Shown here one piece after another: positions 1-64,000 of a stretch of DNA of 64,000 nucleotides. The stretch's first letter is position 1, and each line of letters opens with the position of its first letter. The position numbers were made by a program, and so were the translations under genes. The notes under the pieces were generated by a model. That model was given only the letters and a program-made list of their open reading frames with translations, was not told where the DNA came from and ran no database searches. This DNA comes from Rhodococcus sp. 105337 (lineage in GTDB: Bacteria; Actinomycetota; Actinomycetes; Mycobacteriales; Mycobacteriaceae), in contig NZ_JABAGQ010000001.1 of the NCBI RefSeq assembly GCF_012844225.1, positions 372,001 through 436,000 on the forward strand, read 5' to 3'.

Positions 1-127
1 GTTCGGCGCCGGTCGCGGCGTCGTTCGTCGAACAGCCTGCGACCGCGAGGGTCGCGGCGACGACTGCGATGCCTGTGCGCAGCATCGGGTGCCGCCCCTG
101 CCGGGCGGTGAATATCGAGTTGTTCAT
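1..127 (-). CDS. Lipoprotein N-terminus, partial; possible cobalamin/cobalt uptake binding protein
   Basis: Only the first 42 codons are in the window; the gene runs off the left edge. The visible part is a lipoprotein signal: charged start, hydrophobic stretch, then a lipobox LAVAGC with the lipidated cysteine near residue 33, followed by a Ser/Thr/Asn-rich linker. ATG at 127 was chosen because GAGGA lies 5 bases upstream; an in-frame ATG at 133 overlaps that site. A cobalamin riboswitch lies directly upstream on the same strand, so expression is probably repressed by B12. The combination suggests a BtuF-like solute-binding protein, but the ligand-binding domain is outside the window, so this is inference. 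Confidence 0.7.
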   Translation of the reverse strand, partial: MNNSIFTARQGRHPMLRTGIAVVAATLAVAGCSTNDAATGAE

Positions 128-149
128 GTCCATCCTCGTGGTGTCACTT

Positions 150-315
150 CGGTCGGCGCAGGTGTCCTGGCTCCCGGATCGACGCTCTCCCCCGGCCTTC
201 CAACCGTGATGGGTCGTGGCCGTACGAGTGGGGGATCGCTCCTCGGTGACAGTTGCGGGACAGCCCCGGATTCGCACCGGTGTTCCCTACGTCGTATCGA
301 AGCGTACAAGACCGT
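150..315 (-). promoter_or_regulatory. Cobalamin riboswitch upstream of the lipoprotein gene
   Basis: Read on the minus strand, the segment holds the conserved core of the cobalamin riboswitch: GGTGCGAATCCGG, then CTGTCCCGCAACTGT, then GGAAGGC, ending with GAGCCAGGACACC about 35 bases before the ATG at 127. The short distance from the last box to the start codon suggests that the switch masks the ribosome binding site, rather than a distant terminator. Boundaries are approximate. Confidence 0.88.
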
Positions 316-378
316 CGCGAACATGGACATAGCAGCGGGTGGGCGGACAGGCTCACGTCAGGCGGGACGGTGGTGGAG

Positions 379-1182
379 TCACGCCCTGGACCGACGTGGT
401 GAACGGTCACCGGGGGCGCGGCGAAGCAGATACGTATCCATTACCCAGCCTCGCGCGACCTTCGCCCGTGCCCGCGCCTTCTCGATCTCGGGAAGTACGT
501 CGGAGAGGCGTCCGGCCACGAGTTCTTCGTCGGTCGTTCCCAGCTGTGCGCCCCACCAGATATCCCACACGCCGGGTAATTCCGAGCACGCGAGCTGCCC
601 GTCGAGCATGACCACGATGTTCTCCGCTCCTCCGGCCACCTCCTCGGCGAGCCGCCGGCCCGTCGTGATGGTGATCGGGCCTCCGATCACGTTGAGCACC
701 AGCCTGTGCCGTGCCGCGAGCATTTGCACACTGCTGACTCCCGGGATCACGTCGTAGTCGATGTCGAGCAGTCCACGAGTGCGAATGCGTTCGACGACAC
801 GGATAGTGCTGTCGTACAGGCTCGGATCTCCCCACACGAGGAGCCCGACGGTCTCGCCGTCGAGAACCTGTTCGAGGAGAGCGATCTCGTAGGCTTCGGC
901 GCGTGCGGCGTGCCAGTCGCGCACCTCGGCGCCGTATGCCTCGGGGGTCCGGTCGCGTGGCGGATCGGGCACCGCGATGACGCGGTAGTCCCCCGTGCTG
1001 TGACGCCGGCAGATCTCTTGCCGCACAGCGACGAGATCACCGGTACCGGCACGTCCGGCTTCGGCTTCCTTGTCGGCGACGAGGAACACGTCGACGCTGT
1101 TCAACGCGTGCACGGCGGCCACGGTCAGGTCGTCGGGGCCACCCGGGCCGATACCGATGAGCCGCAGCCGCCGAACCGTCAC
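379..1182 (-). CDS. cobF: Precorrin-6A synthase (deacetylating) CobF
   Basis: 267-residue SAM-dependent tetrapyrrole methylase. It adds the C-1 methyl group to precorrin-5 with loss of acetic acid, in the aerobic corrin pathway. The N-terminus carries the methylase loop IGIGPGGPDD. Further on are GDPSLYDS and PGVSSVQMLAARH, which are typical of CobF. The GTG start at 1182 overlaps the cobN stop as GTGA, so the two genes are translationally coupled and share the riboswitch upstream of cobN. Length matches the family (about 250-270). The basic C-terminal tail is not conserved. Confidence 0.92.
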   Translation of the reverse strand: MTVRRLRLIGIGPGGPDDLTVAAVHALNSVDVFLVADKEAEAGRAGTGDLVAVRQEICRRHSTGDYRVIAVPDPPRDRTPEAYGAEVRDWHAARAEAYEIALLEQVLDGETVGLLVWGDPSLYDSTIRVVERIRTRGLLDIDYDVIPGVSSVQMLAARHRLVLNVIGGPITITTGRRLAEEVAGGAENIVVMLDGQLACSELPGVWDIWWGAQLGTTDEELVAGRLSDVLPEIEKARARAKVARGWVMDTYLLRRAPGDRSPRRSRA

Positions 1183-4100
1183 CCGCGGTCCTCGAGATCG
1201 CCTTCTGCGTCGAGGTAGGCCTGCTGCAGCGCCTGCACGGTGTCGGGATCCGGCTCGGCCCACAGACCACGGTCGGCGGCCTCGGTGAGTCGCTCGACGA
1301 TCCCGCGCAACGCCCACGGGTTCGCCTCGCGGAGGAATTGCTGATTCTCGGGATCGAGAGCGTATGTCTGCGCGAGGGTTTCGTACATCCAGTCCTGCAC
1401 GACACCGGCCGTGGCGTCGTACCCGAAGAGGTAGTCGACGGTCGCGGCGAGTTCGAAGGCGCCCTTGTAACCGTGGCGGCGCATCGCCGTGATCCAGCGC
1501 GGATTGACCACGCGGGCACGGAACACTCTCGCGGTCTCCTCGGCGAGCGACCGGGTGCGCACCGCGTCGGGGGTGGTGGAGTCTCCGATGTAAGCCTTCG
1601 GGTCGTTGCCGGTGAGTGCGCGTACCGTCGCGACCATGCCCCCGTGATACTGGAAGTAGTCGTCGGAGTCGGCGATGTCGTGTTCGCGGGTGTCGGTGTT
1701 CTTCGCCGCCACCGCGATACGTCGATAGTTGGCGCGCATGTCCTCGGCGGCGGGTACGCCGTGCAGGCCGCGACCGTAGGCGAAGCCACCCCACGCGGTA
1801 TACACCTCGGCGAGATCCGCATCGGTGCGCCAGTTCCCGGAGTCGATGAGTTGCAGGATCCCCGCACCGTACGACCCGGGCTTGGAACCGAAGATCCGCC
1901 GCACCGCGCGGTCCGCGTCCCCGTGTTCGGCCTCGTCCCGCTGCGCGTGAGCGCGAACGTAGTTCCGGTCGGCGGGTTCGTCGAGTGCCGCAACCATGCG
2001 GACCGCGTCGTCGAGCATTCCGATGACATGCGGAAACGCGTCGCGGAAGAAGCCGGAGATGCGGACGGTGACGTCGATGCGTGGCCGGCCGAGCTCCTCG
2101 AGCGGCACTACGGTCAGCTCTCGGACCCGGCGCGATTCGGGGTCCCATTCGGGACGCACGCCGATCAGCGCGAGGACCTCGGCCACGTCGTCCCCCGCGG
2201 TGCGCATCGCGGACGTTCCCCACACCGAGAGCCCCACCGACCGCGGATACTCGCCGACATCGGCCAGGTATCGCTCGATCAGGGCATTCGCGAGGGCCAC
2301 GCCGGTGTCGTAGGCGAGTCGGCTCGGGACCGCCTTGGGATCGACGGTGTAGAAGTTGCGGCCGGTGGGCAGCACGTTGACCAGGCCCCGCAACGGCGAT
2401 CCGGAGGGCCCGGCGGGGATGTAGCCGCCGTCGAGAGCATGCAGCACCGCATCGAGTTCGTCGGTGGTCCGCGCCAGGCGGGGCACCACTTGCTCAGCAG
2501 CGAACTCCAGCACTCGTGCGACCTCATGGTCGGCACGCCCGAGTACGGATTCGACTGTGGCTGCGCCAGATCCGCAAGTCCAGCCGCAGTCTTCCATTGC
2601 ACGGACAAGCGCACGGGCCTGGGACTCGACCGCGTCGACCTCGGTGAGCGGCGCGTCGGGCTTCAAACCCAATGCGGTGCGAAGCCCGGGCACCGCGTGC
2701 GATTTCCCTCCCCACACCTGGGCTGCACGCAGGATGGACAGCACCAGGTTCACGCGCGCGTCCCCCTCGGGGGCACCACCGAGCACGTGCAGGCCGTCGC
2801 GGATCTGCGCATCCTTCACCTCGCACAGCCAGCCGTCGACGTGCAGCAGGAAGTCGTCGAACTCCGCGTCGTGCGGGCGATCGTCCAGGCCGAGGTCGTG
2901 GTCGAGTTTCGCGGCCTGGATCAACGTCCAGATCTGCGCGCGGATCGCCGGGAGCTTGGCCGGGTCCATCGCCGCGATGTTCGAGTACTCGTCGAGCAAC
3001 TGCTCCAAACGCGCGATCTCGCCGTAGGATTCGGCGCGCGCCATCGGCGGAATCAAGTGATCGATGATCGTCGCGTGCGCGCGCCGCTTGGCCTGCGCGC
3101 CCTCGCCCGGATCGTTGACGAGGAACGGGTAGATGAGCGGCATGTTGCCGATCGCGGCGTCCGTCGCACACGACGCGGACAGGCCCGCGTTCTTGCCGGG
3201 CAGCCACTCCATCGAGCCGTGCTTACCGAGATGCACGACTGCGTCGGCGCGGAAACCGTTCTCCACCCACCGGTACGCGGCGAGATAGTGGTGTGACGGC
3301 GCCATATCGGGATCGTGATAGATCGCGACGGGGTTCTCACCGAAACCGCGGGGCGGCTGGATCATCAGCACCACATTGCCGGCCTGCAACGTCGCGAGGA
3401 TTACGGACTTGTCGTCGCCGTCACCGTCGACGAACAAGGAGCCGGGGGCCTCGCCCCAGGTTTCCGTCATCGCATCGGTCAGTTCCGCGGGCAGATTCTT
3501 CGTCCACTCGCGGTACTGAGCGGTGGTGACGCGCACAGGGTTACCGGACAAGTGCTCCGCGGTGAGCCATTCCTCGTCTTGTCCCCCCGCATCGATGAGC
3601 GCGTGGATCAGGGCGTTTCCGGCTTCTGCGTCGTCGTCGAGATCCATGCCCGGAAAGCCGTCGCCCAGGTCGTAACCCTGTTCACGCATGGTCCGCAGGA
3701 GCCGGATCGCCGATACCGGGGTGTCCAGGCCCACGGCGTTGCCGACCCGGGAGTGTTTCGTCGGATATGCCGACAGCATGAGGGCGATCCGGCGCTGCTG
3801 TGGCGGGACACGCCGTAACCGGGCATGTGCCACCGCGATACCCGCGACCCTACGGCAACGTTCGGGGTCGGTGACATAACGCGGCAGTCCGTCGGCATCG
3901 AGTTCCTTGAACGAGAACGGCACCGTGATGATGCGCCCGTCGAATTCGGGAACTGCGATCTGAGTGGCCGAATCCAGCGGGGACACACCGTCGTCGGAGT
4001 CGGCCCAGCTGTCGCGGCTCCAAGTCAGGCACAGCGCCTGGAGGATCGGGATGTCGAGTGCGGCCAGCGCCGCTACGTCCCACGCCTCGTCCTCGCCACC

Positions 4101-4799
4101 GGCGCTCACTGTCGCGGGTTTGGTGCCACCCGCGGCGAGGACCGTGACGACCAGGGCATCGAGGGTGCCGAGTTCGCGCAGAAGATCATCCGGGGCACCG
4201 CGCAACGACGCACAGTGGATTGCGACGCCGCGCGCCTTGCCGGTCGCGTCGATCGCATCGGCGAGATCGTGTGCGAATTGGACGTTTCCGCTGGTGTGGT
4301 GCGCGCGGTAGAACAACACGCCGACTCGCGGGAGCGCCGCGTCAGGGGTTGCGGGACGGTCGAGAATGCCCCATTCGGGCAGCTCGAGCGGGGGTTCGAA
4401 ACCTTCACCGCCGAGAAGCACCGTGTCGGACAGGAACGCGTGCAGTTGAGCGAGGTTCGCCGGACCGCCGTAGGCGAGATAGCGGTGGGCCTCTGCGGCG
4501 GTACCGATCGGCACCGTCGACCAACCCATCAGCTCCGCGTCGGGGGTCTGCTCGCCACCGAGGACGATGACGGGAACCCCGTGGGCGAGAACCAGGTCCA
4601 GTCCCGCCTGCCAGGAGCGGGCAGATCCGAGGATTCGGACGATCACCAGGTCTGTTCCGGCCAGCAGCGCAGGCAGCGCTCGGGGATCCCCGCCGGTCAG
4701 GTCGAGCCGGGACGGGTTGCCTACCACCCAATCGACGCCGCTCGAACGCGCCGACAGCAGGTCGGTGTCCGACGTCGACAACAGCGCGAGCCGCGTCAC
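1179..4799 (-). CDS. cobN: Cobaltochelatase large subunit CobN
   Basis: 1206-residue CobN/BchH family protein, the porphyrin- and metal-binding subunit of the ATP-dependent aerobic cobaltochelatase that inserts Co2+ into hydrogenobyrinic acid a,c-diamide. Recognisable blocks include VNVLPTGRNFYTVDP, VHLGKHGSMEWLPGK and FRDAFPHVIGMLDDAVR. Length agrees with the family. The reading frame extends upstream to about 5075, but that part is riboswitch sequence. GTG at 4799 was chosen because TGGGG lies 7 bases before it and the protein then starts at the conserved TRLALLSTSD. Its partner is probably the ChlI/ChlD fusion at 10594-12597, since no CobS/CobT is present here. Confidence 0.94.
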   Translation of the reverse strand: MTRLALLSTSDTDLLSARSSGVDWVVGNPSRLDLTGGDPRALPALLAGTDLVIVRILGSARSWQAGLDLVLAHGVPVIVLGGEQTPDAELMGWSTVPIGTAAEAHRYLAYGGPANLAQLHAFLSDTVLLGGEGFEPPLELPEWGILDRPATPDAALPRVGVLFYRAHHTSGNVQFAHDLADAIDATGKARGVAIHCASLRGAPDDLLRELGTLDALVVTVLAAGGTKPATVSAGGEDEAWDVAALAALDIPILQALCLTWSRDSWADSDDGVSPLDSATQIAVPEFDGRIITVPFSFKELDADGLPRYVTDPERCRRVAGIAVAHARLRRVPPQQRRIALMLSAYPTKHSRVGNAVGLDTPVSAIRLLRTMREQGYDLGDGFPGMDLDDDAEAGNALIHALIDAGGQDEEWLTAEHLSGNPVRVTTAQYREWTKNLPAELTDAMTETWGEAPGSLFVDGDGDDKSVILATLQAGNVVLMIQPPRGFGENPVAIYHDPDMAPSHHYLAAYRWVENGFRADAVVHLGKHGSMEWLPGKNAGLSASCATDAAIGNMPLIYPFLVNDPGEGAQAKRRAHATIIDHLIPPMARAESYGEIARLEQLLDEYSNIAAMDPAKLPAIRAQIWTLIQAAKLDHDLGLDDRPHDAEFDDFLLHVDGWLCEVKDAQIRDGLHVLGGAPEGDARVNLVLSILRAAQVWGGKSHAVPGLRTALGLKPDAPLTEVDAVESQARALVRAMEDCGWTCGSGAATVESVLGRADHEVARVLEFAAEQVVPRLARTTDELDAVLHALDGGYIPAGPSGSPLRGLVNVLPTGRNFYTVDPKAVPSRLAYDTGVALANALIERYLADVGEYPRSVGLSVWGTSAMRTAGDDVAEVLALIGVRPEWDPESRRVRELTVVPLEELGRPRIDVTVRISGFFRDAFPHVIGMLDDAVRMVAALDEPADRNYVRAHAQRDEAEHGDADRAVRRIFGSKPGSYGAGILQLIDSGNWRTDADLAEVYTAWGGFAYGRGLHGVPAAEDMRANYRRIAVAAKNTDTREHDIADSDDYFQYHGGMVATVRALTGNDPKAYIGDSTTPDAVRTRSLAEETARVFRARVVNPRWITAMRRHGYKGAFELAATVDYLFGYDATAGVVQDWMYETLAQTYALDPENQQFLREANPWALRGIVERLTEAADRGLWAEPDPDTVQALQQAYLDAEGDLEDRG

Positions 4800-4831
4800 A
4801 ACGCAACCCCAAGCAGCACAACAGAAGCCAT
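4796..4831 (-). CDS. Possible 11-residue leader peptide coupled to cobN
   Basis: An ATG at 4831 preceded by GGAG at 7-base spacing opens a tiny frame encoding MASVVLLGVAL. Its TGA (4798-4796) overlaps the cobN GTG (4799-4797) as GTGA. It lies between the cobalamin riboswitch and cobN. A good ribosome binding site plus exact coupling to cobN suggest a translated leader that could deliver ribosomes to cobN, but 11 codons can arise by chance. Confidence 0.35.
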   Translation of the reverse strand: MASVVLLGVAL

Positions 4832-4864
4832 GTTCAGTCTCCAAAACCCTCGTGGACCTCGCGT

Positions 4865-5045
4865 GCCGTGGCCGGTCTCCTGGCTGACGGATCGACGCTG
4901 CTCGGCCGACCTTCCCGGAGCTGGCTCCAGTGGTCTCCGCACCGGCGGACCGGTACGGACGAGGGCGAACAACTACCCGCTCACAGTGGCGAGGGCCGCG
5001 TCGGTTTTTCACCGACTTCCCGAGCACCACGGCAAACCGAGAGTA
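4865..5045 (-). promoter_or_regulatory. Cobalamin riboswitch upstream of cobN-cobF
   Basis: On the minus strand the order is TGGTGCTCGGGAAGTCGGTG, a hairpin, GCCACTGTGAGCGGG, a variable stem, GGAAGGTCGGCC, and finally GTCAGCCAGGAGACC. This is the classic cobalamin riboswitch order, with the B12 box CCACTG and the 3' CAGGAGACC element. It lies about 65 bases upstream of the cobN GTG and points away from cobG, so it controls cobN-cobF and not the divergent cobG. Confidence 0.92.
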
Positions 5046-5083
5046 GCGCACGGTTTTCTCCGCGTGTGCAACCATGTGCGCTC

Positions 5084-6157
5084 ATGGCCGACCTTCCTCC
5101 CGAAACCTTCGCACCGGATCGGTGCCCCGGGGTGCTGCGTCCGCATCTCGCAGCCGACGGTGCGCTGGTGCGACTGCGTTCGCCGGGCGGCCGGGTGCCG
5201 GACGGTGGTGTGCACCGGTTGTCGGCCGCGGCCGGGCAGTTCGCGGACGGCGACCTTCACCTCACCTCGCGCGGAAACGTGCAGATCAGAGGCATTTCTA
5301 TCGACGAAAACGGGGCCGTTCCGGAAGGACTCGTGCAGGCGGTCTCCGGTGCCGGGTTCCTGCCGTCGGCGTCCCACGAACGCGTGCGGAACATCGTCGC
5401 GTCGCCGCTGTCCGGACGGTTCGGCGGGCTCGCCGACATCCGGCCGCTCATCGGTGCGCTCGACGAGGCACTGTGCCGGGAACCTGCGCTCACCGACCTG
5501 CCCGGCAGGTTCCTGTTCGGCCTCGACGACGGCCGCGGCGATGTTGCGGCGCTACGGTGCGACCTCGCCGCGGTCGCGGTCGATGCCCGCAGCGCACGGC
5601 TCACCGTCGGAGATCTGTCCGGTCCGACCCTGCCGCTGCCGGACGTCGTCGACGCCATGATCGAGACGGCACTGCGGTTCGTCGAGGTACGGGCGACGCG
5701 GTGGCACGTGCGGCAACTTCCCGGGGCCGGACGCGAAATCGGCGGCGGTTCAACCGCTCCCCCGGCACCGCCTGCCGCGATGCCGTACGGCGTCCTCGGT
5801 ACCGCGGTGTCGGTGCTTGTTCCGCTGGGGATACTCACCCCGCCGATGGTCGCCGCGCTGCCGGCCCGAGGCGTGATCGTCACACCGTGGCGTGGACTCG
5901 TCCTCCCCGGTGACAGCGATCCGGCCGACCTGGCCGCCGTCGGGTTCGTGCTCGACGACGATTCGCCGTGGAGACGGGTCACCGCGTGCACGGGGGCACC
6001 CGGGTGTAACCTCGCCGGTGGAAACACCCGAGCACTCGCACACCGCGTCGCTGCGTCACCCCTCCCGGATCGCGCTGTGCATGTCGTCGGCTGCGAACGC
6101 TCTTGCGGCGCACCGCACTCCCCTCACTCCCTCGTCTTCGCCTGCAGTCCGACGTAA
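5084..6157 (+). CDS. cobG: Precorrin-3B synthase CobG
   Basis: 357-residue member of the nitrite/sulfite reductase ferredoxin-like family. CobG uses O2 and an Fe-S cluster to hydroxylate precorrin-3A and contract the ring, so it marks the aerobic pathway. Two half-domain LTSRGNVQIRG-type substrate motifs fit. The C-terminus has the cluster ligands as CTGAPGC and GCERSCG. ATG at 5084 begins MADLPPETF; an upstream ATG at 5074 is in another frame. The protein ends soon after the last cysteines (…SPHSLVFACSPT), slightly shorter than many homologues. It is followed by cobH after 12 bases and is divergent from cobN. Confidence 0.9.
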   Translation: MADLPPETFAPDRCPGVLRPHLAADGALVRLRSPGGRVPDGGVHRLSAAAGQFADGDLHLTSRGNVQIRGISIDENGAVPEGLVQAVSGAGFLPSASHERVRNIVASPLSGRFGGLADIRPLIGALDEALCREPALTDLPGRFLFGLDDGRGDVAALRCDLAAVAVDARSARLTVGDLSGPTLPLPDVVDAMIETALRFVEVRATRWHVRQLPGAGREIGGGSTAPPAPPAAMPYGVLGTAVSVLVPLGILTPPMVAALPARGVIVTPWRGLVLPGDSDPADLAAVGFVLDDDSPWRRVTACTGAPGCNLAGGNTRALAHRVAASPLPDRAVHVVGCERSCGAPHSPHSLVFACSPT

Positions 6158-6169
6158 CAGGAGCCAGCC

Positions 6170-6820
6170 GTGATCGAATCCCCACCACCCCGTCGGTACG
6201 AGTACGAAACCGACGGTGCCGAGATCTACGTACGCTCGTTCGCGACGATCCGGGCCGAGTCCGATCTCGCCGCGATTCCCGCGGACGCGGAGAAGGTCGC
6301 GGTACGGATGATCCACGCGAGTGGGCAGACCGATCTCGCCCGAGATCTGGTGATCCATCCCGATCTGGTCTCGGCAGCCCGTCGGGCACTCGACGCCGGG
6401 GCGCCTGTTCTCACCGACGCGAACATGGTTGCCTCCGGTGTCACCCGCACCCGCCTGCCCGCCGACAACGAGGTGCTGTGCCTGTTGCGTGATCCGCGGG
6501 TTCCGGGTCTCGCCGAACGCTGGGGTACCACTCGGTCTGCGGCGGCGGTGTCACTGTGGGCCGACCGGCTCGACGGCGCCGTCGTCGCGATCGGCAACGC
6601 TCCCACCGCCCTCTTCCACCTGCTGGAGATGCTCGATGCCGGCGCGCCCCGACCCGCCGCAATCGTCGGGGTGCCGGTCGGTTTCATCGGTGCCGCCGAA
6701 TCCAAGGACGCGCTGATCGAACACGGTCTGCAGATCCCGCACCTGGTGGTTCGGGGACGACGCGGCGGCTCGGCGATGGCATCGTCCGCACTCAACGCAC
6801 TGGCTCAGGAAGCGGAATGA
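6170..6820 (+). CDS. cobH: Precorrin-8X methylmutase CobH
   Basis: 216 residues, the usual CobH/CbiC size. It moves the methyl group from C-11 to C-12, converting precorrin-8X to hydrogenobyrinic acid. The catalytic histidine block is VRMIHASGQTD. Also conserved are VLTDANMVASGV, IGNAPTALFHLLE and GVPVGFIGAAESK. The GTG at 6170 is preceded by CAGGAG at 6-base spacing. The stop overlaps the cobIJ start as ATGA, so cobG-cobH-cobIJ form one transcription unit. Confidence 0.96.
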   Translation: MIESPPPRRYEYETDGAEIYVRSFATIRAESDLAAIPADAEKVAVRMIHASGQTDLARDLVIHPDLVSAARRALDAGAPVLTDANMVASGVTRTRLPADNEVLCLLRDPRVPGLAERWGTTRSAAAVSLWADRLDGAVVAIGNAPTALFHLLEMLDAGAPRPAAIVGVPVGFIGAAESKDALIEHGLQIPHLVVRGRRGGSAMASSALNALAQEAE

Positions 6821-8349
6821 CCTCTACAGCGGACACTCCCGGAAGAATCTTCGGCGTAGGCCTGGGCCCCGGCGATCCCGAACTCATCACCCGCAAGGCT
6901 GCGCGACTGATCGGCGACGCCGACGTGGTCGCCTACTACTCGGGAACACACGGCCGGTCGATTGCGCGTGCGATTGCGGCCGACCTCATCCCGGACGGTG
7001 CGCTCGAGGAACGTCTGGTGTACCCGGTGACGACCGGCACCGTCGACCACCCGGGCGGATACGACGGCGCGATCGCCGACTTCTACGACGAGTCGGCGGC
7101 CCGATTGGCCGTGCACCTCGATGCGGGCCGGACCGTGGTGGTGCTGTGCGAGGGCGACCCGTTGTTCTACGGCTCCTACATGTACCTCCACGATCGACTC
7201 GCGACCCGCTACGACGCCGAGGTGGTGCCGGGAGTGACATCGTTCTCCGCAGCGGCGGCCGCGGCGGCGGAACCGCTGGTGCGACGTACCGATGTCCTGA
7301 CGATTCTGCCGGGAACGCTGCCGGAACCGGAACTGGCACGTCGGCTCGCCGACACCGACGGCGCCGTGATCATGAAGCTGGGCCGCACCTTTCCCGCAGT
7401 CCGCAACGCGCTCGCGCAGTCGGGTCGGCTCGCCGACGCCGTATACGTCGAGCGCGCGTCGATGGACGGTCAGCGGATCGCACCTGTTACCGATGTCGAT
7501 CCGGCCGACGTGCCGTACTTCTCGGTGATCCTGGCACCCGGCGACCGGGCGCCCCGAAACGTCGGCATCGCGGACCGGTCCCGTCCGGCAATCGACACGA
7601 GACCGGAACCTGTGTGCGCCCACGAGGTTCTGGTGATCGGTTTGGGTCCCGCCGGCGAGAAGTGGCTGACACCGGAAGCGTCCGATGCGCTCGCGTCCGT
7701 GGACCACGTCGTCGGATACGGGCCGTACGTGGACCGGGTACCGGTTCGTGCAGGCCTGCAACGGCATTCGACCGGAAACACTGTGGAGATCGATCGCGCC
7801 CGGTTCGCTCTCGATCTCGCGCTGGCCGGAGAGAAGGTTGCCGTGGTCTCCGGTGGCGACGCCGGGATCTTCGGCATGGCGTCGGCAGTGTTCGAGGCCG
7901 CTCGCGACGACAAATACGACTCCGTACCGATCCGGGTACTTCCCGGTGTATCCGCGGTGCAGGCGGTCGCGGCCCGCGCCGGTGCACCGATCGGAGCGGA
8001 TTTCGCGGTGATGAGCCTGTCCGACCGGCTCAAGCCGTGGGAGGTGATCGAACGCCGTCTGGTCGCTGTCGCCGAAGCCGACCTCGTGCTGGGTATATAC
8101 AACCCGGCGTCTCGCTCACGCACGACGCAGGTCGCCGACGCCAAGGCCGTACTGCTGCGGCACCGCCCGGGCGACACTGTCGTCGTGGTGGGACGCGACG
8201 TGGGCCGCTCGGGAGAATCGCTCGATGTCACCACGCTCGAGAAGCTCGATCCGGCGAGCATCGACATGAAGTGCCTGCTCATCATCGGTGCTGCGGGAAC
8301 CACGGTGACGGCAGCCGGGGCGGTGTGGACCGCACGATCGGTTCGGTGA
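6817..8349 (+). CDS. cobIJ: Fused precorrin-2 C20-methyltransferase / precorrin-3B C17-methyltransferase CobIJ
   Basis: 510 residues with two tetrapyrrole methylase domains in tandem. The CobI half covers about 1-250 (GVGLGPGDPELITRKA, CEGDPLFYGSYMYL, VVPGVTSFSAAAA). The CobJ half covers about 265-510 (VIGLGPAGEKWLTPEA, VSGGDAGIFGMAS, LGIYNPASRSR, VVGRDVGR). The two SAM-dependent steps are separate enzymes in Pseudomonas but fused in many actinobacteria. The ATG at 6817 overlaps the cobH stop. The downstream neighbour cobM is convergent after only 6 bases. Confidence 0.95.
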   Translation: MTSTADTPGRIFGVGLGPGDPELITRKAARLIGDADVVAYYSGTHGRSIARAIAADLIPDGALEERLVYPVTTGTVDHPGGYDGAIADFYDESAARLAVHLDAGRTVVVLCEGDPLFYGSYMYLHDRLATRYDAEVVPGVTSFSAAAAAAAEPLVRRTDVLTILPGTLPEPELARRLADTDGAVIMKLGRTFPAVRNALAQSGRLADAVYVERASMDGQRIAPVTDVDPADVPYFSVILAPGDRAPRNVGIADRSRPAIDTRPEPVCAHEVLVIGLGPAGEKWLTPEASDALASVDHVVGYGPYVDRVPVRAGLQRHSTGNTVEIDRARFALDLALAGEKVAVVSGGDAGIFGMASAVFEAARDDKYDSVPIRVLPGVSAVQAVAARAGAPIGADFAVMSLSDRLKPWEVIERRLVAVAEADLVLGIYNPASRSRTTQVADAKAVLLRHRPGDTVVVVGRDVGRSGESLDVTTLEKLDPASIDMKCLLIIGAAGTTVTAAGAVWTARSVR

Positions 8350-8355
8350 CGACCG

Positions 8356-9111
8356 CTACACGTGGCGAGGGCGCGCCGGGTCGTAGAGATGCGAGCACGC
8401 CACGTCGGACTGCTCCCGGACACCGAGCGCCCTACCCACGAGAATCACCGCGGTGTGCTTCAACCCGGCCTGCTCGACCCGGTCCGCGATGTCCGCGAGC
8501 GTGCCGCGGAGCACCAACTCGTCGGGGCGTGACGCGAAGGCCACGACAGCAGCCGGGCAGTCGGTTCCGTACTCCGCACTCAGCTCCTCCGCGAGAACCC
8601 GCACCCTGGTGATCGCCAGGTGCAGAACCAGACTGGCGCGCAGACCCGCGACACGGGCGAGGGTCTCGGTGTCGGGCATCGCGGTCGACCGCGCCTGCGT
8701 ACGGGTGAGCACGACGGTCTGCGCCAGTTCCGGCACCGTGAGTTCAACACCGAGGGTGGCCGCTGCCGCCGCATACGCGGGCACGCCCGGAGTGACGTCC
8801 CACGGCACTCCGGCCGCGTCGAGCCGCCGGGTCTGCTCGGTGAGCGCCGAGTACAGCGACGGGTCGCCCGAACACAACCGCACCGCGTCGAGGCCGCGGC
8901 GGTGTGCATCGACGAGATGCTCGGTGATTCGATCGAGGTCCAGGTGCTGGGTGTCCACGAGTTCGGCATCGTCGGCGCAGTGCGCGAGGATCTCGTCGTC
9001 GAGGTAGGTACCCGCGTACAACACCACCGGCGCGTGCCGCAGCAGCTCGGCCGCACGCAGCGTCAGCAGGTCGGCCGCACCGGGCCCGGATCCTACGAAA
9101 TGGACGGTCAT
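8356..9111 (-). CDS. cobM: Precorrin-4 C11-methyltransferase CobM
   Basis: 251-residue SAM-dependent methylase that methylates C-11 of precorrin-4. It starts MTVHFVGSGPGAADLLTLR and carries YAGTYLDDEIL, RLCSGDPSLYSAL and the PGVPAYAAAAATLGVELTVPE block typical of CobM/CbiF. The ATG at 9111 overlaps the cobL stop as ATGA, so it is the second gene of a cobL-cobM unit. No riboswitch is seen directly upstream of this pair. Confidence 0.95.
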   Translation of the reverse strand: MTVHFVGSGPGAADLLTLRAAELLRHAPVVLYAGTYLDDEILAHCADDAELVDTQHLDLDRITEHLVDAHRRGLDAVRLCSGDPSLYSALTEQTRRLDAAGVPWDVTPGVPAYAAAAATLGVELTVPELAQTVVLTRTQARSTAMPDTETLARVAGLRASLVLHLAITRVRVLAEELSAEYGTDCPAAVVAFASRPDELVLRGTLADIADRVEQAGLKHTAVILVGRALGVREQSDVACSHLYDPARPRHV

Positions 9112-10319
9112 TTACCACCTTTCACAATGGACCACTGCACCACCGGGCGCAGTGCTTGCCACCCGGTGAATGTTCCTATAGGCGCGGCCTGTTCGACCGA
9201 CAACCGGGTCAGCTCACCGCCGTACGTCTTCCACCACTCCACGAGCACGGCCTCCGTCTCGAGGGTCACGGAGTGAGCCACGAGACGACCACCCTCGCGC
9301 AGCGCATTCCAGCACGCGTCGAGCACTCCGGCTCGACTACCACCGCCACCGACGAAGATCGCGTCCGGCGTCTCGAGTCCCGACAACGCCTCCGGTGCCC
9401 CACCGAGCAGTACACGCACCGAGGTCGGTACCCCGAGCCGGGAGGCGTTGCGCTCGACCGTCTTCGCGCGGGAGGGGTTCCGCTCGAGCGCGATCGTCCG
9501 GCAACTCGGATCGGTGCGCGCCCATTCGATTCCCACCGATCCGGCACCGGCTCCGACGTCCCACAACAACTGTCCGGGTTTCGGCGCGAGCGCGCAGACC
9601 GCTGCGACCCGGATGGGTCGTTTGCTGAGCTGACCGTCGTGTTCGAAACACTCGTCGGGAAGCCCAGGGATCGTCGAGTTGCCCTCGGCTCCCGCACATT
9701 CGATGCACAGAAGACTCAGATCACCGCCCGGCACACCGACGAACTCCCGCGCCGTGCCCGCCCGGCGCGACTCGTCGGCCTCGCTACCGAGATTCGACAG
9801 GATCGTCACCCGTGCGGCACCGAATCCTTCGTCGACGAGCAGTCGCGCAACCACATCGAGGCTCGATGCATCCGAGGTCAGCACGATCAGCCGTCGATCA
9901 CGAGACAGGTACCGGCGCAACGTGTCGACGTTCCGGCCGACGAGAGTGACGGTCTCGCAATCCTCCGCAACCCATCCCATCCGGGCACGGGCCAGTGCGA
10001 CCGACGACACCGCCGGAATCACGTGCACCGCGTCGCGGCCGAGCCTCCGGATCAACGTCGATCCGATTCCGGACACCAGCGGATCACCCGACGCGAGCGC
10101 AACGATCGACCGCCCGGCATAGCGGGCGAGCACGTCGTCGAGACCCGCGAGCAGCGGGGACGGCCACGGCTCGCGGATCGCGCCGGAGACCGGCACCGAC
10201 GCAAGATGCCGACGTCCGCCGAGCAGGACGTCGGCGCCCAGAACGTGTGCCCGCGCGGCCGGCACGACGCCGGCCCAGCCGTCGGCGCCGATTCCGACCA
10301 CGGTGATCGAAGAACCCAT
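9108..10319 (-). CDS. cobL: Precorrin-6Y C5,15-methyltransferase (decarboxylating) CobL
   Basis: 403 residues with two parts. The N-terminal CbiE-like methylase covers about 1-210 (VVGIGADGWAGV, ALASGDPLVSGIGSTLI, IPAVSSVALARARM). The C-terminal CbiT-like Rossmann methyltransferase covers about 225-400 (LLWDVGAGAGSVGIEWAR, DAIFVGGGG). Together they methylate C-5 and C-15 and decarboxylate the C-12 acetate. ATG at 10319 was chosen because it opens the conserved VVGIGADGW strand; no clear ribosome binding site precedes it. It is divergent from the riboswitch-led chelatase operon. Confidence 0.94.
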   Translation of the reverse strand: MGSSITVVGIGADGWAGVVPAARAHVLGADVLLGGRRHLASVPVSGAIREPWPSPLLAGLDDVLARYAGRSIVALASGDPLVSGIGSTLIRRLGRDAVHVIPAVSSVALARARMGWVAEDCETVTLVGRNVDTLRRYLSRDRRLIVLTSDASSLDVVARLLVDEGFGAARVTILSNLGSEADESRRAGTAREFVGVPGGDLSLLCIECAGAEGNSTIPGLPDECFEHDGQLSKRPIRVAAVCALAPKPGQLLWDVGAGAGSVGIEWARTDPSCRTIALERNPSRAKTVERNASRLGVPTSVRVLLGGAPEALSGLETPDAIFVGGGGSRAGVLDACWNALREGGRLVAHSVTLETEAVLVEWWKTYGGELTRLSVEQAAPIGTFTGWQALRPVVQWSIVKGGK

Positions 10320-10354
10320 GGCGGTGAACCATAGTGCAGGGCGGTGTGGATACA

Positions 10355-10545
10355 CTCGGCCACGGCAAGACAATCGAAGGTGCCCCTCACGGGGATAATC
10401 GGGAAGCCGGTGAGAATCCGGCACAGGCCCGCTGCGGTGACCCGGGAGTCGTCGATCATGCGCGTACGCGCAGCCACTGGACCATCGGTCCGGGAAGGCG
10501 ATCGCACGATGTCCGACCGGGAAGTCCGAATACCGGCCTTCGATT
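10355..10545 (+). promoter_or_regulatory. Cobalamin riboswitch upstream of the chelatase-cobO-cobBC-cobD operon
   Basis: The forward sequence runs GGTGCCCC, GGGATAATCGGGAAGCCGGT, GAGAATCCGGCACAGGCCCGC, AGCCACTGG, GGGAAGGCGAT and ends with GGAAGTCCGAATACCGGCC. The last element is the actinobacterial form of the 3' box. It ends about 50 bases before the GTG at 10594 and points toward it, so the five-gene operon should be repressed by adenosylcobalamin. Confidence 0.9.
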
Positions 10546-10593
10546 CAGCTGCCGAAGAGTACGTCCCAGCGGGAGCCTGTGGAGGGTCGAGTA

Positions 10594-12597
10594 GTGCACG
10601 TGTATCCGTTCAGCGCCGTCGTCGGTTCAGACGATCTGGCGCTCGCCCTGACGCTGTGCGCAGTGTCGCCGGAGATCGGCGGCGTGCTCGTGCGCGGCGA
10701 GAAGGGCACCGCGAAATCGACGATGGTCCGGGCGCAGGCCGCACTGTTGCCGCCGGTAGGCGAGGTCGAGGGCTGCCGCTTCGCGTGTGATCCCCGGTCG
10801 GTCGACCCAGCCTGCCCCGACGGACCGCACCCGACGGACGCGCCCGTACGGCGTCGTCCGGCGCGCCTCGTCGAACTGCCGGTGGGCGCCACCGAGGACC
10901 GGGTGACCGGTTCGCTGCACCTGCAGAAAGCGTTGTCGGCGGGCACTGCGGAATACGAACCCGGCCTCCTCGCGCTCGCGCATCGCGGCGTGCTGTACGT
11001 CGACGAAGTGAACCTCCTGCACGACCATCTCGTCGATCTGCTGCTCGATGCCGCTGCGATGGGGCGTTCCACAGTCGAACGCGACGGGGTGTCCGTCACC
11101 CATGCCGCACGATTCGTGCTGGTCGGCACCATGAATCCCGAGGAAGGCGAACTGCGACCGCAGCTACTGGACCGGTTCGGCCTGACGGTCGACGTGGCGG
11201 CGCCACGTGATCCGCAGTTGCGTGCCGAGATCATCCGCCGTCGCCTGTCATTCGACGCCGACCCCGCCGCATTCACCGCGCAGTGGGCCGATGCCGAAGC
11301 CGCGCTTTCCGAGCGCATCGTCGATGCGCGCCACAGGATGCCGCAGGTTCAGCTCGGTGATGCTGCGCTGGTCGCGATCGCGGAGGTGTGCGCTGCGTTC
11401 GACGTCGACGGCATGCGTGCCGATCTGGTGACCGCGAAAACTGCCGTGGCGCACGCAGCCTGGGAAGGCCGCAGTGAGGTGACCCGCGAGGACATCGCGG
11501 TCGCGGCGAAACTCGCGCTGCCGCACCGCCGCCGCCGCACTCCCTTCGACTCGCCGGGGATGGACGAGGATCTGCTCGACGAACTACTCGGCAACACCGC
11601 GCCCGACGAAGATCCCGACGGCGGTCCCGACGATGGCGGACCCGACGGTCGCGGACCCGACGGTCGCGGACCCGACGGTGGCGGCGCACCCGATCCGTCC
11701 GGTCCGGCGGGCGGCGACGCGGATACTGCATCCTCCGAAGCAGATTCCGCGGCCCCCGAGACGAAGTCGGAGCGGAAGTCCGCCCCCGCACCCACCGCGG
11801 TGTCCGCCCCCGGCGATCCGTACCGCACCCGGCTGTTCACCGCGAACGGCACCGGGCGCGGCGCGCCGGGCCGGCGTTCACGGGCACGCACCACCACCGG
11901 GCGCACGGTCGGTGAGCATCGCGGCGATTCCGGCCCGATCCATCTCCCCGCGACTATCCGCGCGAATGCCCGCTCCCGTTCGGGCGGGCAGGAAGCCGGG
12001 CCGGGCGGGCTTCGGGAACTGCGACGCAAGGTGATCGAGGGTCGCGAGGCAAACCTGGTGCTCCTGTGCGTCGACGCCTCCGGGTCGATGGCCGCGAAAC
12101 AGCGTATGACCCAGGTGAAGACCGCGATCCTGTCGTTGCTGCTCGACGCGTACCGCCGCCGCGACACCGTCGGCCTGGTCACCTTCCGGGGGTCCGCCGC
12201 GAGTCTCGCTCTCCCTCCCACGAGTTCGGTGGACGTGGCCGCCGCACGCCTTCGCGACCTTCCCGCCGGCGGACGCACACCGCTCGCGGAGGGGTTGATC
12301 GAATCCGCCGAGACCGTTCGGCGGCACCGGTTGCGCGACCCGGATCGGCGCGCGTTGCTCGTCGTCGTCACCGACGGTCGCGCCACGTCCGGCGAGAATG
12401 CCGTGAACAGGTCCCTCGCGGCGGCAGAGGTGATTGCAGCACAGAGAATCTCCGCGGTAGTCGTCGACTCCGAAACGGGCCGGTTCCGCATGGGACTGGC
12501 GGGGCGGCTCGCCGAGCGACTCGGAGCCGAATACGTGCATGTCGGCGATGTGCACGCCGACGCACTCACCGGAATCGTTCGAGGAAGGGCCGCCTGA
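10594..12597 (+). CDS. ChlI/ChlD-type chelatase ATPase fused to a VWA domain; likely cobaltochelatase partner of CobN
   Basis: 667 residues. An AAA+ ChlI-like domain covers about 1-320, with Walker A GEKGTAKST at 35-43 and VLYVDEVNLL as Walker B. An acidic Gly/Asp/Pro linker with a repeated GPDGR motif covers about 340-400. A VWA domain covers about 485-665, with the MIDAS motif DASGS starting at D494. GTG at 10594 was chosen because GGAGGG lies 7 bases upstream; an earlier in-frame GTG at 10579 overlaps that site. It resembles Rv2850c and sits next to cobO as there. The role as the CobS/CobT substitute that powers CobN is inferred from context. Confidence 0.88.
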   Translation: MHVYPFSAVVGSDDLALALTLCAVSPEIGGVLVRGEKGTAKSTMVRAQAALLPPVGEVEGCRFACDPRSVDPACPDGPHPTDAPVRRRPARLVELPVGATEDRVTGSLHLQKALSAGTAEYEPGLLALAHRGVLYVDEVNLLHDHLVDLLLDAAAMGRSTVERDGVSVTHAARFVLVGTMNPEEGELRPQLLDRFGLTVDVAAPRDPQLRAEIIRRRLSFDADPAAFTAQWADAEAALSERIVDARHRMPQVQLGDAALVAIAEVCAAFDVDGMRADLVTAKTAVAHAAWEGRSEVTREDIAVAAKLALPHRRRRTPFDSPGMDEDLLDELLGNTAPDEDPDGGPDDGGPDGRGPDGRGPDGGGAPDPSGPAGGDADTASSEADSAAPETKSERKSAPAPTAVSAPGDPYRTRLFTANGTGRGAPGRRSRARTTTGRTVGEHRGDSGPIHLPATIRANARSRSGGQEAGPGGLRELRRKVIEGREANLVLLCVDASGSMAAKQRMTQVKTAILSLLLDAYRRRDTVGLVTFRGSAASLALPPTSSVDVAAARLRDLPAGGRTPLAEGLIESAETVRRHRLRDPDRRALLVVVTDGRATSGENAVNRSLAAAEVIAAQRISAVVVDSETGRFRMGLAGRLAERLGAEYVHVGDVHADALTGIVRGRAA

Positions 12598-13211
12598 TGC
12601 CGAAGGGACAACCCGACATCGTGCCCGACGACGGGCTCACCACCCGCCAACGGCGCAACCGTCCACTGCTCATGGTCAACACCGGTGACGGCAAAGGGAA
12701 GTCGACGGCTGCATTCGGGCTTGCCCTGCGCGGCTGGAACCAGGGCTGGTCGGTCGCGGTGTTCCAGTTCGTCAAGTCCGCCAAGTGGCGACTCGGTGAG
12801 CAGACCGCGTTCGAAACCCTCGGCGAATTGCACACCGAGCGTGGCACGGGCGGTCCGATCGAATGGCACAAGATGGGCTCGGGCTGGTCGTGGTCGCGCA
12901 AGGAGGGCAGCGACGAGGACCATGCCGCCGATGCACTCGCAGGGTGGCGCGAGATCCAGCGACGTCTGGCCGCGGAGCAGCACGGATTGTATGTGCTCGA
13001 CGAGTTCACCTATCCGATCAACTGGGGTTGGATCGACCTCGACGAGGTCGTCGATACCCTCTCCCACCGCACCGGGCACCAGCACGTCATGATCACGGGA
13101 CGTCGCGCCGACCCGAAACTGCTCGACATCGCCGACCTCGTCACGGAGATGACGAAGATCAAGCACCCCATGGACGCGGGCCAGAAGGGCCAGCGGGGAA
13201 TCGAGTGGTGA
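12597..13211 (+). CDS. cobO: Cob(I)yrinic acid a,c-diamide adenosyltransferase CobO
   Basis: 204-residue CobA/CobO/BtuR ATP:corrinoid adenosyltransferase, which transfers the adenosyl group of ATP to Co(I). The P-loop GDGKGKST lies at 30-37, followed by the conserved FQFVKSAKW and VLDEFTYPINWGWID. Its ATG shares one base with the preceding stop (TGATG), so it is coupled to the chelatase gene. The cobB-cobC fusion follows 10 bases later. Order and size match Rv2850c-Rv2849c-Rv2848c of Mycobacterium tuberculosis. Confidence 0.96.
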   Translation: MPKGQPDIVPDDGLTTRQRRNRPLLMVNTGDGKGKSTAAFGLALRGWNQGWSVAVFQFVKSAKWRLGEQTAFETLGELHTERGTGGPIEWHKMGSGWSWSRKEGSDEDHAADALAGWREIQRRLAAEQHGLYVLDEFTYPINWGWIDLDEVVDTLSHRTGHQHVMITGRRADPKLLDIADLVTEMTKIKHPMDAGQKGQRGIEW

Positions 13212-13221
13212 GAGCAAACCA

Positions 13222-15618
13222 GTGGTAGCCCTTCCCCGCCTCGTCGTCGCCGCGCCGGCCTCCGGGCACGGTAAGACCACCGTGTCCGCAGGGCTGATGG
13301 CCGCCCTGCGGCGCACCGGAATGGTGGTCTCGGGACACAAGATCGGCCCCGACTACATCGACCCCGGCTACCACGCACTGGCGACGGGACGTCCCGGCCG
13401 CAACCTCGATCCGCATCTCGTCGGCGAAGATCTCGTGGCACCGCTGCTCCTGCACGGTGCTGCAGGCGCCGACATCGCGGTGGTCGAGGGCGTCATGGGG
13501 TTGTACGACGGAATGCTCGGCACCGACGGTTTCGCGTCGACCTCACACGTCGCGTCGTTGCTGACCGCGCCGGTGATCCTCGTCGTCGACGTGTCGCACG
13601 CATCGCGGTCGATCGCGGCGATCGTGCACGGCATGGCGTCGTACGACCGCGGGACCCGCATCGCGGGGGTGATCTTGAACAAGGCCGGCTCCCAGCGTCA
13701 TTCGGACGAGGTGATCGCGGCGCTGGAGCCCACCGGCATCCCGGTGCTCGGGGTACTGCACCGCGACGACGGAATCTCGGCTCCCTCCCGGCACCTGGGC
13801 CTGATACCCGCCGACGAGCGCGCGGAGGCGGCCGGGCAACTCGATCGGCTCGCCGACCGGATCGCGGAACACATCGACCTTGCCGAACTCGTACGGATCG
13901 CGCGGACGGCACCGGATGTGCACGGCCGGTCGTGGGAGCCCGGCGAGTCGGTGTCCCGCGGCACGTCGGTGTCCCACGGCGAGGCCGGTCCGGTCGTCGC
14001 GATTGCGGGGGGCCGCGCCTTCACCTTCCGCTACACCGAAACCGAAGAACTGCTGCGGGCCGCCGGATGCCGCACCGTCACCTTCGATCCCTTGCGCGAC
14101 GAGAAGCTTCCGGACGGCACCACCGGAATCTATCTGGGTGGCGGATTCCCGGAGGTCCACGCCGCGGATCTCTCCGCGAATGCGCCTCTGCGTGACCATC
14201 TCCGGTCTGCGATCACCGCCGGTGTACCGACCGTCGCCGAATGCGCCGGTCTGCTGTACTTGTGCCGCGACGTCGACGGCGCCGAGATGGTCGGTGCGCT
14301 CGATGCGTCCGCGCGGATGACCTCCCGACTGACCCTGGGCTACCGCACCGCGATCGCCACGACCGACAGCCTGCTGGCCACCGCCGGCACCCGCGTCACC
14401 GGACACGAGTTCCATCGCACCGTCGTCGAGCCCGGCACTGCCCCCGGCTGGTTGCTCAACGGGCGGCCCGACGGTGTCGCGACTGCCACGCTGCACGCCT
14501 CCTACCTGCACACCCACTGGGCGGGTCACCCGCAACTCGCGCAGCGGTTCGCCGAGGCTGCCCGCGTCGCGACACCTGTGCCGGCACCGCCGCCGCGACC
14601 CCGCCTGCGCGCCCCCGACCTGCACCACCACGGCGATCGCGAAGCAACCCCGGGACTTGTCGACCTCGCCGTCAACGTCTCGACACGGCCTCGTCCCGCG
14701 TGGCTGGACGAGGCACTGCGCGCGTCCCTCGAGGATCTGGACCGCTACCCGGACCCGGGGGCCGCCCGGTCCGCGCTCGCCGACCGGCACGGCCGAACCA
14801 TCGACGAGGTACTGCCCACCGCGGGTGGTGCCGAAGCCTTCACTCTCATCGCACGTGCACGGACATGGCGTGCCCCGGTGGTCGTGCATCCGCAGTTCAC
14901 CGAGCCGGAGGCGGCACTCGCCGCGGCCGGGCACGACGTGCGGCGGGTGATCCTGCGCGCCGGTGACGGCTTCGTCCTCGATCCCCGTGCCGTGCCCGAC
15001 GATGCGGATCTCGTCGTGGTCGGCAATCCCACGAACCCGACGTCGGTACTGCACCCCGCCGGGACGCTGCGGGCACTGCTCCGGCCGGGACGTGTCGTGG
15101 TGGTCGACGAAGCTTTCATGGACGCTGTTGCCGGAGAGGCAGAGTCGCTTGTGGGCGAGCGGGATTCCGGTTTGCTGGTGATCCGTTCGCTGACGAAAAC
15201 CTGGGCGATTCCCGGCATCCGGGCGGGGTATGTCGTCGGAGCCTCCGACGTGATCGCGGATCTCGCGGCGCAGCAACCTCCGTGGTCGGTGTCGACCCCT
15301 GCCGCGGCGGCGATGATCGCGTGCGCGTCGGCACGCGCCACGTCGGAGGCCGAGACGATCGCGCGGGAGGTCGCCGCCGACCGAGCCGCACTCGTCGAGG
15401 CGCTGGGCGACGCGGGCCTGACGGTGTCCGGCGCTCCCGCCGGGCCGTTCGTGCTGGTACCCGTGCCCACCGATACTCGGGAGCAGTTGCGCGCGAGGGG
15501 CTTCGCCGTGCGTCGCGGCGACACATTCCCCGGGCTCGGCGAGCAGTGGGTGCGGATCGCCGTACGCGACCGCGCCACCACCGCCGCACTGCTCGATGCG
15601 TGGAGATCGATCCGATGA
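13222..15618 (+). CDS. cobB-cobC: Fused cobyrinate a,c-diamide synthase CobB / threonine-phosphate decarboxylase-like CobC
   Basis: 798 residues carrying two enzymes. The CobB half covers about 1-450: P-loop ASGHGKTT at 13-20, KIGPDYIDPGYH, and a type 1 glutaminase domain with the nucleophile in AECAGLLYL (C341). A Pro/Arg-rich linker near 455-470 leads to a PLP-dependent class I/II aminotransferase fold (about 475-798), with VGNPTNPTSVL, VVVDEAFMD and the PLP lysine in SLTKTWAIPGIRAGY (K659). CobB amidates the a and c carboxylates; CobC makes the aminopropanol arm precursor. The GTG at 13222 has only a weak ribosome binding site. The stop overlaps cobD as ATGA. Confidence 0.92.
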   Translation: MVALPRLVVAAPASGHGKTTVSAGLMAALRRTGMVVSGHKIGPDYIDPGYHALATGRPGRNLDPHLVGEDLVAPLLLHGAAGADIAVVEGVMGLYDGMLGTDGFASTSHVASLLTAPVILVVDVSHASRSIAAIVHGMASYDRGTRIAGVILNKAGSQRHSDEVIAALEPTGIPVLGVLHRDDGISAPSRHLGLIPADERAEAAGQLDRLADRIAEHIDLAELVRIARTAPDVHGRSWEPGESVSRGTSVSHGEAGPVVAIAGGRAFTFRYTETEELLRAAGCRTVTFDPLRDEKLPDGTTGIYLGGGFPEVHAADLSANAPLRDHLRSAITAGVPTVAECAGLLYLCRDVDGAEMVGALDASARMTSRLTLGYRTAIATTDSLLATAGTRVTGHEFHRTVVEPGTAPGWLLNGRPDGVATATLHASYLHTHWAGHPQLAQRFAEAARVATPVPAPPPRPRLRAPDLHHHGDREATPGLVDLAVNVSTRPRPAWLDEALRASLEDLDRYPDPGAARSALADRHGRTIDEVLPTAGGAEAFTLIARARTWRAPVVVHPQFTEPEAALAAAGHDVRRVILRAGDGFVLDPRAVPDDADLVVVGNPTNPTSVLHPAGTLRALLRPGRVVVVDEAFMDAVAGEAESLVGERDSGLLVIRSLTKTWAIPGIRAGYVVGASDVIADLAAQQPPWSVSTPAAAAMIACASARATSEAETIAREVAADRAALVEALGDAGLTVSGAPAGPFVLVPVPTDTREQLRARGFAVRRGDTFPGLGEQWVRIAVRDRATTAALLDAWRSIR

Positions 15619-16547
15619 GGGCAGCAGGGCTGGTGCTGGGGTACCTCGCCGACCAGGTTTTCGGTGATCCGCGGCGGTGGCATCCCGTGAGCGGGTTCGG
15701 AAAAGTCGCGCGGTCGGTCGAACGCACAATGTATGCCGACAACCGCAGCGCCGGAGTCGCATTCACGATGGTGCTCGTCGGCTCCACCGGGCTACTGGGC
15801 TGGACGGCCGACCGGGTGACCCGCTCGCGCCCTCTGCTCAACACCGCGGTCGTCGCCGTCGCCACATGGGTGGTGCTCGGGGGCCGATCCCTCGGTGCCG
15901 AGGCGGGCGCCCTGGACGACCAGTTGAGCCGCGGCGACCTCGCCGCGGCACGGGTGCAGGTCACGCATCTCGTCGGCCGCGACCCCTCCCAGCTCGACGC
16001 TGACGACATCGCCCGCGCGACAATCGAATCCGTCGCCGAGAACACCTCGGACGCCGTCGTGGCACCGCTCGTGTGGGGAGCGGTTCTCGGTCCGGCCGGG
16101 CTGCTCGGCTATCGCGCCGCGAATACGCTGGACGCCCGGGTCGGGCACCGCACTCCCCGCCTGGAACGATTCGGGTGGGCATCGGCGCGGTTCGACGATG
16201 TACTCAACCTCGTCCCGGCTCGGCTGACCGCACTGCTGGCCGCGGCGCTGGGCGGGCGTCCCGTCGCGGCACTCCGAGCATGGCGGCGCGACGCGCACAA
16301 GCATCCGAGTCCGAACGCGGGTCCCGTCGAGGCGGCTTTTGCCGGGGCGCTCGGAATCACGCTCGGGGGAGCGAACGTCTATCACGGGGTCGTCGAGGAT
16401 CGCGGGACCCTGGGCGACGGCCCGGCACCCGCCCCGGCGGATATCGCGAGAACCGCGCGTCTCGCAGCACGGGTAGGTGCGGGAGCACTCGTCTCGACCG
16501 TTGCACCGGCCGTCGCCGTGCGGGTCGCGGTGCGCAGACGTCGTTGA
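15615..16547 (+). CDS. cobD: Adenosylcobinamide-phosphate synthase CobD (CbiB)
   Basis: 310-residue integral membrane protein that attaches the aminopropanol arm to adenosylcobyric acid. Family motifs include LGYLADQVFGDPRRWHPV at the N-terminus, RATIESVAENTSDAVVAPL, YRAANTLDARVGH and HPSPNAGPVEAAFAGALG. Several hydrophobic segments occur (about 45-65, 70-90, 145-165 and the C-terminus). The ATG at 15615 overlaps the preceding stop. Position directly after the CobC domain fits, because CobD uses the CobC product. It ends the riboswitch operon and is convergent with cobK. Confidence 0.95.
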   Translation: MRAAGLVLGYLADQVFGDPRRWHPVSGFGKVARSVERTMYADNRSAGVAFTMVLVGSTGLLGWTADRVTRSRPLLNTAVVAVATWVVLGGRSLGAEAGALDDQLSRGDLAAARVQVTHLVGRDPSQLDADDIARATIESVAENTSDAVVAPLVWGAVLGPAGLLGYRAANTLDARVGHRTPRLERFGWASARFDDVLNLVPARLTALLAAALGGRPVAALRAWRRDAHKHPSPNAGPVEAAFAGALGITLGGANVYHGVVEDRGTLGDGPAPAPADIARTARLAARVGAGALVSTVAPAVAVRVAVRRRR

Positions 16548-16675
16548 CGGTCGCGGCCGGAACTCGTCCCACGGGACGTTCCGGGCAGCGGCATTGCGCA
16601 GCGGTGCACGCCACGGCAACAGGCCCACGCACCCGACGCGAGCCACGCCGCGGAAGGGAAGAAAAGTCCGGGAAC

Positions 16676-17419
16676 TCAGATCCGAGAGACCGGCGGTTCG
16701 AGGACCCAAGCGACCGCGTCGCCCACGGTCGCCACGGTGCGCACGCCGGGCGGCCCCACGGGCCGGTTCACCATGATCACCCGCACGCCGAGGTCAGCAG
16801 CTGCGTCGAGCTTCGCTCGCGTGAGATCGCCCCCGGAATCCTTGGTGACCAGCGTATCCACGTCGTATTCCCGCATCAGCGTGCGTTCACTGTCGAAGGT
16901 GTACGGGCCGCGAGCGTGCACCACTGTCCAGTCGGGAGGGAACTCGCCGTCGAGCGGGTCGACGATCCGCACCACCACCCGGTGCTTCCCGAGCGGTTCG
17001 ACGAAACGATCGAGCGTCTGACGGCCCGTAGTCAGAAAGACACCGGATCCACCGGCCGCGACTCGAGCGGCCTCGTCGTGGCAGGCCACCCGGATCCATC
17101 CACCGGTGTCGTCGGTCCATCCAGGACGCTGCAAGCGCACCAACGGGATTCTCGCGGCGCGGCAGGCTTCGGCCGCGTTGGCGCTGATACCCTCCGCGAA
17201 AGGATGGGTCGCGTCGACGACCGCGTCGACACCGTGGGTGCGCAGGTACGCTTCGAGCCCGGAGGCCCCGCCGAACCCGCCGATACGCACTGCTCCGGCA
17301 GGCAGGCGTGGGTTGCGCACTCGCCCGGCGAGCGAGGACACGACATCGACTCCGTTGTCGCACAACAGCTGTGCGAGTGCACGGGCCTCGCCGGTGCCAC
17401 CGAGGACAAGCACCGTCAT
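16676..17419 (-). CDS. cobK: Precorrin-6A reductase CobK
   Basis: 247-residue NADPH-dependent reductase that converts precorrin-6A to precorrin-6B. The N-terminal Rossmann strand reads VLVLGGTGEARALA. Conserved blocks are DATHPFAEGISANA, FLTTGRQ and DTLVTKDSGGD. The ATG at 17419 overlaps the cobQ stop as ATGA, so cobQ and cobK are coupled under the riboswitch at 19070-19222. The 128-base convergent gap to cobD holds no clear terminator. Confidence 0.95.
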   Translation of the reverse strand: MTVLVLGGTGEARALAQLLCDNGVDVVSSLAGRVRNPRLPAGAVRIGGFGGASGLEAYLRTHGVDAVVDATHPFAEGISANAAEACRAARIPLVRLQRPGWTDDTGGWIRVACHDEAARVAAGGSGVFLTTGRQTLDRFVEPLGKHRVVVRIVDPLDGEFPPDWTVVHARGPYTFDSERTLMREYDVDTLVTKDSGGDLTRAKLDAAADLGVRVIMVNRPVGPPGVRTVATVGDAVAWVLEPPVSRI

Positions 17420-18918
17420 GCCAATGCTCCCGTCAAGGTCGGCAGCGTGGGGCGGTCCCTCATCATCGAGAGCAGCCCATCGACGTCGATGTGCTCGTCG
17501 ATCATGTCGGCGAGGACGTCGAGCCGCGCCTCGCGTTGTGCGGCGAAATTCACTGCGCCCGTGTGCACCTCGCGGCCTGCCGCGGCGGCAACCTCGTGTA
17601 ACCACGCCGCGCGCAGTGCGTCGCCCTCCAGGGTGCCGTGCCACATGGTGCCGAACACGTTGCCTCGCCGGGCACCACCGAGGAACTCGTCGTCGCCACC
17701 GGCACAGATGCGTCCGTGATGGATCTCGTAGCCCGTCGCCTCTGCTCCGAGCGCCGAGCCGGCCGGTAGCCGCAGCACTTTACGGCGGCCGAATTCCGTT
17801 CTCACAGCGAGTAGTCCGAGCCCTCGGGCCCGCGCACCCGGCGTTCCTTCGATGCCGTGGGGGTCGACGATGTCATGGCCGAGCATCTGGAATCCCCCAC
17901 AGATGCCCAGAACCGAGCCGCCCCGCTGTGCATGGTCGACGATGGCCCTGTCGAGGCCACGCGCACGGAGCCAGGCAAGGTCTGCGAGTGTCGCGCGAGT
18001 ACCGGGCACGATCACGACATCCGCGCCCGCGAGCGTGCGCGGATCGTCGACGAACCGCACTCGTACATCCGGTTCGAGGCACAAGGCGTCGACATCGGTG
18101 AAATTACTGATGCGCGGCAACATCACGACAGCGATGGTGAGCGCACCGTCGCCGGGGTGGCTCGGACGCGATGTCAATGCGAGGGAATCCTCGGAGTCCA
18201 GCCACAGATCGCGCTGCCACGGCAGCACCCCGAGCACCGGCCGTCCGGTCAGCGCCGACAACGAGTCCAGGCCCGGTTTCAGCAGAGCGGCATCGCCGCG
18301 GAACTTGTTGATCACGAAGCCGCGTACCAGCTGCTGATCGGCGGCATCGAGGAGCGCGAGCGTGCCGTACATCGACGCGAAGACCCCACCGCGGTCGATG
18401 TCACCGACGAGAATCGTCGGAAGTGAGCCGTGTTGCGCCAGACCCATATTGACGTAATCGTGCGCACGGAGATTGATCTCGGCGGCACTGCCCGCACCCT
18501 CGCACACGACCACGTCGAACCTGGCGCGGAGGTCGTCCAGTGCCGAGAATGCCGCGTCGGCGAGGTGCTGACGGCCACCCGCGAATTCACCAGCTTCGAG
18601 AGTTCCCGCCGGTTGTCCCAGCACCACTACGTGGCTGCGACGGTCGCTGCCGGGTTTGAGGAGTACCGGATTCATGGCCGGTTCCGGAGTCACGCGGGCG
18701 GCGATCGCCTGAACCCATTGCGCACGGCCGATTTCGACACCCGCACCGGTGTCGGGGTCGATCGTGACCATGGAGTTGTTGGACATGTTCTGCGCCTTGT
18801 ACGGCGCGACCGTCAGACCGCGCCGCGATAGTGCGCGACAGATCCCGGCGGTGACCACCGACTTTCCGGCGTCCGAGGTCGTCCCGGCAACCAGCAGACC
18901 GCACGCCGTGCTCACCAC
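17416..18918 (-). CDS. cobQ: Adenosylcobyric acid synthase CobQ
   Basis: 500 residues, the usual CobQ length. It amidates carboxylates b, d, e and g of adenosylcobyrinic acid a,c-diamide using glutamine and ATP. The N-terminal dethiobiotin-synthetase-like domain has P-loop GTTSDAGKS and the conserved PYKAQNMSNNS. The C-terminal glutaminase has GICGGFQMLG (catalytic Cys) and GYEIHHGR (catalytic His). Two adjacent in-frame GTG codons (18918 and 18915) could start it. Neither has a strong ribosome binding site. Confidence 0.95.
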   Translation of the reverse strand: MVSTACGLLVAGTTSDAGKSVVTAGICRALSRRGLTVAPYKAQNMSNNSMVTIDPDTGAGVEIGRAQWVQAIAARVTPEPAMNPVLLKPGSDRRSHVVVLGQPAGTLEAGEFAGGRQHLADAAFSALDDLRARFDVVVCEGAGSAAEINLRAHDYVNMGLAQHGSLPTILVGDIDRGGVFASMYGTLALLDAADQQLVRGFVINKFRGDAALLKPGLDSLSALTGRPVLGVLPWQRDLWLDSEDSLALTSRPSHPGDGALTIAVVMLPRISNFTDVDALCLEPDVRVRFVDDPRTLAGADVVIVPGTRATLADLAWLRARGLDRAIVDHAQRGGSVLGICGGFQMLGHDIVDPHGIEGTPGARARGLGLLAVRTEFGRRKVLRLPAGSALGAEATGYEIHHGRICAGGDDEFLGGARRGNVFGTMWHGTLEGDALRAAWLHEVAAAAGREVHTGAVNFAAQREARLDVLADMIDEHIDVDGLLSMMRDRPTLPTLTGALA

Positions 18919-19069
18919 GCCGTGACCACGAGGCGGCGCGGCGCGCGCTCGGTCAGGAACGTGAAAGCCCGTCCGAGTGCCGTCCGGAACGTGACCACGA
19001 TGATCGCGGCGACCGCACGAGAACGCGAGTTCAACCTGTCACCCGGGCATGGGTAAGAACAACCACGGC

Positions 19070-19222
19070 AACCTCCTGGGATTTCGCGTCCCATCCGAAA
19101 GCCATGCGCCGAGGGAGTTTTCTGGCTTCCGAAAGAGGTAATGCTCTCGGTTACAGTGGCGCGACCGCTCCGGTATCCCACCGGATTGCCTACACCTCGG
19201 CACATGCGTACCGGGGTACCTT
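19070..19222 (-). promoter_or_regulatory. Cobalamin riboswitch upstream of cobQ-cobK
   Basis: On the minus strand: GTAGGCAATCCGGTGGGATA, GCGCCACTGTAACCGAGAGC, CGGAAGCCAGAAAACTCCC and a 3' CCAGGAGG element. These are the conserved boxes in order. About 150 bases separate the last box (about 19073) from the cobQ GTG, far more than at the other three switches here. That gap leaves room for an expression-platform terminator or a small gene, but I could not define either. Confidence 0.85.
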
Positions 19223-19258
19223 GGCATCACCGACACATCCTGTCAAGAGTGCGCGAGA

Positions 19259-19804
19259 ATGGCTCTCGTGCCCCGCCTGTTTCTGATCTCCCATGCGTCC
19301 ACCGAGGCGCAACGCGTCGTTGCCTTTCCCAGCGACGAGCCCGTCTCCGACCGAGGACGACGGGAACTGACGAGGGCAACTGCGCCGGTCACCGACCGCG
19401 CACTCACTGCGCCGGAACTACGGACAATCGAAACGGCGGCAGCACTGGGCCTGTCCGCAGCCGTGGAACCACTACTACGCGACCTGGATTTCGGGCGGTG
19501 GACCGGCAGGACGATGGAAGAGGTCCCCGAATCGGGTCTCGCTGTATGGCTCGGCGATCCGGAATCCGCCCCGCACGGAGGAGAGTCCATCCACGACCTG
19601 ATCGTGCGTGCGGGCACCTGGCTCACGTCACTGATGGATTCGCCGGAACGCATCGTCGCGGTGACGCACGCCGCTGTGGTGCGGGCAGCGACGCTGTGCG
19701 CGCTCGGTGCGCCCGCGTCGGCGTTCTGGCGCGTCGATGTCCGTCCCCTCGCTGTAACCCGCCTCGACGGGAGGGACGGTCGCTGGAACCTGCGGTTGGG
19801 ATGA
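19259..19804 (+). CDS. Histidine phosphatase family protein, possible corrinoid phosphatase
   Basis: 181 residues of the phosphoglycerate-mutase-like fold. Family features are LISHAST near the N-terminus where RHG/RHA is usual, LRTIETAAALG, LDFGRWTGRTMEEV and VTHAAVVRAA with the second histidine. The arginine of the RHG motif is a serine here, so activity is uncertain. Its place beside cobQ suggests an alpha-ribazole or adenosylcobalamin phosphatase role, by analogy with CobC of Salmonella. That is inference only. The start may be ATG 19259 or GTG 19268. Confidence 0.72.
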   Translation: MALVPRLFLISHASTEAQRVVAFPSDEPVSDRGRRELTRATAPVTDRALTAPELRTIETAAALGLSAAVEPLLRDLDFGRWTGRTMEEVPESGLAVWLGDPESAPHGGESIHDLIVRAGTWLTSLMDSPERIVAVTHAAVVRAATLCALGAPASAFWRVDVRPLAVTRLDGRDGRWNLRLG

Positions 19805-19808
19805 ATCG

Positions 19809-20738
19809 CTACCAGGTCACGTCCTGCTCGCAACGCCGGCCGTCGACCGTTCCCTCGACCTGCACGGTCGCGTGCTCGAGGCCGTGCGACGACAAGGTGG
19901 TGCGCGCCGAATCGAGGATCCACTGGGGATCGTGGTCGCTCACGAGGTGCACAGTCGCGACGTCCATGCCGGTGGTCAGCGTCCACACATGCAGGTCGTG
20001 TACTCCGCACACCCCCGGCAGCGCCGCGAGATCCAGGCGCAGCGCCTCGACATCGAGGTGGGCGGGCGAGGCCTGGGTGAGGATCCGCAGCGATGCCGCC
20101 GCGAGACGCAACGCGCGAGGGATCACCCACAGGGAAATCAGGACGCCGACGACGACGTCGGCGAGGGTCCACCCGAACACGAGTACCAGACCTCCCGCGA
20201 CGAGAACGCCGACGCTGCCGACCGTATCGGCGAGCACCTCCGTGTAGGCGCCGCGCACGGCGAGGCTGTCCTCGACATCGGTGCGCAGCATCGCCATCAC
20301 GACGAGGTTCGCGATGAGACCTGCCAGCGCGGTGAGGATCATCGGCAGTCCCGGCACTTCGGGCGAGTCGCCGATACGGCCGATCGCCTCGTAGAAGACC
20401 CAGCCCGCAACGCCGAGCAGCAGGACGGCGTTGACCATCGCGGTGAGTACCTCGGCACGGTGCCACCCGAAGGTGCGGGCCGCAGCGGCGCTCCCCCGGC
20501 GCGCGAGCACCAGCGCGACCAGCCCCATCGCGACACCGACGACGTCGGTGAGCATGTGCCCCGCATCGGCGAGCAGTGCGAGCGACCCGATCCACAGTCC
20601 GACACCGGCCTCGAGCACGAGGAAGGCCAGCAGGATGCCGAGTGCGATCGCCATCCGCTTGATGATCGTCGGAGACGGCCCTGCGCTGCCGCCGTGTCCG
20701 TGGCCTACGCCGTGTGAATGTCCGTGACCGGAGCCCAT
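19809..20738 (-). CDS. Cation diffusion facilitator metal exporter
   Basis: 309-residue CDF (CzcD/ZitB-like) transporter that exports divalent metal by H+ antiport. It starts with a His-rich segment, MGSGHGHSHGVGHGHGG, typical of Zn/Co exporters. Six membrane segments follow, with the metal-site motif HMLTD in TM2 and the matching EVLADTVGSVGV in TM5, then a cytoplasmic domain with HDLHVWTL. ATG at 20738 has GGAAGGAGGGCC before it. An inverted repeat lies 35 bases upstream of the start. Location beside the cobalamin regulon makes Co2+ a possible substrate; Zn2+ is equally likely. Confidence 0.9.
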   Translation of the reverse strand: MGSGHGHSHGVGHGHGGSAGPSPTIIKRMAIALGILLAFLVLEAGVGLWIGSLALLADAGHMLTDVVGVAMGLVALVLARRGSAAAARTFGWHRAEVLTAMVNAVLLLGVAGWVFYEAIGRIGDSPEVPGLPMILTALAGLIANLVVMAMLRTDVEDSLAVRGAYTEVLADTVGSVGVLVAGGLVLVFGWTLADVVVGVLISLWVIPRALRLAAASLRILTQASPAHLDVEALRLDLAALPGVCGVHDLHVWTLTTGMDVATVHLVSDHDPQWILDSARTTLSSHGLEHATVQVEGTVDGRRCEQDVTW

Positions 20739-20772
20739 GGCCCTCCTTCCGGGGTCCCGGCCATCGTATGCA

Positions 20773-20790
20773 TGAATGCGCATGTATTCA
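20773..20790. promoter_or_regulatory. Palindrome upstream of the CDF exporter; possible ArsR/SmtB-type operator
   Basis: TGAATGCGCATGTATTCA is an imperfect 18-base palindrome with TGAAT/ATTCA arms, 35 bases upstream of the exporter ATG. ArsR/SmtB metal sensors bind TGAA-N-TTCA-like repeats, so this is a candidate metal-responsive operator. No ArsR gene is seen in the window. Confidence 0.4.
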
Positions 20791-20813
20791 ACGGCTAGGT
20801 CCACCGGGGTGAG

Positions 20814-21956
20814 TCAGGACTCCGGTTCGTAGGCGGGCCGCTCGACAGTAGGAGGCAACGTCGCGATCGCCGAGATGCGTTTGAGCCCGGCTACCTGCAA
20901 CAAGTCGACGAGCAACGAGCGCATCTGCGCGAAGACCACCGTCGCCGACACACCCGCTCCCTCGACGAGGTCGGGGCTCATCCTCTTCGCCACACGGCGC
21001 AGCACTCTCGCGGCCGCGGCTTGGTCGGGCTGGTCCCCCGGCTCTGCGAGAACCATCTCGCGGAGCACGTCGACCGCGTCTGCCAGTTGGTCGAACTGCG
21101 AGACCAGCCGGGGATCGAGGATCTCGTCGTCGCGCACGAGGGTGAGCGACCGCCGGGCGAGCACCCGAACGTTGCGCATCGCATGGTCGATCGGGTCTGC
21201 CGCGGCCGTCAGCACCGCGAGGCGCTTCCGGCTGTTCCAATACAACGGCGAAATCCGGCTGATTTCCCGGCCACCCTTGATATGCGTCCGCATCGCATCG
21301 ATGGCCTGCTGGGTCGCGCGGGCCTGTCGAAGCGCCTCCTCGATCGGCTTCGGATTGTTTTCGACCAGTCCGGCTTCTACTTTGCGCAGAACATCCGCGG
21401 CGGTCCCGAGAATCTCGGCGGCGTTGCGACGCGCGCGGCGCACCGGGTGGGTGGGGACCAGTGCAACTACCGCGATCCCCACCAGACCCCCCACGAGCGC
21501 GTCGACCATTCGATCGAACCCACCCGCTTCACCGGGCGGGAGGAGCGTCGCGACCAGCACGGCCGAGTTACCCGCCTGGATCGCAAAGATCGGGCCGCTG
21601 TTGAGCGCGACCGCCGTGGCCATCGCCATGGCGACGACCAGCGCGATCTGCCACGGTCCGGATCCGATCAGCGAGACGATCAGGTCACCGACACCGATCC
21701 CCACGGTGACACCGCACACCAACTCGACGCTGCGGCGCAGCCGTGCGCCGAGAGACAGGCCGAGTGACACCACCGCCGCGATCGGCGCAAAGAAGGGTGT
21801 CCCGTGATGGATGACGTCCTTGGCCACCCACCACGCGAGACCCGCGGCGAGAGCGCACTGCACGATCGGCAGCGCGGAAGACCGCAGGCGTTGGCCGGAC
21901 GACTTCAGGCGCTCCCGCGCACCGGCGCGAGAGGGGAAGCGCCTACTCGACGCCAA
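20814..21956 (-). CDS. FUSC-family (aromatic acid exporter-like) membrane protein
   Basis: About 380 residues. The N-terminal half has several closely spaced hydrophobic helices, including VVSLGLSLGARLRRSVE and GSGPWQIALVVAMAMATAVA, as in FUSC/DUF939 proteins. The C-terminal half is a helical cytoplasmic domain (about 200-360). No ATG or GTG suits the start. TTG at 21956 is the best in-frame choice (GGAAG 3 bases upstream); it would overlap the upstream DUF3151 gene by 14 bases. Substrate is unknown; the family is linked to export of aromatic acids. Membership is fairly sure, the start is not. Confidence 0.75.
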   Translation of the reverse strand: MASSRRFPSRAGARERLKSSGQRLRSSALPIVQCALAAGLAWWVAKDVIHHGTPFFAPIAAVVSLGLSLGARLRRSVELVCGVTVGIGVGDLIVSLIGSGPWQIALVVAMAMATAVALNSGPIFAIQAGNSAVLVATLLPPGEAGGFDRMVDALVGGLVGIAVVALVPTHPVRRARRNAAEILGTAADVLRKVEAGLVENNPKPIEEALRQARATQQAIDAMRTHIKGGREISRISPLYWNSRKRLAVLTAAADPIDHAMRNVRVLARRSLTLVRDDEILDPRLVSQFDQLADAVDVLREMVLAEPGDQPDQAAAARVLRRVAKRMSPDLVEGAGVSATVVFAQMRSLLVDLLQVAGLKRISAIATLPPTVERPAYEPES

Positions 21957-22359
21957 GTGCTTCCGCCGCGCGGGGATCGCAGTCCTCGAGAAGATCGAGG
22001 CAGCGTGCGTGCTCGTCCGTCTCGCCGATCGCTTTCGCGGCCGTGGCGAGAGCAGCGACGCACCGCAGGAAGCCGCGGTTCTGTTCGTGGCTGTAGGGAA
22101 CGGGACCGTAACCCTTCCACCCGTTCCGGCGGAGTTGGTCGAGACCACGGTGGTAACCGGTGCGGGCGTACGCGTAGGCGGCAATGGTGTCGCCGCGTTC
22201 GTGTGCGGCTTCCGCCAGATATGCCCATGCGATCGAGGCAGTGGGGTGCTCGGCCGCGACCTTCGCCGGGTCCTCACCGTTGAGCAGCGCCGACTCCGCC
22301 TCGTCGTCGCCGGGAAGGAGGGTGGGCTGGGGTCCGAGAAGATCACCGAATGACGTCAT
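21943..22359 (-). CDS. DUF3151 family protein
   Basis: 138-residue soluble protein of an actinobacteria-specific conserved family. It starts MTSFGDLLGPQPTLLP and carries HPTASIAWAYLAEAA, AYAYARTGYHRGLDQLRRNGWKG and VPYSHEQNRGFLRCVAAL, which read as TPR-like helices. No catalytic motif is visible and no function is known to me. It overlaps or abuts the membrane gene downstream and is divergent from the gene at 22437. In mycobacteria and relatives this family lies near fba, as it does here. Confidence 0.85.
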   Translation of the reverse strand: MTSFGDLLGPQPTLLPGDDEAESALLNGEDPAKVAAEHPTASIAWAYLAEAAHERGDTIAAYAYARTGYHRGLDQLRRNGWKGYGPVPYSHEQNRGFLRCVAALATAAKAIGETDEHARCLDLLEDCDPRAAEALGVE

Positions 22360-22436
22360 GGGCCCATTCTGCCCGTCTCACCTCCGCGGTCGATAGGCTG
22401 CCCGGGAAACCCATCCGTCGAACGAGGTGCAGGCGC

Positions 22437-23600
22437 GTGCCCGATCCGAACAACGAAGACCCCACCGACCAGAAACCGACCGACAAGCCGACGTCCACCG
22501 ACGCCGGATCCGCGACCACGCACGACAATTCCTCGACGCGTCGCGGCGACACCGCCGACGGACCAGCCGAGCCCGGTACGACCCCCGAAGCCGAGACCGC
22601 CGAGGTCCCCACGTCCGAGAAGGCAGGGGCGGACGACACAGCAGCGGCAGCGGCAGACGACACGGCAGCGGCGGACGAGCCGACGGTCCCCGAAAAGCCC
22701 ACGCCGGCCGAGAAGCCGTCGGCCGTCGAGGAAACCCCGCCCGTCGACAAAGCCCCCGCCGAGGAAACCCCGGTTGTCGAGGAAACCCCGGCCGCCGAGC
22801 AGACGCCTTCGACCGAACACGCGCCTCCCGCGGAGCAAGAGCCTCCCGTCGAGGAAACCCCGCCCGCCGAGCACAAGGTGACCGTCGAAGACCCGCCGAC
22901 CGAGCGATTCTCCCAGGTTGTACCGGAAGGCGACCGCGCGCCGGGAGCCGGCGACGTCGAGAAACCCTCGCGGCCGGCACCGGATCCCGCGCCGGCTCCC
23001 GACGCGGCGGATGCCCCGACGGTGCAGATCCCGGTCACCGCGCACGTTCCGAAGCCGCCTCCGGCGCGCATTCCGCCCCGAAGCGCTCAGCCACAGCCTG
23101 TGCGTCCCGAACCGGCACCGGTCGAACTGCAGCCCTCCCCGACGCGGATTCCTCCGTCCGGGGACAACGACCGCAGGCGCAGGAGGATCGCTGCCGGCAT
23201 CGGGGTGATCGTTCTCGTGGCGGTGGTGGCAGCCGTCGCGCTCGCCGTCTTCCTGCAGAACCGTTCGGACAACAGTCCCGAGAGCCGTATCCGGGCGAGC
23301 ATCGGTACGTTCGTGCAGGGCCTTGCCGACGGGGATCTCGAGACGCTGCGCGCGTCCACCTGCGGGTCGCTCGCCGACTTCTATTCGTCGGTCGATCCGG
23401 TGGAGTTCGACAGCATCCACGACCTCGCGGTGCAGGAGGGCTCGATCCCGGTGGTGACGAGCGTCGACCGCATCCAGATCACGGACAGCACAGCCATCGC
23501 CCAGGTCACCGCGCACACGACGCGCAGCCCGGCGGATGTCACCGACCGCACCTTCGATCTCGCGCTCGTCGGCGACGAGTGGAAGGTCTGCAGCGAGTAA
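22437..23600 (+). CDS. Membrane-anchored protein with long Pro/Glu-rich N-terminus and NTF2-like C-terminal domain
   Basis: 387 residues. The first 245 or so form a cytoplasmic disordered region rich in Thr, Glu, Pro and Ala, with degenerate repeats of the type (V/A)EETP. A single membrane helix follows near 250-270 (IAAGIGVIVLVAVVAAVALAVF). The outer domain of about 110 residues (SPESRIRASIGTFVQGLADG…DEWKVCSE) resembles the NTF2-like/DUF4878 folds common in mycobacteria. GTG at 22437 has GAGG 9 bases upstream. It ends just before a strong hairpin. Function unknown. Confidence 0.8.
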   Translation: MPDPNNEDPTDQKPTDKPTSTDAGSATTHDNSSTRRGDTADGPAEPGTTPEAETAEVPTSEKAGADDTAAAAADDTAAADEPTVPEKPTPAEKPSAVEETPPVDKAPAEETPVVEETPAAEQTPSTEHAPPAEQEPPVEETPPAEHKVTVEDPPTERFSQVVPEGDRAPGAGDVEKPSRPAPDPAPAPDAADAPTVQIPVTAHVPKPPPARIPPRSAQPQPVRPEPAPVELQPSPTRIPPSGDNDRRRRRIAAGIGVIVLVAVVAAVALAVFLQNRSDNSPESRIRASIGTFVQGLADGDLETLRASTCGSLADFYSSVDPVEFDSIHDLAVQEGSIPVVTSVDRIQITDSTAIAQVTAHTTRSPADVTDRTFDLALVGDEWKVCSE

Positions 23601-23610
23601 TCCCGGGTAC

Positions 23611-23655
23611 AACGCGAACGGGGCGCCGACAGAGTGTCGGCGCCCCGTTCGCGTT
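23611..23655. terminator. Bidirectional hairpin terminator between convergent genes
   Basis: A perfect 21-base inverted repeat around a GAG loop (arms 23611-23631 and 23635-23655) lies between the stop at 23600 and the fba stop at 23686. There is no U-tract, which is common for actinobacterial terminators. Confidence 0.85.
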
Positions 23656-23685
23656 GCACCGGATGGTGCGAACCGGTATTCGCGA

Positions 23686-24723
<1,038 letters not shown>

Positions 24724-24798
24724 AGCGGCTGTCCTCCAGTGAGAAGTCGATCGGCACCCCGCCTGGGTGTGGCAGGTGCCCTTGTTGTCCTTGCAGTA

Positions 24799-24810
24799 TG
24801 TCAACTGACA
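24799..24810. promoter_or_regulatory. Short palindrome in the fba promoter region
   Basis: TGTCAACTGACA is a perfect 5-2-5 inverted repeat, 76 bases upstream of the fba GTG. It overlaps a TTGACA-like element on the minus strand (reads CAGTTGACATAC). It could be a regulator site or chance. Confidence 0.3.
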
Positions 24811-24901
24811 CGCCCGGTTCATACCCGGGCCGGGTTCCGCCCGATCCCGGCCGACGTGTTGCGATTCGGGCCGCCACTCCCGCAGCGGTACCCTGGCGAA
24901 C

Positions 24902-25648
24902 GTGACTTTGGTAGAAGCCTCGGAATCTGTGACCAATCTGGCCCTGTTGCCCGGGTTTCTGGACCCCGTCAACCTCCTGAATTCGTTCGGCACCTGGATG
25001 CTCATCGGCCTGCTGGTCGTGGTGTTCATCGAGTCGGGTCTGCTGTTCCCGCTCCTCCCCGGCGACTCCCTGTTGTTCACCGCGGGTCTGATCGCGGCGG
25101 CGAAGTCCGCGGAGGTGGAGCCCTTCGCGCCGCTGTGGGTGCTGATGGTGACGATTCCGATCGCAGCGGTCCTCGGCGACCAGGTCGGGTACCTCATCGG
25201 CACCAAGGGCGGCGCCAAGCTGTTCAAGAGCGACGACGCGAAGCTCTTCAAGAAGAGCTATCTCGACGAGTCGCACCGCTTCTTCCTGCGGCACGGCCCG
25301 GCGATGATCTTCCTGGCACGCTTCGTGCCGATCGTGCGCACCTACGCGCCGCTCGTCGCCGGTGCCGCGAAGATGCCGTACCGGGTGTTCATCACCTACA
25401 ACGTCATCGGCGGCATCGTGTGGGGCGCGGGCGTGACCCTGCTGGGTTACCTGCTCGGCCAGATCACGTTCATCGCCGACAACGTCGACTACATCTTCCT
25501 GCTGATCGTGTTCGTGTCGGTGCTGCCGATCCTCAACGAGGTCGTCAAGCGCTTCCTCGCGTCGCGTCGCAGTCCCGCTGCCGCCGCCGCGGTCGACGAT
25601 TCCGAGCCGGCCACGATGCCCATCCCGCGCACCACCCCGGGCAAGTAA
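24902..25648 (+). CDS. DedA family membrane protein
   Basis: 248-residue integral membrane protein of the DedA/SNARE-associated family (undecaprenyl-phosphate or phospholipid translocation, pH and envelope homeostasis). Family marks are FIESGLLFPLLPGDSLLF, FLARFVPIVRTYAPLVAG (the conserved F.R..P..R.…AG motif) and NVIGGIVWG. Four to five membrane segments are visible. GTG at 24902 is the first start and has a weak ribosome binding site; GTG ten codons later is an alternative. It is followed by a strong hairpin. Confidence 0.92.
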   Translation: MTLVEASESVTNLALLPGFLDPVNLLNSFGTWMLIGLLVVVFIESGLLFPLLPGDSLLFTAGLIAAAKSAEVEPFAPLWVLMVTIPIAAVLGDQVGYLIGTKGGAKLFKSDDAKLFKKSYLDESHRFFLRHGPAMIFLARFVPIVRTYAPLVAGAAKMPYRVFITYNVIGGIVWGAGVTLLGYLLGQITFIADNVDYIFLLIVFVSVLPILNEVVKRFLASRRSPAAAAAVDDSEPATMPIPRTTPGK

Positions 25649-25662
25649 CCCTCAGAGACCGA

Positions 25663-25709
25663 GAAAGGTGGTTTCCGTCCCCGAGCACCGGGGACGGAAA
25701 CCACCTTTC
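25663..25709. terminator. Bidirectional hairpin terminator
   Basis: A perfect 20-base inverted repeat (25663-25682 and 25690-25709) with a 7-base loop lies between the DedA stop (25648) and the GH76 stop (25729), serving both convergent genes. Confidence 0.85.
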
Positions 25710-25728
25710 GTGTCTGTGCGGTCGGGAT

Positions 25729-26871
25729 CTACGAACCCGCGGGCTTCGACGCCCGCTCGGCGGCGACGGCATGGGCGGCCTCCATCAGCATCCAGCCACC
25801 GAGTTGCACCGACAGATCGCGCTCGGCGACCGCCGACCCGCGCACCGAGCCGTGGGAGAACTGCGCGATGGCCGCACCGAATCCGGGAAGACGGGCCTGC
25901 CGCGTCCAGTCTTCGCCGAAGAGCGGGAGTTCCTCGACCTGCAACCGGTTCTCCCACGCGGCCTCGGCCGACGCCAGCACGATCCGCGCCGCGGTGTTGC
26001 GAGCGCGCACATCGTCGTTGTCGTGCACGGGCAGCGTCGTCGCGACCATCGCGAGGTACCGGGTGAGAATCCCGTTGAACAGTCCGCCGTCGCCTCCCCC
26101 GCCCCCCGCGACCACGCTCCGTTCGGTGAGGTTGTCGTCGACCGCCTCGACGAGACGATGCACGCGTTCCCGGTGCCTGGCGTCACCGAGTTGCACGGCA
26201 AGTTCGGTCTCGAGGCCGAGAGTGGCGCCCTGGCAGTAGCTGTACACCGCGCGCTCGTGCACGCCGTTACGGATGCCGTCGAGGACGAGGCCGGTCTCGG
26301 GATCCACGAGCGTCTCGTCGATCCAGTCCGCCATTTCCTGAGCACGCCACACCTTGCCGGCGCGAGCGAGCAGGAGCGCCGCGGGAGCATTCGCCGGAGC
26401 GTTGAAGAAGTCGTCACGACGGCGCCACGGGATGCCGCCGCCCTGCTCGGGAGCCCACGCGCCGGACAACTCCCCGACCAGCGTCGTGATCGCCGAGCGG
26501 TGGTCGACGTACACGTGACGCTGGGCTCGCTCGAGCGAGAGGCCGAGCCAGGCCATGTCGTCGAAGTAGTTGTTGGTCCAGCCCGACAGGTTGCGAATGC
26601 GGTGGGCACGGGTGAGCCGGACGACACGACGCCGTCGACGCGGCGTGGCGTCGCGTTCGGCGGCGTCGACAGCCAGGTCGATCAGGTGCGCCTGCCACCA
26701 GTAGTGCCACGTTCCGAAGAGCCGTTCACGACGTGCGGCGGGCCATCCGACCACGCCCAGCGCCGTTCCCGGCAGTGCCCACAGCCTGCGTACGTGGCGT
26801 GACATCACAGCAGTCTCCGCAGCGTCTGCACGCTCCGACCACTGCTCGGGCACAACGTTCATCATCCTCAT
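25729..26871 (-). CDS. Glycoside hydrolase family 76 protein (alpha-1,6-mannanase-like)
   Basis: About 380 residues with an (alpha/alpha)6-barrel pattern. GH76 marks are WTNNYFDDMAWLGLSL with the catalytic Asp pair, IPWRRRDDFFNAPANAPAALLLAR, and YSYCQGATLGLETEL. The family cleaves alpha-1,6-mannan; a role in mannan, lipomannan or arabinomannan turnover would fit a mycolate actinomycete (inference). No signal peptide is visible, so it looks cytoplasmic. The start is uncertain: ATG 26871, 26865 and 26862 are all in frame behind GTGGGATGAGG. Confidence 0.85.
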   Translation of the reverse strand: MRMMNVVPEQWSERADAAETAVMSRHVRRLWALPGTALGVVGWPAARRERLFGTWHYWWQAHLIDLAVDAAERDATPRRRRRVVRLTRAHRIRNLSGWTNNYFDDMAWLGLSLERAQRHVYVDHRSAITTLVGELSGAWAPEQGGGIPWRRRDDFFNAPANAPAALLLARAGKVWRAQEMADWIDETLVDPETGLVLDGIRNGVHERAVYSYCQGATLGLETELAVQLGDARHRERVHRLVEAVDDNLTERSVVAGGGGGDGGLFNGILTRYLAMVATTLPVHDNDDVRARNTAARIVLASAEAAWENRLQVEELPLFGEDWTRQARLPGFGAAIAQFSHGSVRGSAVAERDLSVQLGGWMLMEAAHAVAAERASKPAGS

Positions 26872-26968
26872 CCCACACTGCCTGCATAGCCCCCGCAACG
26901 GCACCGCGAGGTGCCCGACTCTTCATCCGCGTTCGGGCCGTCGGTGTTACCTCACCGTGGTGAGATCG

Positions 26969-27652
26969 CTACCACGCGTCGGCGAGATCGGCGTGCTGCC
27001 GGATCCATGCGTGCATCGCGATCCCGGCAGCGACTCCGGCGTTCACCGAGCGAGTCGAACCGAACTGGGCGATGGACACCGTCATCGATGCCACGTCGCG
27101 GGCACGCTCGGTGACGCCGGGCCCTTCCTGCCCGAACAGCAGAAGACAGTTCCGGGGCAACTCGACCGTCTCGAGGGGAACCGACCCGGGGGTGTTGTCC
27201 ACCGCGACGATCGTGAGGTCCTGGGCTGCCGCCCAGTGAAGCAACGTATCGACATCGGGATGATGCATCAGGTGCTGGTAGCGGTCGGTCACCATCGCCC
27301 CGCGGCGGTTCCAGCGACGTCGTCCGACGATGTGCACGGTGTTCACCGCGAACGCGTTGGCCGTGCGTACCACGGTGCCGATGTTGGCGTCGTGCCCGAA
27401 GTTCTCGATGGCGACGTGCAGAGGGTGCCGGCGCCGATCGATGTCCGCGACGATCGCCTCGCGCGTCCAGTAGCGGTAGGCGTCGACGACGTTGCGCCGG
27501 TCGCCGTGCGCGAGCAGTTCGGGGTCGTACCGCGGGTCGGTGGGCGGCTCGGTCCCGTATTCGTCGATCCACGGTCCGACACCGTGCGGATGCTCTCCCC
27601 ATTCGGTCGGTCCGGGGAGCTCTTCGGCCGGGGCGTGCTCGTCGGTCGACAT
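26969..27652 (-). CDS. SpoU/TrmH family RNA 2'-O-methyltransferase
   Basis: 227 residues with the trefoil-knot SPOUT motifs in order. Motif 1 is NFGHDANIGTVVRTANAF, motif 2 is CLLLFGQEGPGV and motif 3 is VSIAQFGSTRSVNAGVAAGIA. It methylates a ribose 2'-OH in tRNA or rRNA; the target cannot be read from sequence. ATG at 27652 starts MSTDEHAPAEELPG, two bases after the stop of the upstream lipoprotein gene, so the two are likely co-transcribed. Confidence 0.92.
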   Translation of the reverse strand: MSTDEHAPAEELPGPTEWGEHPHGVGPWIDEYGTEPPTDPRYDPELLAHGDRRNVVDAYRYWTREAIVADIDRRRHPLHVAIENFGHDANIGTVVRTANAFAVNTVHIVGRRRWNRRGAMVTDRYQHLMHHPDVDTLLHWAAAQDLTIVAVDNTPGSVPLETVELPRNCLLLFGQEGPGVTERARDVASMTVSIAQFGSTRSVNAGVAAGIAMHAWIRQHADLADAW

Positions 27653-27654
27653 CG

Positions 27655-28266
27655 TCAGAACGTTTCGTTCGAGCTGGACGCGACGGTGAAGCCGTGCCCG
27701 GTGGTGTCGTTCGTGCACGTCACGTCGACAGCCGTGGTGCTACACGTGTAACCCAGTTCCGACAGCGTGGACCCGGGCGGCAGTGCCGGGCTCGCGCCTT
27801 CCGGCGACAGGTAGACGGGACCGCCCGAGCACACGAACTCGCCGGGACCGGTGTCCTGGACCCGGATGCCGTGTCCCCAGTTGACGACGCAGCTCTCCGG
27901 GCGCGGGGGCACGGGGTCGGTGACGCCCTCGCAACCGGCCTCGGTGCGGCTCGGCAGCCGGACGATGCCGCACTGGAAGGTTCCGTCCGGGCTCGCGAAG
28001 TAGTACGACTCGTTGCGCTCGTACTCCACGTCGACGAGCGTGGTGGTGGGCGCGCTCGGAGTGGGTTCCGGCGGCGTAGTGGTCTCCGGCAACTCCGAGG
28101 TGGTGGTCGGCGCTGCGACCTGCTCGGTCGTCGTGGCAGGCGGAGCCGCCGACGACACCGTCGCGGACGTTTCGGCAGGGGGCTCGTCGGCGGTGGACGA
28201 ACCACATCCGGCAACGACCAGTGCGGCGCACCCGGCCACCGCAATGGAGAACAACCGACTTCTCAC
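27655..28266 (-). CDS. Secreted lipoprotein, DUF6636-like
   Basis: 203 residues. A lipoprotein signal with lipobox LVVAGC is followed by a Thr/Pro/Ser/Ala-rich linker to about residue 75. A Cys-rich domain covers about 85-203, with YYFASPDGTFQCGI, CVVNWGHG, VCSGG, GYTCSTTAVDVTC and a closing GHGFTVASSS. The F-SP-G-x-x-C opening and paired cysteines resemble the DUF6636 family of actinobacteria. Function unknown. It is the first gene of a two-gene unit with the SpoU methyltransferase. Confidence 0.82.
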   Translation of the reverse strand: MRSRLFSIAVAGCAALVVAGCGSSTADEPPAETSATVSSAAPPATTTEQVAAPTTTSELPETTTPPEPTPSAPTTTLVDVEYERNESYYFASPDGTFQCGIVRLPSRTEAGCEGVTDPVPPRPESCVVNWGHGIRVQDTGPGEFVCSGGPVYLSPEGASPALPPGSTLSELGYTCSTTAVDVTCTNDTTGHGFTVASSSNETF

Positions 28267-28420
28267 GTAACACCCTCCCGACGATGTGCGGGCCTCACTC
28301 TAGCGATCCGGGACGGGCAGCCGGCCACCCGCCGTGCGCGCCTGATTTTCGCCGGGCGCATCGCCGGAACCGTGACCGCGGCCCCGGCTCCCGGGTTTAC
28401 CCTTGGACGCGGAGGGAGAC

Positions 28421-28867
28421 ATGCACCACCACCGTCGCATCGTGTGCACCGTCGCGTTCGTCACGACGGCGTACCTCATCGTGTTCTCCCTGTGGCTGAA
28501 CCTGTTCCTCCCGAAGTCCGAACCGGGGACGGTGGGATTCCAGATCATGTTCCTCGTGTGCCTGTACGGCACCGTGCTGGGGCTGGCGATGGTGTTCAGT
28601 GGTCGCTCGTCCAAGGTTCAGCGCCGGATCGAAAGGGAAGGGTTCGAAGGCTGGGCGACCGTCCGGTCCGCGAAGCCCGTCCGTGTCACGCGCGGCGGCC
28701 AGCTCACCGAACTCGACCTCGATCTGACCGTGCCGGGTTCCGAGCCCTACCACGGGAAAGTCTTCTACGAGGTCTCACACAAGCACCTGCCGCGCTACAC
28801 CCCCGGTCAGATCGTCACCATCTTCGTCGACCCCGAGGACCGCGACCGCATCCTGCTGTTTCCCTGA
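28421..28867 (+). CDS. Two-helix membrane protein, DUF3592-like
   Basis: 148 residues. Two membrane helices cover about 8-30 (IVCTVAFVTTAYLIVFSLWLNLF) and 42-62 (IMFLVCLYGTVLGLAMVFS). A soluble domain of about 85 residues follows, with VQRRIEREGFEGWATVRSA and YTPGQIVTIFVDPEDRDRI. That beta-rich domain and its closing dP…R motif resemble DUF3592. ATG at 28421 is preceded by GGAGGGAGAC; an earlier in-frame TTG overlaps that site. Function unknown. Confidence 0.8.
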   Translation: MHHHRRIVCTVAFVTTAYLIVFSLWLNLFLPKSEPGTVGFQIMFLVCLYGTVLGLAMVFSGRSSKVQRRIEREGFEGWATVRSAKPVRVTRGGQLTELDLDLTVPGSEPYHGKVFYEVSHKHLPRYTPGQIVTIFVDPEDRDRILLFP

Positions 28868-28882
28868 CTCCGGCCGCGCGCA

Positions 28883-29608
28883 CTAAGCGGAAGTTCGGCG
28901 CGCGAGCGCGAGCATTCCCTCGACGAGCAACACCTGAGCGGCCACGTACGTCACCAGCACGACGCCCTCTGCAGCGGTCCGTGCCCGCTCGCCCGACAGC
29001 ACCGTGCGACGCAGCACGATCGTCCCGTCGGACACCGTGAAGACCAGTCCGCCCAGCCCGAGCCAGCTGCGGCGGTCGGAACCCGGCACCGGTAGCCCCG
29101 CCCGCCGCGGCGCCCCCGGAGCCAGAGACGGATCGCCGGCGAGGGTCGCGGTGGTGCCGAGTACCGCGCCGTAACCGGTCAGCGGTACAGCGACCCCGCG
29201 GCTGCGGGTGCCCAGCAGTCCTGCGGCACCGGTCAAGGCACCCGCCCGCTGCAACGCGACGCTCTTGGTCACCCGGGCACCGTGCCGTGCGAGCACCGTC
29301 GAGTACGCCGCCTGCATCACCGCGAACGAGCCCGCACCACGCAGGATCCGGCGATCCTCATCGGAGCGGATCATGAACACGTCGCCGAGGGTTGCGGCGG
29401 CCAGACCCGTGAGCAGCAACGCGGTGTCGACACGCTCGGTGTCGCGGGCACGCCGCAGCACGCGCACCGCGAGGGCCGGTCCGATCAGCGGTTTCGCGAC
29501 GCGTTGCAGGCTTTCCCGGTCGAGTACCGCGCCGGCGACGGTGACGGCGGTCGCCGCCGCGAGAACCACGTGCTCTGCGCCCCACGGGCGGCGACTGAAC
29601 CAACTCAT
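28883..29608 (-). CDS. YhhN/TMEM86-like (lysoplasmalogenase family) membrane protein
   Basis: 241 residues with up to eight hydrophobic segments. Family marks are AKPLIGPALAVRVL near residue 40 and LLLTGLAAATLGDVFM near 65, where the conserved GD pair sits. YhhN/TMEM86 proteins hydrolyse lysoplasmalogen vinyl ethers in animals; the bacterial role is unclear. ATG at 29608 gives MSWFSRRPWG; GTG 29617 is an alternative. It is convergent with the gene at 28421, 15 bases away. Confidence 0.75.
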   Translation of the reverse strand: MSWFSRRPWGAEHVVLAAATAVTVAGAVLDRESLQRVAKPLIGPALAVRVLRRARDTERVDTALLLTGLAAATLGDVFMIRSDEDRRILRGAGSFAVMQAAYSTVLARHGARVTKSVALQRAGALTGAAGLLGTRSRGVAVPLTGYGAVLGTTATLAGDPSLAPGAPRRAGLPVPGSDRRSWLGLGGLVFTVSDGTIVLRRTVLSGERARTAAEGVVLVTYVAAQVLLVEGMLALARRTSA

Positions 29609-29661
29609 GGGCGGCACAGTACCTGCCGGCGACTGCTCGTCCGTGTCGCGTCCCGCGTGCC

Positions 29662-30795
29662 TCAGCGGCAGCGGTGTGCGGCGCCGGCCGGTGCGGCCCG
29701 CAGGAAACCCGGGGCGGGGAACCCGTGTCGGGCCGCGGCCTCGGTGACCGCCGCTTCGATCGCCGCGACGCGCGTGAGTTCACACAGCACGATCGCCGAC
29801 CCGCCGAATCCTCCACCGACCATCCGCGCTCCCAGTGCGCCTGCGCGTCGCGCGGCCTCGACCGTGGTGTCGAGTTCGAGGCAACTGACCTCGAAGTCGT
29901 CGCGCAACGACCGGTGCGACGCATCGAGCACAGCTCCGAGATCCTGGACCCGCCCGGCCCGCAGAACGTCGGCGGCGCCGCGTACCCGGCCGATCTCCGT
30001 GACGACATGCCGGGCACGCCGGCGCAGTACCGGGTCCTCGAGTCCGTCGACGGAGGGAGCGTCACGCAAGGCGCTTCCCAGCATCCGTGCGGCGTCGTCC
30101 ACGGCCCGGCGACGATCGCCGTACTGCCCGTCGACGAGACGGTGCGCGGTGCGGGTGTCGACGACGAGAATCGTCATCCCTTGCGCCTCGGGATCGAACG
30201 GAACATGTTCGACGGTGCCGTCCGCGCAGTCCAGCAGCAAGGCATGGCCCGCGCGTCCACGCAGCGCGATCTGCTGGTCCATCCCGCCTGTCGGCGCTCC
30301 GGCATAGTCGTTCTCCGCGACCACGCACGCGCGGGCAAGCCGGTCGCGGCCCGCGTCGTCGGTGGGCAGCCCGAAGAGCTCGGCGGCCGCCAGCGCCACT
30401 GAGGCCTCGAGAGCCGCGGACGACGACAACCCCGCGCCCACAGGCACATTCGACGCGATCGCGATGTCGAGTCCCTCGCATCCCGGCGGGTCGAGTGCGT
30501 ACACGACACCCACCACATATGCGGCCCATCCCGCCACCCGCGTGCTCCCGTGCAGCGGCGCCAGGTCGACCTCGACCCGATCGAACCCCGCGCTGACCAT
30601 GCGTACCCGGCCGTCGGTGCGGCGGCGTACCGCAGCCGCGGTGATCTGCGGCAGCGCGATGGGAAGGCACAGCCCACCCGCGTAATCGACATGCTCGCCG
30701 ATGATGTTGACCCGGCCCGGCGCGCACCACACGCCGTCCGGTTCACCTCCGAACGACTCGGTGAATGCGCGTGCCGCGTCGTCGCACACCGTCAC
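29662..30795 (-). CDS. galK: Galactokinase GalK
   Basis: 377-residue GHMP kinase that phosphorylates galactose at C-1. The galactokinase signature APGRVNIIGEHVDYAGGLCLP sits near residue 25. The ATP loop is VPVGAGLSSSAALE, followed by GAPTGGMDQQIA and the C-terminal MVGGGFGGSAIVL. The GTG at 30795 overlaps the galT stop as GTGA and has GGGAGG upstream. It is the last gene of pyrE-galT-galK and completes the first two Leloir steps with galT. Confidence 0.96.
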   Translation of the reverse strand: MTVCDDAARAFTESFGGEPDGVWCAPGRVNIIGEHVDYAGGLCLPIALPQITAAAVRRRTDGRVRMVSAGFDRVEVDLAPLHGSTRVAGWAAYVVGVVYALDPPGCEGLDIAIASNVPVGAGLSSSAALEASVALAAAELFGLPTDDAGRDRLARACVVAENDYAGAPTGGMDQQIALRGRAGHALLLDCADGTVEHVPFDPEAQGMTILVVDTRTAHRLVDGQYGDRRRAVDDAARMLGSALRDAPSVDGLEDPVLRRRARHVVTEIGRVRGAADVLRAGRVQDLGAVLDASHRSLRDDFEVSCLELDTTVEAARRAGALGARMVGGGFGGSAIVLCELTRVAAIEAAVTEAAARHGFPAPGFLRAAPAGAAHRCR

Positions 30796-31943
30796 GTGCC
30801 CACCTCCCGCAGTCGGGCCGCGATGCGCTCCGGCGTCGTGTCGCTGATCCACGCCCCCATCGCAGACTCCGACCCCGCCAGGTACTTGAGCTTGTCGGCG
30901 GCGCGGCGCACCGAGAAGATCTGGCAGAACAGCCGGCCGTGTTCACGGTCGTCACCGATCGGTGCCTGGTGCCACGCGGCGATATACGGAACGCGGTCGA
31001 CACCGTCGAAGAAGCGGTCGACGCGACCGAGCATGTCGCGCAGCAGCACCGCGAGTTCGTCGCGTTCGGTCTCGTCGAGCGCGGTGAGGTCCGGGACGTC
31101 GCGGTGCGGCGCGAGGTGCACTTCGATCGGCCAGCGCGCCGCGGCAGGCACATACGCGGTCCATGCGGTGCCCGACCACACCACGCGCGTACCCACACGA
31201 CGTTCGGCGTCGAGCACGTCGCGCTGCAACGACCGCCCCGTTCGCGCGCGGTGTTCCCGGGCACGCGCGACGAGCGTTGTGGTGCGGGGTGGCAGGAAGG
31301 GGTAGGCGTAGATCTGGCCGTGTGGGTGCTGGAGTGTCACACCGATTTCGGCGCCGCGGTTCTCGAAACAGAACACCTGCCGCACTCCCGATAGGGCCGA
31401 CAGGGTGGCAGTCCGCGCAGCGAGCACATCGACGACGGTGCGGGCGCGCTCGGCGTCCAGGCCGGCGAAGGTGGCGTCGTGGTCGGCGGTGAACGCCACG
31501 ACCTCGCAGCGCCCACCCGCGGGCCGGCGCGACCACAGTCGGTCGGCACCGTCTGCATCGGTGCCGTCTGCATCGGCGCCGGACGATTCGGTGCCCGGCA
31601 GTTCGCTGTCGGCTCCGAGCGCGGGGAAACGGTTTTCGAACACGACGACGTCGTAGTCGTCTGCGGGGATCTCGGTGGCCGTTCCGGGCCTGCTCGGGCA
31701 CAGCGGGCATTCGGCGACCGCCGGAAGAAAGGTGCGGTCCATGCGATGAGCGGCGAAGGTGACCCACTCGCCGGTGAGCGGGTCGCGGCGCAACTCCGAC
31801 GTCGCCGCGACCGCCGGAAGCACTCGCCTGTCCCGGGTTTCGCGGGTCGCGGCCCCGGATACGAACGGCTCGGTGTCGTCGAAGTAGATCAGCTCGCGGC
31901 CGTCCGCGAGCCGCGTCACGGTCTGCCGGACCCGCGCCGCCAC
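30792..31943 (-). CDS. galT: Galactose-1-phosphate uridylyltransferase GalT
   Basis: 383-residue HIT-superfamily enzyme that exchanges UMP between UDP-glucose and galactose 1-phosphate. Seen are ELRRDPLTGEWV, the zinc-type CPLC, VVFENRFPAL, the active site GVTLQHPHGQIYAYP with its HPH triad, and EVHLAPHRDVPDL. A short Asp/Ala repeat (ADADGTDADGAD near 120) is an unusual acidic insertion. GTG at 31943 begins 4 bases after the pyrE stop. It is coupled to galK. Confidence 0.95.
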   Translation of the reverse strand: MAARVRQTVTRLADGRELIYFDDTEPFVSGAATRETRDRRVLPAVAATSELRRDPLTGEWVTFAAHRMDRTFLPAVAECPLCPSRPGTATEIPADDYDVVVFENRFPALGADSELPGTESSGADADGTDADGADRLWSRRPAGGRCEVVAFTADHDATFAGLDAERARTVVDVLAARTATLSALSGVRQVFCFENRGAEIGVTLQHPHGQIYAYPFLPPRTTTLVARAREHRARTGRSLQRDVLDAERRVGTRVVWSGTAWTAYVPAAARWPIEVHLAPHRDVPDLTALDETERDELAVLLRDMLGRVDRFFDGVDRVPYIAAWHQAPIGDDREHGRLFCQIFSVRRAADKLKYLAGSESAMGAWISDTTPERIAARLREVGT

Positions 31944-31947
31944 GGGG

Positions 31948-32487
31948 TTACCCGTCGGCCAGACCCAGGTCGGCGAGTCCGAGCAGCGACCGGTACTCGA
32001 CGCCCTCGGCGGCGATGACCTGGTCGGCGCCGGTCGCACGATCGACAACGGTCGCGACGCCCACTACCACCGCGCCGGCGTCGCGCAGAGCCTTGACCGC
32101 CGTGAGCGGGGAGTTACCGGTGGTGGTGGTGTCTTCCACGACGAGGACGCGCTTTCCGGTCACATCCGGTCCTTCGATCTGACGCTGCATCCCGTGTGCC
32201 TTTGCGGCCTTACGGACCACGAACGCGTCGATGGGGCGCCCCGGGGCGTGCATGACGGCCATCGCGACGGGGTCGGCGCCCATGGTCAGCCCACCGACGG
32301 CGTCGAAGTCCCAGTCGGCGACGAGTTCACGCAGCAGCGTGCCGATCAGCGGAGCCGCGCGGTGATGGAGAGTCGCGCGACGCAGATCGACGTAGTAATC
32401 GGCTTCCTTGCCGGACGACAACGTCACCCGGCCGTGCACCACCGCCAGCTCACGTACCAGTGCTGCCAGTTCGTCACGGTCACTCAT
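31948..32487 (-). CDS. pyrE: Orotate phosphoribosyltransferase PyrE
   Basis: 179 residues, normal length. It makes orotidine 5'-phosphate from orotate and PRPP. The PRPP loop is VLVVEDTTTTGNSPLTAV. Also seen are LSSGKEADYYVDLRRATL, GGLTMGADPVAMA and FVVRKAAKAHG. ATG at 32487 has GAGGA 6 bases upstream. It leads an operon with galT and galK, an unusual pairing of pyrimidine synthesis with galactose metabolism that may reflect UDP-sugar supply. Confidence 0.96.
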   Translation of the reverse strand: MSDRDELAALVRELAVVHGRVTLSSGKEADYYVDLRRATLHHRAAPLIGTLLRELVADWDFDAVGGLTMGADPVAMAVMHAPGRPIDAFVVRKAAKAHGMQRQIEGPDVTGKRVLVVEDTTTTGNSPLTAVKALRDAGAVVVGVATVVDRATGADQVIAAEGVEYRSLLGLADLGLADG

Positions 32488-32595
32488 TCGCGTTCCTCAT
32501 CGTCGTCTCGCGCGGCCGTTCGTCGCGTCCGCGTCTGCGCGGCCGCCCGGTTGGCAGCGCTGCGTCGGCAACGAGCCTAGTCGCCCGCCCGGCGG

Positions 32596-33210
32596 TCAGG
32601 CGGCGACGGGATCGGAACCGGTGCCGGGCTTCGTTGCGAGCACTCCGGCCTCGACGGCCGAGCCGTCGGTTTCCGGAGCCGCGACCGGAGCGGGTGCTTC
32701 GAAGAGCGGGACGGGACCGACGGCCCCGATCTTGGCGTAGATCGACGTGGGGAACCGGCCGACCGCGTCGTTCAAGGTGGTGCCGATGTCGTTGAAGACG
32801 CGCACGGCGCCGGTGATGCGTTGCTCCCGCACGTCCAGTTCGCGGGCGACGCGCACGAACGGCCAGTGGGTGACGCCGTCGAGACCGCCGAGCAGGTCGT
32901 GCAGCGCCGCAGACAGCGTGTTCTCGGCGGCGGCACGCTCGGCGAGCCCGAGACGCTGGTCGCGCATCTCGATGGCGAGCGAACGGGCACCGACGACGGG
33001 CCGGAGCAGTGCGCGGTCGACGCCCGCTCCTGCCGACGCGGCGATGAGGGTGGGGATGAGGTCGTAGCGGTCGTCGAGTTCGTCGCGGAGCAGACGCAGG
33101 CTGTCGCGATAACGGGCGAACAGCGTGCGGAGGCGCTGCACACCTGCGCGTATCCAGAGCAGCAGTGCTGCCACAGAAGCCACAACAATCACCAGAGCCA
33201 CAGAGGTCAC
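32596..33210 (-). CDS. LemA family protein
   Basis: 204 residues. One N-terminal membrane helix (about 3-20) is followed by a four-helix-bundle LemA domain: LRDELDDRYDLIPTLIAAS, AENTLSAALHDLLGGLDGV, ELDVREQRITGAVRVFND and FPTSIYAKIGAVGPVPLFEAP. The C-terminal 30 residues are a low-complexity Ala/Pro/Gly tail. The function of LemA proteins is not established. GTG at 33210 lacks a clear ribosome binding site. Confidence 0.85.
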   Translation of the reverse strand: MTSVALVIVVASVAALLLWIRAGVQRLRTLFARYRDSLRLLRDELDDRYDLIPTLIAASAGAGVDRALLRPVVGARSLAIEMRDQRLGLAERAAAENTLSAALHDLLGGLDGVTHWPFVRVARELDVREQRITGAVRVFNDIGTTLNDAVGRFPTSIYAKIGAVGPVPLFEAPAPVAAPETDGSAVEAGVLATKPGTGSDPVAA

Positions 33211-33327
33211 GTCGAGGAATGTACCGACGTGGGTGGGTGGTGCGACAGAGGGATCCCGCGTGTCATCCCCCGCGTGTCCGTACCGTGATCTTCCCGGGTC
33301 TGTTTCCGCCCGGCGGGAGTACGCCGG

Positions 33328-34113
33328 TTACGTCCGCCCGCGGCCGTTGCCCAGACGCGCGGCGATCTTGCGCACCAGGTTCTGCGGCACGAGTCGCCCG
33401 GCGGTGGCGAGGACCTTGTACTGGATGCCCGGGATGCTCCGCACCTTGCCGGATTCGAGGTCGGCGAGCGACGTGCGCACCACCTTGTCCACGTCCAGCC
33501 ACAGCACACCCGGGGTGGACGACATGTCGATCCCCGCGCGCTGATGGAACTCGGTACGCACGAACCCGGGGCACAGCGCCTGTGCCCGTACGCCCGTGCC
33601 GAGGAGTCCCCCGGCGAGCCCTTCGGTGAACGAGACGACGTACGCCTTGCTCCCCGAATAGGTGGACCCGCGCCCGGGCACCAGGCCCGCGACACTCGCG
33701 ACGTTGATGACGTCGCCCCTGCCCGCGGCGATCATGGGCGGCAACGCCGCACGCGTGAGCTGGACGACCGCGGTGACGTTCACGTCGAGTTGCGCCTGCA
33801 GCAACTGAGGATCGGCGGTCCAGAATTCGCCCGTGGTTCCGAAGCCGGCGTTGTTGACCAGCATGTCGACTCCGCGGGCGAGTCGCTCCGCTACCGCAGC
33901 GCGCCCCTCCGTCGTCGCGAGGTCGGCAGGCAGCACTTCCGAGGACGCGCCGGAGGTGCGCTGCAGTTCGGCAGCGAGGTCGTCGAGAGCGGACCGGTTA
34001 CGGGCGACGAGGACGAGGTCGTATCCACGTTCGGCGAGGGTCCTCGCGAATCCTGCACCGATTCCCGAGGTGGGGCCGGTCACGAGCGCGACGGGACGCG
34101 AAGCTGAAGTCAT
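33328..34113 (-). CDS. Short-chain dehydrogenase/reductase
   Basis: 261-residue classical SDR. The NAD(P) loop is [12 protein letters not shown], where TGxxxGIG is expected. NNAG is at [11 protein letters not shown]. The catalytic Ser and the Y-x-x-x-K pair are in [24 protein letters not shown]. The helix-rich C-terminus ([15 protein letters not shown]) suggests peripheral membrane binding, as in lipid-type SDRs. ATG at 34113 was chosen over GTG 34122. Substrate unknown; the monooxygenase upstream on the same strand may be functionally linked. Confidence 0.9.
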
Positions 34114-34171
34114 GGCCGCCACAGTAGCGGCGAGCGCAAGAATGAGCGCGCCGCCAGACCGCGGGGATCGA

Positions 34172-35740
34172 TCACCCGACGAGATCCTGCGAGTGTTCGA
34201 CCGAACCGAAGACCATCGAGTCCTCGACCCTACTGATCCGGTGGTCGATGGCGTCGCGGTAGTAATTGTGACGGACCCGCCAATGCCCTCGAGTTCCCGA
34301 CTTCGGCAGCGCGTCCGGCGAGCGTTCCACGTATCCGGCCTCGAGGTCCCACAGTGGTTGCGCGGTCATCGGCTCGGCACCCAGGTGGGGATAGGCATGG
34401 GTGTAGCCGTTCTCACGCATGTATCTGATGAGGTTCGCGACCGAACGCGCGGTCATATCCACGCGCAGTGTCCACGAGGCGTTGGTGTAGCCGACCGACC
34501 ACGCGATATTGGGGACGTCCTCGAGCAGGTGGCTCTTGAAAACGAAACGGTCGTGCGGTTTCAGCTCGTCGCCGTCGACCACCAGTCGCGTCCCGCCGAA
34601 GCCGAGCAGTTGCAGGCCGGTTGCGGTCACGATGATGTCGGCGTCGAGGTGCCGGCCGGAGGTCAGTCGCACGCCGGTCTCGTCGAAGCGTTCGATGTGG
34701 TCGGTGACCATCTCGATGGAGCCGTCCGTGATGCCGTTGAACAGGTCGGCGTCGGGAACCATGCACATGCGCTGGTCCCACGGGTTGTAGCTCGGGTTGA
34801 AGTGCACGTCGACCGGATAGTCCTCGGGCAGGTTGGCCGCCACGTTCGCGCGGATCATCTTGCGGCCCAGTTTCGGGAAACGGTGCGTGAGGTGCACGAT
34901 CGCCGCGGTCTGCGTCGCATAACGCCACCGGATCACCCGGTGCGCCGCCGCGGCCGGCAGGAGCTTCCGGACAACGGGCACGAGGTATTGCTTCTGCTTG
35001 GCCGAGAAGATGTAGGAGGGCGAGCGCTGCAGCATCGTCACGTGCGCCGCCTGGTCGGTGAGGTTGGGAATCAGACTCACCGCGGTCGCGCCGCTGCCGA
35101 TCACGACGATGCGCTTGCCCCGGTAGTCGAGGTCCTCCGGCCAGTGCTGTGGATGCACGATCGGACCCGTGAAGTCTTCTGTCCCGGCGAACCTCGGGGT
35201 GTACGGCTGGTCGTAGTCGTAGTAGCCGGTCGCGAAGACGACGAACCGGCACCGGTAGGTCTCGTGACACTTCTCGGCACCCTCACCGACCTCGACGCCC
35301 AACGTCCAGGTGTCGGTGCCCGAGTCCCAGTCGGCGGTCAGCACGTGGTGCTCGAAGCGGATGTGGTCGGCGATGCCGAACTTGCGAGCGGTCTGCTCGA
35401 TGTAGTCCCTGATGTCGGCACCTTCGGCCAGTGCGCCCGGCTTCGCCCACGGCTCGAACGGATAACTGAGCGAGTAGATGTCACTGTCGGACCGCACGCC
35501 TGGATAACGGAACAGATCCCAGGTCCCGCCGACGCGCTGCCTGCGCTCGAGGACCAGGTAGTCGCAGCCGGGATTGTGCTCGAGGATCCGGTAGGCGCAG
35601 TCGATGCCCGACAGTCCCGCCCCGATGATGATCACGTCGTGGAGGGGGCCGTCGGTTGCCGGTGAGCCGGCCGGCGCTGCGGCCGTGTCGGCGCTCGCGG
35701 TCGTGTTCGGGGTGTCATCCGTGGGGGAACTGTCGGTCAC
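34172..35740 (-). CDS. Flavin-containing Baeyer-Villiger-type monooxygenase
   Basis: 522 residues with an FAD Rossmann motif [11 protein letters not shown] near 38, an NADPH Rossmann motif [10 protein letters not shown] near 205, and between them [11 protein letters not shown], which fits the BVMO fingerprint FxGxxxHxxxW. Such enzymes insert oxygen next to ketones or oxidise heteroatoms; substrate unknown. The first 33 residues are a low-complexity Thr/Ala/Asp extension not found in most homologues. GTG at 35740 has AGGAGG 5 bases upstream. Close relatives are the EtaA/Rv0892-type monooxygenases of mycobacteria (family-level statement). Confidence 0.92.
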
Positions 35741-35967
35741 GTGGACCTCCTGATCGAGACGCCCCCCGGTGCTGTCATCATGCAACATTCGTCACCGGAT
35801 GTGAGCTGAATCGCGTCCCGCTGTGTCCCCGAACCCTGTGTGTCCCCGCACCCTGGCGAGCCGTCGATCGTCCCAGCGCACCAAGGCCCTGGTCTGGCCG
35901 GTACGGCACGAGTCAGTGCTGCACAGATGCGGCGTGTCGTCGCGGCGGCACCGGCTGCCGAGAGATG

Positions 35968-36645
35968 TCAGCGATGGGTGGACGGGCGGCCCGGGTCGTG
36001 CTCGCTGCGCGCAGGCTCCCCGGATTCCGACGGTCCGGCAGGGGGCGGAAGCACGTGCAGAATCCCCGACAACCGGGCGACGGTCTCGATGGCCGAGTCC
36101 CATTCGCGTCCGGTGCTGCCCACGGGAATGGATCCCAGGGTCCACTCGCCTTCGCTCCACAGCATCTGCACGTGGTCGGGGATGGACTGCGTGAACGAGA
36201 CCATGCGCTGGTCGCACACGCGCCGCGCGATCTCCAGATCGGTGGCGAACACGATGCGGGGTCCGATCGAACCGAGCAGGTTCATGTCCGCGTCTTTCGG
36301 GGGCGGCGTCGACTTCAGCCGCAGATCGATGTCGACGTCCGAACCCACCTTGCGGCGCACCGCGATGATCGTCGCGGTTTCTTCGATGTCGAACAAGGTG
36401 AAGTTCTCGCCGCGCCGGACGCCGCGCACCACATCGATGGCGCCGAGGTATTCCTGCTTGGCGAGCGCGGCACGGTGCCAGTGCGACGGCAACTGGTCGT
36501 CCGAGGAGCTGTACTTGTAGCCCTGCGCCCGTGCCCAGATTTCGCGTACGCGCCCGGACTGCTCGCGCCGGGTCCGGTCGACGTAGAGCAGCGCGAGCGC
36601 ACCGAGCAGCGCGACCGCGGCGAGAGCAAACCACATGAACGTCAT
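35968..36645 (-). CDS. Membrane-anchored protein of unknown function
   Basis: About 225 residues. One N-terminal membrane helix (FMWFALAAVALLGALALLYV) is followed by a cytoplasmic domain with REIWARAQGYKYSSSDDQLPSHWHRAALA, GEWTLGSIPVGSTGREWDSAIETVA, and a Pro-rich end. I do not recognise a named domain; the pattern is that of conserved hypothetical proteins of Nocardiaceae. ATG 36645 or GTG 36651 could start it. The 227 bases between it and the monooxygenase gene contain only a short TGTGTCCCCG repeat. Confidence 0.65.
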   Translation of the reverse strand: MTFMWFALAAVALLGALALLYVDRTRREQSGRVREIWARAQGYKYSSSDDQLPSHWHRAALAKQEYLGAIDVVRGVRRGENFTLFDIEETATIIAVRRKVGSDVDIDLRLKSTPPPKDADMNLLGSIGPRIVFATDLEIARRVCDQRMVSFTQSIPDHVQMLWSEGEWTLGSIPVGSTGREWDSAIETVARLSGILHVLPPPAGPSESGEPARSEHDPGRPSTHR

Positions 36646-36665
36646 CGACACGAAAGCCTAGCGTG

Positions 36666-37610
36666 TCAGCGACCCGGACCGTCGAACGACGGTATCGACG
36701 CGCTGACGACGGTGTCGGCGGTCATCCGGCCGGATTCGACGGGCGTGCCGGTCGCGATCACGGCCGAGCCGACCACCAGCGCGGACGGGTCGTCTCCCGA
36801 GAGCGTGATGATCTCGGTGTCCGGAGTGAGCAGCACCGTGACGAGTGATCCGCCGATGCCACTGATCGTGATGCTCCCACCGTCGTTCGCGGTGACCGTA
36901 CCGACCACTGCGCCGGAGTCACCGATGATCTCACCGAGACCACCGGGAAGCTCGTCGAGCGGTTGTGAAGGCGTCGCGTCCGGAGACGGGCCCGGCGATA
37001 CCGGCGCGGTAGGCGCGGGAGTGGTGAACGGGCGGGTGCCGGTGGCCGAATCGGACGTCTCGCTACGGCTGAGGAGGAACCCCGCGGTGCCGCCGAGCAC
37101 GATGAGGACCGCAGCAGCGAGGAGCAGGAGCGCCCAGCGCGGGCCCCGGGGTGACTTCGGCGGTTCCGCGGGTGCGTACGGACCGTCGGGAGGCGACACG
37201 TTCGGCGGGTAGCCGCCGGGCGGCTGGTGCTGAGGTTGCGCGAACGCCTGCGTCGGCTGGTACGGCTGCGAGGGTGGGTAACCCTGCACCGGCGGATAGC
37301 TCTGCGTCGGCTGGTATCCCTGCATCGGCGGATAACCCTGTGTCGGCTGGTAGGCCTGTGCGGTCTCGGCATACGGACCGGGTTCCGGATACACGAGGGT
37401 CGGGTTGGTGACAGGCGTCCCGTACGCGGCGGTGGGATCGTCGGTGTGCAGCACACGGGTGTCGTCGTGTGCTGCATTCTCGGGCGCCCGGTCCTGCTGC
37501 GACTCGTCGTGCGGCGCAGCATCTTGCGACTCGGGGGCTGCGCCGTTTTGCGACTCGTCGAGTGCGTAGGCCCGCTCCTGCGGCGTGCGCGGATCATGCG
37601 GCTGTGTCAT
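36666..37610 (-). CDS. Pro/Gln/Tyr-rich membrane protein with an outer beta domain
   Basis: 314 residues. A Gln/Pro/Tyr-rich N-terminal region has imperfect repeats of YQPTQGYPP (about 85-140). A membrane helix lies near 163-185 (WALLLLAAAVLIVLGGTAGFLL), then a Pro/Thr linker. The exported domain (GTVTANDGGSITISGIGG…TPDTEIITLSGDD…IATGTPV) resembles DUF5666-type OB or beta folds. ATG at 37610 follows GGGAGGGGTT. Such proteins are common in mycolate bacteria; function unknown. Confidence 0.75.
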   Translation of the reverse strand: MTQPHDPRTPQERAYALDESQNGAAPESQDAAPHDESQQDRAPENAAHDDTRVLHTDDPTAAYGTPVTNPTLVYPEPGPYAETAQAYQPTQGYPPMQGYQPTQSYPPVQGYPPSQPYQPTQAFAQPQHQPPGGYPPNVSPPDGPYAPAEPPKSPRGPRWALLLLAAAVLIVLGGTAGFLLSRSETSDSATGTRPFTTPAPTAPVSPGPSPDATPSQPLDELPGGLGEIIGDSGAVVGTVTANDGGSITISGIGGSLVTVLLTPDTEIITLSGDDPSALVVGSAVIATGTPVESGRMTADTVVSASIPSFDGPGR

Positions 37611-37627
37611 AACCCCTCCCACAGTAG

Positions 37628-37671
37628 GCGTGCGCGTTTCCGGTAGCGAGTGCTACCGGAAACGCGCACGC
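37628..37671. terminator. Hairpin terminator after clpB
   Basis: A perfect 20-base inverted repeat with a GAGT loop (37628-37647 and 37652-37671) begins 8 bases after the clpB stop, just upstream of the next minus-strand gene. Confidence 0.85.
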
Positions 37672-37678
37672 GGGTGGG

Positions 37679-40234
37679 TCAGCTACCGATCACGAGGTGG
37701 TCGCCGTCCTCGCTGACGCCCACCGGGACCGTGTCGCCGTCCCGGATCTCTCCGGCCAGCAGTTTCTTGGCGAGCTGGTCGCCGATCGCCTGCTGGATGA
37801 GCCGGCGCAGCGGACGGGCACCGTACTGCGGGTCGTATCCGCGCACCGCCAGCCACAGCCGCGCGCTGGATTTGACGTCGAGCGTGAGCCGCCGTGCCTG
37901 GAGCCGGTCGGCCAGCTGTGCGAGCTGGATGTCGACGATCTGCGCGAGCTGCTCCTCCGAGAGCGGATCGAACACGACCACGTCGTCGAGCCGGTTGATG
38001 AATTCGGGCTTGAACGCCGACCGCACCGCCGCCATCACGTGTTCCTTGTCGCCCCCGGCGCCCAGGTTGGACGTGAGGATCAGGATCGTGTTGCGGAAGT
38101 CGACGGTGCGTCCCTGCCCGTCGGTGAGCCGACCGTCGTCGAGCACCTGGAGCAGCGTGTCGAACACGTCCGGGTGAGCCTTCTCGACCTCGTCGAACAG
38201 CACCACCGAGTAGGGGCGACGGCGCACGGCTTCGGTGAGCTGGCCGCCCGACTCGTAGCCGACGTACCCCGGAGGCGCACCGACCAGACGCGCGACCGAG
38301 TGCTTCTCGCTGTACTCCGACATGTCGATGCGCACCATGGCGCGCTCGTCGTCGAACAGGAAATCGGCGAGTGCCTTGGCCAGCTCGGTCTTACCGACAC
38401 CGGTCGGGCCGAGGAACAGGAACGATCCGGTCGGACGGTTCGGGTCGGAGACACCGGCGCGGGCACGACGCACCGCATCGGATACCGACTGCACCGCCCG
38501 GTCCTGTCCCACGACACGCTTGCCGAGTTCGTCCTCCATCCGGAGGAGCTTCGCGGTCTCGCCCTCGAGCATGCGTCCGGCGGGGATACCGGTCCATGCG
38601 GCGACGACATCGGCGACGTCGTCGGGCCCGACTTCCTCCTTGAGCATCACGTCGTCACCGGTTGCGGTCCCCGACGCGGCAGCGGCTGCCTCGAGCTGCT
38701 TCTCCAGTTCGGGGATGCGGCCGTACCGCAGTTCGGCAACCTTGCCCAGGTCGCCGTCGCGCTCTGCCCGTTCCTCCTCGCCGCGCAGCGCTTCGAGCTG
38801 CTCCTTGACCTGGCGTACGGAGTCGATCGCGGTCTTCTCGTTCTGCCAGCGCGTCGTGAGCTGGTTCAGCCGTTCCCGTTCGTCCGCGAGTTCGGCGCGC
38901 AGCTTTTCGAGGCGGTCCTTGGAGGCGGCGTCGGTTTCCTTCTCCAGCGCCATCTCCTCGATCTCGAGGCGACGGACGATCCGTTCGACCGTGTCGATCT
39001 CCTCGGGACGCGAGTCGATCTCCATGCGCAGGCGCGACGCTGCCTCGTCGACGAGGTCGATGGCCTTGTCGGGAAGGAACCGCGAGGTGATGTACCGGTC
39101 CGAGAGCGTCGCCGCGGCAACGAGAGCAGAGTCGGTGATGCGCACACCGTGGTGCACTTCGTACCGCTCCTTGAGGCCACGCAGGATGCCGACGGTGTCT
39201 TCGACGCTCGGCTCCCCCACGAAGACCTGCTGGAAGCGCCGCTCGAGGGCGGCGTCCTTCTCGATGTACTTGCGGTACTCCTCGAGGGTGGTCGCACCGA
39301 CGAGGCGGAGTTCACCACGCGCGAGCATCGGCTTGATCATGTTGCCCGCGTCCATCGCGGACTCACCGGTCGCACCGGCACCGACGATGGTGTGCAGTTC
39401 GTCGATGAAGGTGATGATCTCACCGGCGGAGTCCTTGATCTCGTCGAGAACGGCCTTGAGACGCTCTTCGAACTCGCCGCGGTACTTCGCGCCGGCCACC
39501 ATCGCGCCGAGGTCCAGGGCGACGACGGTCTTGCCGCGCAGCGATTCGGGCACGTCGCCCGCGACGACGCGCTGGGCGAGCCCTTCGACGATCGCGGTCT
39601 TGCCGACGCCGGGTTCACCGATGAGCACCGGGTTGTTCTTGGTGCGGCGCGAGAGCACCTGCACCACGCGGCGAATCTCGTTGTCGCGGCCGATGACCGG
39701 GTCGAGCTTTCCCTCGCGAGCACGTGCCGTGAGGTCGGTCGAGTACTTCTCGAGTGCCTGGTAGGTGGCTTCCGGGTCCGCGTTGGTCACCCGGCGGTTT
39801 CCGCGCACGGCTGTGAAGGCATCCCGCAGGGCCGTGGGCGTCGCGCCCTGACCAACGAGAAGCTTGGCCACGTCGGAGTCACCACTGGCGAGACCGACGA
39901 GAACGTGCTCCGTGGAGACGAATTCGTCGGTGAGCTCGGTCGCGAGCTTCTGCGCCGCGGAGAGCGCTGCGATCGCTTCCCGGCCGAGCTGGGGCGTGGT
40001 GGTAGCCCCGGTGGTCTGCGGTAGTGCACCGACGAGTCGTTCGGCTTCGCTCCGCACTGCGGCGGGGTTCACGCCCACCGCTTCGAGGAGCGGAGCGGCG
40101 ATGCCGTCGGGCTGGTCGAGCAGGGCCACCAGAAGGTGTGCCGGCCGGATGTCCGGGTTGCCCGCGGTGGACGCCGCCTGGAGAGCGGCCGTCAATGCGG
40201 CCTGAGTCTTGGTCGTCGGGTTGAACGAATCCAC
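37679..40234 (-). CDS. clpB: ATP-dependent disaggregase ClpB
   Basis: 851-residue Hsp100 chaperone that pulls proteins out of aggregates with DnaK. The N domain covers about 1-145. NBD1 has Walker [10 protein letters not shown] and Walker [14 protein letters not shown]. The coiled-coil M domain covers about 400-525 ([20 protein letters not shown]). NBD2 has [28 protein letters not shown] and SNLGAGG. GTG at 40234 follows AAGGGG. A HAIR (HspR) operator lies 87 bases upstream and the gene for HspR is at 49118, so heat-shock control by HspR is expected. It is divergent from the flavohaemoglobin gene. Confidence 0.97.
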
Positions 40235-40320
40235 CGCACGCCCCTTTCACTTCGAAAACTGCTGATTCCTACACCTGCGGACCGGTGTCCGAGAGGTTCG
40301 CTATGCACAACGGATACAAG

Positions 40321-40341
40321 ATTGAGTTTGTTCCACTCAAG
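40321..40341. promoter_or_regulatory. HAIR operator (HspR site) upstream of clpB
   Basis: ATTGAGT-N7-ACTCAAG matches the HspR-associated inverted repeat CTTGAGT-N7-ACTCAAG with one mismatch and exact spacing. It lies in the 218-base region between divergent clpB and the flavohaemoglobin gene, nearer clpB. Confidence 0.88.
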
Positions 40342-40452
40342 TTTCTTGCGGCTGTGATTCACACCATAGCCACAGATCGGGGTGCACGGTGTAGCCGACC
40401 GCCCCGTGACCGACTACAGTGGCGGCGTCCAGCAGGCGCAGTACGTGGGAGG

Positions 40453-41619
40453 ATGGCGTTGGAGACTTTCGCCATCGCGCGAGTGCAATTGAGCTTCGCG
40501 TCGATCGCGGCGACCCCCACCGGCCCCGAACGATTCGCGTCGGCGTTCTACACCACCCTCTGGTCCGAATCGACCGGCATTCGCGAACTGTTCCCGGCGG
40601 GCATGGAGAGCATGCGGCATCGGTTCACGACCGCCATCGGATGGGTCGTCAACCGGCTGACCGACTTCGGCGCCGTCGAAGCCTTCCTCGGACAGCTTGC
40701 ACGCGACCACCGAAAGTACGGCGTCAAGCCGGAACACTTCCGCTCGGCGGGCTACGCGCTGCTCTTCGCGATCCGTGAATGCACCCCGATCATCCTGTGG
40801 ACCGCCACTCTGGAACGGACCTGGGCCGAGGTGATCGGCCGGCTCGTGGAAACGATGGCCGTCGCAGCGGCCACCGACGATCTGCCCGCGGTCTGGGGCG
40901 CGACGGTCGTCGGCCACGAGCGGGTCCTTCCCGACGTGGCGATCATCCGCCTCGAGACCGACACACCGATCCCGCACTACGCCGGGCAGTACATGAGTGT
41001 GCAGATCCCCCAGCGACCCCACATGTGGCGCTACCTGTCGGCCGCTATTCCACCGAACCCGCACGGACAGGTCGAATTCCACGTGCGGCGCGTCTCCTCC
41101 GGCTGGGTCAGCCCCGCGCTCGTCAACGAGGTGCGCGTCGGTGACCGCTGGCTGATCGGACCGCCGCTCGGTGGCCTGCGCGTCGATCGCGACAGCGGCC
41201 AGGACGTGCTCATGATCGCGTCGGGCACCGGCCTGGCACCGCTCCGCGCGCAGATCATGGAGATGGCGATGCGCGGCACCAATCCGCGAGTGCACCTGTT
41301 CTACGGCGGCAAGTACCCGTGCGACCTCTACGACCTCGAGACGCTGTGGCAGATCGCGATGACCAACCCGTGGCTCACGGTGGTTCCCGTCGTGGAGGAG
41401 AGGGAGAACCCTTGGTGGCACCCGGTTCCCGTACGGGAAACGCCCAAGGGCCTCCACCGCACGATGTACGGCAAGCTCGGGAAGGTCGTCGGGCAGTTCG
41501 GATCGTGGGCCGACCGCCAGATTCAGATCTCCGGCTCACCGTCGATGATCCGGACCACCATCTACGCGCTGTCCGCGGCGGGCACACCCCGCCAGAACAT
41601 CAGCTTCGATCCGCTGTAA
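40453..41619 (+). CDS. Type II flavohaemoglobin-like protein
   Basis: 388 residues. The globin domain covers about 1-140, with B-helix FASAFYTTLW and the proximal histidine in RDHRKYGVKPEHF (H86). An FAD/NAD(P)-binding reductase domain covers about 150-388, with AGQYMSVQIPQRP, RYLSAAIPPN, SGTGLAPLRAQIMEMA and ISGSPSMIRTT. The FAD motif differs from the RxYS of classic Hmp, as in the mycobacterial type II group. Rv0385 is also next to clpB, so gene order is conserved. Mycobacterial type II proteins are reported to use D-lactate; that function here is inference. The ATG at 40453 directly abuts GGGAGG; TTG 40459 has better spacing. Confidence 0.86.
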   Translation: MALETFAIARVQLSFASIAATPTGPERFASAFYTTLWSESTGIRELFPAGMESMRHRFTTAIGWVVNRLTDFGAVEAFLGQLARDHRKYGVKPEHFRSAGYALLFAIRECTPIILWTATLERTWAEVIGRLVETMAVAAATDDLPAVWGATVVGHERVLPDVAIIRLETDTPIPHYAGQYMSVQIPQRPHMWRYLSAAIPPNPHGQVEFHVRRVSSGWVSPALVNEVRVGDRWLIGPPLGGLRVDRDSGQDVLMIASGTGLAPLRAQIMEMAMRGTNPRVHLFYGGKYPCDLYDLETLWQIAMTNPWLTVVPVVEERENPWWHPVPVRETPKGLHRTMYGKLGKVVGQFGSWADRQIQISGSPSMIRTTIYALSAAGTPRQNISFDPL

Positions 41620-41672
41620 CCACCGCGTCTGTCACCGCTGCGTCCGCAAGCTCCGCGTCCGGATGCACCGCG

Positions 41673-42239
41673 TCAGGCGCGTTGCGCGGCAACCGCACGG
41701 GCGAACTCCGGATGCGCCTGTGACACCACGAGTTCCGAACCGCAGTCCGCGATAGTCACACCGAGCGCCGCCCGGCGCGGTTCGATGACGCGCAGTGCTA
41801 CATAGATGGGCAGGAACGACAGCCCGAACACGCTGAGCAGCGCGAACCCGTACACCTTCGGCGCGCCCTGCACGAGCGCGAACACCAACGCCAGGAAGAC
41901 GATCCCGAGGACCGTACAGGTTGCGGCGGCGGCGATCTGCCAGCGCACGCGGACGGAGACGCACCGCGCGCACGTCGGCCACTCCACGGCGGCGACCTGC
42001 ACGGTGTACGCGGCTTCGAGGGCCGAGCCGATACGACCGGCTTTCTCCTGGGGGCGCACCACATCGGACGAGACGGTGACACGCACGCGGTCGACCTCGG
42101 GTTCGCCGTGCCGGGCACAGATCGGCGGCACCGGCTCGACCGGCCTCATCGCCCCGCTACCCCGCGTATTCACCGTCCCTGTCCCCGGATACTCGACGGC
42201 CAATCGCACCTCGACCCGCTGGGGTCCCCCGTTTGCCAT
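41673..42239 (-). CDS. Two-helix membrane protein of unknown function
   Basis: About 188 residues. The N-terminal soluble part carries ICARHGEP and, further on, WPTCARCV, possible metal-binding cysteines. Two membrane helices follow (IAAAATCTVLGIVFLALVFALV and VYGFALLSVFGLSFLPIYVAL). The C-terminal strand reads LGVTIADCGSELVVSQAHPEFARAVAAQ. ATG at 42239 was taken; no ribosome binding site is clear. No family recognised. Confidence 0.6.
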   Translation of the reverse strand: MANGGPQRVEVRLAVEYPGTGTVNTRGSGAMRPVEPVPPICARHGEPEVDRVRVTVSSDVVRPQEKAGRIGSALEAAYTVQVAAVEWPTCARCVSVRVRWQIAAAATCTVLGIVFLALVFALVQGAPKVYGFALLSVFGLSFLPIYVALRVIEPRRAALGVTIADCGSELVVSQAHPEFARAVAAQRA

Positions 42240-42300
42240 GCGACGGAGTATGTCAGGCAGCGATCGAGCAGGGAAGCCGGCCGTTCCGACGCCCACCGAT

Positions 42301-43854
42301 CTATCGGTACGACGCGCGCAACGTCTTCTTGTCGAGCTTTCCGAGGGGCGTGAGCGGCAGCGAATCGAGGAAGTCCACGGACTTGGGAGCGTGCACGGAT
42401 CCCTTGGCCGCGCGGACCTTCTCGATCAGTTCTTCCGCGGTCACGCTCTGGCCGTCACGCAGCATGACGCATGCCTTGACCGCCTCACCCCACTTCTGGT
42501 CGGGCACACCGACGACCGCCACCGAGGCGACGGCGGGGTGGGACGAGATCGCGTCCTCGATCTCCCGGGGGAACACGTTGAAGCCGCCGGTGACGATCAT
42601 GTCCTTCTTGCGGTCGACGATGGTGAGGAAGCCGTGCTTGTCGGCACGCGCGACATCGCCCGTGTGCAGCCACCCACCGCGCAGCGCTTCTGCCGTCTCG
42701 TCGGGCTTCTTCCAGTACCCCTTCATGACGAGCGGGCCGCGCACGCAGATCTCGCCGAGTTCCCCTTGTGGCACTTCGCGGAGGTCGTCGTCGAGCAGGC
42801 GTACGTCGAGCCACGGCACCGGACGTCCGCACGAGGCGAGTCGTTCCGGATCGTCGGCGAGGTGTTCCTCTTTGCGCAGCACCGAGATCGTCATGCCGCA
42901 CTCGGACTGCCCGTAGAACTGGAAGAACACCTGCCCGAGGCGCTCGATCCCTTCCTGGAGCCGGGCGGGTGACATCGCCGAGGCGCCGTAGAAGAGCGTG
43001 TCGAGGCTCGACAGGTCGCGCGCGTCGAAGTCGGGGTGGTCGAGCAGCAGATAGATCATCGTGGGTACGAGCATCGTGGCGTTGATGCGGTGCTTCTCGA
43101 TGGTCTCGAGGACGAGGCCGGGTTCGAAGTACGGCAGCACGTAGAGGCAGCCGCCGCGCAGCAGCGTCGGCACGAAGAACGCGGCGCCGGCGTGGGACAG
43201 CGGGGTGCAGATCAGAAAGCGCGGCTGGTCGGGCCACTGCCACTCCGCCATCTGGATCTGGTTGAGCGCCGCGCCGGACCGGAACGACCCCATCACGCCC
43301 TTCGGCTTGCCGGTGGTTCCCCCGGTGTAGACCATCGACGACGTGTCCTCGGCCGACACCGGAGCTGCCACGAGACGTTGCTCGGTGAACTGATCGGCGA
43401 GCGCGAGGATGTCCGTGCCCACAGCCGACGGACCGAGGGAGAACAGATTCTTCAAGGTGGGGATCTGGGCTTGCAGCTCGGCGGCCCGCTCCTCGAAGTG
43501 ATCCGGATCGAAGATGAGGGTCTCGATCTCGGCATCGGAGGTGATGTACAGGTGATCGGCGAGCGAACCCATCGGATTGAGCGCACTGTTGCGGCATCCG
43601 GCGACCATGGTCGCACCCATCGAGATGAGGACTTCCGGCCGGTTCTTCGACAGCATCGCGACCGATGACCCTTGGCCGATTCCCACGGACCCGAGGGCTT
43701 GCTGGAACCTGCTGATGGCACCGCGCATCTCGGCGCCGGTAAGGACGACGTCGCCGAGGTACAGCGCCGGACGGTCCGCGCTGCGGTCGAGCGCCGTGAT
43801 GAGCAGGTCCGGCGTGAAGACGGGCCGGTGCAGGTCCGCGTACTCCTCGATCAT
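42301..43854 (-). CDS. FadD-like acyl-CoA ligase
   Basis: 517-residue ANL-superfamily adenylate-forming enzyme. Core motifs are MVYTGGTTGKPKGVMG, FYGQSECGMT, GWLHTGDVARADKHGFLTIVDRKKDM, GGFNVFPREIEDAI and the catalytic lysine in LTPLGKLDKKTLR. It should activate a carboxylic acid as the CoA thioester; chain type unknown. ATG at 43854 follows GGAAGG. It is divergent from the reductase at 44051, and the shared region holds a KstR-like box, so a steroid or side-chain acid is a reasonable substrate guess. Confidence 0.9.
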   Translation of the reverse strand: MIEEYADLHRPVFTPDLLITALDRSADRPALYLGDVVLTGAEMRGAISRFQQALGSVGIGQGSSVAMLSKNRPEVLISMGATMVAGCRNSALNPMGSLADHLYITSDAEIETLIFDPDHFEERAAELQAQIPTLKNLFSLGPSAVGTDILALADQFTEQRLVAAPVSAEDTSSMVYTGGTTGKPKGVMGSFRSGAALNQIQMAEWQWPDQPRFLICTPLSHAGAAFFVPTLLRGGCLYVLPYFEPGLVLETIEKHRINATMLVPTMIYLLLDHPDFDARDLSSLDTLFYGASAMSPARLQEGIERLGQVFFQFYGQSECGMTISVLRKEEHLADDPERLASCGRPVPWLDVRLLDDDLREVPQGELGEICVRGPLVMKGYWKKPDETAEALRGGWLHTGDVARADKHGFLTIVDRKKDMIVTGGFNVFPREIEDAISSHPAVASVAVVGVPDQKWGEAVKACVMLRDGQSVTAEELIEKVRAAKGSVHAPKSVDFLDSLPLTPLGKLDKKTLRASYR

Positions 43855-43967
43855 GTCGTCCTTCCGGTCGGTGTCGTGGTCCGGGGGTGTGACGGCCCGC
43901 GGTACGGGCTCCCGATGTGGTCGGCATCACCCGGTTCCCGCCACGATAACCGCTGCACCGACAAAAC

Positions 43968-43981
43968 TGAAACACGTTCCA
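43968..43981. promoter_or_regulatory. KstR-like steroid regulator box
   Basis: TGAAACACGTTCCA fits the KstR core TNNAACNNGTTNNA at every fixed position. It lies between two divergent genes (starts at 43854 and 44051), where one dimer could repress both. KstR controls cholesterol catabolism in rhodococci and mycobacteria. Confidence 0.65.
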
Positions 43982-44050
43982 CTCTGTCGGGGTGCGTGTT
44001 CCTCGCCTAGAGTCTGTGCAACACCGCGCCACACCACCCGGGGGTCACGT

Positions 44051-44842
44051 ATGCAGTCGGCTACGCCGTCATCGACCGACACCGACATCGCGGTCTCCGC
44101 GACCGTGGTCGAGCACCACCGCCTGCGAAGCGATCTGGCCGTCGTGCGGCTCGAATGCAACAGCGACATCGTTCCGTTCCGTGCCGGCCAGTACGTCGAC
44201 GTGACGGTGCCGCAGCGTCCGAACCTGCCGCGCCGCCTGTCGCCCGCACTCCCCCCGTCGATGGACGGCAAGCTCGAATTCCACGTCCGCACCGTGCCGG
44301 GCGGATGGGTCAGCAAAACGATCGTCGAGTCGACCAGCCCGGGTGACGTGTGGACGATCGGCAATCCCCGCGGAGGTGACCTCCACGTCGACGACACCGG
44401 ACGCATCGTGGTGATGATCGCCGGCGGTACCGGCCTGGCCCCGCTGCGCGCGTTGCTCCTCGACGTCGCGCGGCGACCACAGCCGCCCCGCACCTTCCTC
44501 TTCGTCGGTGCCCGCACGCCCCGGGACCTCTACGCGGCGGACATGCTGGCCCTGCTCGGGGAAGCACTGCCCTGGCTGACGATCGTGCCGGTGACCGAGT
44601 CGCTGTACGACCCGCCGATCCAGGATCCGTTCTACGACCGGATCGCCTCGCATGTCGGCGATTTCGGCATCGACCCCGACGAGATTCTCGAGGGCACGCT
44701 CGGCGACATCGTCACGTCGTACGGGGCGTTCGGTGATCACCAGGTGCTGGTCTGTGGCTCCGCAGCGATGGTGCGTTCCACCGTGCAGCGACTGCTCGAG
44801 ACGGGTACCCCGCTCGAGAACATCCGCTACGACTCGTACTGA
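44051..44842 (+). CDS. Stand-alone flavohaemoglobin-type FAD/NAD(P) reductase
   Basis: 263 residues covering only a ferredoxin-reductase-like module. It has AGQYVDVTVPQRPNLPRRLS, ALPPSMDGKLEFHVR, GGWVSKTIV, AGGTGLAPLRALLLDVA and CGSAAMVRSTVQRLLE. These align block by block with the reductase half of the flavohaemoglobin at 40453-41619, including the shared PQRP, EFHVR and GTGLAPLRA stretches, so it looks like a paralogue without a globin. ATG at 44051 follows GGGGG at 6 bases. Electron acceptor unknown. A palindromic terminator overlaps its stop. Confidence 0.82.
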   Translation: MQSATPSSTDTDIAVSATVVEHHRLRSDLAVVRLECNSDIVPFRAGQYVDVTVPQRPNLPRRLSPALPPSMDGKLEFHVRTVPGGWVSKTIVESTSPGDVWTIGNPRGGDLHVDDTGRIVVMIAGGTGLAPLRALLLDVARRPQPPRTFLFVGARTPRDLYAADMLALLGEALPWLTIVPVTESLYDPPIQDPFYDRIASHVGDFGIDPDEILEGTLGDIVTSYGAFGDHQVLVCGSAAMVRSTVQRLLETGTPLENIRYDSY

Positions 44843-44872
44843 GTCCCCGGCGGCCACGCCGCCGGGGACTCA
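44840..44872. terminator. Bidirectional hairpin terminator overlapping the reductase stop codon
   Basis: A perfect inverted repeat with arms of about 15 bases and a CAC loop starts inside the TGA stop at 44840. It separates the convergent reductase and 3-ketosteroid dehydrogenase genes. Confidence 0.85.
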
Positions 44873-44887
44873 GGGCTCGACCGCGCT

Positions 44888-46597
44888 CTACTTCGCGGCG
44901 GCTGTTCCCGCTGCGTCGCGAGCAGCGATGTATCCGAACACCAGTCCCTGGCCGATGGTCGCGCCGGCGCCGGGGTAGCGGTGCCCGAACGCGTTGGCCG
45001 CGGTGTTGCCGACCGCGTAGAGCCCGCCGATGACGCTGCCGTCCTCGCGGAGCACCCGCGCCCGCTCGTCGGCCCGCACGCCACCGCACGTGCCGAGATC
45101 GCTCAGGGTCATCTTCACGGCGTAGAACGGACCGTGCGTCAGCGGCCGCATGTTCGGGTTGGGCCGGACCGTGGGATCACCGTAGTACCGGTCGTAGGCG
45201 CTGCCGCCACGGCCGAACTCGGAATCCGTTCCGGCTGCGGCATCCTCGTTGAACGCGCCGAAGGTCTCGGAGAAGGTGTCCACGGGCACTCCCATCGACG
45301 CCGCGAGTTCTTCGGCGGTCGAGGCACGGTGGGCGATGCCCGCCTCGTACCAGGACTCCGGGAGCGGCTGGCGCGGGAAGACGCCGGCTGCGAACACGTA
45401 GCTGTTGCGGTACTTCTGGTCGAAGACGATCCACATCGACTCGACCGGGTCGCCGGCGTGTTCGCGCGCCAGCACCAGTTGCCCGAACGACATGTAGTCC
45501 GACGACTCGTTGGTGAAGCGGCGTCCGGTCTGATCGACGATGAACGAACCCGGCAGCGACCGCTCGGCGAGCATGACCATCGGCGGCTTGCCCGGACGGG
45601 TCGGTGCGACAGCGGGGAACCACCATGCCTGATCCATCAGATCGAGACCGGCACCGACCTCCTGGGCCGCCTTGATCGCGTCGCCCGTGTTGCTCTCCGC
45701 GCCGAGGCTCTCGTGGTCGAGCAGACGCTCGGACTGGAACTTGCGGCGCATCGCCATGTCGTGGTCGAAGCCGCCCGCGGCGAGCACGACTCCGCGGCGC
45801 GCGGTCACGGTCACCTCCCGGCCGTTCTGCTCGAGGACGGCACCGGTGACCCGGTCGCCGTCGGTGACCAGACGCACGAGCGAGGTGTCGGTCCAGACCG
45901 GCACACCGGCTTTCAGCACACCCGCGAACAGTCCCGCAGCGATCGCCTGACCACCGGCGACGTATTCCCGCTTGACGGCGAGCCCGGCGACGCCCTGCGC
46001 CAGTCGCTTGAAGATGCGCGGGAAGCCCTTGTGCGGCACGCGCAGCATGAGGTTCATCCACTTGTAGTCGGCGCCCGTCGTGGGCATGGGCAGTCCCGCT
46101 TCCATCAGGCCCGGGCGCAGCCGCCCACGTTCCTCACCGAGCACCGACAGGTCGAGCGGCTTGCATTCACAACTGCGTCCCACTGCGGAGCCACCGGGCA
46201 ACTCGGGGTGGTAATCGGAATAGCCCTCCGCCCAGAACAGCTTCATCGGCGTCGTGCGCCGGAGCATGTCGACCGTCGCCACACCGTTGTCGACGAAGGC
46301 CTCGCCGCGCTCGGCCGGTGCCGTGCCGTCCACCACGGACCGGACGTAGGTGTGACCGCGCTCGACGGTGTCACCCGACCCCGCCTCGGTCAGAATCGGA
46401 TTGGCCGGAACCCAGAACGCACCGCCGGAACGGGCGGTCGATCCACCGACATGAGGAGATTTCTCCACGATCAACGCCGACAAGCCGAGTTCGTGCGCGG
46501 CGAGTGCAGCCGCCATGCCCGTACCCGAACCGATGACGAGCAGGTCGACCTCGGTGTCATGGGCAGGGGTCACAGGCGGAACGGGAGTCGACGCCAT
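44888..46597 (-). CDS. kstD: 3-ketosteroid delta-1-dehydrogenase-like flavoprotein
   Basis: 569 residues of the KstD/fumarate reductase flavoprotein family, which desaturate ring A of 3-ketosteroids using FAD. The FAD Rossmann motif LLVIGSGTGMAAALAAHELG is near the start, followed by VEKSPHVGGSTARSGGAFWVPAN. The catalytic-domain signature is FWAEGYSDYHPELPGG. The C-terminal blocks are PFYAVKMTLSDLGTCGGV and GLYAVGNTAANAFGHRYPGAGATIGQG. Length fits KstD better than the shorter delta-4 enzymes. ATG at 46597 has GGAG upstream. The exact steroid substrate cannot be read, so the symbol is tentative. Confidence 0.8.
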   Translation of the reverse strand: MASTPVPPVTPAHDTEVDLLVIGSGTGMAAALAAHELGLSALIVEKSPHVGGSTARSGGAFWVPANPILTEAGSGDTVERGHTYVRSVVDGTAPAERGEAFVDNGVATVDMLRRTTPMKLFWAEGYSDYHPELPGGSAVGRSCECKPLDLSVLGEERGRLRPGLMEAGLPMPTTGADYKWMNLMLRVPHKGFPRIFKRLAQGVAGLAVKREYVAGGQAIAAGLFAGVLKAGVPVWTDTSLVRLVTDGDRVTGAVLEQNGREVTVTARRGVVLAAGGFDHDMAMRRKFQSERLLDHESLGAESNTGDAIKAAQEVGAGLDLMDQAWWFPAVAPTRPGKPPMVMLAERSLPGSFIVDQTGRRFTNESSDYMSFGQLVLAREHAGDPVESMWIVFDQKYRNSYVFAAGVFPRQPLPESWYEAGIAHRASTAEELAASMGVPVDTFSETFGAFNEDAAAGTDSEFGRGGSAYDRYYGDPTVRPNPNMRPLTHGPFYAVKMTLSDLGTCGGVRADERARVLREDGSVIGGLYAVGNTAANAFGHRYPGAGATIGQGLVFGYIAARDAAGTAAAK

Positions 46598-46702
46598 GGA
46601 AATGCTCCTTCATTCGGGGACGAGACGATAGTGATCGGCAGCACACGGTAGGCCCCCGCCGACGCTAGGGCACGTACCCGGAGGGCATCGGCGGCGTCCC
46701 GT

Positions 46703-46742
46703 CCAGCGGGAAGATCGTTGAACTGTGTGGATCTCCCGTTGG
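46703..46742. promoter_or_regulatory. Imperfect inverted repeat between kstD-like and flavin reductase genes
   Basis: CCAGCGGGAAGATC pairs with GATCTCCCGTTGG across a 13-base centre (one mismatch, one gap). It lies in the 273-base divergent region, about 105 bases from one start and 130 from the other. Candidate operator; no regulator recognised. Confidence 0.4.
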
Positions 46743-46870
46743 ATGGGAAGCCGTCGCCGTATGGACGAGGACCCCGCTAGCGTCCCGGGGGGACACCACC
46801 GCACTCCCCCGGACACCCGCCGTCCCGACATGACGGACACTGGAGAGCAACAGGACGGAAAGGAACATCG

Positions 46871-47365
46871 ATGACGGCGGAACACACCGTGCTCGACCCG
46901 AGGACGATGCGCAACGTGATGGGCAACTTCTGCACGGGAGTCACAGTCATCACCGCGCTCGACGGCGACGCGCCGCTCGGCTTCGCGTGCCAGTCGTTCA
47001 CCTCGGTGTCGCTGGACCCGCCGCTGGTCTCCTTCTGCCCCGCTCGCACGTCCACGACGTGGCCGCGCATCCGCGAGATCGGCACTCTCGCCATCAACGT
47101 CCTCGCGGAGAGCCAGCGCACGTTGTGCGCGGCGTTCGCCGTCAGCGGTGGCAACAAGTTCCGCGGCGTCGACTGGGTGCCCGGCGACAACGGTGCCCCT
47201 GCCCTCGACGGCGCGCTCGCCCGCGTGGAGGCGACCGTGGAAACGGAGCACGACGCCGGCGACCATACGATCGTGGTGGCACGCGTCACCGGCCTGACAG
47301 CGCTGCCGTCCAACGGCCCGTTGCTGTTCTACCGCGGCACCTATGGGCACTTCGACCGGCTGTGA
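46871..47365 (+). CDS. Flavin reductase (HsaB-like) of a two-component monooxygenase
   Basis: 164-residue flavin reductase-like (FMN-binding split barrel) protein. It shows MRNVMGNFCTGVTVITALDG, GFACQSFTSVSLDPPLVSFCP, ESQRTLCAAFA and LLFYRGTYGHF. Such proteins supply reduced flavin to a partner monooxygenase; HsaB does so in cholesterol ring degradation. No oxygenase gene adjoins, and the neighbours suggest steroid use only by association. ATG at 46871 follows GGAAAGGAACATCG. Confidence 0.85.
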   Translation: MTAEHTVLDPRTMRNVMGNFCTGVTVITALDGDAPLGFACQSFTSVSLDPPLVSFCPARTSTTWPRIREIGTLAINVLAESQRTLCAAFAVSGGNKFRGVDWVPGDNGAPALDGALARVEATVETEHDAGDHTIVVARVTGLTALPSNGPLLFYRGTYGHFDRL

Positions 47366-47456
47366 CGGCCGCTTCCCGGAATAGCGGGCGGCTACCCCGG
47401 GTTGCACCCAGGGTGTGCCCAGCTGCCGGTGGCGGGCCCCGGACGAAGGATTCTCG

Positions 47457-48446
47457 GTGACTGTTCCTCTCTCCATCCTCGATTTGGCCCATATCGGCGA
47501 GGGTGAAACCGCTCGCGACAGTTTCGACGCCAGCGTGAAGATGGCACAGCTCGCCGAACGGTGGGGTTACCGCCGGATCTGGTACGCCGAGCACCACAAC
47601 ATGCCGACCATCGCGTCGTCTGCGACGAGCGTGCTGATCGCGCACGTCGCGGCGCACACGTCGTCGATCCGGCTCGGCGCCGGCGGCATCATGCTCCCGA
47701 ATCATTCGCCGCTCACGATCGCCGAGCAGTTCGGCACGCTCGCGACGCTGCATCCCGGCCGCATCGATCTGGGGCTGGGCCGGGCACCGGGTAGCGACCA
47801 GAAGACGATGCGGGCGCTGCGACGCGACCCGTCGTCGGCCGACAGCTTCCCCCAGGACGTCCTCGAACTCCAGGGGTATCTGAAGGGTGTCTCGCGCATC
47901 CCGGGCGTCGACGCGGTTCCGGGTAAGGGCACCGATATGCCGCTGTACATTCTGGGGTCGTCGCTCTTCGGCGCGAAACTTGCTGCCCTGCTGGGTCTTC
48001 CCTACGCGTTCGCGTCGCATTTCGCGCCGCAGGCTCTCGAGGAGGCAGTCACGCTGTACCGCCGCGAGTACCAGCCGTCCGAGCAGCACCCGGAGCCGTA
48101 CGTCATCGCCGGTGTAGGTGTCATTGCCGCGGATACCGCCGACGAAGCGGCAGCGATGTTCGAAGCCACCAAGCGTTCACGCGTCGTGCAGATGGTCGGG
48201 CGAGGGCGCACGTTCACCGAGGAGGAGATCGATCTGCTCCTCGACTCCCCCGCCGGCTACCAGGTCCTCACGATGCTGAAGAACACCGCGGTGGGCACCC
48301 CGGCCGAGGTGCGCGACTACCTCGACCGCTTTACCGAGCGCGCGCAGGCCGACGAACTGATCGTCGTGTCGTCGGCTCCCGGACGCGACGCGTGGTTGCG
48401 GTCGCTGGAACTCGTCGCCCAGGTCAGCGATCTCGTCCCGGCCTGA
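47457..48446 (+). CDS. LLM-class (luciferase-like) flavin-dependent oxidoreductase
   Basis: 329 residues of the bacterial luciferase-like fold, YhbW/MsnO8-type. It has [74 protein letters not shown] and [28 protein letters not shown]. It probably uses reduced FMN or F420; substrate unknown. GTG at 47457 follows GAAGGA. The flavin reductase 91 bases upstream on the same strand could be its partner. Confidence 0.88.
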
Positions 48447-48547
48447 CAGCAGGTCCCGGACGGCTCTTACCCTTGCTCCGTACTCGTGGGTACACTTTGC
48501 CGGCCGTCCCGAACCGGCGGCCTCGACTCGTCGACCGCAGGAGCACC

Positions 48548-49006
48548 ATGAAGTACCGCACCCGCGTATGTGCCGCCGTCGCCCTGACTGCGGCGGCCAC
48601 CCTCACTGCTCCCGCAGCGGCGAGCAGCGAGACCCTTCCCGCAGACGCGCCGACCATCACGCTGACGGTCACCAACGACACCGACGCGCCCATGGTGCTC
48701 GGCGCGGCGACCATTCCCTACGGGCAGTGGGTGAACGAACCGGCGACCATCGTCCCCGCGCACACAACGGAAGTCGTGACTGCGGGAAGTGCCGATCGAC
48801 GCGGATTCGGCATGCAGGTCACCTACACGATGCCGGGCGAGGCCACCGCCGTGCTCATGGCCAGTAACCACGGCACGGGGATCGCCAATGCCGACGGCAC
48901 GCGGATCGACGGCGCCAACAGGCATGCGTACACCGCTGCCGCGCAGGTCGATGCCGGCTTTCCGTTCATGAACGTTACGTACACGATCGGTCGGGGCAGT
49001 TCCTGA
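48548..49006 (+). CDS. Small secreted beta-rich protein
   Basis: 152 residues. A Sec signal peptide (about 1-26, cleavage near APAAASS) precedes a mature domain of about 125 residues that opens ITLTVTNDTDAPMVLG. Strand-turn patterns (GFGMQVTYTMPG, FMNVTYTIGRG) and the absence of cysteines suggest a beta sandwich, loosely like aegerolysin-type small toxins. I do not claim that family. ATG at 48548 has AGGAG upstream. Function unknown. Confidence 0.65.
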   Translation: MKYRTRVCAAVALTAAATLTAPAAASSETLPADAPTITLTVTNDTDAPMVLGAATIPYGQWVNEPATIVPAHTTEVVTAGSADRRGFGMQVTYTMPGEATAVLMASNHGTGIANADGTRIDGANRHAYTAAAQVDAGFPFMNVTYTIGRGSS

Positions 49007-49072
49007 CACCGCGGTTCCCGACACCGCTGCTACCGGGCGGCGCACGCCCCTGAAAAGCGAAACTGAAAAGCG

Positions 49073-49104
49073 AAACCCCCGCGCCCTGTCGGACGTGGGG
49101 GTTT
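49073..49104 (-). terminator. Terminator of the dnaK operon
   Basis: Arms AAACCCCCACG and CGCGGGGGTTT (minus strand; one G-T pair) around a 10-base loop, followed on the minus strand by TCGCTTTT, lie 14 bases after the hspR stop. The U-rich tail comes from a 13-base direct repeat CTGAAAAGCGAAA present twice (about 49050-49075). Confidence 0.8.
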
Positions 49105-49117
49105 GTACTGTTGTGCG

Positions 49118-49525
49118 TCAGGATTCGCGCGCGTGCCTCGGCTTCCACACGACCAACGCGTTGGTGCGCGGCACGGGCACCAGATCTCGCCGTGCGGAGC
49201 GCAGCTGCGCGACCTCGGTGGACAGTTCCGTGACCCGCTGCTGCAGTGCCTCGACGTGGTTGGTCAACTCGATGATCCGTTTGATCCCGGCGAGGTTGAC
49301 ACCTTCGTCCTGGGAAAGCCGCTGCACCTCACGGAGCAGTTCGACGTCGCGCGGCGAATAACGCCGTCCGCCACCGCTGGTGCGGTGCGGGGTAACCAGT
49401 CCCAGCCGGTCGTAGTTACGCAGTGTCTGGGCGTGCATCCCGGCGAGTTCTGCGGCGACCGAGATGACATAGACACGCGCATCGGGATCCGGCGGGAGAT
49501 TCCGGGGAGTTCCCGTATCGCTCAT
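49118..49525 (-). CDS. hspR: Heat-shock repressor HspR (MerR family)
   Basis: 135-residue MerR-type repressor. The winged helix covers about 12-80, with VYVISVAAELAGMHAQTLRNYDRLGLV and GGRRYSPRDVELLREVQRL. A coiled coil follows (HVEALQQRVTELSTEVAQLRSA). HspR binds HAIR repeats with DnaK as co-repressor. Its ATG overlaps the dnaJ stop by one base (TGATG). Matching HAIR sites are seen upstream of dnaK (53303, 53376) and clpB (40321), so the regulon can be read from this window. Confidence 0.95.
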   Translation of the reverse strand: MSDTGTPRNLPPDPDARVYVISVAAELAGMHAQTLRNYDRLGLVTPHRTSGGGRRYSPRDVELLREVQRLSQDEGVNLAGIKRIIELTNHVEALQQRVTELSTEVAQLRSARRDLVPVPRTNALVVWKPRHARES

Positions 49526-50697
49526 CACGCACCTGCCCATCCTTCACGCGGGTCGAATCCGCCTGCCTCTTCGGCACGAAGATAATCGCGCAGCGCTTCC
49601 GTCGCCTGTTCGTCGAGCTTCTGCGGGATGGCAACCTTGACGGTCACGAGCAGATCTCCCGCACCGCCCCCGCGCTTGGGGACGCCGCGGCCCCGCACCC
49701 GCAGAACCCGGCCGTCGGCCGTGCCCGCCGGGATCTTGAGACCGACCCGGCCGTCGAGCGTGGGAACCGACACGGTGCTGCCGAGCACGAGTTCTCCGTA
49801 GCTGACCGGCAATACGAGTGTCAGGTTGTCGCCGTCCCGGCCGAACACGCGGTCGGGCCGGACGTGCACGACGACGAAGAGGTCGCCCGACGGCGCACCC
49901 CGCAGGCCGGCCTCGCCTTGCCCGGCGAGGCGGATGCGCGAACCGTCCTTGATGCCCGGAGGTACGCGCACGGTGATGGTGCGGGTGCGCTCCTGGACGC
50001 CGCTGCCGCGGCAGTCACGGCACGGGCTGTCGATGATCGAGCCCGAACCGCGGCATTCGTCGCACGGCTCGGAGAATCCGAAGGCGCCCTGGTTGCGGGA
50101 GACGATCCCGCTTCCGTTGCACTGCGGGCACACCCGCGGGCTGGTGCCCGGCTCGGCGCCGCTGCCGTGGCAGGTGGTGCACGGCGCGGGACTGGTCAGA
50201 CGCAACGGAACGGTGACGCCTTGCACGGCGTCACGGAAGTCGAGGGTCGTCTCGGTCTCGATGTCGCCGCCGCGGCGTGGCCGCGACCGGTTCGCACCGC
50301 CCCCGGGTGTCGCACCGCGGTTGAAGAGCCCTCCGAAGAGGTCGCCCAATCCACCGTCGCCGGCCCCGCCGCCCCCGAAGAGGTCACCGAGGTCGAATGT
50401 GGTGCTGCCCCCGGAGAATCCGCCTCCGCTGGGCTGGAAGCCGCCGCCGAAACCTCCGGACGCGAACATCCGGCGGGTCTCGTCGTATTCCTTGCGCTTG
50501 GCCGGGTCGGACAGGACGGCGTTCGCCTCGCTGACCGACTTGAACCGCTCCTCGGCCGCGGCATCGCCGGGGTTGGCATCGGGATGCAGATCCCGAGCCA
50601 ACTTGCGGTAGGCCTTCTTGATGTCTTCTTGCGAAGCGTCGGACGAGACGCCCAGGTCCTTGTAGAAGTCCTTTTCGATCCACTCCCGCTGGCTCAC
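49525..50697 (-). CDS. dnaJ: Co-chaperone DnaJ
   Basis: 390 residues. The J domain is at 10-75 with the HPD tripeptide in [12 protein letters not shown] Gly/Phe-rich region covers about 80-145. A zinc domain has four CxxCxGxG-type repeats ([32 protein letters not shown]). The C-terminal substrate domains follow. It stimulates DnaK ATPase and delivers substrates. GTG at 50697 follows GGAGGAG. The slightly extended N-terminus ([17 protein letters not shown]) marks the DnaJ1 type of the actinobacterial dnaK operon. Confidence 0.97.
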
Positions 50698-50728
50698 CGG
50701 GCGTCTCCTCCTCTCGCTCTTGTTGTTC

Positions 50729-51396
50729 TTACTCTGTGCCGGCGCTGTCGGACGGCGATTGCTCCGGCGTGTCCGCCGGATCGCCGTCGGTGACAGTCAC
50801 CATCGCATGCCGCAGAATCCGGTCGCCGACGCGGTAACCCTTGCGCAGGATCGTGCCCAGCACCGGGTTGCTGCCGTCGCCTTCCATCTGGACCGCTTCG
50901 TGCAGTTCCGGATCGAACACGTCGCCCTCGTCGCCGAAGCCGACGAGGCCGAGTCCGGTCAGAATGCGGGTGAGCTTGTCGCTCACCGCCTTCAGCGGTC
51001 CGGATTCGAGGTCGCCGTGGGCACGGGCCCGATCCAGATCGTCGACGACGTCGAGGAACTGCGCCACCACCGAGGCCTTCGCGGACTCGCCGATGGCGGC
51101 CTTCTCGCGTTCGGCCCGGCGACGGTAGTTGGTGTACTCCGCGGAGACGCGCTGCAGATCCGCGGTACGTTCCGCGAGTTCCGCTTCGGTGGAGACGATC
51201 TCCTCGACGCGGACCTCCTCGCCGTCCTCGTTCTCGACGACGCCCTCGTTCACGGTGCCCTCGTTTTCTACGGTGCCCTCGGCAGGGGCACCGGTGCCCT
51301 CACTCGACTCGGCCGCGTCCCGTACCTCGAAGGTCTCGGGATCGATGCGACGCTTGTCGGTGACGGTCACCGGTTCCTGCTCGGGCTTACCCGACG

Positions 51397-51400
<4 letters not shown>
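50729..51400 (-). CDS. grpE: Nucleotide exchange factor GrpE
   Basis: 223 residues. An acidic, disordered N-terminus of about 65 residues (repeats of EGTVENEG type) is followed by the long coiled coil ([23 protein letters not shown]) and the beta domain with [11 protein letters not shown] and [20 protein letters not shown]. It releases ADP from DnaK. The GTG at 51400 overlaps the dnaK stop as GTGA. Confidence 0.96.
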
Positions 51401-53241
<1,841 letters not shown>

Positions 53242-53302
53242 GATTTCCTCCAAAATGTTTCACCGCGACGCGAGTCGCACCGCGGAACGTTCAGTTCCCC
53301 AA

Positions 53303-53323
53303 CCTGAGCCTGTTCGACTCAAC
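53303..53323. promoter_or_regulatory. Second, weaker HAIR-like site in the dnaK leader
   Basis: CCTGAGC-N7-ACTCAAC keeps the exact 7-base spacing of HAIR and matches 10 or 11 of the 14 arm positions. It lies 62 bases upstream of the dnaK ATG. An overlapping inverted repeat CTCAACTTGGC/GCCAAATCGAG follows at 53318-53342. Confidence 0.5.
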
Positions 53324-53375
53324 TTGGCTTCGCCAAATCGAGACTGCACCCTTTCGGACGCTTCAGTCAAGTGGA

Positions 53376-53396
53376 GTTGAGCCTTGGTAGCTCAAG
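53376..53396. promoter_or_regulatory. HAIR operator (HspR site) upstream of dnaK
   Basis: GTTGAGC-N7-GCTCAAG is a near match to CTTGAGT-N7-ACTCAAG with symmetric changes in both arms. On the dnaK strand it lies just upstream of TTGACT, a likely -35 element, which suits repression by HspR-DnaK. Confidence 0.82.
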
Positions 53397-53684
53397 TTGT
53401 CTGATACATGCAACCGAAGATCTGGCCGGATCGTTCCCGGATGTGATGGTCTTCACATTCGTCCGACGGAGTCCAAGTCGGCGCCGCGCTCCGTCCGCCG
53501 GGGCCCGAATACTCTCCTGAAGCGGCGGCCCGACGGGTCCACCTGGTGGTTTCGAGATTCACCTATCGTTATGTCCGCATACGCCTGTACATTTCCGCGG
53601 AGACTGTGCAGCATCACGTCGCCCGGATCCGGCGCGGCCGGTCCCCGTTGCACAAGCTCCGACCAGATTTGGGGGAATTCCGGC

Positions 53685-55238
53685 ATGTCCGTAGGCGTAG
53701 GCCTGAGGGTGGGCAACTCCGTGTCGTCGGTTGCGGTCACCTCGTCGTCGCCCGGACGACCCGACCCGTCACCCATCGAACGGCGCACAGCAGTACACCT
53801 GCACTCCGATGGCACCGCGACGCTCGGCGACCACGACTTCTTCGACGGAACCACCAGTTCGTTCACCGAGTTCGTCAGCAGCATCGGCCGATCCGGCGGC
53901 GTCCGCGCCAACGACGGCTCCCTCTCCCGCGCCGAAGACCTCGTGGCAACGGCCATGGAATGCCTTCTCGCCGACGCGGCCCGCCTCATCGGCGACCAGC
54001 CGTACACCGCGGTCGCGACCCATCCCACCGAGTGGCCGCCGTCGACCGTCGCCGTCCTGCGCAACGCACTCGACTACGTGGGATTGCGGTACGTGTCGCT
54101 CATCTCGGACGCCGAGGCAGCCGCCGCGTGGTACGAGTCGCAGGTCGCCCACCAGACCGGCCGGCTCATCGCCGTCCACCACATCGATCCGCTGGGCTCG
54201 ACGGTCACCCTGGTCCGCTCCGGTGTCGCGGCAGGTAAGTCGTTCCGCTTTGCCGAAGAGGACGCGCCGTCCGTGACAGCGCAGCTGTCCGCCGCCCTCG
54301 GGGCGTTCGGATGGCTCGTCAGCAATCTCGACGCCATCGTCGTCACCGTCGACGAAGCCATCGATCCCACCGCAGCCCAGCTGGTTGCCCAGTCCTTCAA
54401 GACCGGCCTGGGAGTGCGGAGCGCACTCGCACCCGAGCCGCACCAGACGATGGTGCGCGGCGCGGCGCTCGCTGCCGCTGCGGGGTCGGTGGATCTGCTG
54501 GGCTCGACCCAGATTCTGCCCGTCGCGCGTCTCACCGGGCCCAAGCGCAGCGAACTCGACACCGAGACCACCACCGTCATCGCCAAGATCACGGCCACTC
54601 CGCCTCCCGAAACGACCGGAACGGTCAGGGCCAGCTCGCCGGCGCCGGAACCGGCAGACGAGTCCGAGACCAAGCGCCGGTCCTCACTGTTCACCGTCGG
54701 CGCTGCGGCAGCGGCGATCGCTCTGCTCGTCGGTGTGGGCGCGTGGGTGTTCACGATGCGCGACTCCTCGACGGCGACCGCCAATACATCACCGATGGAG
54801 ACGACGGTCGCGCCGTTCGGCGACACCACGCGGACACCGTCCCCCACGAAACCGCCTGGCGGCACCCCGACGACAACCACGGCAGAGTCGTCCACGGAGT
54901 CCGACACCTCCGCGGCGGTCGCTCCCGCGGTCGCGCCGGCGGGCGGCGCACCGGCCTGGACCGATCCGAGCACCACCGGCGACGCAGCGACCTCGTCGTC
55001 GAATACCGGGTCGTCGAGCGCGGGGCCGTCGAGCAACACGACGACGAGCACGGGATGGTCGCGCCGTAATCCGCCGTCGAGCGGAGGCGGAGGCGGAGGC
55101 GGCAACGACTCGGGTGAGACAACGTCGACGACGTCGCCCTCGACGCCCACCGAGACCACACCGACCGTTAATCCGGAGCCGGATGAGCCCGTGGAGCCCA
55201 CTCCTACCACGGAGGAAAGCGGCTCTTCCGGCGGCTGA
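53685..55238 (+). CDS. Degenerate Hsp70-like protein with a membrane anchor and long Ser/Thr/Pro tail
   Basis: 517 residues. The first 330 or so follow the actin/Hsp70 fold: MSVGVGLRVGNSVSSVAV aligns with the DnaK start [15 protein letters not shown], and YVSLISDAEAAAAWYES matches [16 protein letters not shown]. The nucleotide motifs are lost: DLGTTN becomes LRVGNS, DLGGGT becomes DPLGST, and no GGSTR is present. A membrane helix lies near 335-357. The last 160 residues are a Ser/Thr/Pro/Gly-rich outer tail. ATG at 53685 follows GGGGG. It is divergent from dnaK and close to secreted proteases. ATP hydrolysis is unlikely; a scaffold or sensor role is speculation. Confidence 0.8.
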   Translation: MSVGVGLRVGNSVSSVAVTSSSPGRPDPSPIERRTAVHLHSDGTATLGDHDFFDGTTSSFTEFVSSIGRSGGVRANDGSLSRAEDLVATAMECLLADAARLIGDQPYTAVATHPTEWPPSTVAVLRNALDYVGLRYVSLISDAEAAAAWYESQVAHQTGRLIAVHHIDPLGSTVTLVRSGVAAGKSFRFAEEDAPSVTAQLSAALGAFGWLVSNLDAIVVTVDEAIDPTAAQLVAQSFKTGLGVRSALAPEPHQTMVRGAALAAAAGSVDLLGSTQILPVARLTGPKRSELDTETTTVIAKITATPPPETTGTVRASSPAPEPADESETKRRSSLFTVGAAAAAIALLVGVGAWVFTMRDSSTATANTSPMETTVAPFGDTTRTPSPTKPPGGTPTTTTAESSTESDTSAAVAPAVAPAGGAPAWTDPSTTGDAATSSSNTGSSSAGPSSNTTTSTGWSRRNPPSSGGGGGGGNDSGETTSTTSPSTPTETTPTVNPEPDEPVEPTPTTEESGSSGG

Positions 55239-55375
55239 TTCCGTACGTGATCTAGGGCACATTTTTTGCACTGACGTTTGTGCCGTAGGCTGTCCCGCGG
55301 GTCGGTACCGCAAGTACCGCGCTCGTGTACATAATTGCAGTTCAGACCGCTGATCCACCATGTAGAAGGGCCCTC

Positions 55376-56701
55376 ATGCGTCTCTTGCCGGCGTCGCGCG
55401 CCGCTCGTTCCACCGCCCGCCGTGTCGCCGTCGCAGCGGCGTCGGCCGTGTTGCTGGTGGGACCGCTGACCACCGCCGCCCACGCGAGCCCGGCAGAGCA
55501 GCTCCCGGTTCCCGATCTGCCCGCCGAACTGGTGGATGCGATCACCCGGGATCTGGGCATCTCACCGGAGGAATACCTCGATCGGGCCGCCCGCGCGCAG
55601 GCGCTGGGCGACTACGCCCGTTCGTTCCGGGCCGAGAGCCCGGACGACTACGCGGGTGCGTGGCTCGGCGAAGACGGGCAGCCCGTCGTCGCGGTGACCA
55701 ATCGGGATGCGGCAGAGAAGGCACAGAAGGACGGCTACCGCGCCACGGTCGCCCCCCTGTCCGCCGACGGCCTCGAGCAGGCCCTCGCGGAGCTGAACCG
55801 GTGGGTGTCGGCACTTCCGCGCGAGGTGTCGTCCCAGGTGAATTCGACGTCCATCGACGTCCTCAACAACCAGCTCGTGGTCGACGTCCTGAATTCGCCG
55901 GTCGGACGCGCCCTGAATCTCCCGTCGCTCATCGCGAACGTGCAGGTACAGCTGAGCCCCGGCCTTCCCCCCAACGATCCGGCTCCGCTCGGAGGCGACA
56001 CCTACCTCACCGCCGACGGCGACGTGCGGACCACGCCGCTCGAGCGGATCGGTATCTGCTCGTTCGGATTCAGCGGTGTCGACGCGAACGGCGACCCGGT
56101 CAACCTCACCGCCGGCCACTGCGACGCCGTCGCCCGTGAGCAGGGTGGCTCCACGGTCTACCTGCCCAACCGGGAAGACATCGACGCCAGCACCAAGATC
56201 GGCACGTTCACCCAGTCCACGGTGGGCACGGACAGCACGCTCGACTACGGGGTCATCTCCCTCGACGAGGCCGGCGTCGCCGCGGGTCTGAACCGCCCGG
56301 TCGTGCGCGGTGGCAACGGCTCCACGCTGACCATCACCGGCACCGCAGTTCCGGTCGTCGGCGCGCCCGTCTGCAAGTCGGGGCAGTCCTCCTCGTTCAC
56401 CTGCGGTGTCGTCGCCGCCGAGCGTGTCGAGACCCAGCTCGTGTACAACTCCGGGTTCTCCAGCACCATCCGGGGCTTCGCCACGACGGCCTGCACCTTG
56501 TCCGGCGACAGCGGCGGATCCATCGTCACGGGCACGCTCGCTCTGGGCGTGATCAGCGGCTCCAACAGCGCGGGCGCACCGAACTGCGTCGAAGCGAACC
56601 TCGTCCTCGCGCCCAACGGAGGCACCTCCAGCCTGGGTATTTCCATCCGCGACATCGAGAACGCCACCGGCAGCACGGTGCGCACGATCAACGCTGCGTA
56701 G
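55376..56701 (+). CDS. Secreted S1-family serine protease (streptogrisin-like), copy 1
   Basis: 441 residues. A long Sec signal (about 1-38, ending AHAS) is followed by a helical pro-region with LPAELVDAITRDLGISPEEYLDRAARA. A chymotrypsin-fold domain starts near 215. The catalytic triad is H248 (LTAGHC), D290 (LDYGV) and S379 (SGDSGGS). Six cysteines, including CKSGQSSSFTCGVV, can form disulfides. The pro-region resembles alpha-lytic/streptogrisin pro-domains that assist folding. ATG at 55376 follows GAAGGG. A closely related gene follows 160 bases later. Confidence 0.92.
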   Translation: MRLLPASRAARSTARRVAVAAASAVLLVGPLTTAAHASPAEQLPVPDLPAELVDAITRDLGISPEEYLDRAARAQALGDYARSFRAESPDDYAGAWLGEDGQPVVAVTNRDAAEKAQKDGYRATVAPLSADGLEQALAELNRWVSALPREVSSQVNSTSIDVLNNQLVVDVLNSPVGRALNLPSLIANVQVQLSPGLPPNDPAPLGGDTYLTADGDVRTTPLERIGICSFGFSGVDANGDPVNLTAGHCDAVAREQGGSTVYLPNREDIDASTKIGTFTQSTVGTDSTLDYGVISLDEAGVAAGLNRPVVRGGNGSTLTITGTAVPVVGAPVCKSGQSSSFTCGVVAAERVETQLVYNSGFSSTIRGFATTACTLSGDSGGSIVTGTLALGVISGSNSAGAPNCVEANLVLAPNGGTSSLGISIRDIENATGSTVRTINAA

Positions 56702-56861
56702 CCTCACCGGGGCTGTTCACAGGAGCAACACCCGACACACCGGTCACTCACAACCCGCTGTGAGTCACACCTGTTACCCCTTAGGATCGACCAATGCCGG
56801 TCCTCACGGGTCAGCTACCTTTGCGCGCTCGAGCCGCGGAGGGACAACGAGAAAGGTTTTC

Positions 56862-58160
56862 ATGCGCCGCTCCTTCGCACGTCAGGCAGCCGTCATCGGC
56901 TCAGCCGCCGTGTTGCTCCTCGGCACCGCAGCCACCGTCGCTCAGGCCGAGCCTGCGCCCGCCCCGACGACCGCACTGCCGGCCGAACTGGTGGAAGCGT
57001 TGCAGCGAGACCTCCAGATCAGTCCCGACCGTTTCCTCAACGACGCCGAGCGCAGTCAGGAACTGGCCCGCTTCGCCGACAAGGCGCGCGAGCAGTTCGA
57101 GAGCGTGTTCGCCGGTGTCTGGCTCGACGAGCAGGGCACACCCATCGTCGGTCTTGCCGACGGTGAGCAGTTCGACGAGGCCCGCACGGCCGCCGAGGAC
57201 TCCGGTTTCGTCGTCGAGAAGACGGAGAACAGCGAGAACGCACTCGAAGCCCGGTTGAACGAGCTCAACGACTGGCTCGACACTCAGCCGCCTGCGATCG
57301 CCGACGTCATTCGCGGCATCGCGATCGACGTGGTGAACAACGACGTCGTGGTTCGCGCCGAGAACGTCGCCGGACTCGAACTGCCGCCGTTCCTCGACGG
57401 CGTGCGTGTTCTCTTCGCTCCGACCGAGCTGACGCCCGAGTCCACTCCGGAATTCGAGTTCACCGCTGGAATCGCGGCGCCCGACGCCCTGCTCGGCGGA
57501 GACGCCTACGCGGCTCTCGGTGCCGGCGCAGGCCTTCGCTGCTCCCTCGGGTTCAACGCCGAGGACGGTTCGGGCAGCCCCGTCAACATCACCGCCGGTC
57601 ACTGCGATCCGAACCGTTCACAGGCCGGAACGCGGTGGGCGTCCGAGGTGTACCAGCTTCTGGGCGACACGCTCGGCCAGCGTCTCGGAACGTTCGAGAA
57701 GACCAGCCTCGACAACAACGACTACGGCATCATCCGGCCGGCAGCCGATGCCGCAGGCAGGTTCGAGAACAACGGCGTGCGTGTTCCCAACGCCGCGCCC
57801 CTGCCGATCACCGGCACCGCCGATCCGATCGTCGGAACGCCCGTGTGCAAGTCGGGCCTGCGGACCGGCTACAGCTGCGGCATCGTGACGTCGTCGCAGC
57901 AGAACGTCGCGATCGGCGAGCGCGTGCTCAGCAACGGTTTCTCCACGAACCTGTGCGCACTGCAGGGTGACAGCGGCGGAACGCTCGTCACGGGCACCCT
58001 GGCACTCGGCATCTCCAGCGCCTCGAACGTCGGCCAGTACGGCCTGTGCGAGGTCGCCGGATTCGTCAGCAGCCTGCTGGGCGAGACGCCCGAGTTGTTC
58101 GCGACACCGATCAACGCAGTTCTGGCCGAGAACCCGGGCCTGAAGATCCGCACCTGGTAA
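56862..58160 (+). CDS. Secreted S1-family serine protease (streptogrisin-like), copy 2
   Basis: 432 residues, the tandem paralogue of the previous protease. A signal peptide (ending VAQAEP) leads to a matching pro-region LPAELVEALQRDLQISPDRFLNDAERSQ. The catalytic domain has the triad H247 (ITAGHC), D287 (NDYGI) and S371 (QGDSGGT), with CKSGLRTGYSCGIV. The extra C-terminal residues (LFATPINAVLAENPGLKIRTW) are not in copy 1. ATG at 56862 follows GAGAAAGG. A U-tailed terminator follows. Both copies keep a full triad, so both should be active. Confidence 0.92.
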   Translation: MRRSFARQAAVIGSAAVLLLGTAATVAQAEPAPAPTTALPAELVEALQRDLQISPDRFLNDAERSQELARFADKAREQFESVFAGVWLDEQGTPIVGLADGEQFDEARTAAEDSGFVVEKTENSENALEARLNELNDWLDTQPPAIADVIRGIAIDVVNNDVVVRAENVAGLELPPFLDGVRVLFAPTELTPESTPEFEFTAGIAAPDALLGGDAYAALGAGAGLRCSLGFNAEDGSGSPVNITAGHCDPNRSQAGTRWASEVYQLLGDTLGQRLGTFEKTSLDNNDYGIIRPAADAAGRFENNGVRVPNAAPLPITGTADPIVGTPVCKSGLRTGYSCGIVTSSQQNVAIGERVLSNGFSTNLCALQGDSGGTLVTGTLALGISSASNVGQYGLCEVAGFVSSLLGETPELFATPINAVLAENPGLKIRTW

Positions 58161-58177
58161 ACACTCGATCTCGAGAA

Positions 58178-58212
58178 GAGGCCCTCCTTCCGTTCGGAAG
58201 GAGGGTCTTTTT
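58178..58212 (+). terminator. Rho-independent terminator after the protease pair
   Basis: CCCTCCTTCC-GTTC-GGAAGGAGGG forms a perfect 10-base stem at 58182-58205, followed by TCTTTTTCT. It lies about 20 bases after the stop at 58160 and is the most canonical terminator in the window. Confidence 0.93.
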
Positions 58213-58236
58213 CTGTGCCTGGCGCCATCGACGCCG

Positions 58237-58875
58237 TCAACGACGGATGTATCCGAGTTCGGTAGCCGACGCCACCGCAGCCGTGCGCGAATCGACCCCC
58301 AGCTTGGTATAGATACGCGCGAGATGGGATTTCACCGTGCCCTCGGTGAGGTGCAGTCGCTGCGCGATGCGGTGGTTCGACAGCCCCTCCGCGACCAGCC
58401 CGAGAACCTCGACCTCCCGGCCGGTCAACGACGTGCCTGGAGCGCGAAGACGATGGACGAGCCGATCCGCCACTGCCGGAGCGAGAGTCGTGCGACCGGA
58501 CGCCGCGGTACGGATCGCGGCCGCCAACTCCTCCGGAGGCGCGTCCTTGAGCAAGTAGCCGGTGGCACCGGCCTCGATCGCCGGCAGTGTGTCGGCGTCG
58601 GTGCCATAAGTGGTGACGATTACGACGTGCGGAGCCCCGGGACGGGAAGTGATGGCGGCCGTCGCGGCAGCACCCGACATCTGCCCACGCCCGAACTGCA
58701 GATCCATCATGACCACGTCGATGTCGGGTGCGGTCGCCCGGGCCACCGCGTCCTCGGCAGTCGTCGCCTCGGCGACGACCTCGATTCCCGGCTCCGTCTC
58801 GAGAACTGCACGCAAACCCGCCCGGACGACCGGGTGATCGTCGGCGAGCAGTACACGGATCGGGTCGGCGCTCAC
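58237..58875 (-). CDS. NarL/LuxR-type response regulator
   Basis: 212 residues. The receiver domain covers 1-125, with acidic pair DD at 12-13, phospho-acceptor D58 (VVMMDLQFG) and GATGYLLKDAPPEEL. A LuxR HTH covers about 148-210 (LTGREVEVLGLVAEGLSNHRIAQRLHLTEGTVKSHLARIYTKLGV). Its GTG overlaps the kinase stop as GTGA, so the two form a cognate pair. The likely target is the divergent ABC exporter, as is common for such pairs (inference). Confidence 0.94.
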   Translation of the reverse strand: MSADPIRVLLADDHPVVRAGLRAVLETEPGIEVVAEATTAEDAVARATAPDIDVVMMDLQFGRGQMSGAAATAAITSRPGAPHVVIVTTYGTDADTLPAIEAGATGYLLKDAPPEELAAAIRTAASGRTTLAPAVADRLVHRLRAPGTSLTGREVEVLGLVAEGLSNHRIAQRLHLTEGTVKSHLARIYTKLGVDSRTAAVASATELGYIRR

Positions 58876-60071
58876 AGATGCCTCTCGGAAGACGATTCGG
58901 AGGGAAGCGGAAGTACGGCGGTGATCGAGGTCCCCTCGCCTTCAGTGGATCGCACGGTGAACGTACCTCCCAGATCGTCCACGCGGGCGCGCATCGCCGC
59001 CAGCCCGAAACCGCTCTCGGGCGCAGGTTCGGGCACCGACCCCGGATCGAAGCCCACCCCGTCGTCGGTGATGTCCACCGCTACGCGGTCGTCCCCGAAG
59101 TCGAGGGTCACATCGACACCTGTTGCCCGAGAGTGACGGGTCGTGTTCGCGAGCGCCGATTGAGCCACCCGGAGCAACGCGACTTCGTACTCGGGCGGAA
59201 GGCCGGCCGGAGCACCACGGAGGTGGAAGCGGGCGTCGATGTGATGCCTGTCGGTCGTTGTTGCGCACAGTCGCTCCAGCGCGCCCGCCGGCGTGGTGCC
59301 GTCCAGAGCCGGAGGAGCGAGCGCAGCCACGAAACGTCGCGCTTCTCCGAGGTTGTCCACAGCGACCGAGCGCGCGCGGCCGACATAGCCGGCGGCGACG
59401 TCCACCCGTTCGGGCAGAGCCCGCTCGGCGGCACGCAGCAGAAGCTGGATACTCGAAAGCCCCTGTGCGAGGGTGTCGTGGATCTCGCGTGCGAGTCGTT
59501 CTCGTTCTTCGAGAACCCCGGCACTGTGCTGGGCGGCGGCGAGATCCGCACGTGTGGCGGTGAGTTCGTCGATGAGCATCCGGCGTTGCTCGCTTTCCCG
59601 GTACAACGCCTGGTAGCTCCACACCACTGCCACCGCCACCGCGGCACCCAGCGACGGCCCGATGGCGACGGCCGGGCTGAAGGCACCCTGATGAATCGAG
59701 AAGCCGACGACGGCCGCCGCGGTGGTGAGCAGTACCGCAACGAGCCCGCTGCGCCGGGGCAGCAGGTGCAGCTGCACGAAATAGAGAGGGAACGCCAGCC
59801 AGACTGCCTCCGGCGAGACCGTCAGAAGCACCAGCCACACCGTCCCCACCGCGGAGAGCCATACGACGGCTCCGGCGTAGGACCGGCCGACAGCGGGCAG
59901 CAGGGGTCCGAGACCGTAGGTCACCGCTGCTAGCACCGCCACGGCGGCGACGAGTACCGCGTCGGGTGCCGAATCCGCGAATGCTCGAACTACGGCGAGT
60001 GCGAGCAACCCGACGACGAGCAGATGGAGGCACCACGCCAGGAGCCGGACTGTAGGGGTCAACGTATTCAC
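58872..60071 (-). CDS. Sensor histidine kinase (HisKA_3, NarX/LiaS type)
   Basis: About 399 residues. Five to six membrane segments lie in the first 155 residues with no large outer loop, so it probably senses within the membrane. The coiled linker QRRMLIDELTATRADLAAAQ leads to the dimerisation helix with REIHDTLAQGLSS (H198 phosphorylated). The ATPase domain has ALANTTRHS (N box), DITDDGVGFDP and GFGLAAMRARV. GTG at 60071 was chosen as the start just before the first membrane helix; in-frame GTGs further upstream exist. It is co-transcribed with the regulator at 58237. Confidence 0.92.
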   Translation of the reverse strand: MNTLTPTVRLLAWCLHLLVVGLLALAVVRAFADSAPDAVLVAAVAVLAAVTYGLGPLLPAVGRSYAGAVVWLSAVGTVWLVLLTVSPEAVWLAFPLYFVQLHLLPRRSGLVAVLLTTAAAVVGFSIHQGAFSPAVAIGPSLGAAVAVAVVWSYQALYRESEQRRMLIDELTATRADLAAAQHSAGVLEERERLAREIHDTLAQGLSSIQLLLRAAERALPERVDVAAGYVGRARSVAVDNLGEARRFVAALAPPALDGTTPAGALERLCATTTDRHHIDARFHLRGAPAGLPPEYEVALLRVAQSALANTTRHSRATGVDVTLDFGDDRVAVDITDDGVGFDPGSVPEPAPESGFGLAAMRARVDDLGGTFTVRSTEGEGTSITAVLPLPSESSSERHL

Positions 60072-60236
60072 TGTCAGTCGAGCGTACGGGCGCGCAGCGG
60101 GCTGCACATCCACCGAAAGATACAACCGGGCGCGCCTCCTTCGGCCTGCGAAGTCCTCTCTCCTGCCGGATGTCCTTCCGGTCTCCCACGGCAAGAGTGG
60201 AGGGCACACCGTTTCCCACGAGAAAGCAGCCGCACC

Positions 60237-61322
60237 GTGTTCGTTGCCTGGAGAGACCTGAGATTCGCCAAGGGCAGATTCGCTCTGATGGGATCCGTCG
60301 TCGTACTGATCACTCTGCTGGTCGGATTGCTGTCCGGCCTCACCGCCGGTCTCGGCCGCCAGAACACCAGCGCCATCACGGCCCTGCCTGCCGACCACAT
60401 CGTCTTCGATACCCCCGCGAACGGACAGGGCTTGTCGTATGCCGAGTCGGTGGTCACCGCAAGCCAGTGGCGACGAGTGGCCGCCACCGAAGGGGTGAGC
60501 AGCGCCGAACCGGTAGGAATCTCCACGACCAAGGCGGCGGCCGGGGAATCGGGTCTCACCGTGTCCGCATTCGGTGTCCGGCCCGGTTCGCCCCTCGTTC
60601 CGGGCGGCGCCCCCGACGGCGAGGACACCGCGGTGTTGACAACTCCGGTCGCCGACAGCCTCGGGGTGGCGCCGGGCGACGCGATCACCGTGGCCGGACG
60701 CGATCTGAAGGTCGGTGCGGTGCACGGCGACGAATCCTTCGGTCACCTTCCGGTGATCTGGATCGACCTGGGCACGTGGAGACACATCGCACCCCCCGGC
60801 GGCACCGGCCCGGAGCGGACCGCCACGTTCGTCGCGCTCCGCACCACTGCCAACTTCGACGCCGTCGCCACCGACCGTCTCGCGGGAACCACGACGGTTT
60901 CGAAGAGCGCATCGCTGTCCGCTATCGGTTCCTACGCGTCGGAGAACGGCTCGCTCCAGTTGATGCGAGGATTCCTCTTCGCCATCTCCGCGCTCGTCAT
61001 CGGCGCCTTCTTCACCGTCTGGACGATCCAGCGAAGCGGCGACATCGCCGTGCTCGAAGCCCTGGGTGCCTCCACCGGCCGGCTCGTCCGAGATGCCCTT
61101 GGGCAAGCCCTCGTCGTGCTCACCGCTGGTACCGCCCTCGGCACTGCGCTGGCGGCCGCTGCCGGTGCGGCGCTCTCCGGGTCAGTTCCGTTCGCACTGA
61201 CGCCGGCCACCCTCCTGGTACCGGTGGCGGTGATGATCGCCCTCGGCTCCCTCGGCGCAGCGATCGCTGTTCGCCGCATCACCTCCGTCGACCCCCTCAC
61301 CGCTCTGGGAAGTGCCCGATGA
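60237..61322 (+). CDS. FtsX-type ABC transporter permease
   Basis: 361 residues. One N-terminal membrane helix (about 15-38) precedes an outer domain of about 190 residues and three C-terminal helices (RGFLFAISALVIGAFFTVW; VVLTAGTALGTALAAAAG; LLVPVAVMIALGSLGAAIAV). This is the MacB/DevC type VII topology, used for export or for transmitting mechanical force. It starts FVAWRDLRFAKGRFALMG, as DevC-like proteins do. GTG at 60237 has GAGAAAG upstream. The stop overlaps the ATPase start. Cargo unknown. Confidence 0.9.
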   Translation: MFVAWRDLRFAKGRFALMGSVVVLITLLVGLLSGLTAGLGRQNTSAITALPADHIVFDTPANGQGLSYAESVVTASQWRRVAATEGVSSAEPVGISTTKAAAGESGLTVSAFGVRPGSPLVPGGAPDGEDTAVLTTPVADSLGVAPGDAITVAGRDLKVGAVHGDESFGHLPVIWIDLGTWRHIAPPGGTGPERTATFVALRTTANFDAVATDRLAGTTTVSKSASLSAIGSYASENGSLQLMRGFLFAISALVIGAFFTVWTIQRSGDIAVLEALGASTGRLVRDALGQALVVLTAGTALGTALAAAAGAALSGSVPFALTPATLLVPVAVMIALGSLGAAIAVRRITSVDPLTALGSAR

Positions 61323-62026
61323 GTCTGATCCTGACCGATATCTCCCTCACCTACGCCGACGGCGACGACCGTGTGCTCGCCCTGGACGACGTCACGCTCG
61401 ACGTGCCCGCCGGCACCGTCACCGCCGTGGTCGGCCCGTCCGGCTCCGGTAAATCGAGCCTGCTCGCCGTGGCCGCCACCCTGATCGCTCCTGACTCCGG
61501 AACGGTCGTGATCGACGGTGTCGCCACATCCGGCCTGTCTCGCGCTCGTCTCGCGGAACTGCGTCAGCACACCATCGGGATCGTCTTCCAGCAGTCCAAC
61601 CTCGTACCGTCGCTCACGGCTGTCGAGCAACTTCAGGTGATGGCCTGGATCGACGGGCGCTCGACCCGCGAAGCGAGGTCCCGCGCGATGTCGTTGCTCG
61701 AATCGGTCGGTATGGCGGATCACGCCGACCGCAGGCCGCACGCGTTGTCCGGCGGCCAGCGGCAACGGGTCAACATCGCGCGCGCCCTGATGAACGAGCC
61801 GAATGTGCTTCTGGTCGACGAACCGACCAGCGCCCTCGATCAGGAGCGCGGCGAGGAGATCGTCGAACTGATCACCCGTTTGTCACGGGAACGGCACACC
61901 GCCACAGTTCTCGTCACGCACGACCGCTCGCTCCTCGGCGCCGCGGACCGAGTCGCCGAAGTCCACGACGGACGGCTGGTGACGATCCCCTCGCCGCCGC
62001 TTCTCACGCCGTCTCTCCCGCAATGA
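61319..62026 (+). CDS. ABC transporter ATPase (MacB/LolD-like)
   Basis: 235 residues, standard for this class. Walker A is GPSGSGKSS, the Q-loop QQSNL, the signature LSGGQRQRV, Walker B VLLVDEPTSALD and the H-loop VTHDRS. The ATG at 61319 overlaps the permease stop as ATGA. It powers the FtsX-type permease. The divergent two-component system suggests induction by envelope stress or a membrane-active compound. Confidence 0.96.
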   Translation: MSLILTDISLTYADGDDRVLALDDVTLDVPAGTVTAVVGPSGSGKSSLLAVAATLIAPDSGTVVIDGVATSGLSRARLAELRQHTIGIVFQQSNLVPSLTAVEQLQVMAWIDGRSTREARSRAMSLLESVGMADHADRRPHALSGGQRQRVNIARALMNEPNVLLVDEPTSALDQERGEEIVELITRLSRERHTATVLVTHDRSLLGAADRVAEVHDGRLVTIPSPPLLTPSLPQ

Positions 62027-62031
62027 CAGAG

Positions 62032-62066
62032 AACGGCCCCGTCACCGATGAGGTGACGGGGCCGTT
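62032..62066. terminator. Bidirectional hairpin terminator
   Basis: A perfect 15-base inverted repeat (62032-62046 and 62052-62066) with a GATGA loop sits between the convergent ABC ATPase and secreted-protein genes. Confidence 0.88.
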
Positions 62067-62083
62067 GCCCTACGTGCAGAGTG

Positions 62084-62779
62084 CTACTTCGCCCACTCGG
62101 TGGTGCCGGGAGCCGCGAGGAGCGTCTCGACGACTGCGATGCCGGCGAAGACTGCTGTCGGACCGCCTGCGACGAAGGCTCCGATGGTGCCGCCGACGCC
62201 TGCGCCGCCCGCGCACCCGAGGATGGTGCCTGCACCCGGAATGATGCTCCCGGGGATGGCTCCGACAACACACCCGATGATGGCGCCTGTGACGGTGCCG
62301 ATCGCGGTCGCCATGCCCAGCTGCGACACGAAATTCTGCTGGGCCTTGAGGTTCTCGTCGGGCGACGCAACGTCCGACAGCTTCAGGCCGACAGGCGTGA
62401 TCCCCATCGCGACCTTGTCTTCGGGCTCGACCGGCGTCGCCTTCGCCGGGTCGATGACCGGCGTGAGGGTCAGCGTCTTGCCGTCTTCGCTGATTTCACG
62501 CTCGAACGGAAGCTGGAGATCGCCCAGCTGGACGGCGAGAGGCAGGCTGATGACGGCGTTTCCGTCGTTGTCCTGCAGTTCGACCTGCGTGCCGTCACCG
62601 GAGATGGCGAACGAGCCCGCGTCGATCACGGTCACGACCGAGTCGCCCTCGGGCCGGACCTCGTAGTTGATCTTGTCTTCGGCCGACGGGGCGGCCGGAG
62701 CTGCGTAGGAAGTGCCGGCCGTGATCCCCATAGCGGCGGCTGTCATCGTCGCGACGATGGCAAGCTTCTTGAGCTTCAT
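62084..62779 (-). CDS. Secreted protein with a hydrophobic glycine-rich C-terminus
   Basis: 231 residues. The signal peptide covers about 1-27 (MKLKKLAIVATMTAAAMG, cleavage near SYA-AP). A soluble beta-rich region (INYEVRPEGDSVVTVIDAGSFAISGDG; EREISEDGKTLTLTPVID) precedes a hydrophobic Gly/Ala-rich segment, about 150-215 (ATAIGTVTGAIIGCVVGAIPG, GGAGVGGTIGAFVAGG), like a glycine zipper. The layout matches a family common in Nocardia and Rhodococcus that has no known function. ATG at 62779 was chosen because it opens the signal peptide. It might insert in, or coat, the outer mycolate layer (speculation). Confidence 0.75.
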   Translation of the reverse strand: MKLKKLAIVATMTAAAMGITAGTSYAAPAAPSAEDKINYEVRPEGDSVVTVIDAGSFAISGDGTQVELQDNDGNAVISLPLAVQLGDLQLPFEREISEDGKTLTLTPVIDPAKATPVEPEDKVAMGITPVGLKLSDVASPDENLKAQQNFVSQLGMATAIGTVTGAIIGCVVGAIPGSIIPGAGTILGCAGGAGVGGTIGAFVAGGPTAVFAGIAVVETLLAAPGTTEWAK

Positions 62780-63001
62780 GTGATTCCGTTCTGTGACATG
62801 GCGCACGCCCGAGGGACGCCCCCATTTTCCCTGTTCGCGTGGCACATCCAGACCCCCCGACGATGAACCCACTGTCCGGATGCCACGTCCGGGGCGAATC
62901 ATAACCGACGTCACACCCCATTTGTTATATGAGTTGTTTCGCCCGTGACCCGGTCGGAGTCGACTTGCCCCGAGGGCTGTCGCGGCAAGAAAGGCGCGCA
63001 G

Positions 63002-63020
63002 TTAGGGGAGCCTGGCTAGA
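63002..63020. promoter_or_regulatory. Possible IdeR/DtxR iron box
   Basis: TTAGGGGAGCCTGGCTAGA matches 13 of 19 positions of the IdeR consensus TTAGGTTAGSCTAACCTAA, with the central AGCCT intact. It lies 185 bases upstream of an Fe-S oxidoreductase gene. Weak match. Confidence 0.3.
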
Positions 63021-63081
63021 TGAGGTGGAAGGTTTGACCACTAACGTGGCCGGGCACACACATCCCCGCTGCACGAACGTT

Positions 63082-63134
63082 GTTACCGGCTAGTAACCTG
63101 GCTCTGTTTCTCCACCAAGTTACCGGCCAGTAAC
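63082..63134. promoter_or_regulatory. Paired palindromic operators upstream of the EtfD-like gene
   Basis: GTTACCGGCTAGTAAC (63082-63097) and GTTACCGGCCAGTAAC (63119-63134) are almost identical 16-base palindromes with centres 37 bases apart, 70 to 108 bases before the ATG at 63205. Two such copies are unlikely by chance in GC-rich DNA. A TetR-type regulator of fatty-acid metabolism is the likely binder (inference). Confidence 0.75.
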
Positions 63135-63204
63135 TTAGCCTGCGTTACGATGCGGTGGTTTATACCAGGCGGCCCGGTGCTGCCCCCGACACGAAAGGCC
63201 ACGT

Positions 63205-64000
63205 ATGAATGCCCTGACGATCACGTTGGGCACGATCGGCGTGCTGCTCAGCCTCGTGTGTTGGTTCGCGTTCATCAGCGGCGCGTGGACGATGGTCAAG
63301 ACCATCCGGGTCGGCCAACCGGCCCCGGACCGGTGGCGCCCGTTCTTCCCGCGCTTCAAGCAGATGCTCGTCGAGTTCATCGCGCACACGAAGATGACCA
63401 AGTTCCGTACCGTCGGCTGGGCGCACTGGCTGGTCATGGTCGGTTTCATGCTCGGTGCCATCGTCTGGTTCGAGGCCTACGGCCAGACGTTCGACCCGAA
63501 CTTCCACTGGCCGATCATCGGCGACACGGCCGTCTACCACTTCATCGACGAGATCCTGGGCATCGGCACCGTGATCGGCATTCTGACGCTGATCACCATC
63601 CGCCAGCTCAACCACCCGCGTCAGCCCGGCCGGTTGTCGCGCTTCAGCGGCTCCAACTTCAAGGCCGCGTACTTCGTCGAGGCCGTCGTGCTCCTCGAGG
63701 GCCTCGGCATGATTCTGGTGAAGGCCGGCAAGATCGCGACCTACGGCGGTGGCCATATGAGCACCGACTTCTTCACGATGCAGGTCGCGCGGATCCTTCC
63801 CGAGAGCCCCGAACTGGTCTCGGTCTTCGCATTCGTCAAGCTGATGTCCGGCATGGTGTGGCTCTACATCGTCGGCCGCAACATCACGTGGGGTGTCGCA
63901 TGGCACCGCTTCTCGGCCTTCCTCAACATCTACTTCAAGCGTGAGGACGACGGCGGCGTCGCCCTCGGTGCCGCGAAGCCGATGATGTCGGGTGGCAAGC
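63205..64000 (+). CDS. EtfD/Rv0338c-like membrane Fe-S oxidoreductase, N-terminal part
   Basis: The first 265 codons; the gene continues past the right edge. The visible part is a NarI-like membrane domain with about five helices. It begins MNALTITLGTIGVLLSLVCW and contains FIAHTKMTKFRTVGWAHWLVMVGFMLG, ITIRQLNHPRQPGRLSRFSGS and FAFVKLMSGMVWLYIVGRN. Histidines in these helices could bind haem. In Rv0338c the domain is followed by Fe-S cluster domains, and the protein passes electrons from EtfAB of beta-oxidation to the quinone pool. ATG at 63205 follows GAAAGG. Assignment rests on the membrane domain alone. Confidence 0.82.
   Translation, partial: MNALTITLGTIGVLLSLVCWFAFISGAWTMVKTIRVGQPAPDRWRPFFPRFKQMLVEFIAHTKMTKFRTVGWAHWLVMVGFMLGAIVWFEAYGQTFDPNFHWPIIGDTAVYHFIDEILGIGTVIGILTLITIRQLNHPRQPGRLSRFSGSNFKAAYFVEAVVLLEGLGMILVKAGKIATYGGGHMSTDFFTMQVARILPESPELVSVFAFVKLMSGMVWLYIVGRNITWGVAWHRFSAFLNIYFKREDDGGVALGAAKPMMSGGK

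Follow-up and report, generated by a model that had tools for sequence, protein, structure and literature searches.

A Membrane-Anchored Pseudo-Hsp70 Gene Beside dnaK in Rhodococcus: Probable Survivor of an Extended iniBAC/IniR Locus

The soil bacterium Rhodococcus sp. 105337 carries, in the 64,000-nucleotide stretch of its genome analysed here (the window), a gene for a pseudo-Hsp70 membrane protein (53685..55238, forward strand). With a probability of roughly 0.7, we regard this gene as a survivor of a cell-envelope stress locus, the extended iniBAC/IniR locus of Nocardiaceae-type bacteria, and its product as a membrane adaptor that works without ATP. The ancestral order would have been the dnaK operon and iniC-iniA-iniB, followed, divergently, by an hsp70-like gene (hsp70L), iniR, the gene at 53685, protease 1, and protease 2. 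Deletion in the lineage of the window would then have removed the iniBAC genes, hsp70L, and all of iniR except a relic, so that the gene at 53685 now lies 443 bp from dnaK. The protein would represent a lineage of Hsp70-like proteins from the iniBAC/IniR locus. Most likely, its membrane-anchored core binds a cytoplasmic partner, while a stalk-like tail would extend into the envelope, where both secreted proteases presumably act.

Sequence and Predicted Structure of the Pseudo-Hsp70 Protein

An ortholog with a conserved open reading frame (ORF) was found in all 18 genomes of the genus that were searched (its own and 17 others). A chance ORF or an annotation error was ruled out by this conservation and by core dN/dS values far below 1. 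The positive-inside rule and the names of the Hsp70 lobes are used here in their generally known sense.

Residues 1-268 (53685..54488, forward strand) have, according to the predicted structure and the alignment, a nucleotide-domain fold of Hsp70 type. A profile match to the Hsp70-like family was obtained (E 5.8e-39), with lobe IIB missing in the alignment. The phosphate-1, phosphate-2, and adenosine motifs of Hsp70 (PF00012) are absent from the protein: the phosphate-1 loop is replaced, the phosphate-2 position reads HIDPLGSTVTL, and the adenosine motif GGSTRMP has become VDEAIDP. The Hsp70 substrate-binding domain is absent as well, as residues 269-333 form a low-confidence part of the model and are followed by a single membrane helix (residues 338-356; 54696..54752, forward strand) and a fast-evolving outer tail of about 160 residues, 54% of which are Ser, Thr, or Pro (54753..55235, forward strand). 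What remains in the predicted protein is therefore the core, one helix, and the Ser/Thr/Pro-rich outer tail. The first-pass annotation of this DNA had described a non-hydrolysing protein with the Hsp70 layout but no phosphate-binding motifs, a single transmembrane helix, and an outer tail rich in Ser, Thr, and Pro. The helix and the tail are borne out, as are the fold and the loss of motifs, but the layout is less complete than had been thought, since the protein also lacks both lobe IIB and the substrate domain. The loss of the nucleotide motifs fits a non-hydrolysing Hsp70 fold, which we consider very probable, and nucleotide binding may still occur via other residues.

The HSP70 sequence model (PF00012) gave no match to the protein up to E 10 and none at E 1 to the 33 members of its alignment. 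When the family alignment was searched as a profile against the PDB, the outcome was a single weak match of 27 residues (E 0.026). The precomputed label of the protein and of many listed homologs is DUF7159 (PF23717.2); the local version of the model, PF23717.1, gives no match, and a search with it matched 0 of 41 genomes. The PF00012 and PF23717 labels co-occur on two proteins, P0111 and P0122.

The Two Secreted Proteases

Downstream lie the genes for two secreted S1 proteases, as the first-pass annotation had stated. The first (55376..56701, forward strand) is of the alpha-lytic/streptogrisin type, with TAGHCD, DYG, and GDSGG motifs, and the catalytic motifs are also present in the second (56862..58160, forward strand); both genes encode an alpha-lytic-type catalytic domain with its His, Asp, and Ser motifs. 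The alpha-lytic pro-domain was matched weakly: the Pfam model hit protease 2 only, below the cut-off (E 0.013), and phmmer comparison of the proteases with 2pro_A gave weak pro-domain matches (E 0.011 and 0.1). The model of the Rv1815 family of serine proteinases (NF051463) scored 26.1 and 27.9 bits, against a cut-off of 175.

A cassette comprising a response regulator, a histidine kinase, and an ABC permease and ATPase (58237-62026) follows protease 2 and precedes the next conserved gene; among the loci mapped, it was seen in the window's own genome (G000) and in G016 only. An ABC ATPase paralogous to that of the cassette (51-55% identical) is located approximately 5 to 6 kb from a tail-less paralog of the pseudo-Hsp70 protein (the C30 type, see below) in several relatives.

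Gene Order in the Genus

Both protease genes are found downstream of the pseudo-Hsp70 gene in 18 of 18 genus loci, with broken frames in G005, a 75%-complete assembly. On the upstream side, an IniR homolog directly precedes the gene in 13 of the 18 genomes, and dnaK is the nearest mapped gene in five (G000, G016, G008, G001, and G010), with one extra predicted gene in between in G008 and G001. Beyond iniR, where contigs allow, the hsp70-like gene comes next and then the divergent iniB, iniA, and iniC. hsp70L was seen in 11 of the 13 iniR-side genomes, and contig ends interrupt the loci of G005 and G015. A single contig of G007 carries hsp70L, iniB, iniA, iniC, one more ORF, and the dnaK operon; the ancestral order proposed above is derived from this arrangement. 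The identity of IniR rests on NCBIfam NF038181 (E 2.6e-156; 522 bits, under the equivalog cut-off of 750), that of IniB on an IniB_NTERM match above the cut-off, and those of IniA and IniC on their position together with matches of the dynamin/GTPase type.

The gene starts with ATGTCCGTAG (53685..53694, forward strand in the window) in 17 of the 18 loci, G009 being unmatched by the pattern. In three loci (L038, L043, and L048), the TAG within ATGTCCGTAG is the stop codon of iniR, giving a 10-nt overlap, and in L038 a gap of 9 nt separates hsp70L from iniR. MalK holds MalT, a regulator related to IniR, at the membrane. By analogy, the flanking Hsp70-like proteins might tether or inhibit IniR until trehalose or envelope damage frees it, and the protein of the window would be a leftover of that system. 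The presence of an Hsp70-type gene on either side of iniR, the close spacing just described, and the MalT-like domain of IniR with its activation by trehalose (PMC5760070) would suit such a tether. It is nevertheless improbable, as the gene is kept under strong purifying selection where iniR has been lost, and in G077 a pseudo-Hsp70-type gene lies beside dnaK without iniR.

The iniR Relic and Probable Loss of the iniBAC Block

In the window, dnaK (51397..53241, reverse strand) is the first gene of dnaK-grpE-dnaJ-hspR (49118-53241). Between it and the pseudo-Hsp70 gene lies a relic of the end of iniR that encodes the LuxR-type DNA-binding region (53541..53635, forward strand), which matches G014 iniR at the DNA level with 82% identity across 95 nt. 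Such a 3′-end relic is present upstream of the gene in all five dnaK-side genomes, with matches at the protein level too. The best bit scores were 96.0 (window), 89.7, 290, 50.0, and 71.6, compared with maxima of 33.7, 32.8, 32.8, 31.9, and 30.1 in 200 shuffles each; the shuffles permute non-overlapping letter pairs and omit the last 20 bases, which are included in the observed match of G008 and the best one of G001. In G001, the best match takes in the start region of the pseudo-Hsp70 gene itself, and a second piece of 66 nt matches at E 1.1e-7.

In genome-wide searches, a close iniA was found in 12 of the 13 iniR-side genomes and in none of the five dnaK-side genomes, which have at most distant dynamin-like matches. 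A near-full-length iniR showed the same distribution (12/13 and 0/5), and iniR matches in the dnaK-side genomes were confined to the relic or to short LuxR-domain matches. The one exception among the 13 is G005, whose locus is cut by a contig end. With regard to hsp70L, the search covered 10 genomes: a close homolog was detected in all five of the other genomes tested (396-1226 bits), versus none of the five dnaK-side genomes (best 49-71 bits). The genome of the window has no close iniA, no intact iniR, and no close hsp70L.

A tree of 17 genomes, from which G005 was left out for its broken protease frames and 75%-complete assembly, requires four changes of the gene-order label, and well-supported branches force at least three. 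The tree counts changes without direction; the relics and the gene order in other genera point to loss rather than gain. The adjacency of dnaK and the pseudo-Hsp70 gene is thus almost certainly a deletion scar, and dnaK would be a neighbour through deletion, not ancestry. In addition, TGTACATT is kept in the iniR relics of all five dnaK-side genomes (the window, L036, L040, L045, and L046) and may be part of the promoter of the pseudo-Hsp70 gene.

Relatives Beyond the Genus and Paralogs

Twenty loci were read in detail beyond the genus, and a contig scan with one protein as the query gave only 4 loci. Three Nocardia records have the order hsp70L, iniR (followed in two by a second IniR-like gene), a gene in the slot before protease 1, protease 1, and protease 2. 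The gene divergent from hsp70L has an IniB-like start by eye and gave no tblastn match on that strand; iniA and iniC are present in two records, and the third is cut by a contig end. In G022, of another genus, iniB, hsp70L, iniR, two slot-like genes, and both proteases were found.

Among 151 genomes of the family searched at E 1e-6, 85 match the protein family (including hsp70L and paralogs) and 86 match the protease. In 62 genomes, protease 1 was matched with 395 bits or more; among the matches listed, a member of the protein family lies within 2.6 kb upstream in the same orientation in 41 of these 62 (31 of 52 outside the window's genus), only farther upstream in 11, and nowhere in 10. This count used 94 of the listed rows and omitted genomes without a strong protease-1 match and other loci of the same genomes.

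The slot proteins form a natural series of Hsp70 erosion in which the helix and tail are usually kept. The first grade consists of nearly full Hsp70-like proteins of 578-599 residues with a full nucleotide domain (L092, L095, L102, and L106), the second is the Rhodococcus form, which has lost lobe IIB, and the third, without lobe II, occurs in Nocardia and in L090, L094, L104, and L105. Such a series is useful for asking what role an Hsp70 fold plays without ATP. In a tree, slot proteins are mostly separate from hsp70L (three changes for the slot label, one hsp70L-labelled row among the slots), with several long rows that make the placement of single slot proteins unsure.

The association with the proteases is not obligatory. 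L088 (G042) and L089 (G058) pass from hsp70L to iniR and on to protease 1, with no slot gene between; in the genome of G018, where a weak match (44 bits) occupies the slot after iniR, no protease match was obtained; and a paralog elsewhere in the window's genome has no protease nearby. L105 (G077) and L094 (G063) are further reduced loci beside dnaK. Only dnaK, an oxidoreductase-like gene, and the proteases were found in L093 and L101, with no slot gene, apparently through convergent loss. In these two loci, which belong to another genus, the gene that separates dnaK from the proteases (L093:10682 and L101:10386) encodes 473 residues, and neither iniBAC nor iniR was mapped. A direct functional tie between the pseudo-Hsp70 protein and the proteases falls somewhat short of even odds.

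Other proteins of this kind are encoded in the window's genome. The gene of the tail-less C30 paralog (L055:9350-10450, G000:C30), also present in the other genomes of the genus, lies between genes that we read as lipase-like and R2-like oxidase-like. An Hsp70-like protein of at least 483 residues (L071:8460-9911, G000:C12; PF00012 E 3.9e-12) is encoded next to genes that read as groES/groEL. Another (L070:10064-11392, G000:C1; PF00012 E 3.4e-16) lies approximately 37 kb downstream of the 53685 locus, presumably beside a cold-shock-type gene and an aminotransferase-like gene.

HAIR-Like Sites and Candidate Promoters

Two HAIR-like inverted repeats lie between dnaK and the pseudo-Hsp70 gene, scored with the known HAIR (HspR-site) consensus. 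The first (53303..53323) has three mismatches to the consensus and, by comparison, is in the dnaK promoter region; the second is at 53376..53396. Together with the divergence from dnaK and the protease genes downstream, these repeats had led to the earlier proposal of a dnaK-linked envelope proteostasis module under HspR/HAIR regulation, in which the protein would report the state of the cytoplasmic chaperones outward and control protease release. The survey of gene neighbourhoods upholds the link to the proteases, in every genus locus and in most of the family genomes counted above among the matches listed, but not the link to dnaK, which occupies the upstream side in just five of the 18 genomes, always with an iniR relic between. 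Similarly, the repeats do separate the two divergent genes, but they also precede dnaK in L073 and L053, where the pseudo-Hsp70 gene is not adjacent. Such a module is accordingly very improbable, although a regulatory capture of the gene by HspR after the deletion is possible. Elsewhere in the window, a HAIR-like site with one mismatch (40321-40341) lies just upstream of an 851-residue ORF on the reverse strand (37679-40234), which by size and place is probably clpB.

The protease pair may be transcribed separately from its own promoter, because a -10-like TAGGCT (55286..55291, forward strand) within CCGTA(G/C)GCT, the candidate promoter element upstream of protease 1, is conserved in all 16 genomes aligned (16 of the 18, without G005 and G009). 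A sigma-70 consensus scan of 53200-58300 found no site. One terminator-like site was detected, after protease 2, which is fewer than the shuffle mean of 2.2.

Selection on the Protein and the Proteases

dN/dS was calculated for nine chosen pairs, with G005 excluded for its broken protease frames and 75%-complete assembly. The core gave 0.025-0.20 versus 0.20-0.58 for the remainder of the protein, and in some pairs the constraint on protease 1 equals or exceeds that on the core. Between G000 and G016, both without the iniBAC block, the values were 0.046 for the core, 0.41 for the rest (after residue 268), and 0.11 for the proteases. Since the gene is retained and constrained where both IniR and iniBAC have been lost, its function is independent of them; this retention and the dN/dS values show that the core works without IniR, IniBAC, and hsp70L.

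These values also bear on the idea that the core is a passenger and that the helix and the Ser/Thr/Pro-rich outer stalk alone are important, serving near the secreted proteases as an anchor or a glycosylated spacer. The Nocardia-like slot proteins, which drop lobe II and keep the helix and a tail of 44-58% Ser/Thr/Pro, would be in line with it. However, the Rhodococcus core is far more constrained than the rest in the nine pairs, and the C30 paralog retains the core and helix without the tail, so we rate this idea as quite unlikely. A more elaborate possibility, also unlikely if less so, is that in bacteria of the Rhodococcus/Nocardia group a less and a more eroded Hsp70-fold membrane protein flank IniR as a through-membrane relay, with the secreted protease pair as its outer arm, and that this relay, though ATP-dead, goes on working with the proteases alone where the regulator and iniBAC have repeatedly been lost. 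Our preferred reading remains the ATP-free membrane adaptor that survived from the iniBAC/IniR locus.

Comparison with Known Systems

In mycobacteria, ethambutol and isoniazid induce the iniBAC promoter more strongly than any other, and IniR and its activation by trehalose were described by Boot et al. 2017; one sentence of that paper notes that in M. smegmatis iniR has a dnaK-like gene downstream (PMC5760070). In the open-licence literature searched, no description of the extended iniBAC/IniR locus was found, iniBAC with Rhodococcus gave a drug-resistance review, and pseudo-Hsp70 membrane proteins gave nothing that looked relevant. That literature also yielded nothing on DUF7159 or on IniR/iniBAC together with Hsp70. 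Among the papers listed for Rv0312 and Rv2264c, neither name appears in a title, and one abstract, on epitopes of putative outer membrane proteins, names Rv2264c. In relatives, the two Hsp70-type membrane proteins around iniR and the two secreted proteases after it are candidates for a membrane step between envelope damage and IniR. The locus also carries a caution: a gene found next to dnaK in a single genome may owe that position to a deletion.

The 53685 protein shares the nucleotide-domain fold with Hsp70/DnaK (PF00012), but it differs in lacking the nucleotide motifs, lobe IIB, and the substrate-binding domain and in having a membrane helix and a stalk. With DUF7159 (PF23717), by name a domain of unknown function, it shares the precomputed label. 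Both proteases resemble the alpha-lytic/streptogrisin S1 proteases in catalytic domain and motifs, whereas their pro-domain match is weak, and both are far under the cut-off of the Rv1815 family (NF051463). As in the mycobacterial iniBAC/IniR system (PMC5760070), relatives of the window have the IniB N-terminal domain, a dynamin-type IniA, and an IniR-type ATPase/LuxR regulator, in several cases near the dnaK operon. Unlike in that system, iniR of these relatives lies between two Hsp70-type membrane proteins, followed by two secreted proteases, and the window keeps only the downstream part of this arrangement and the iniR relic.
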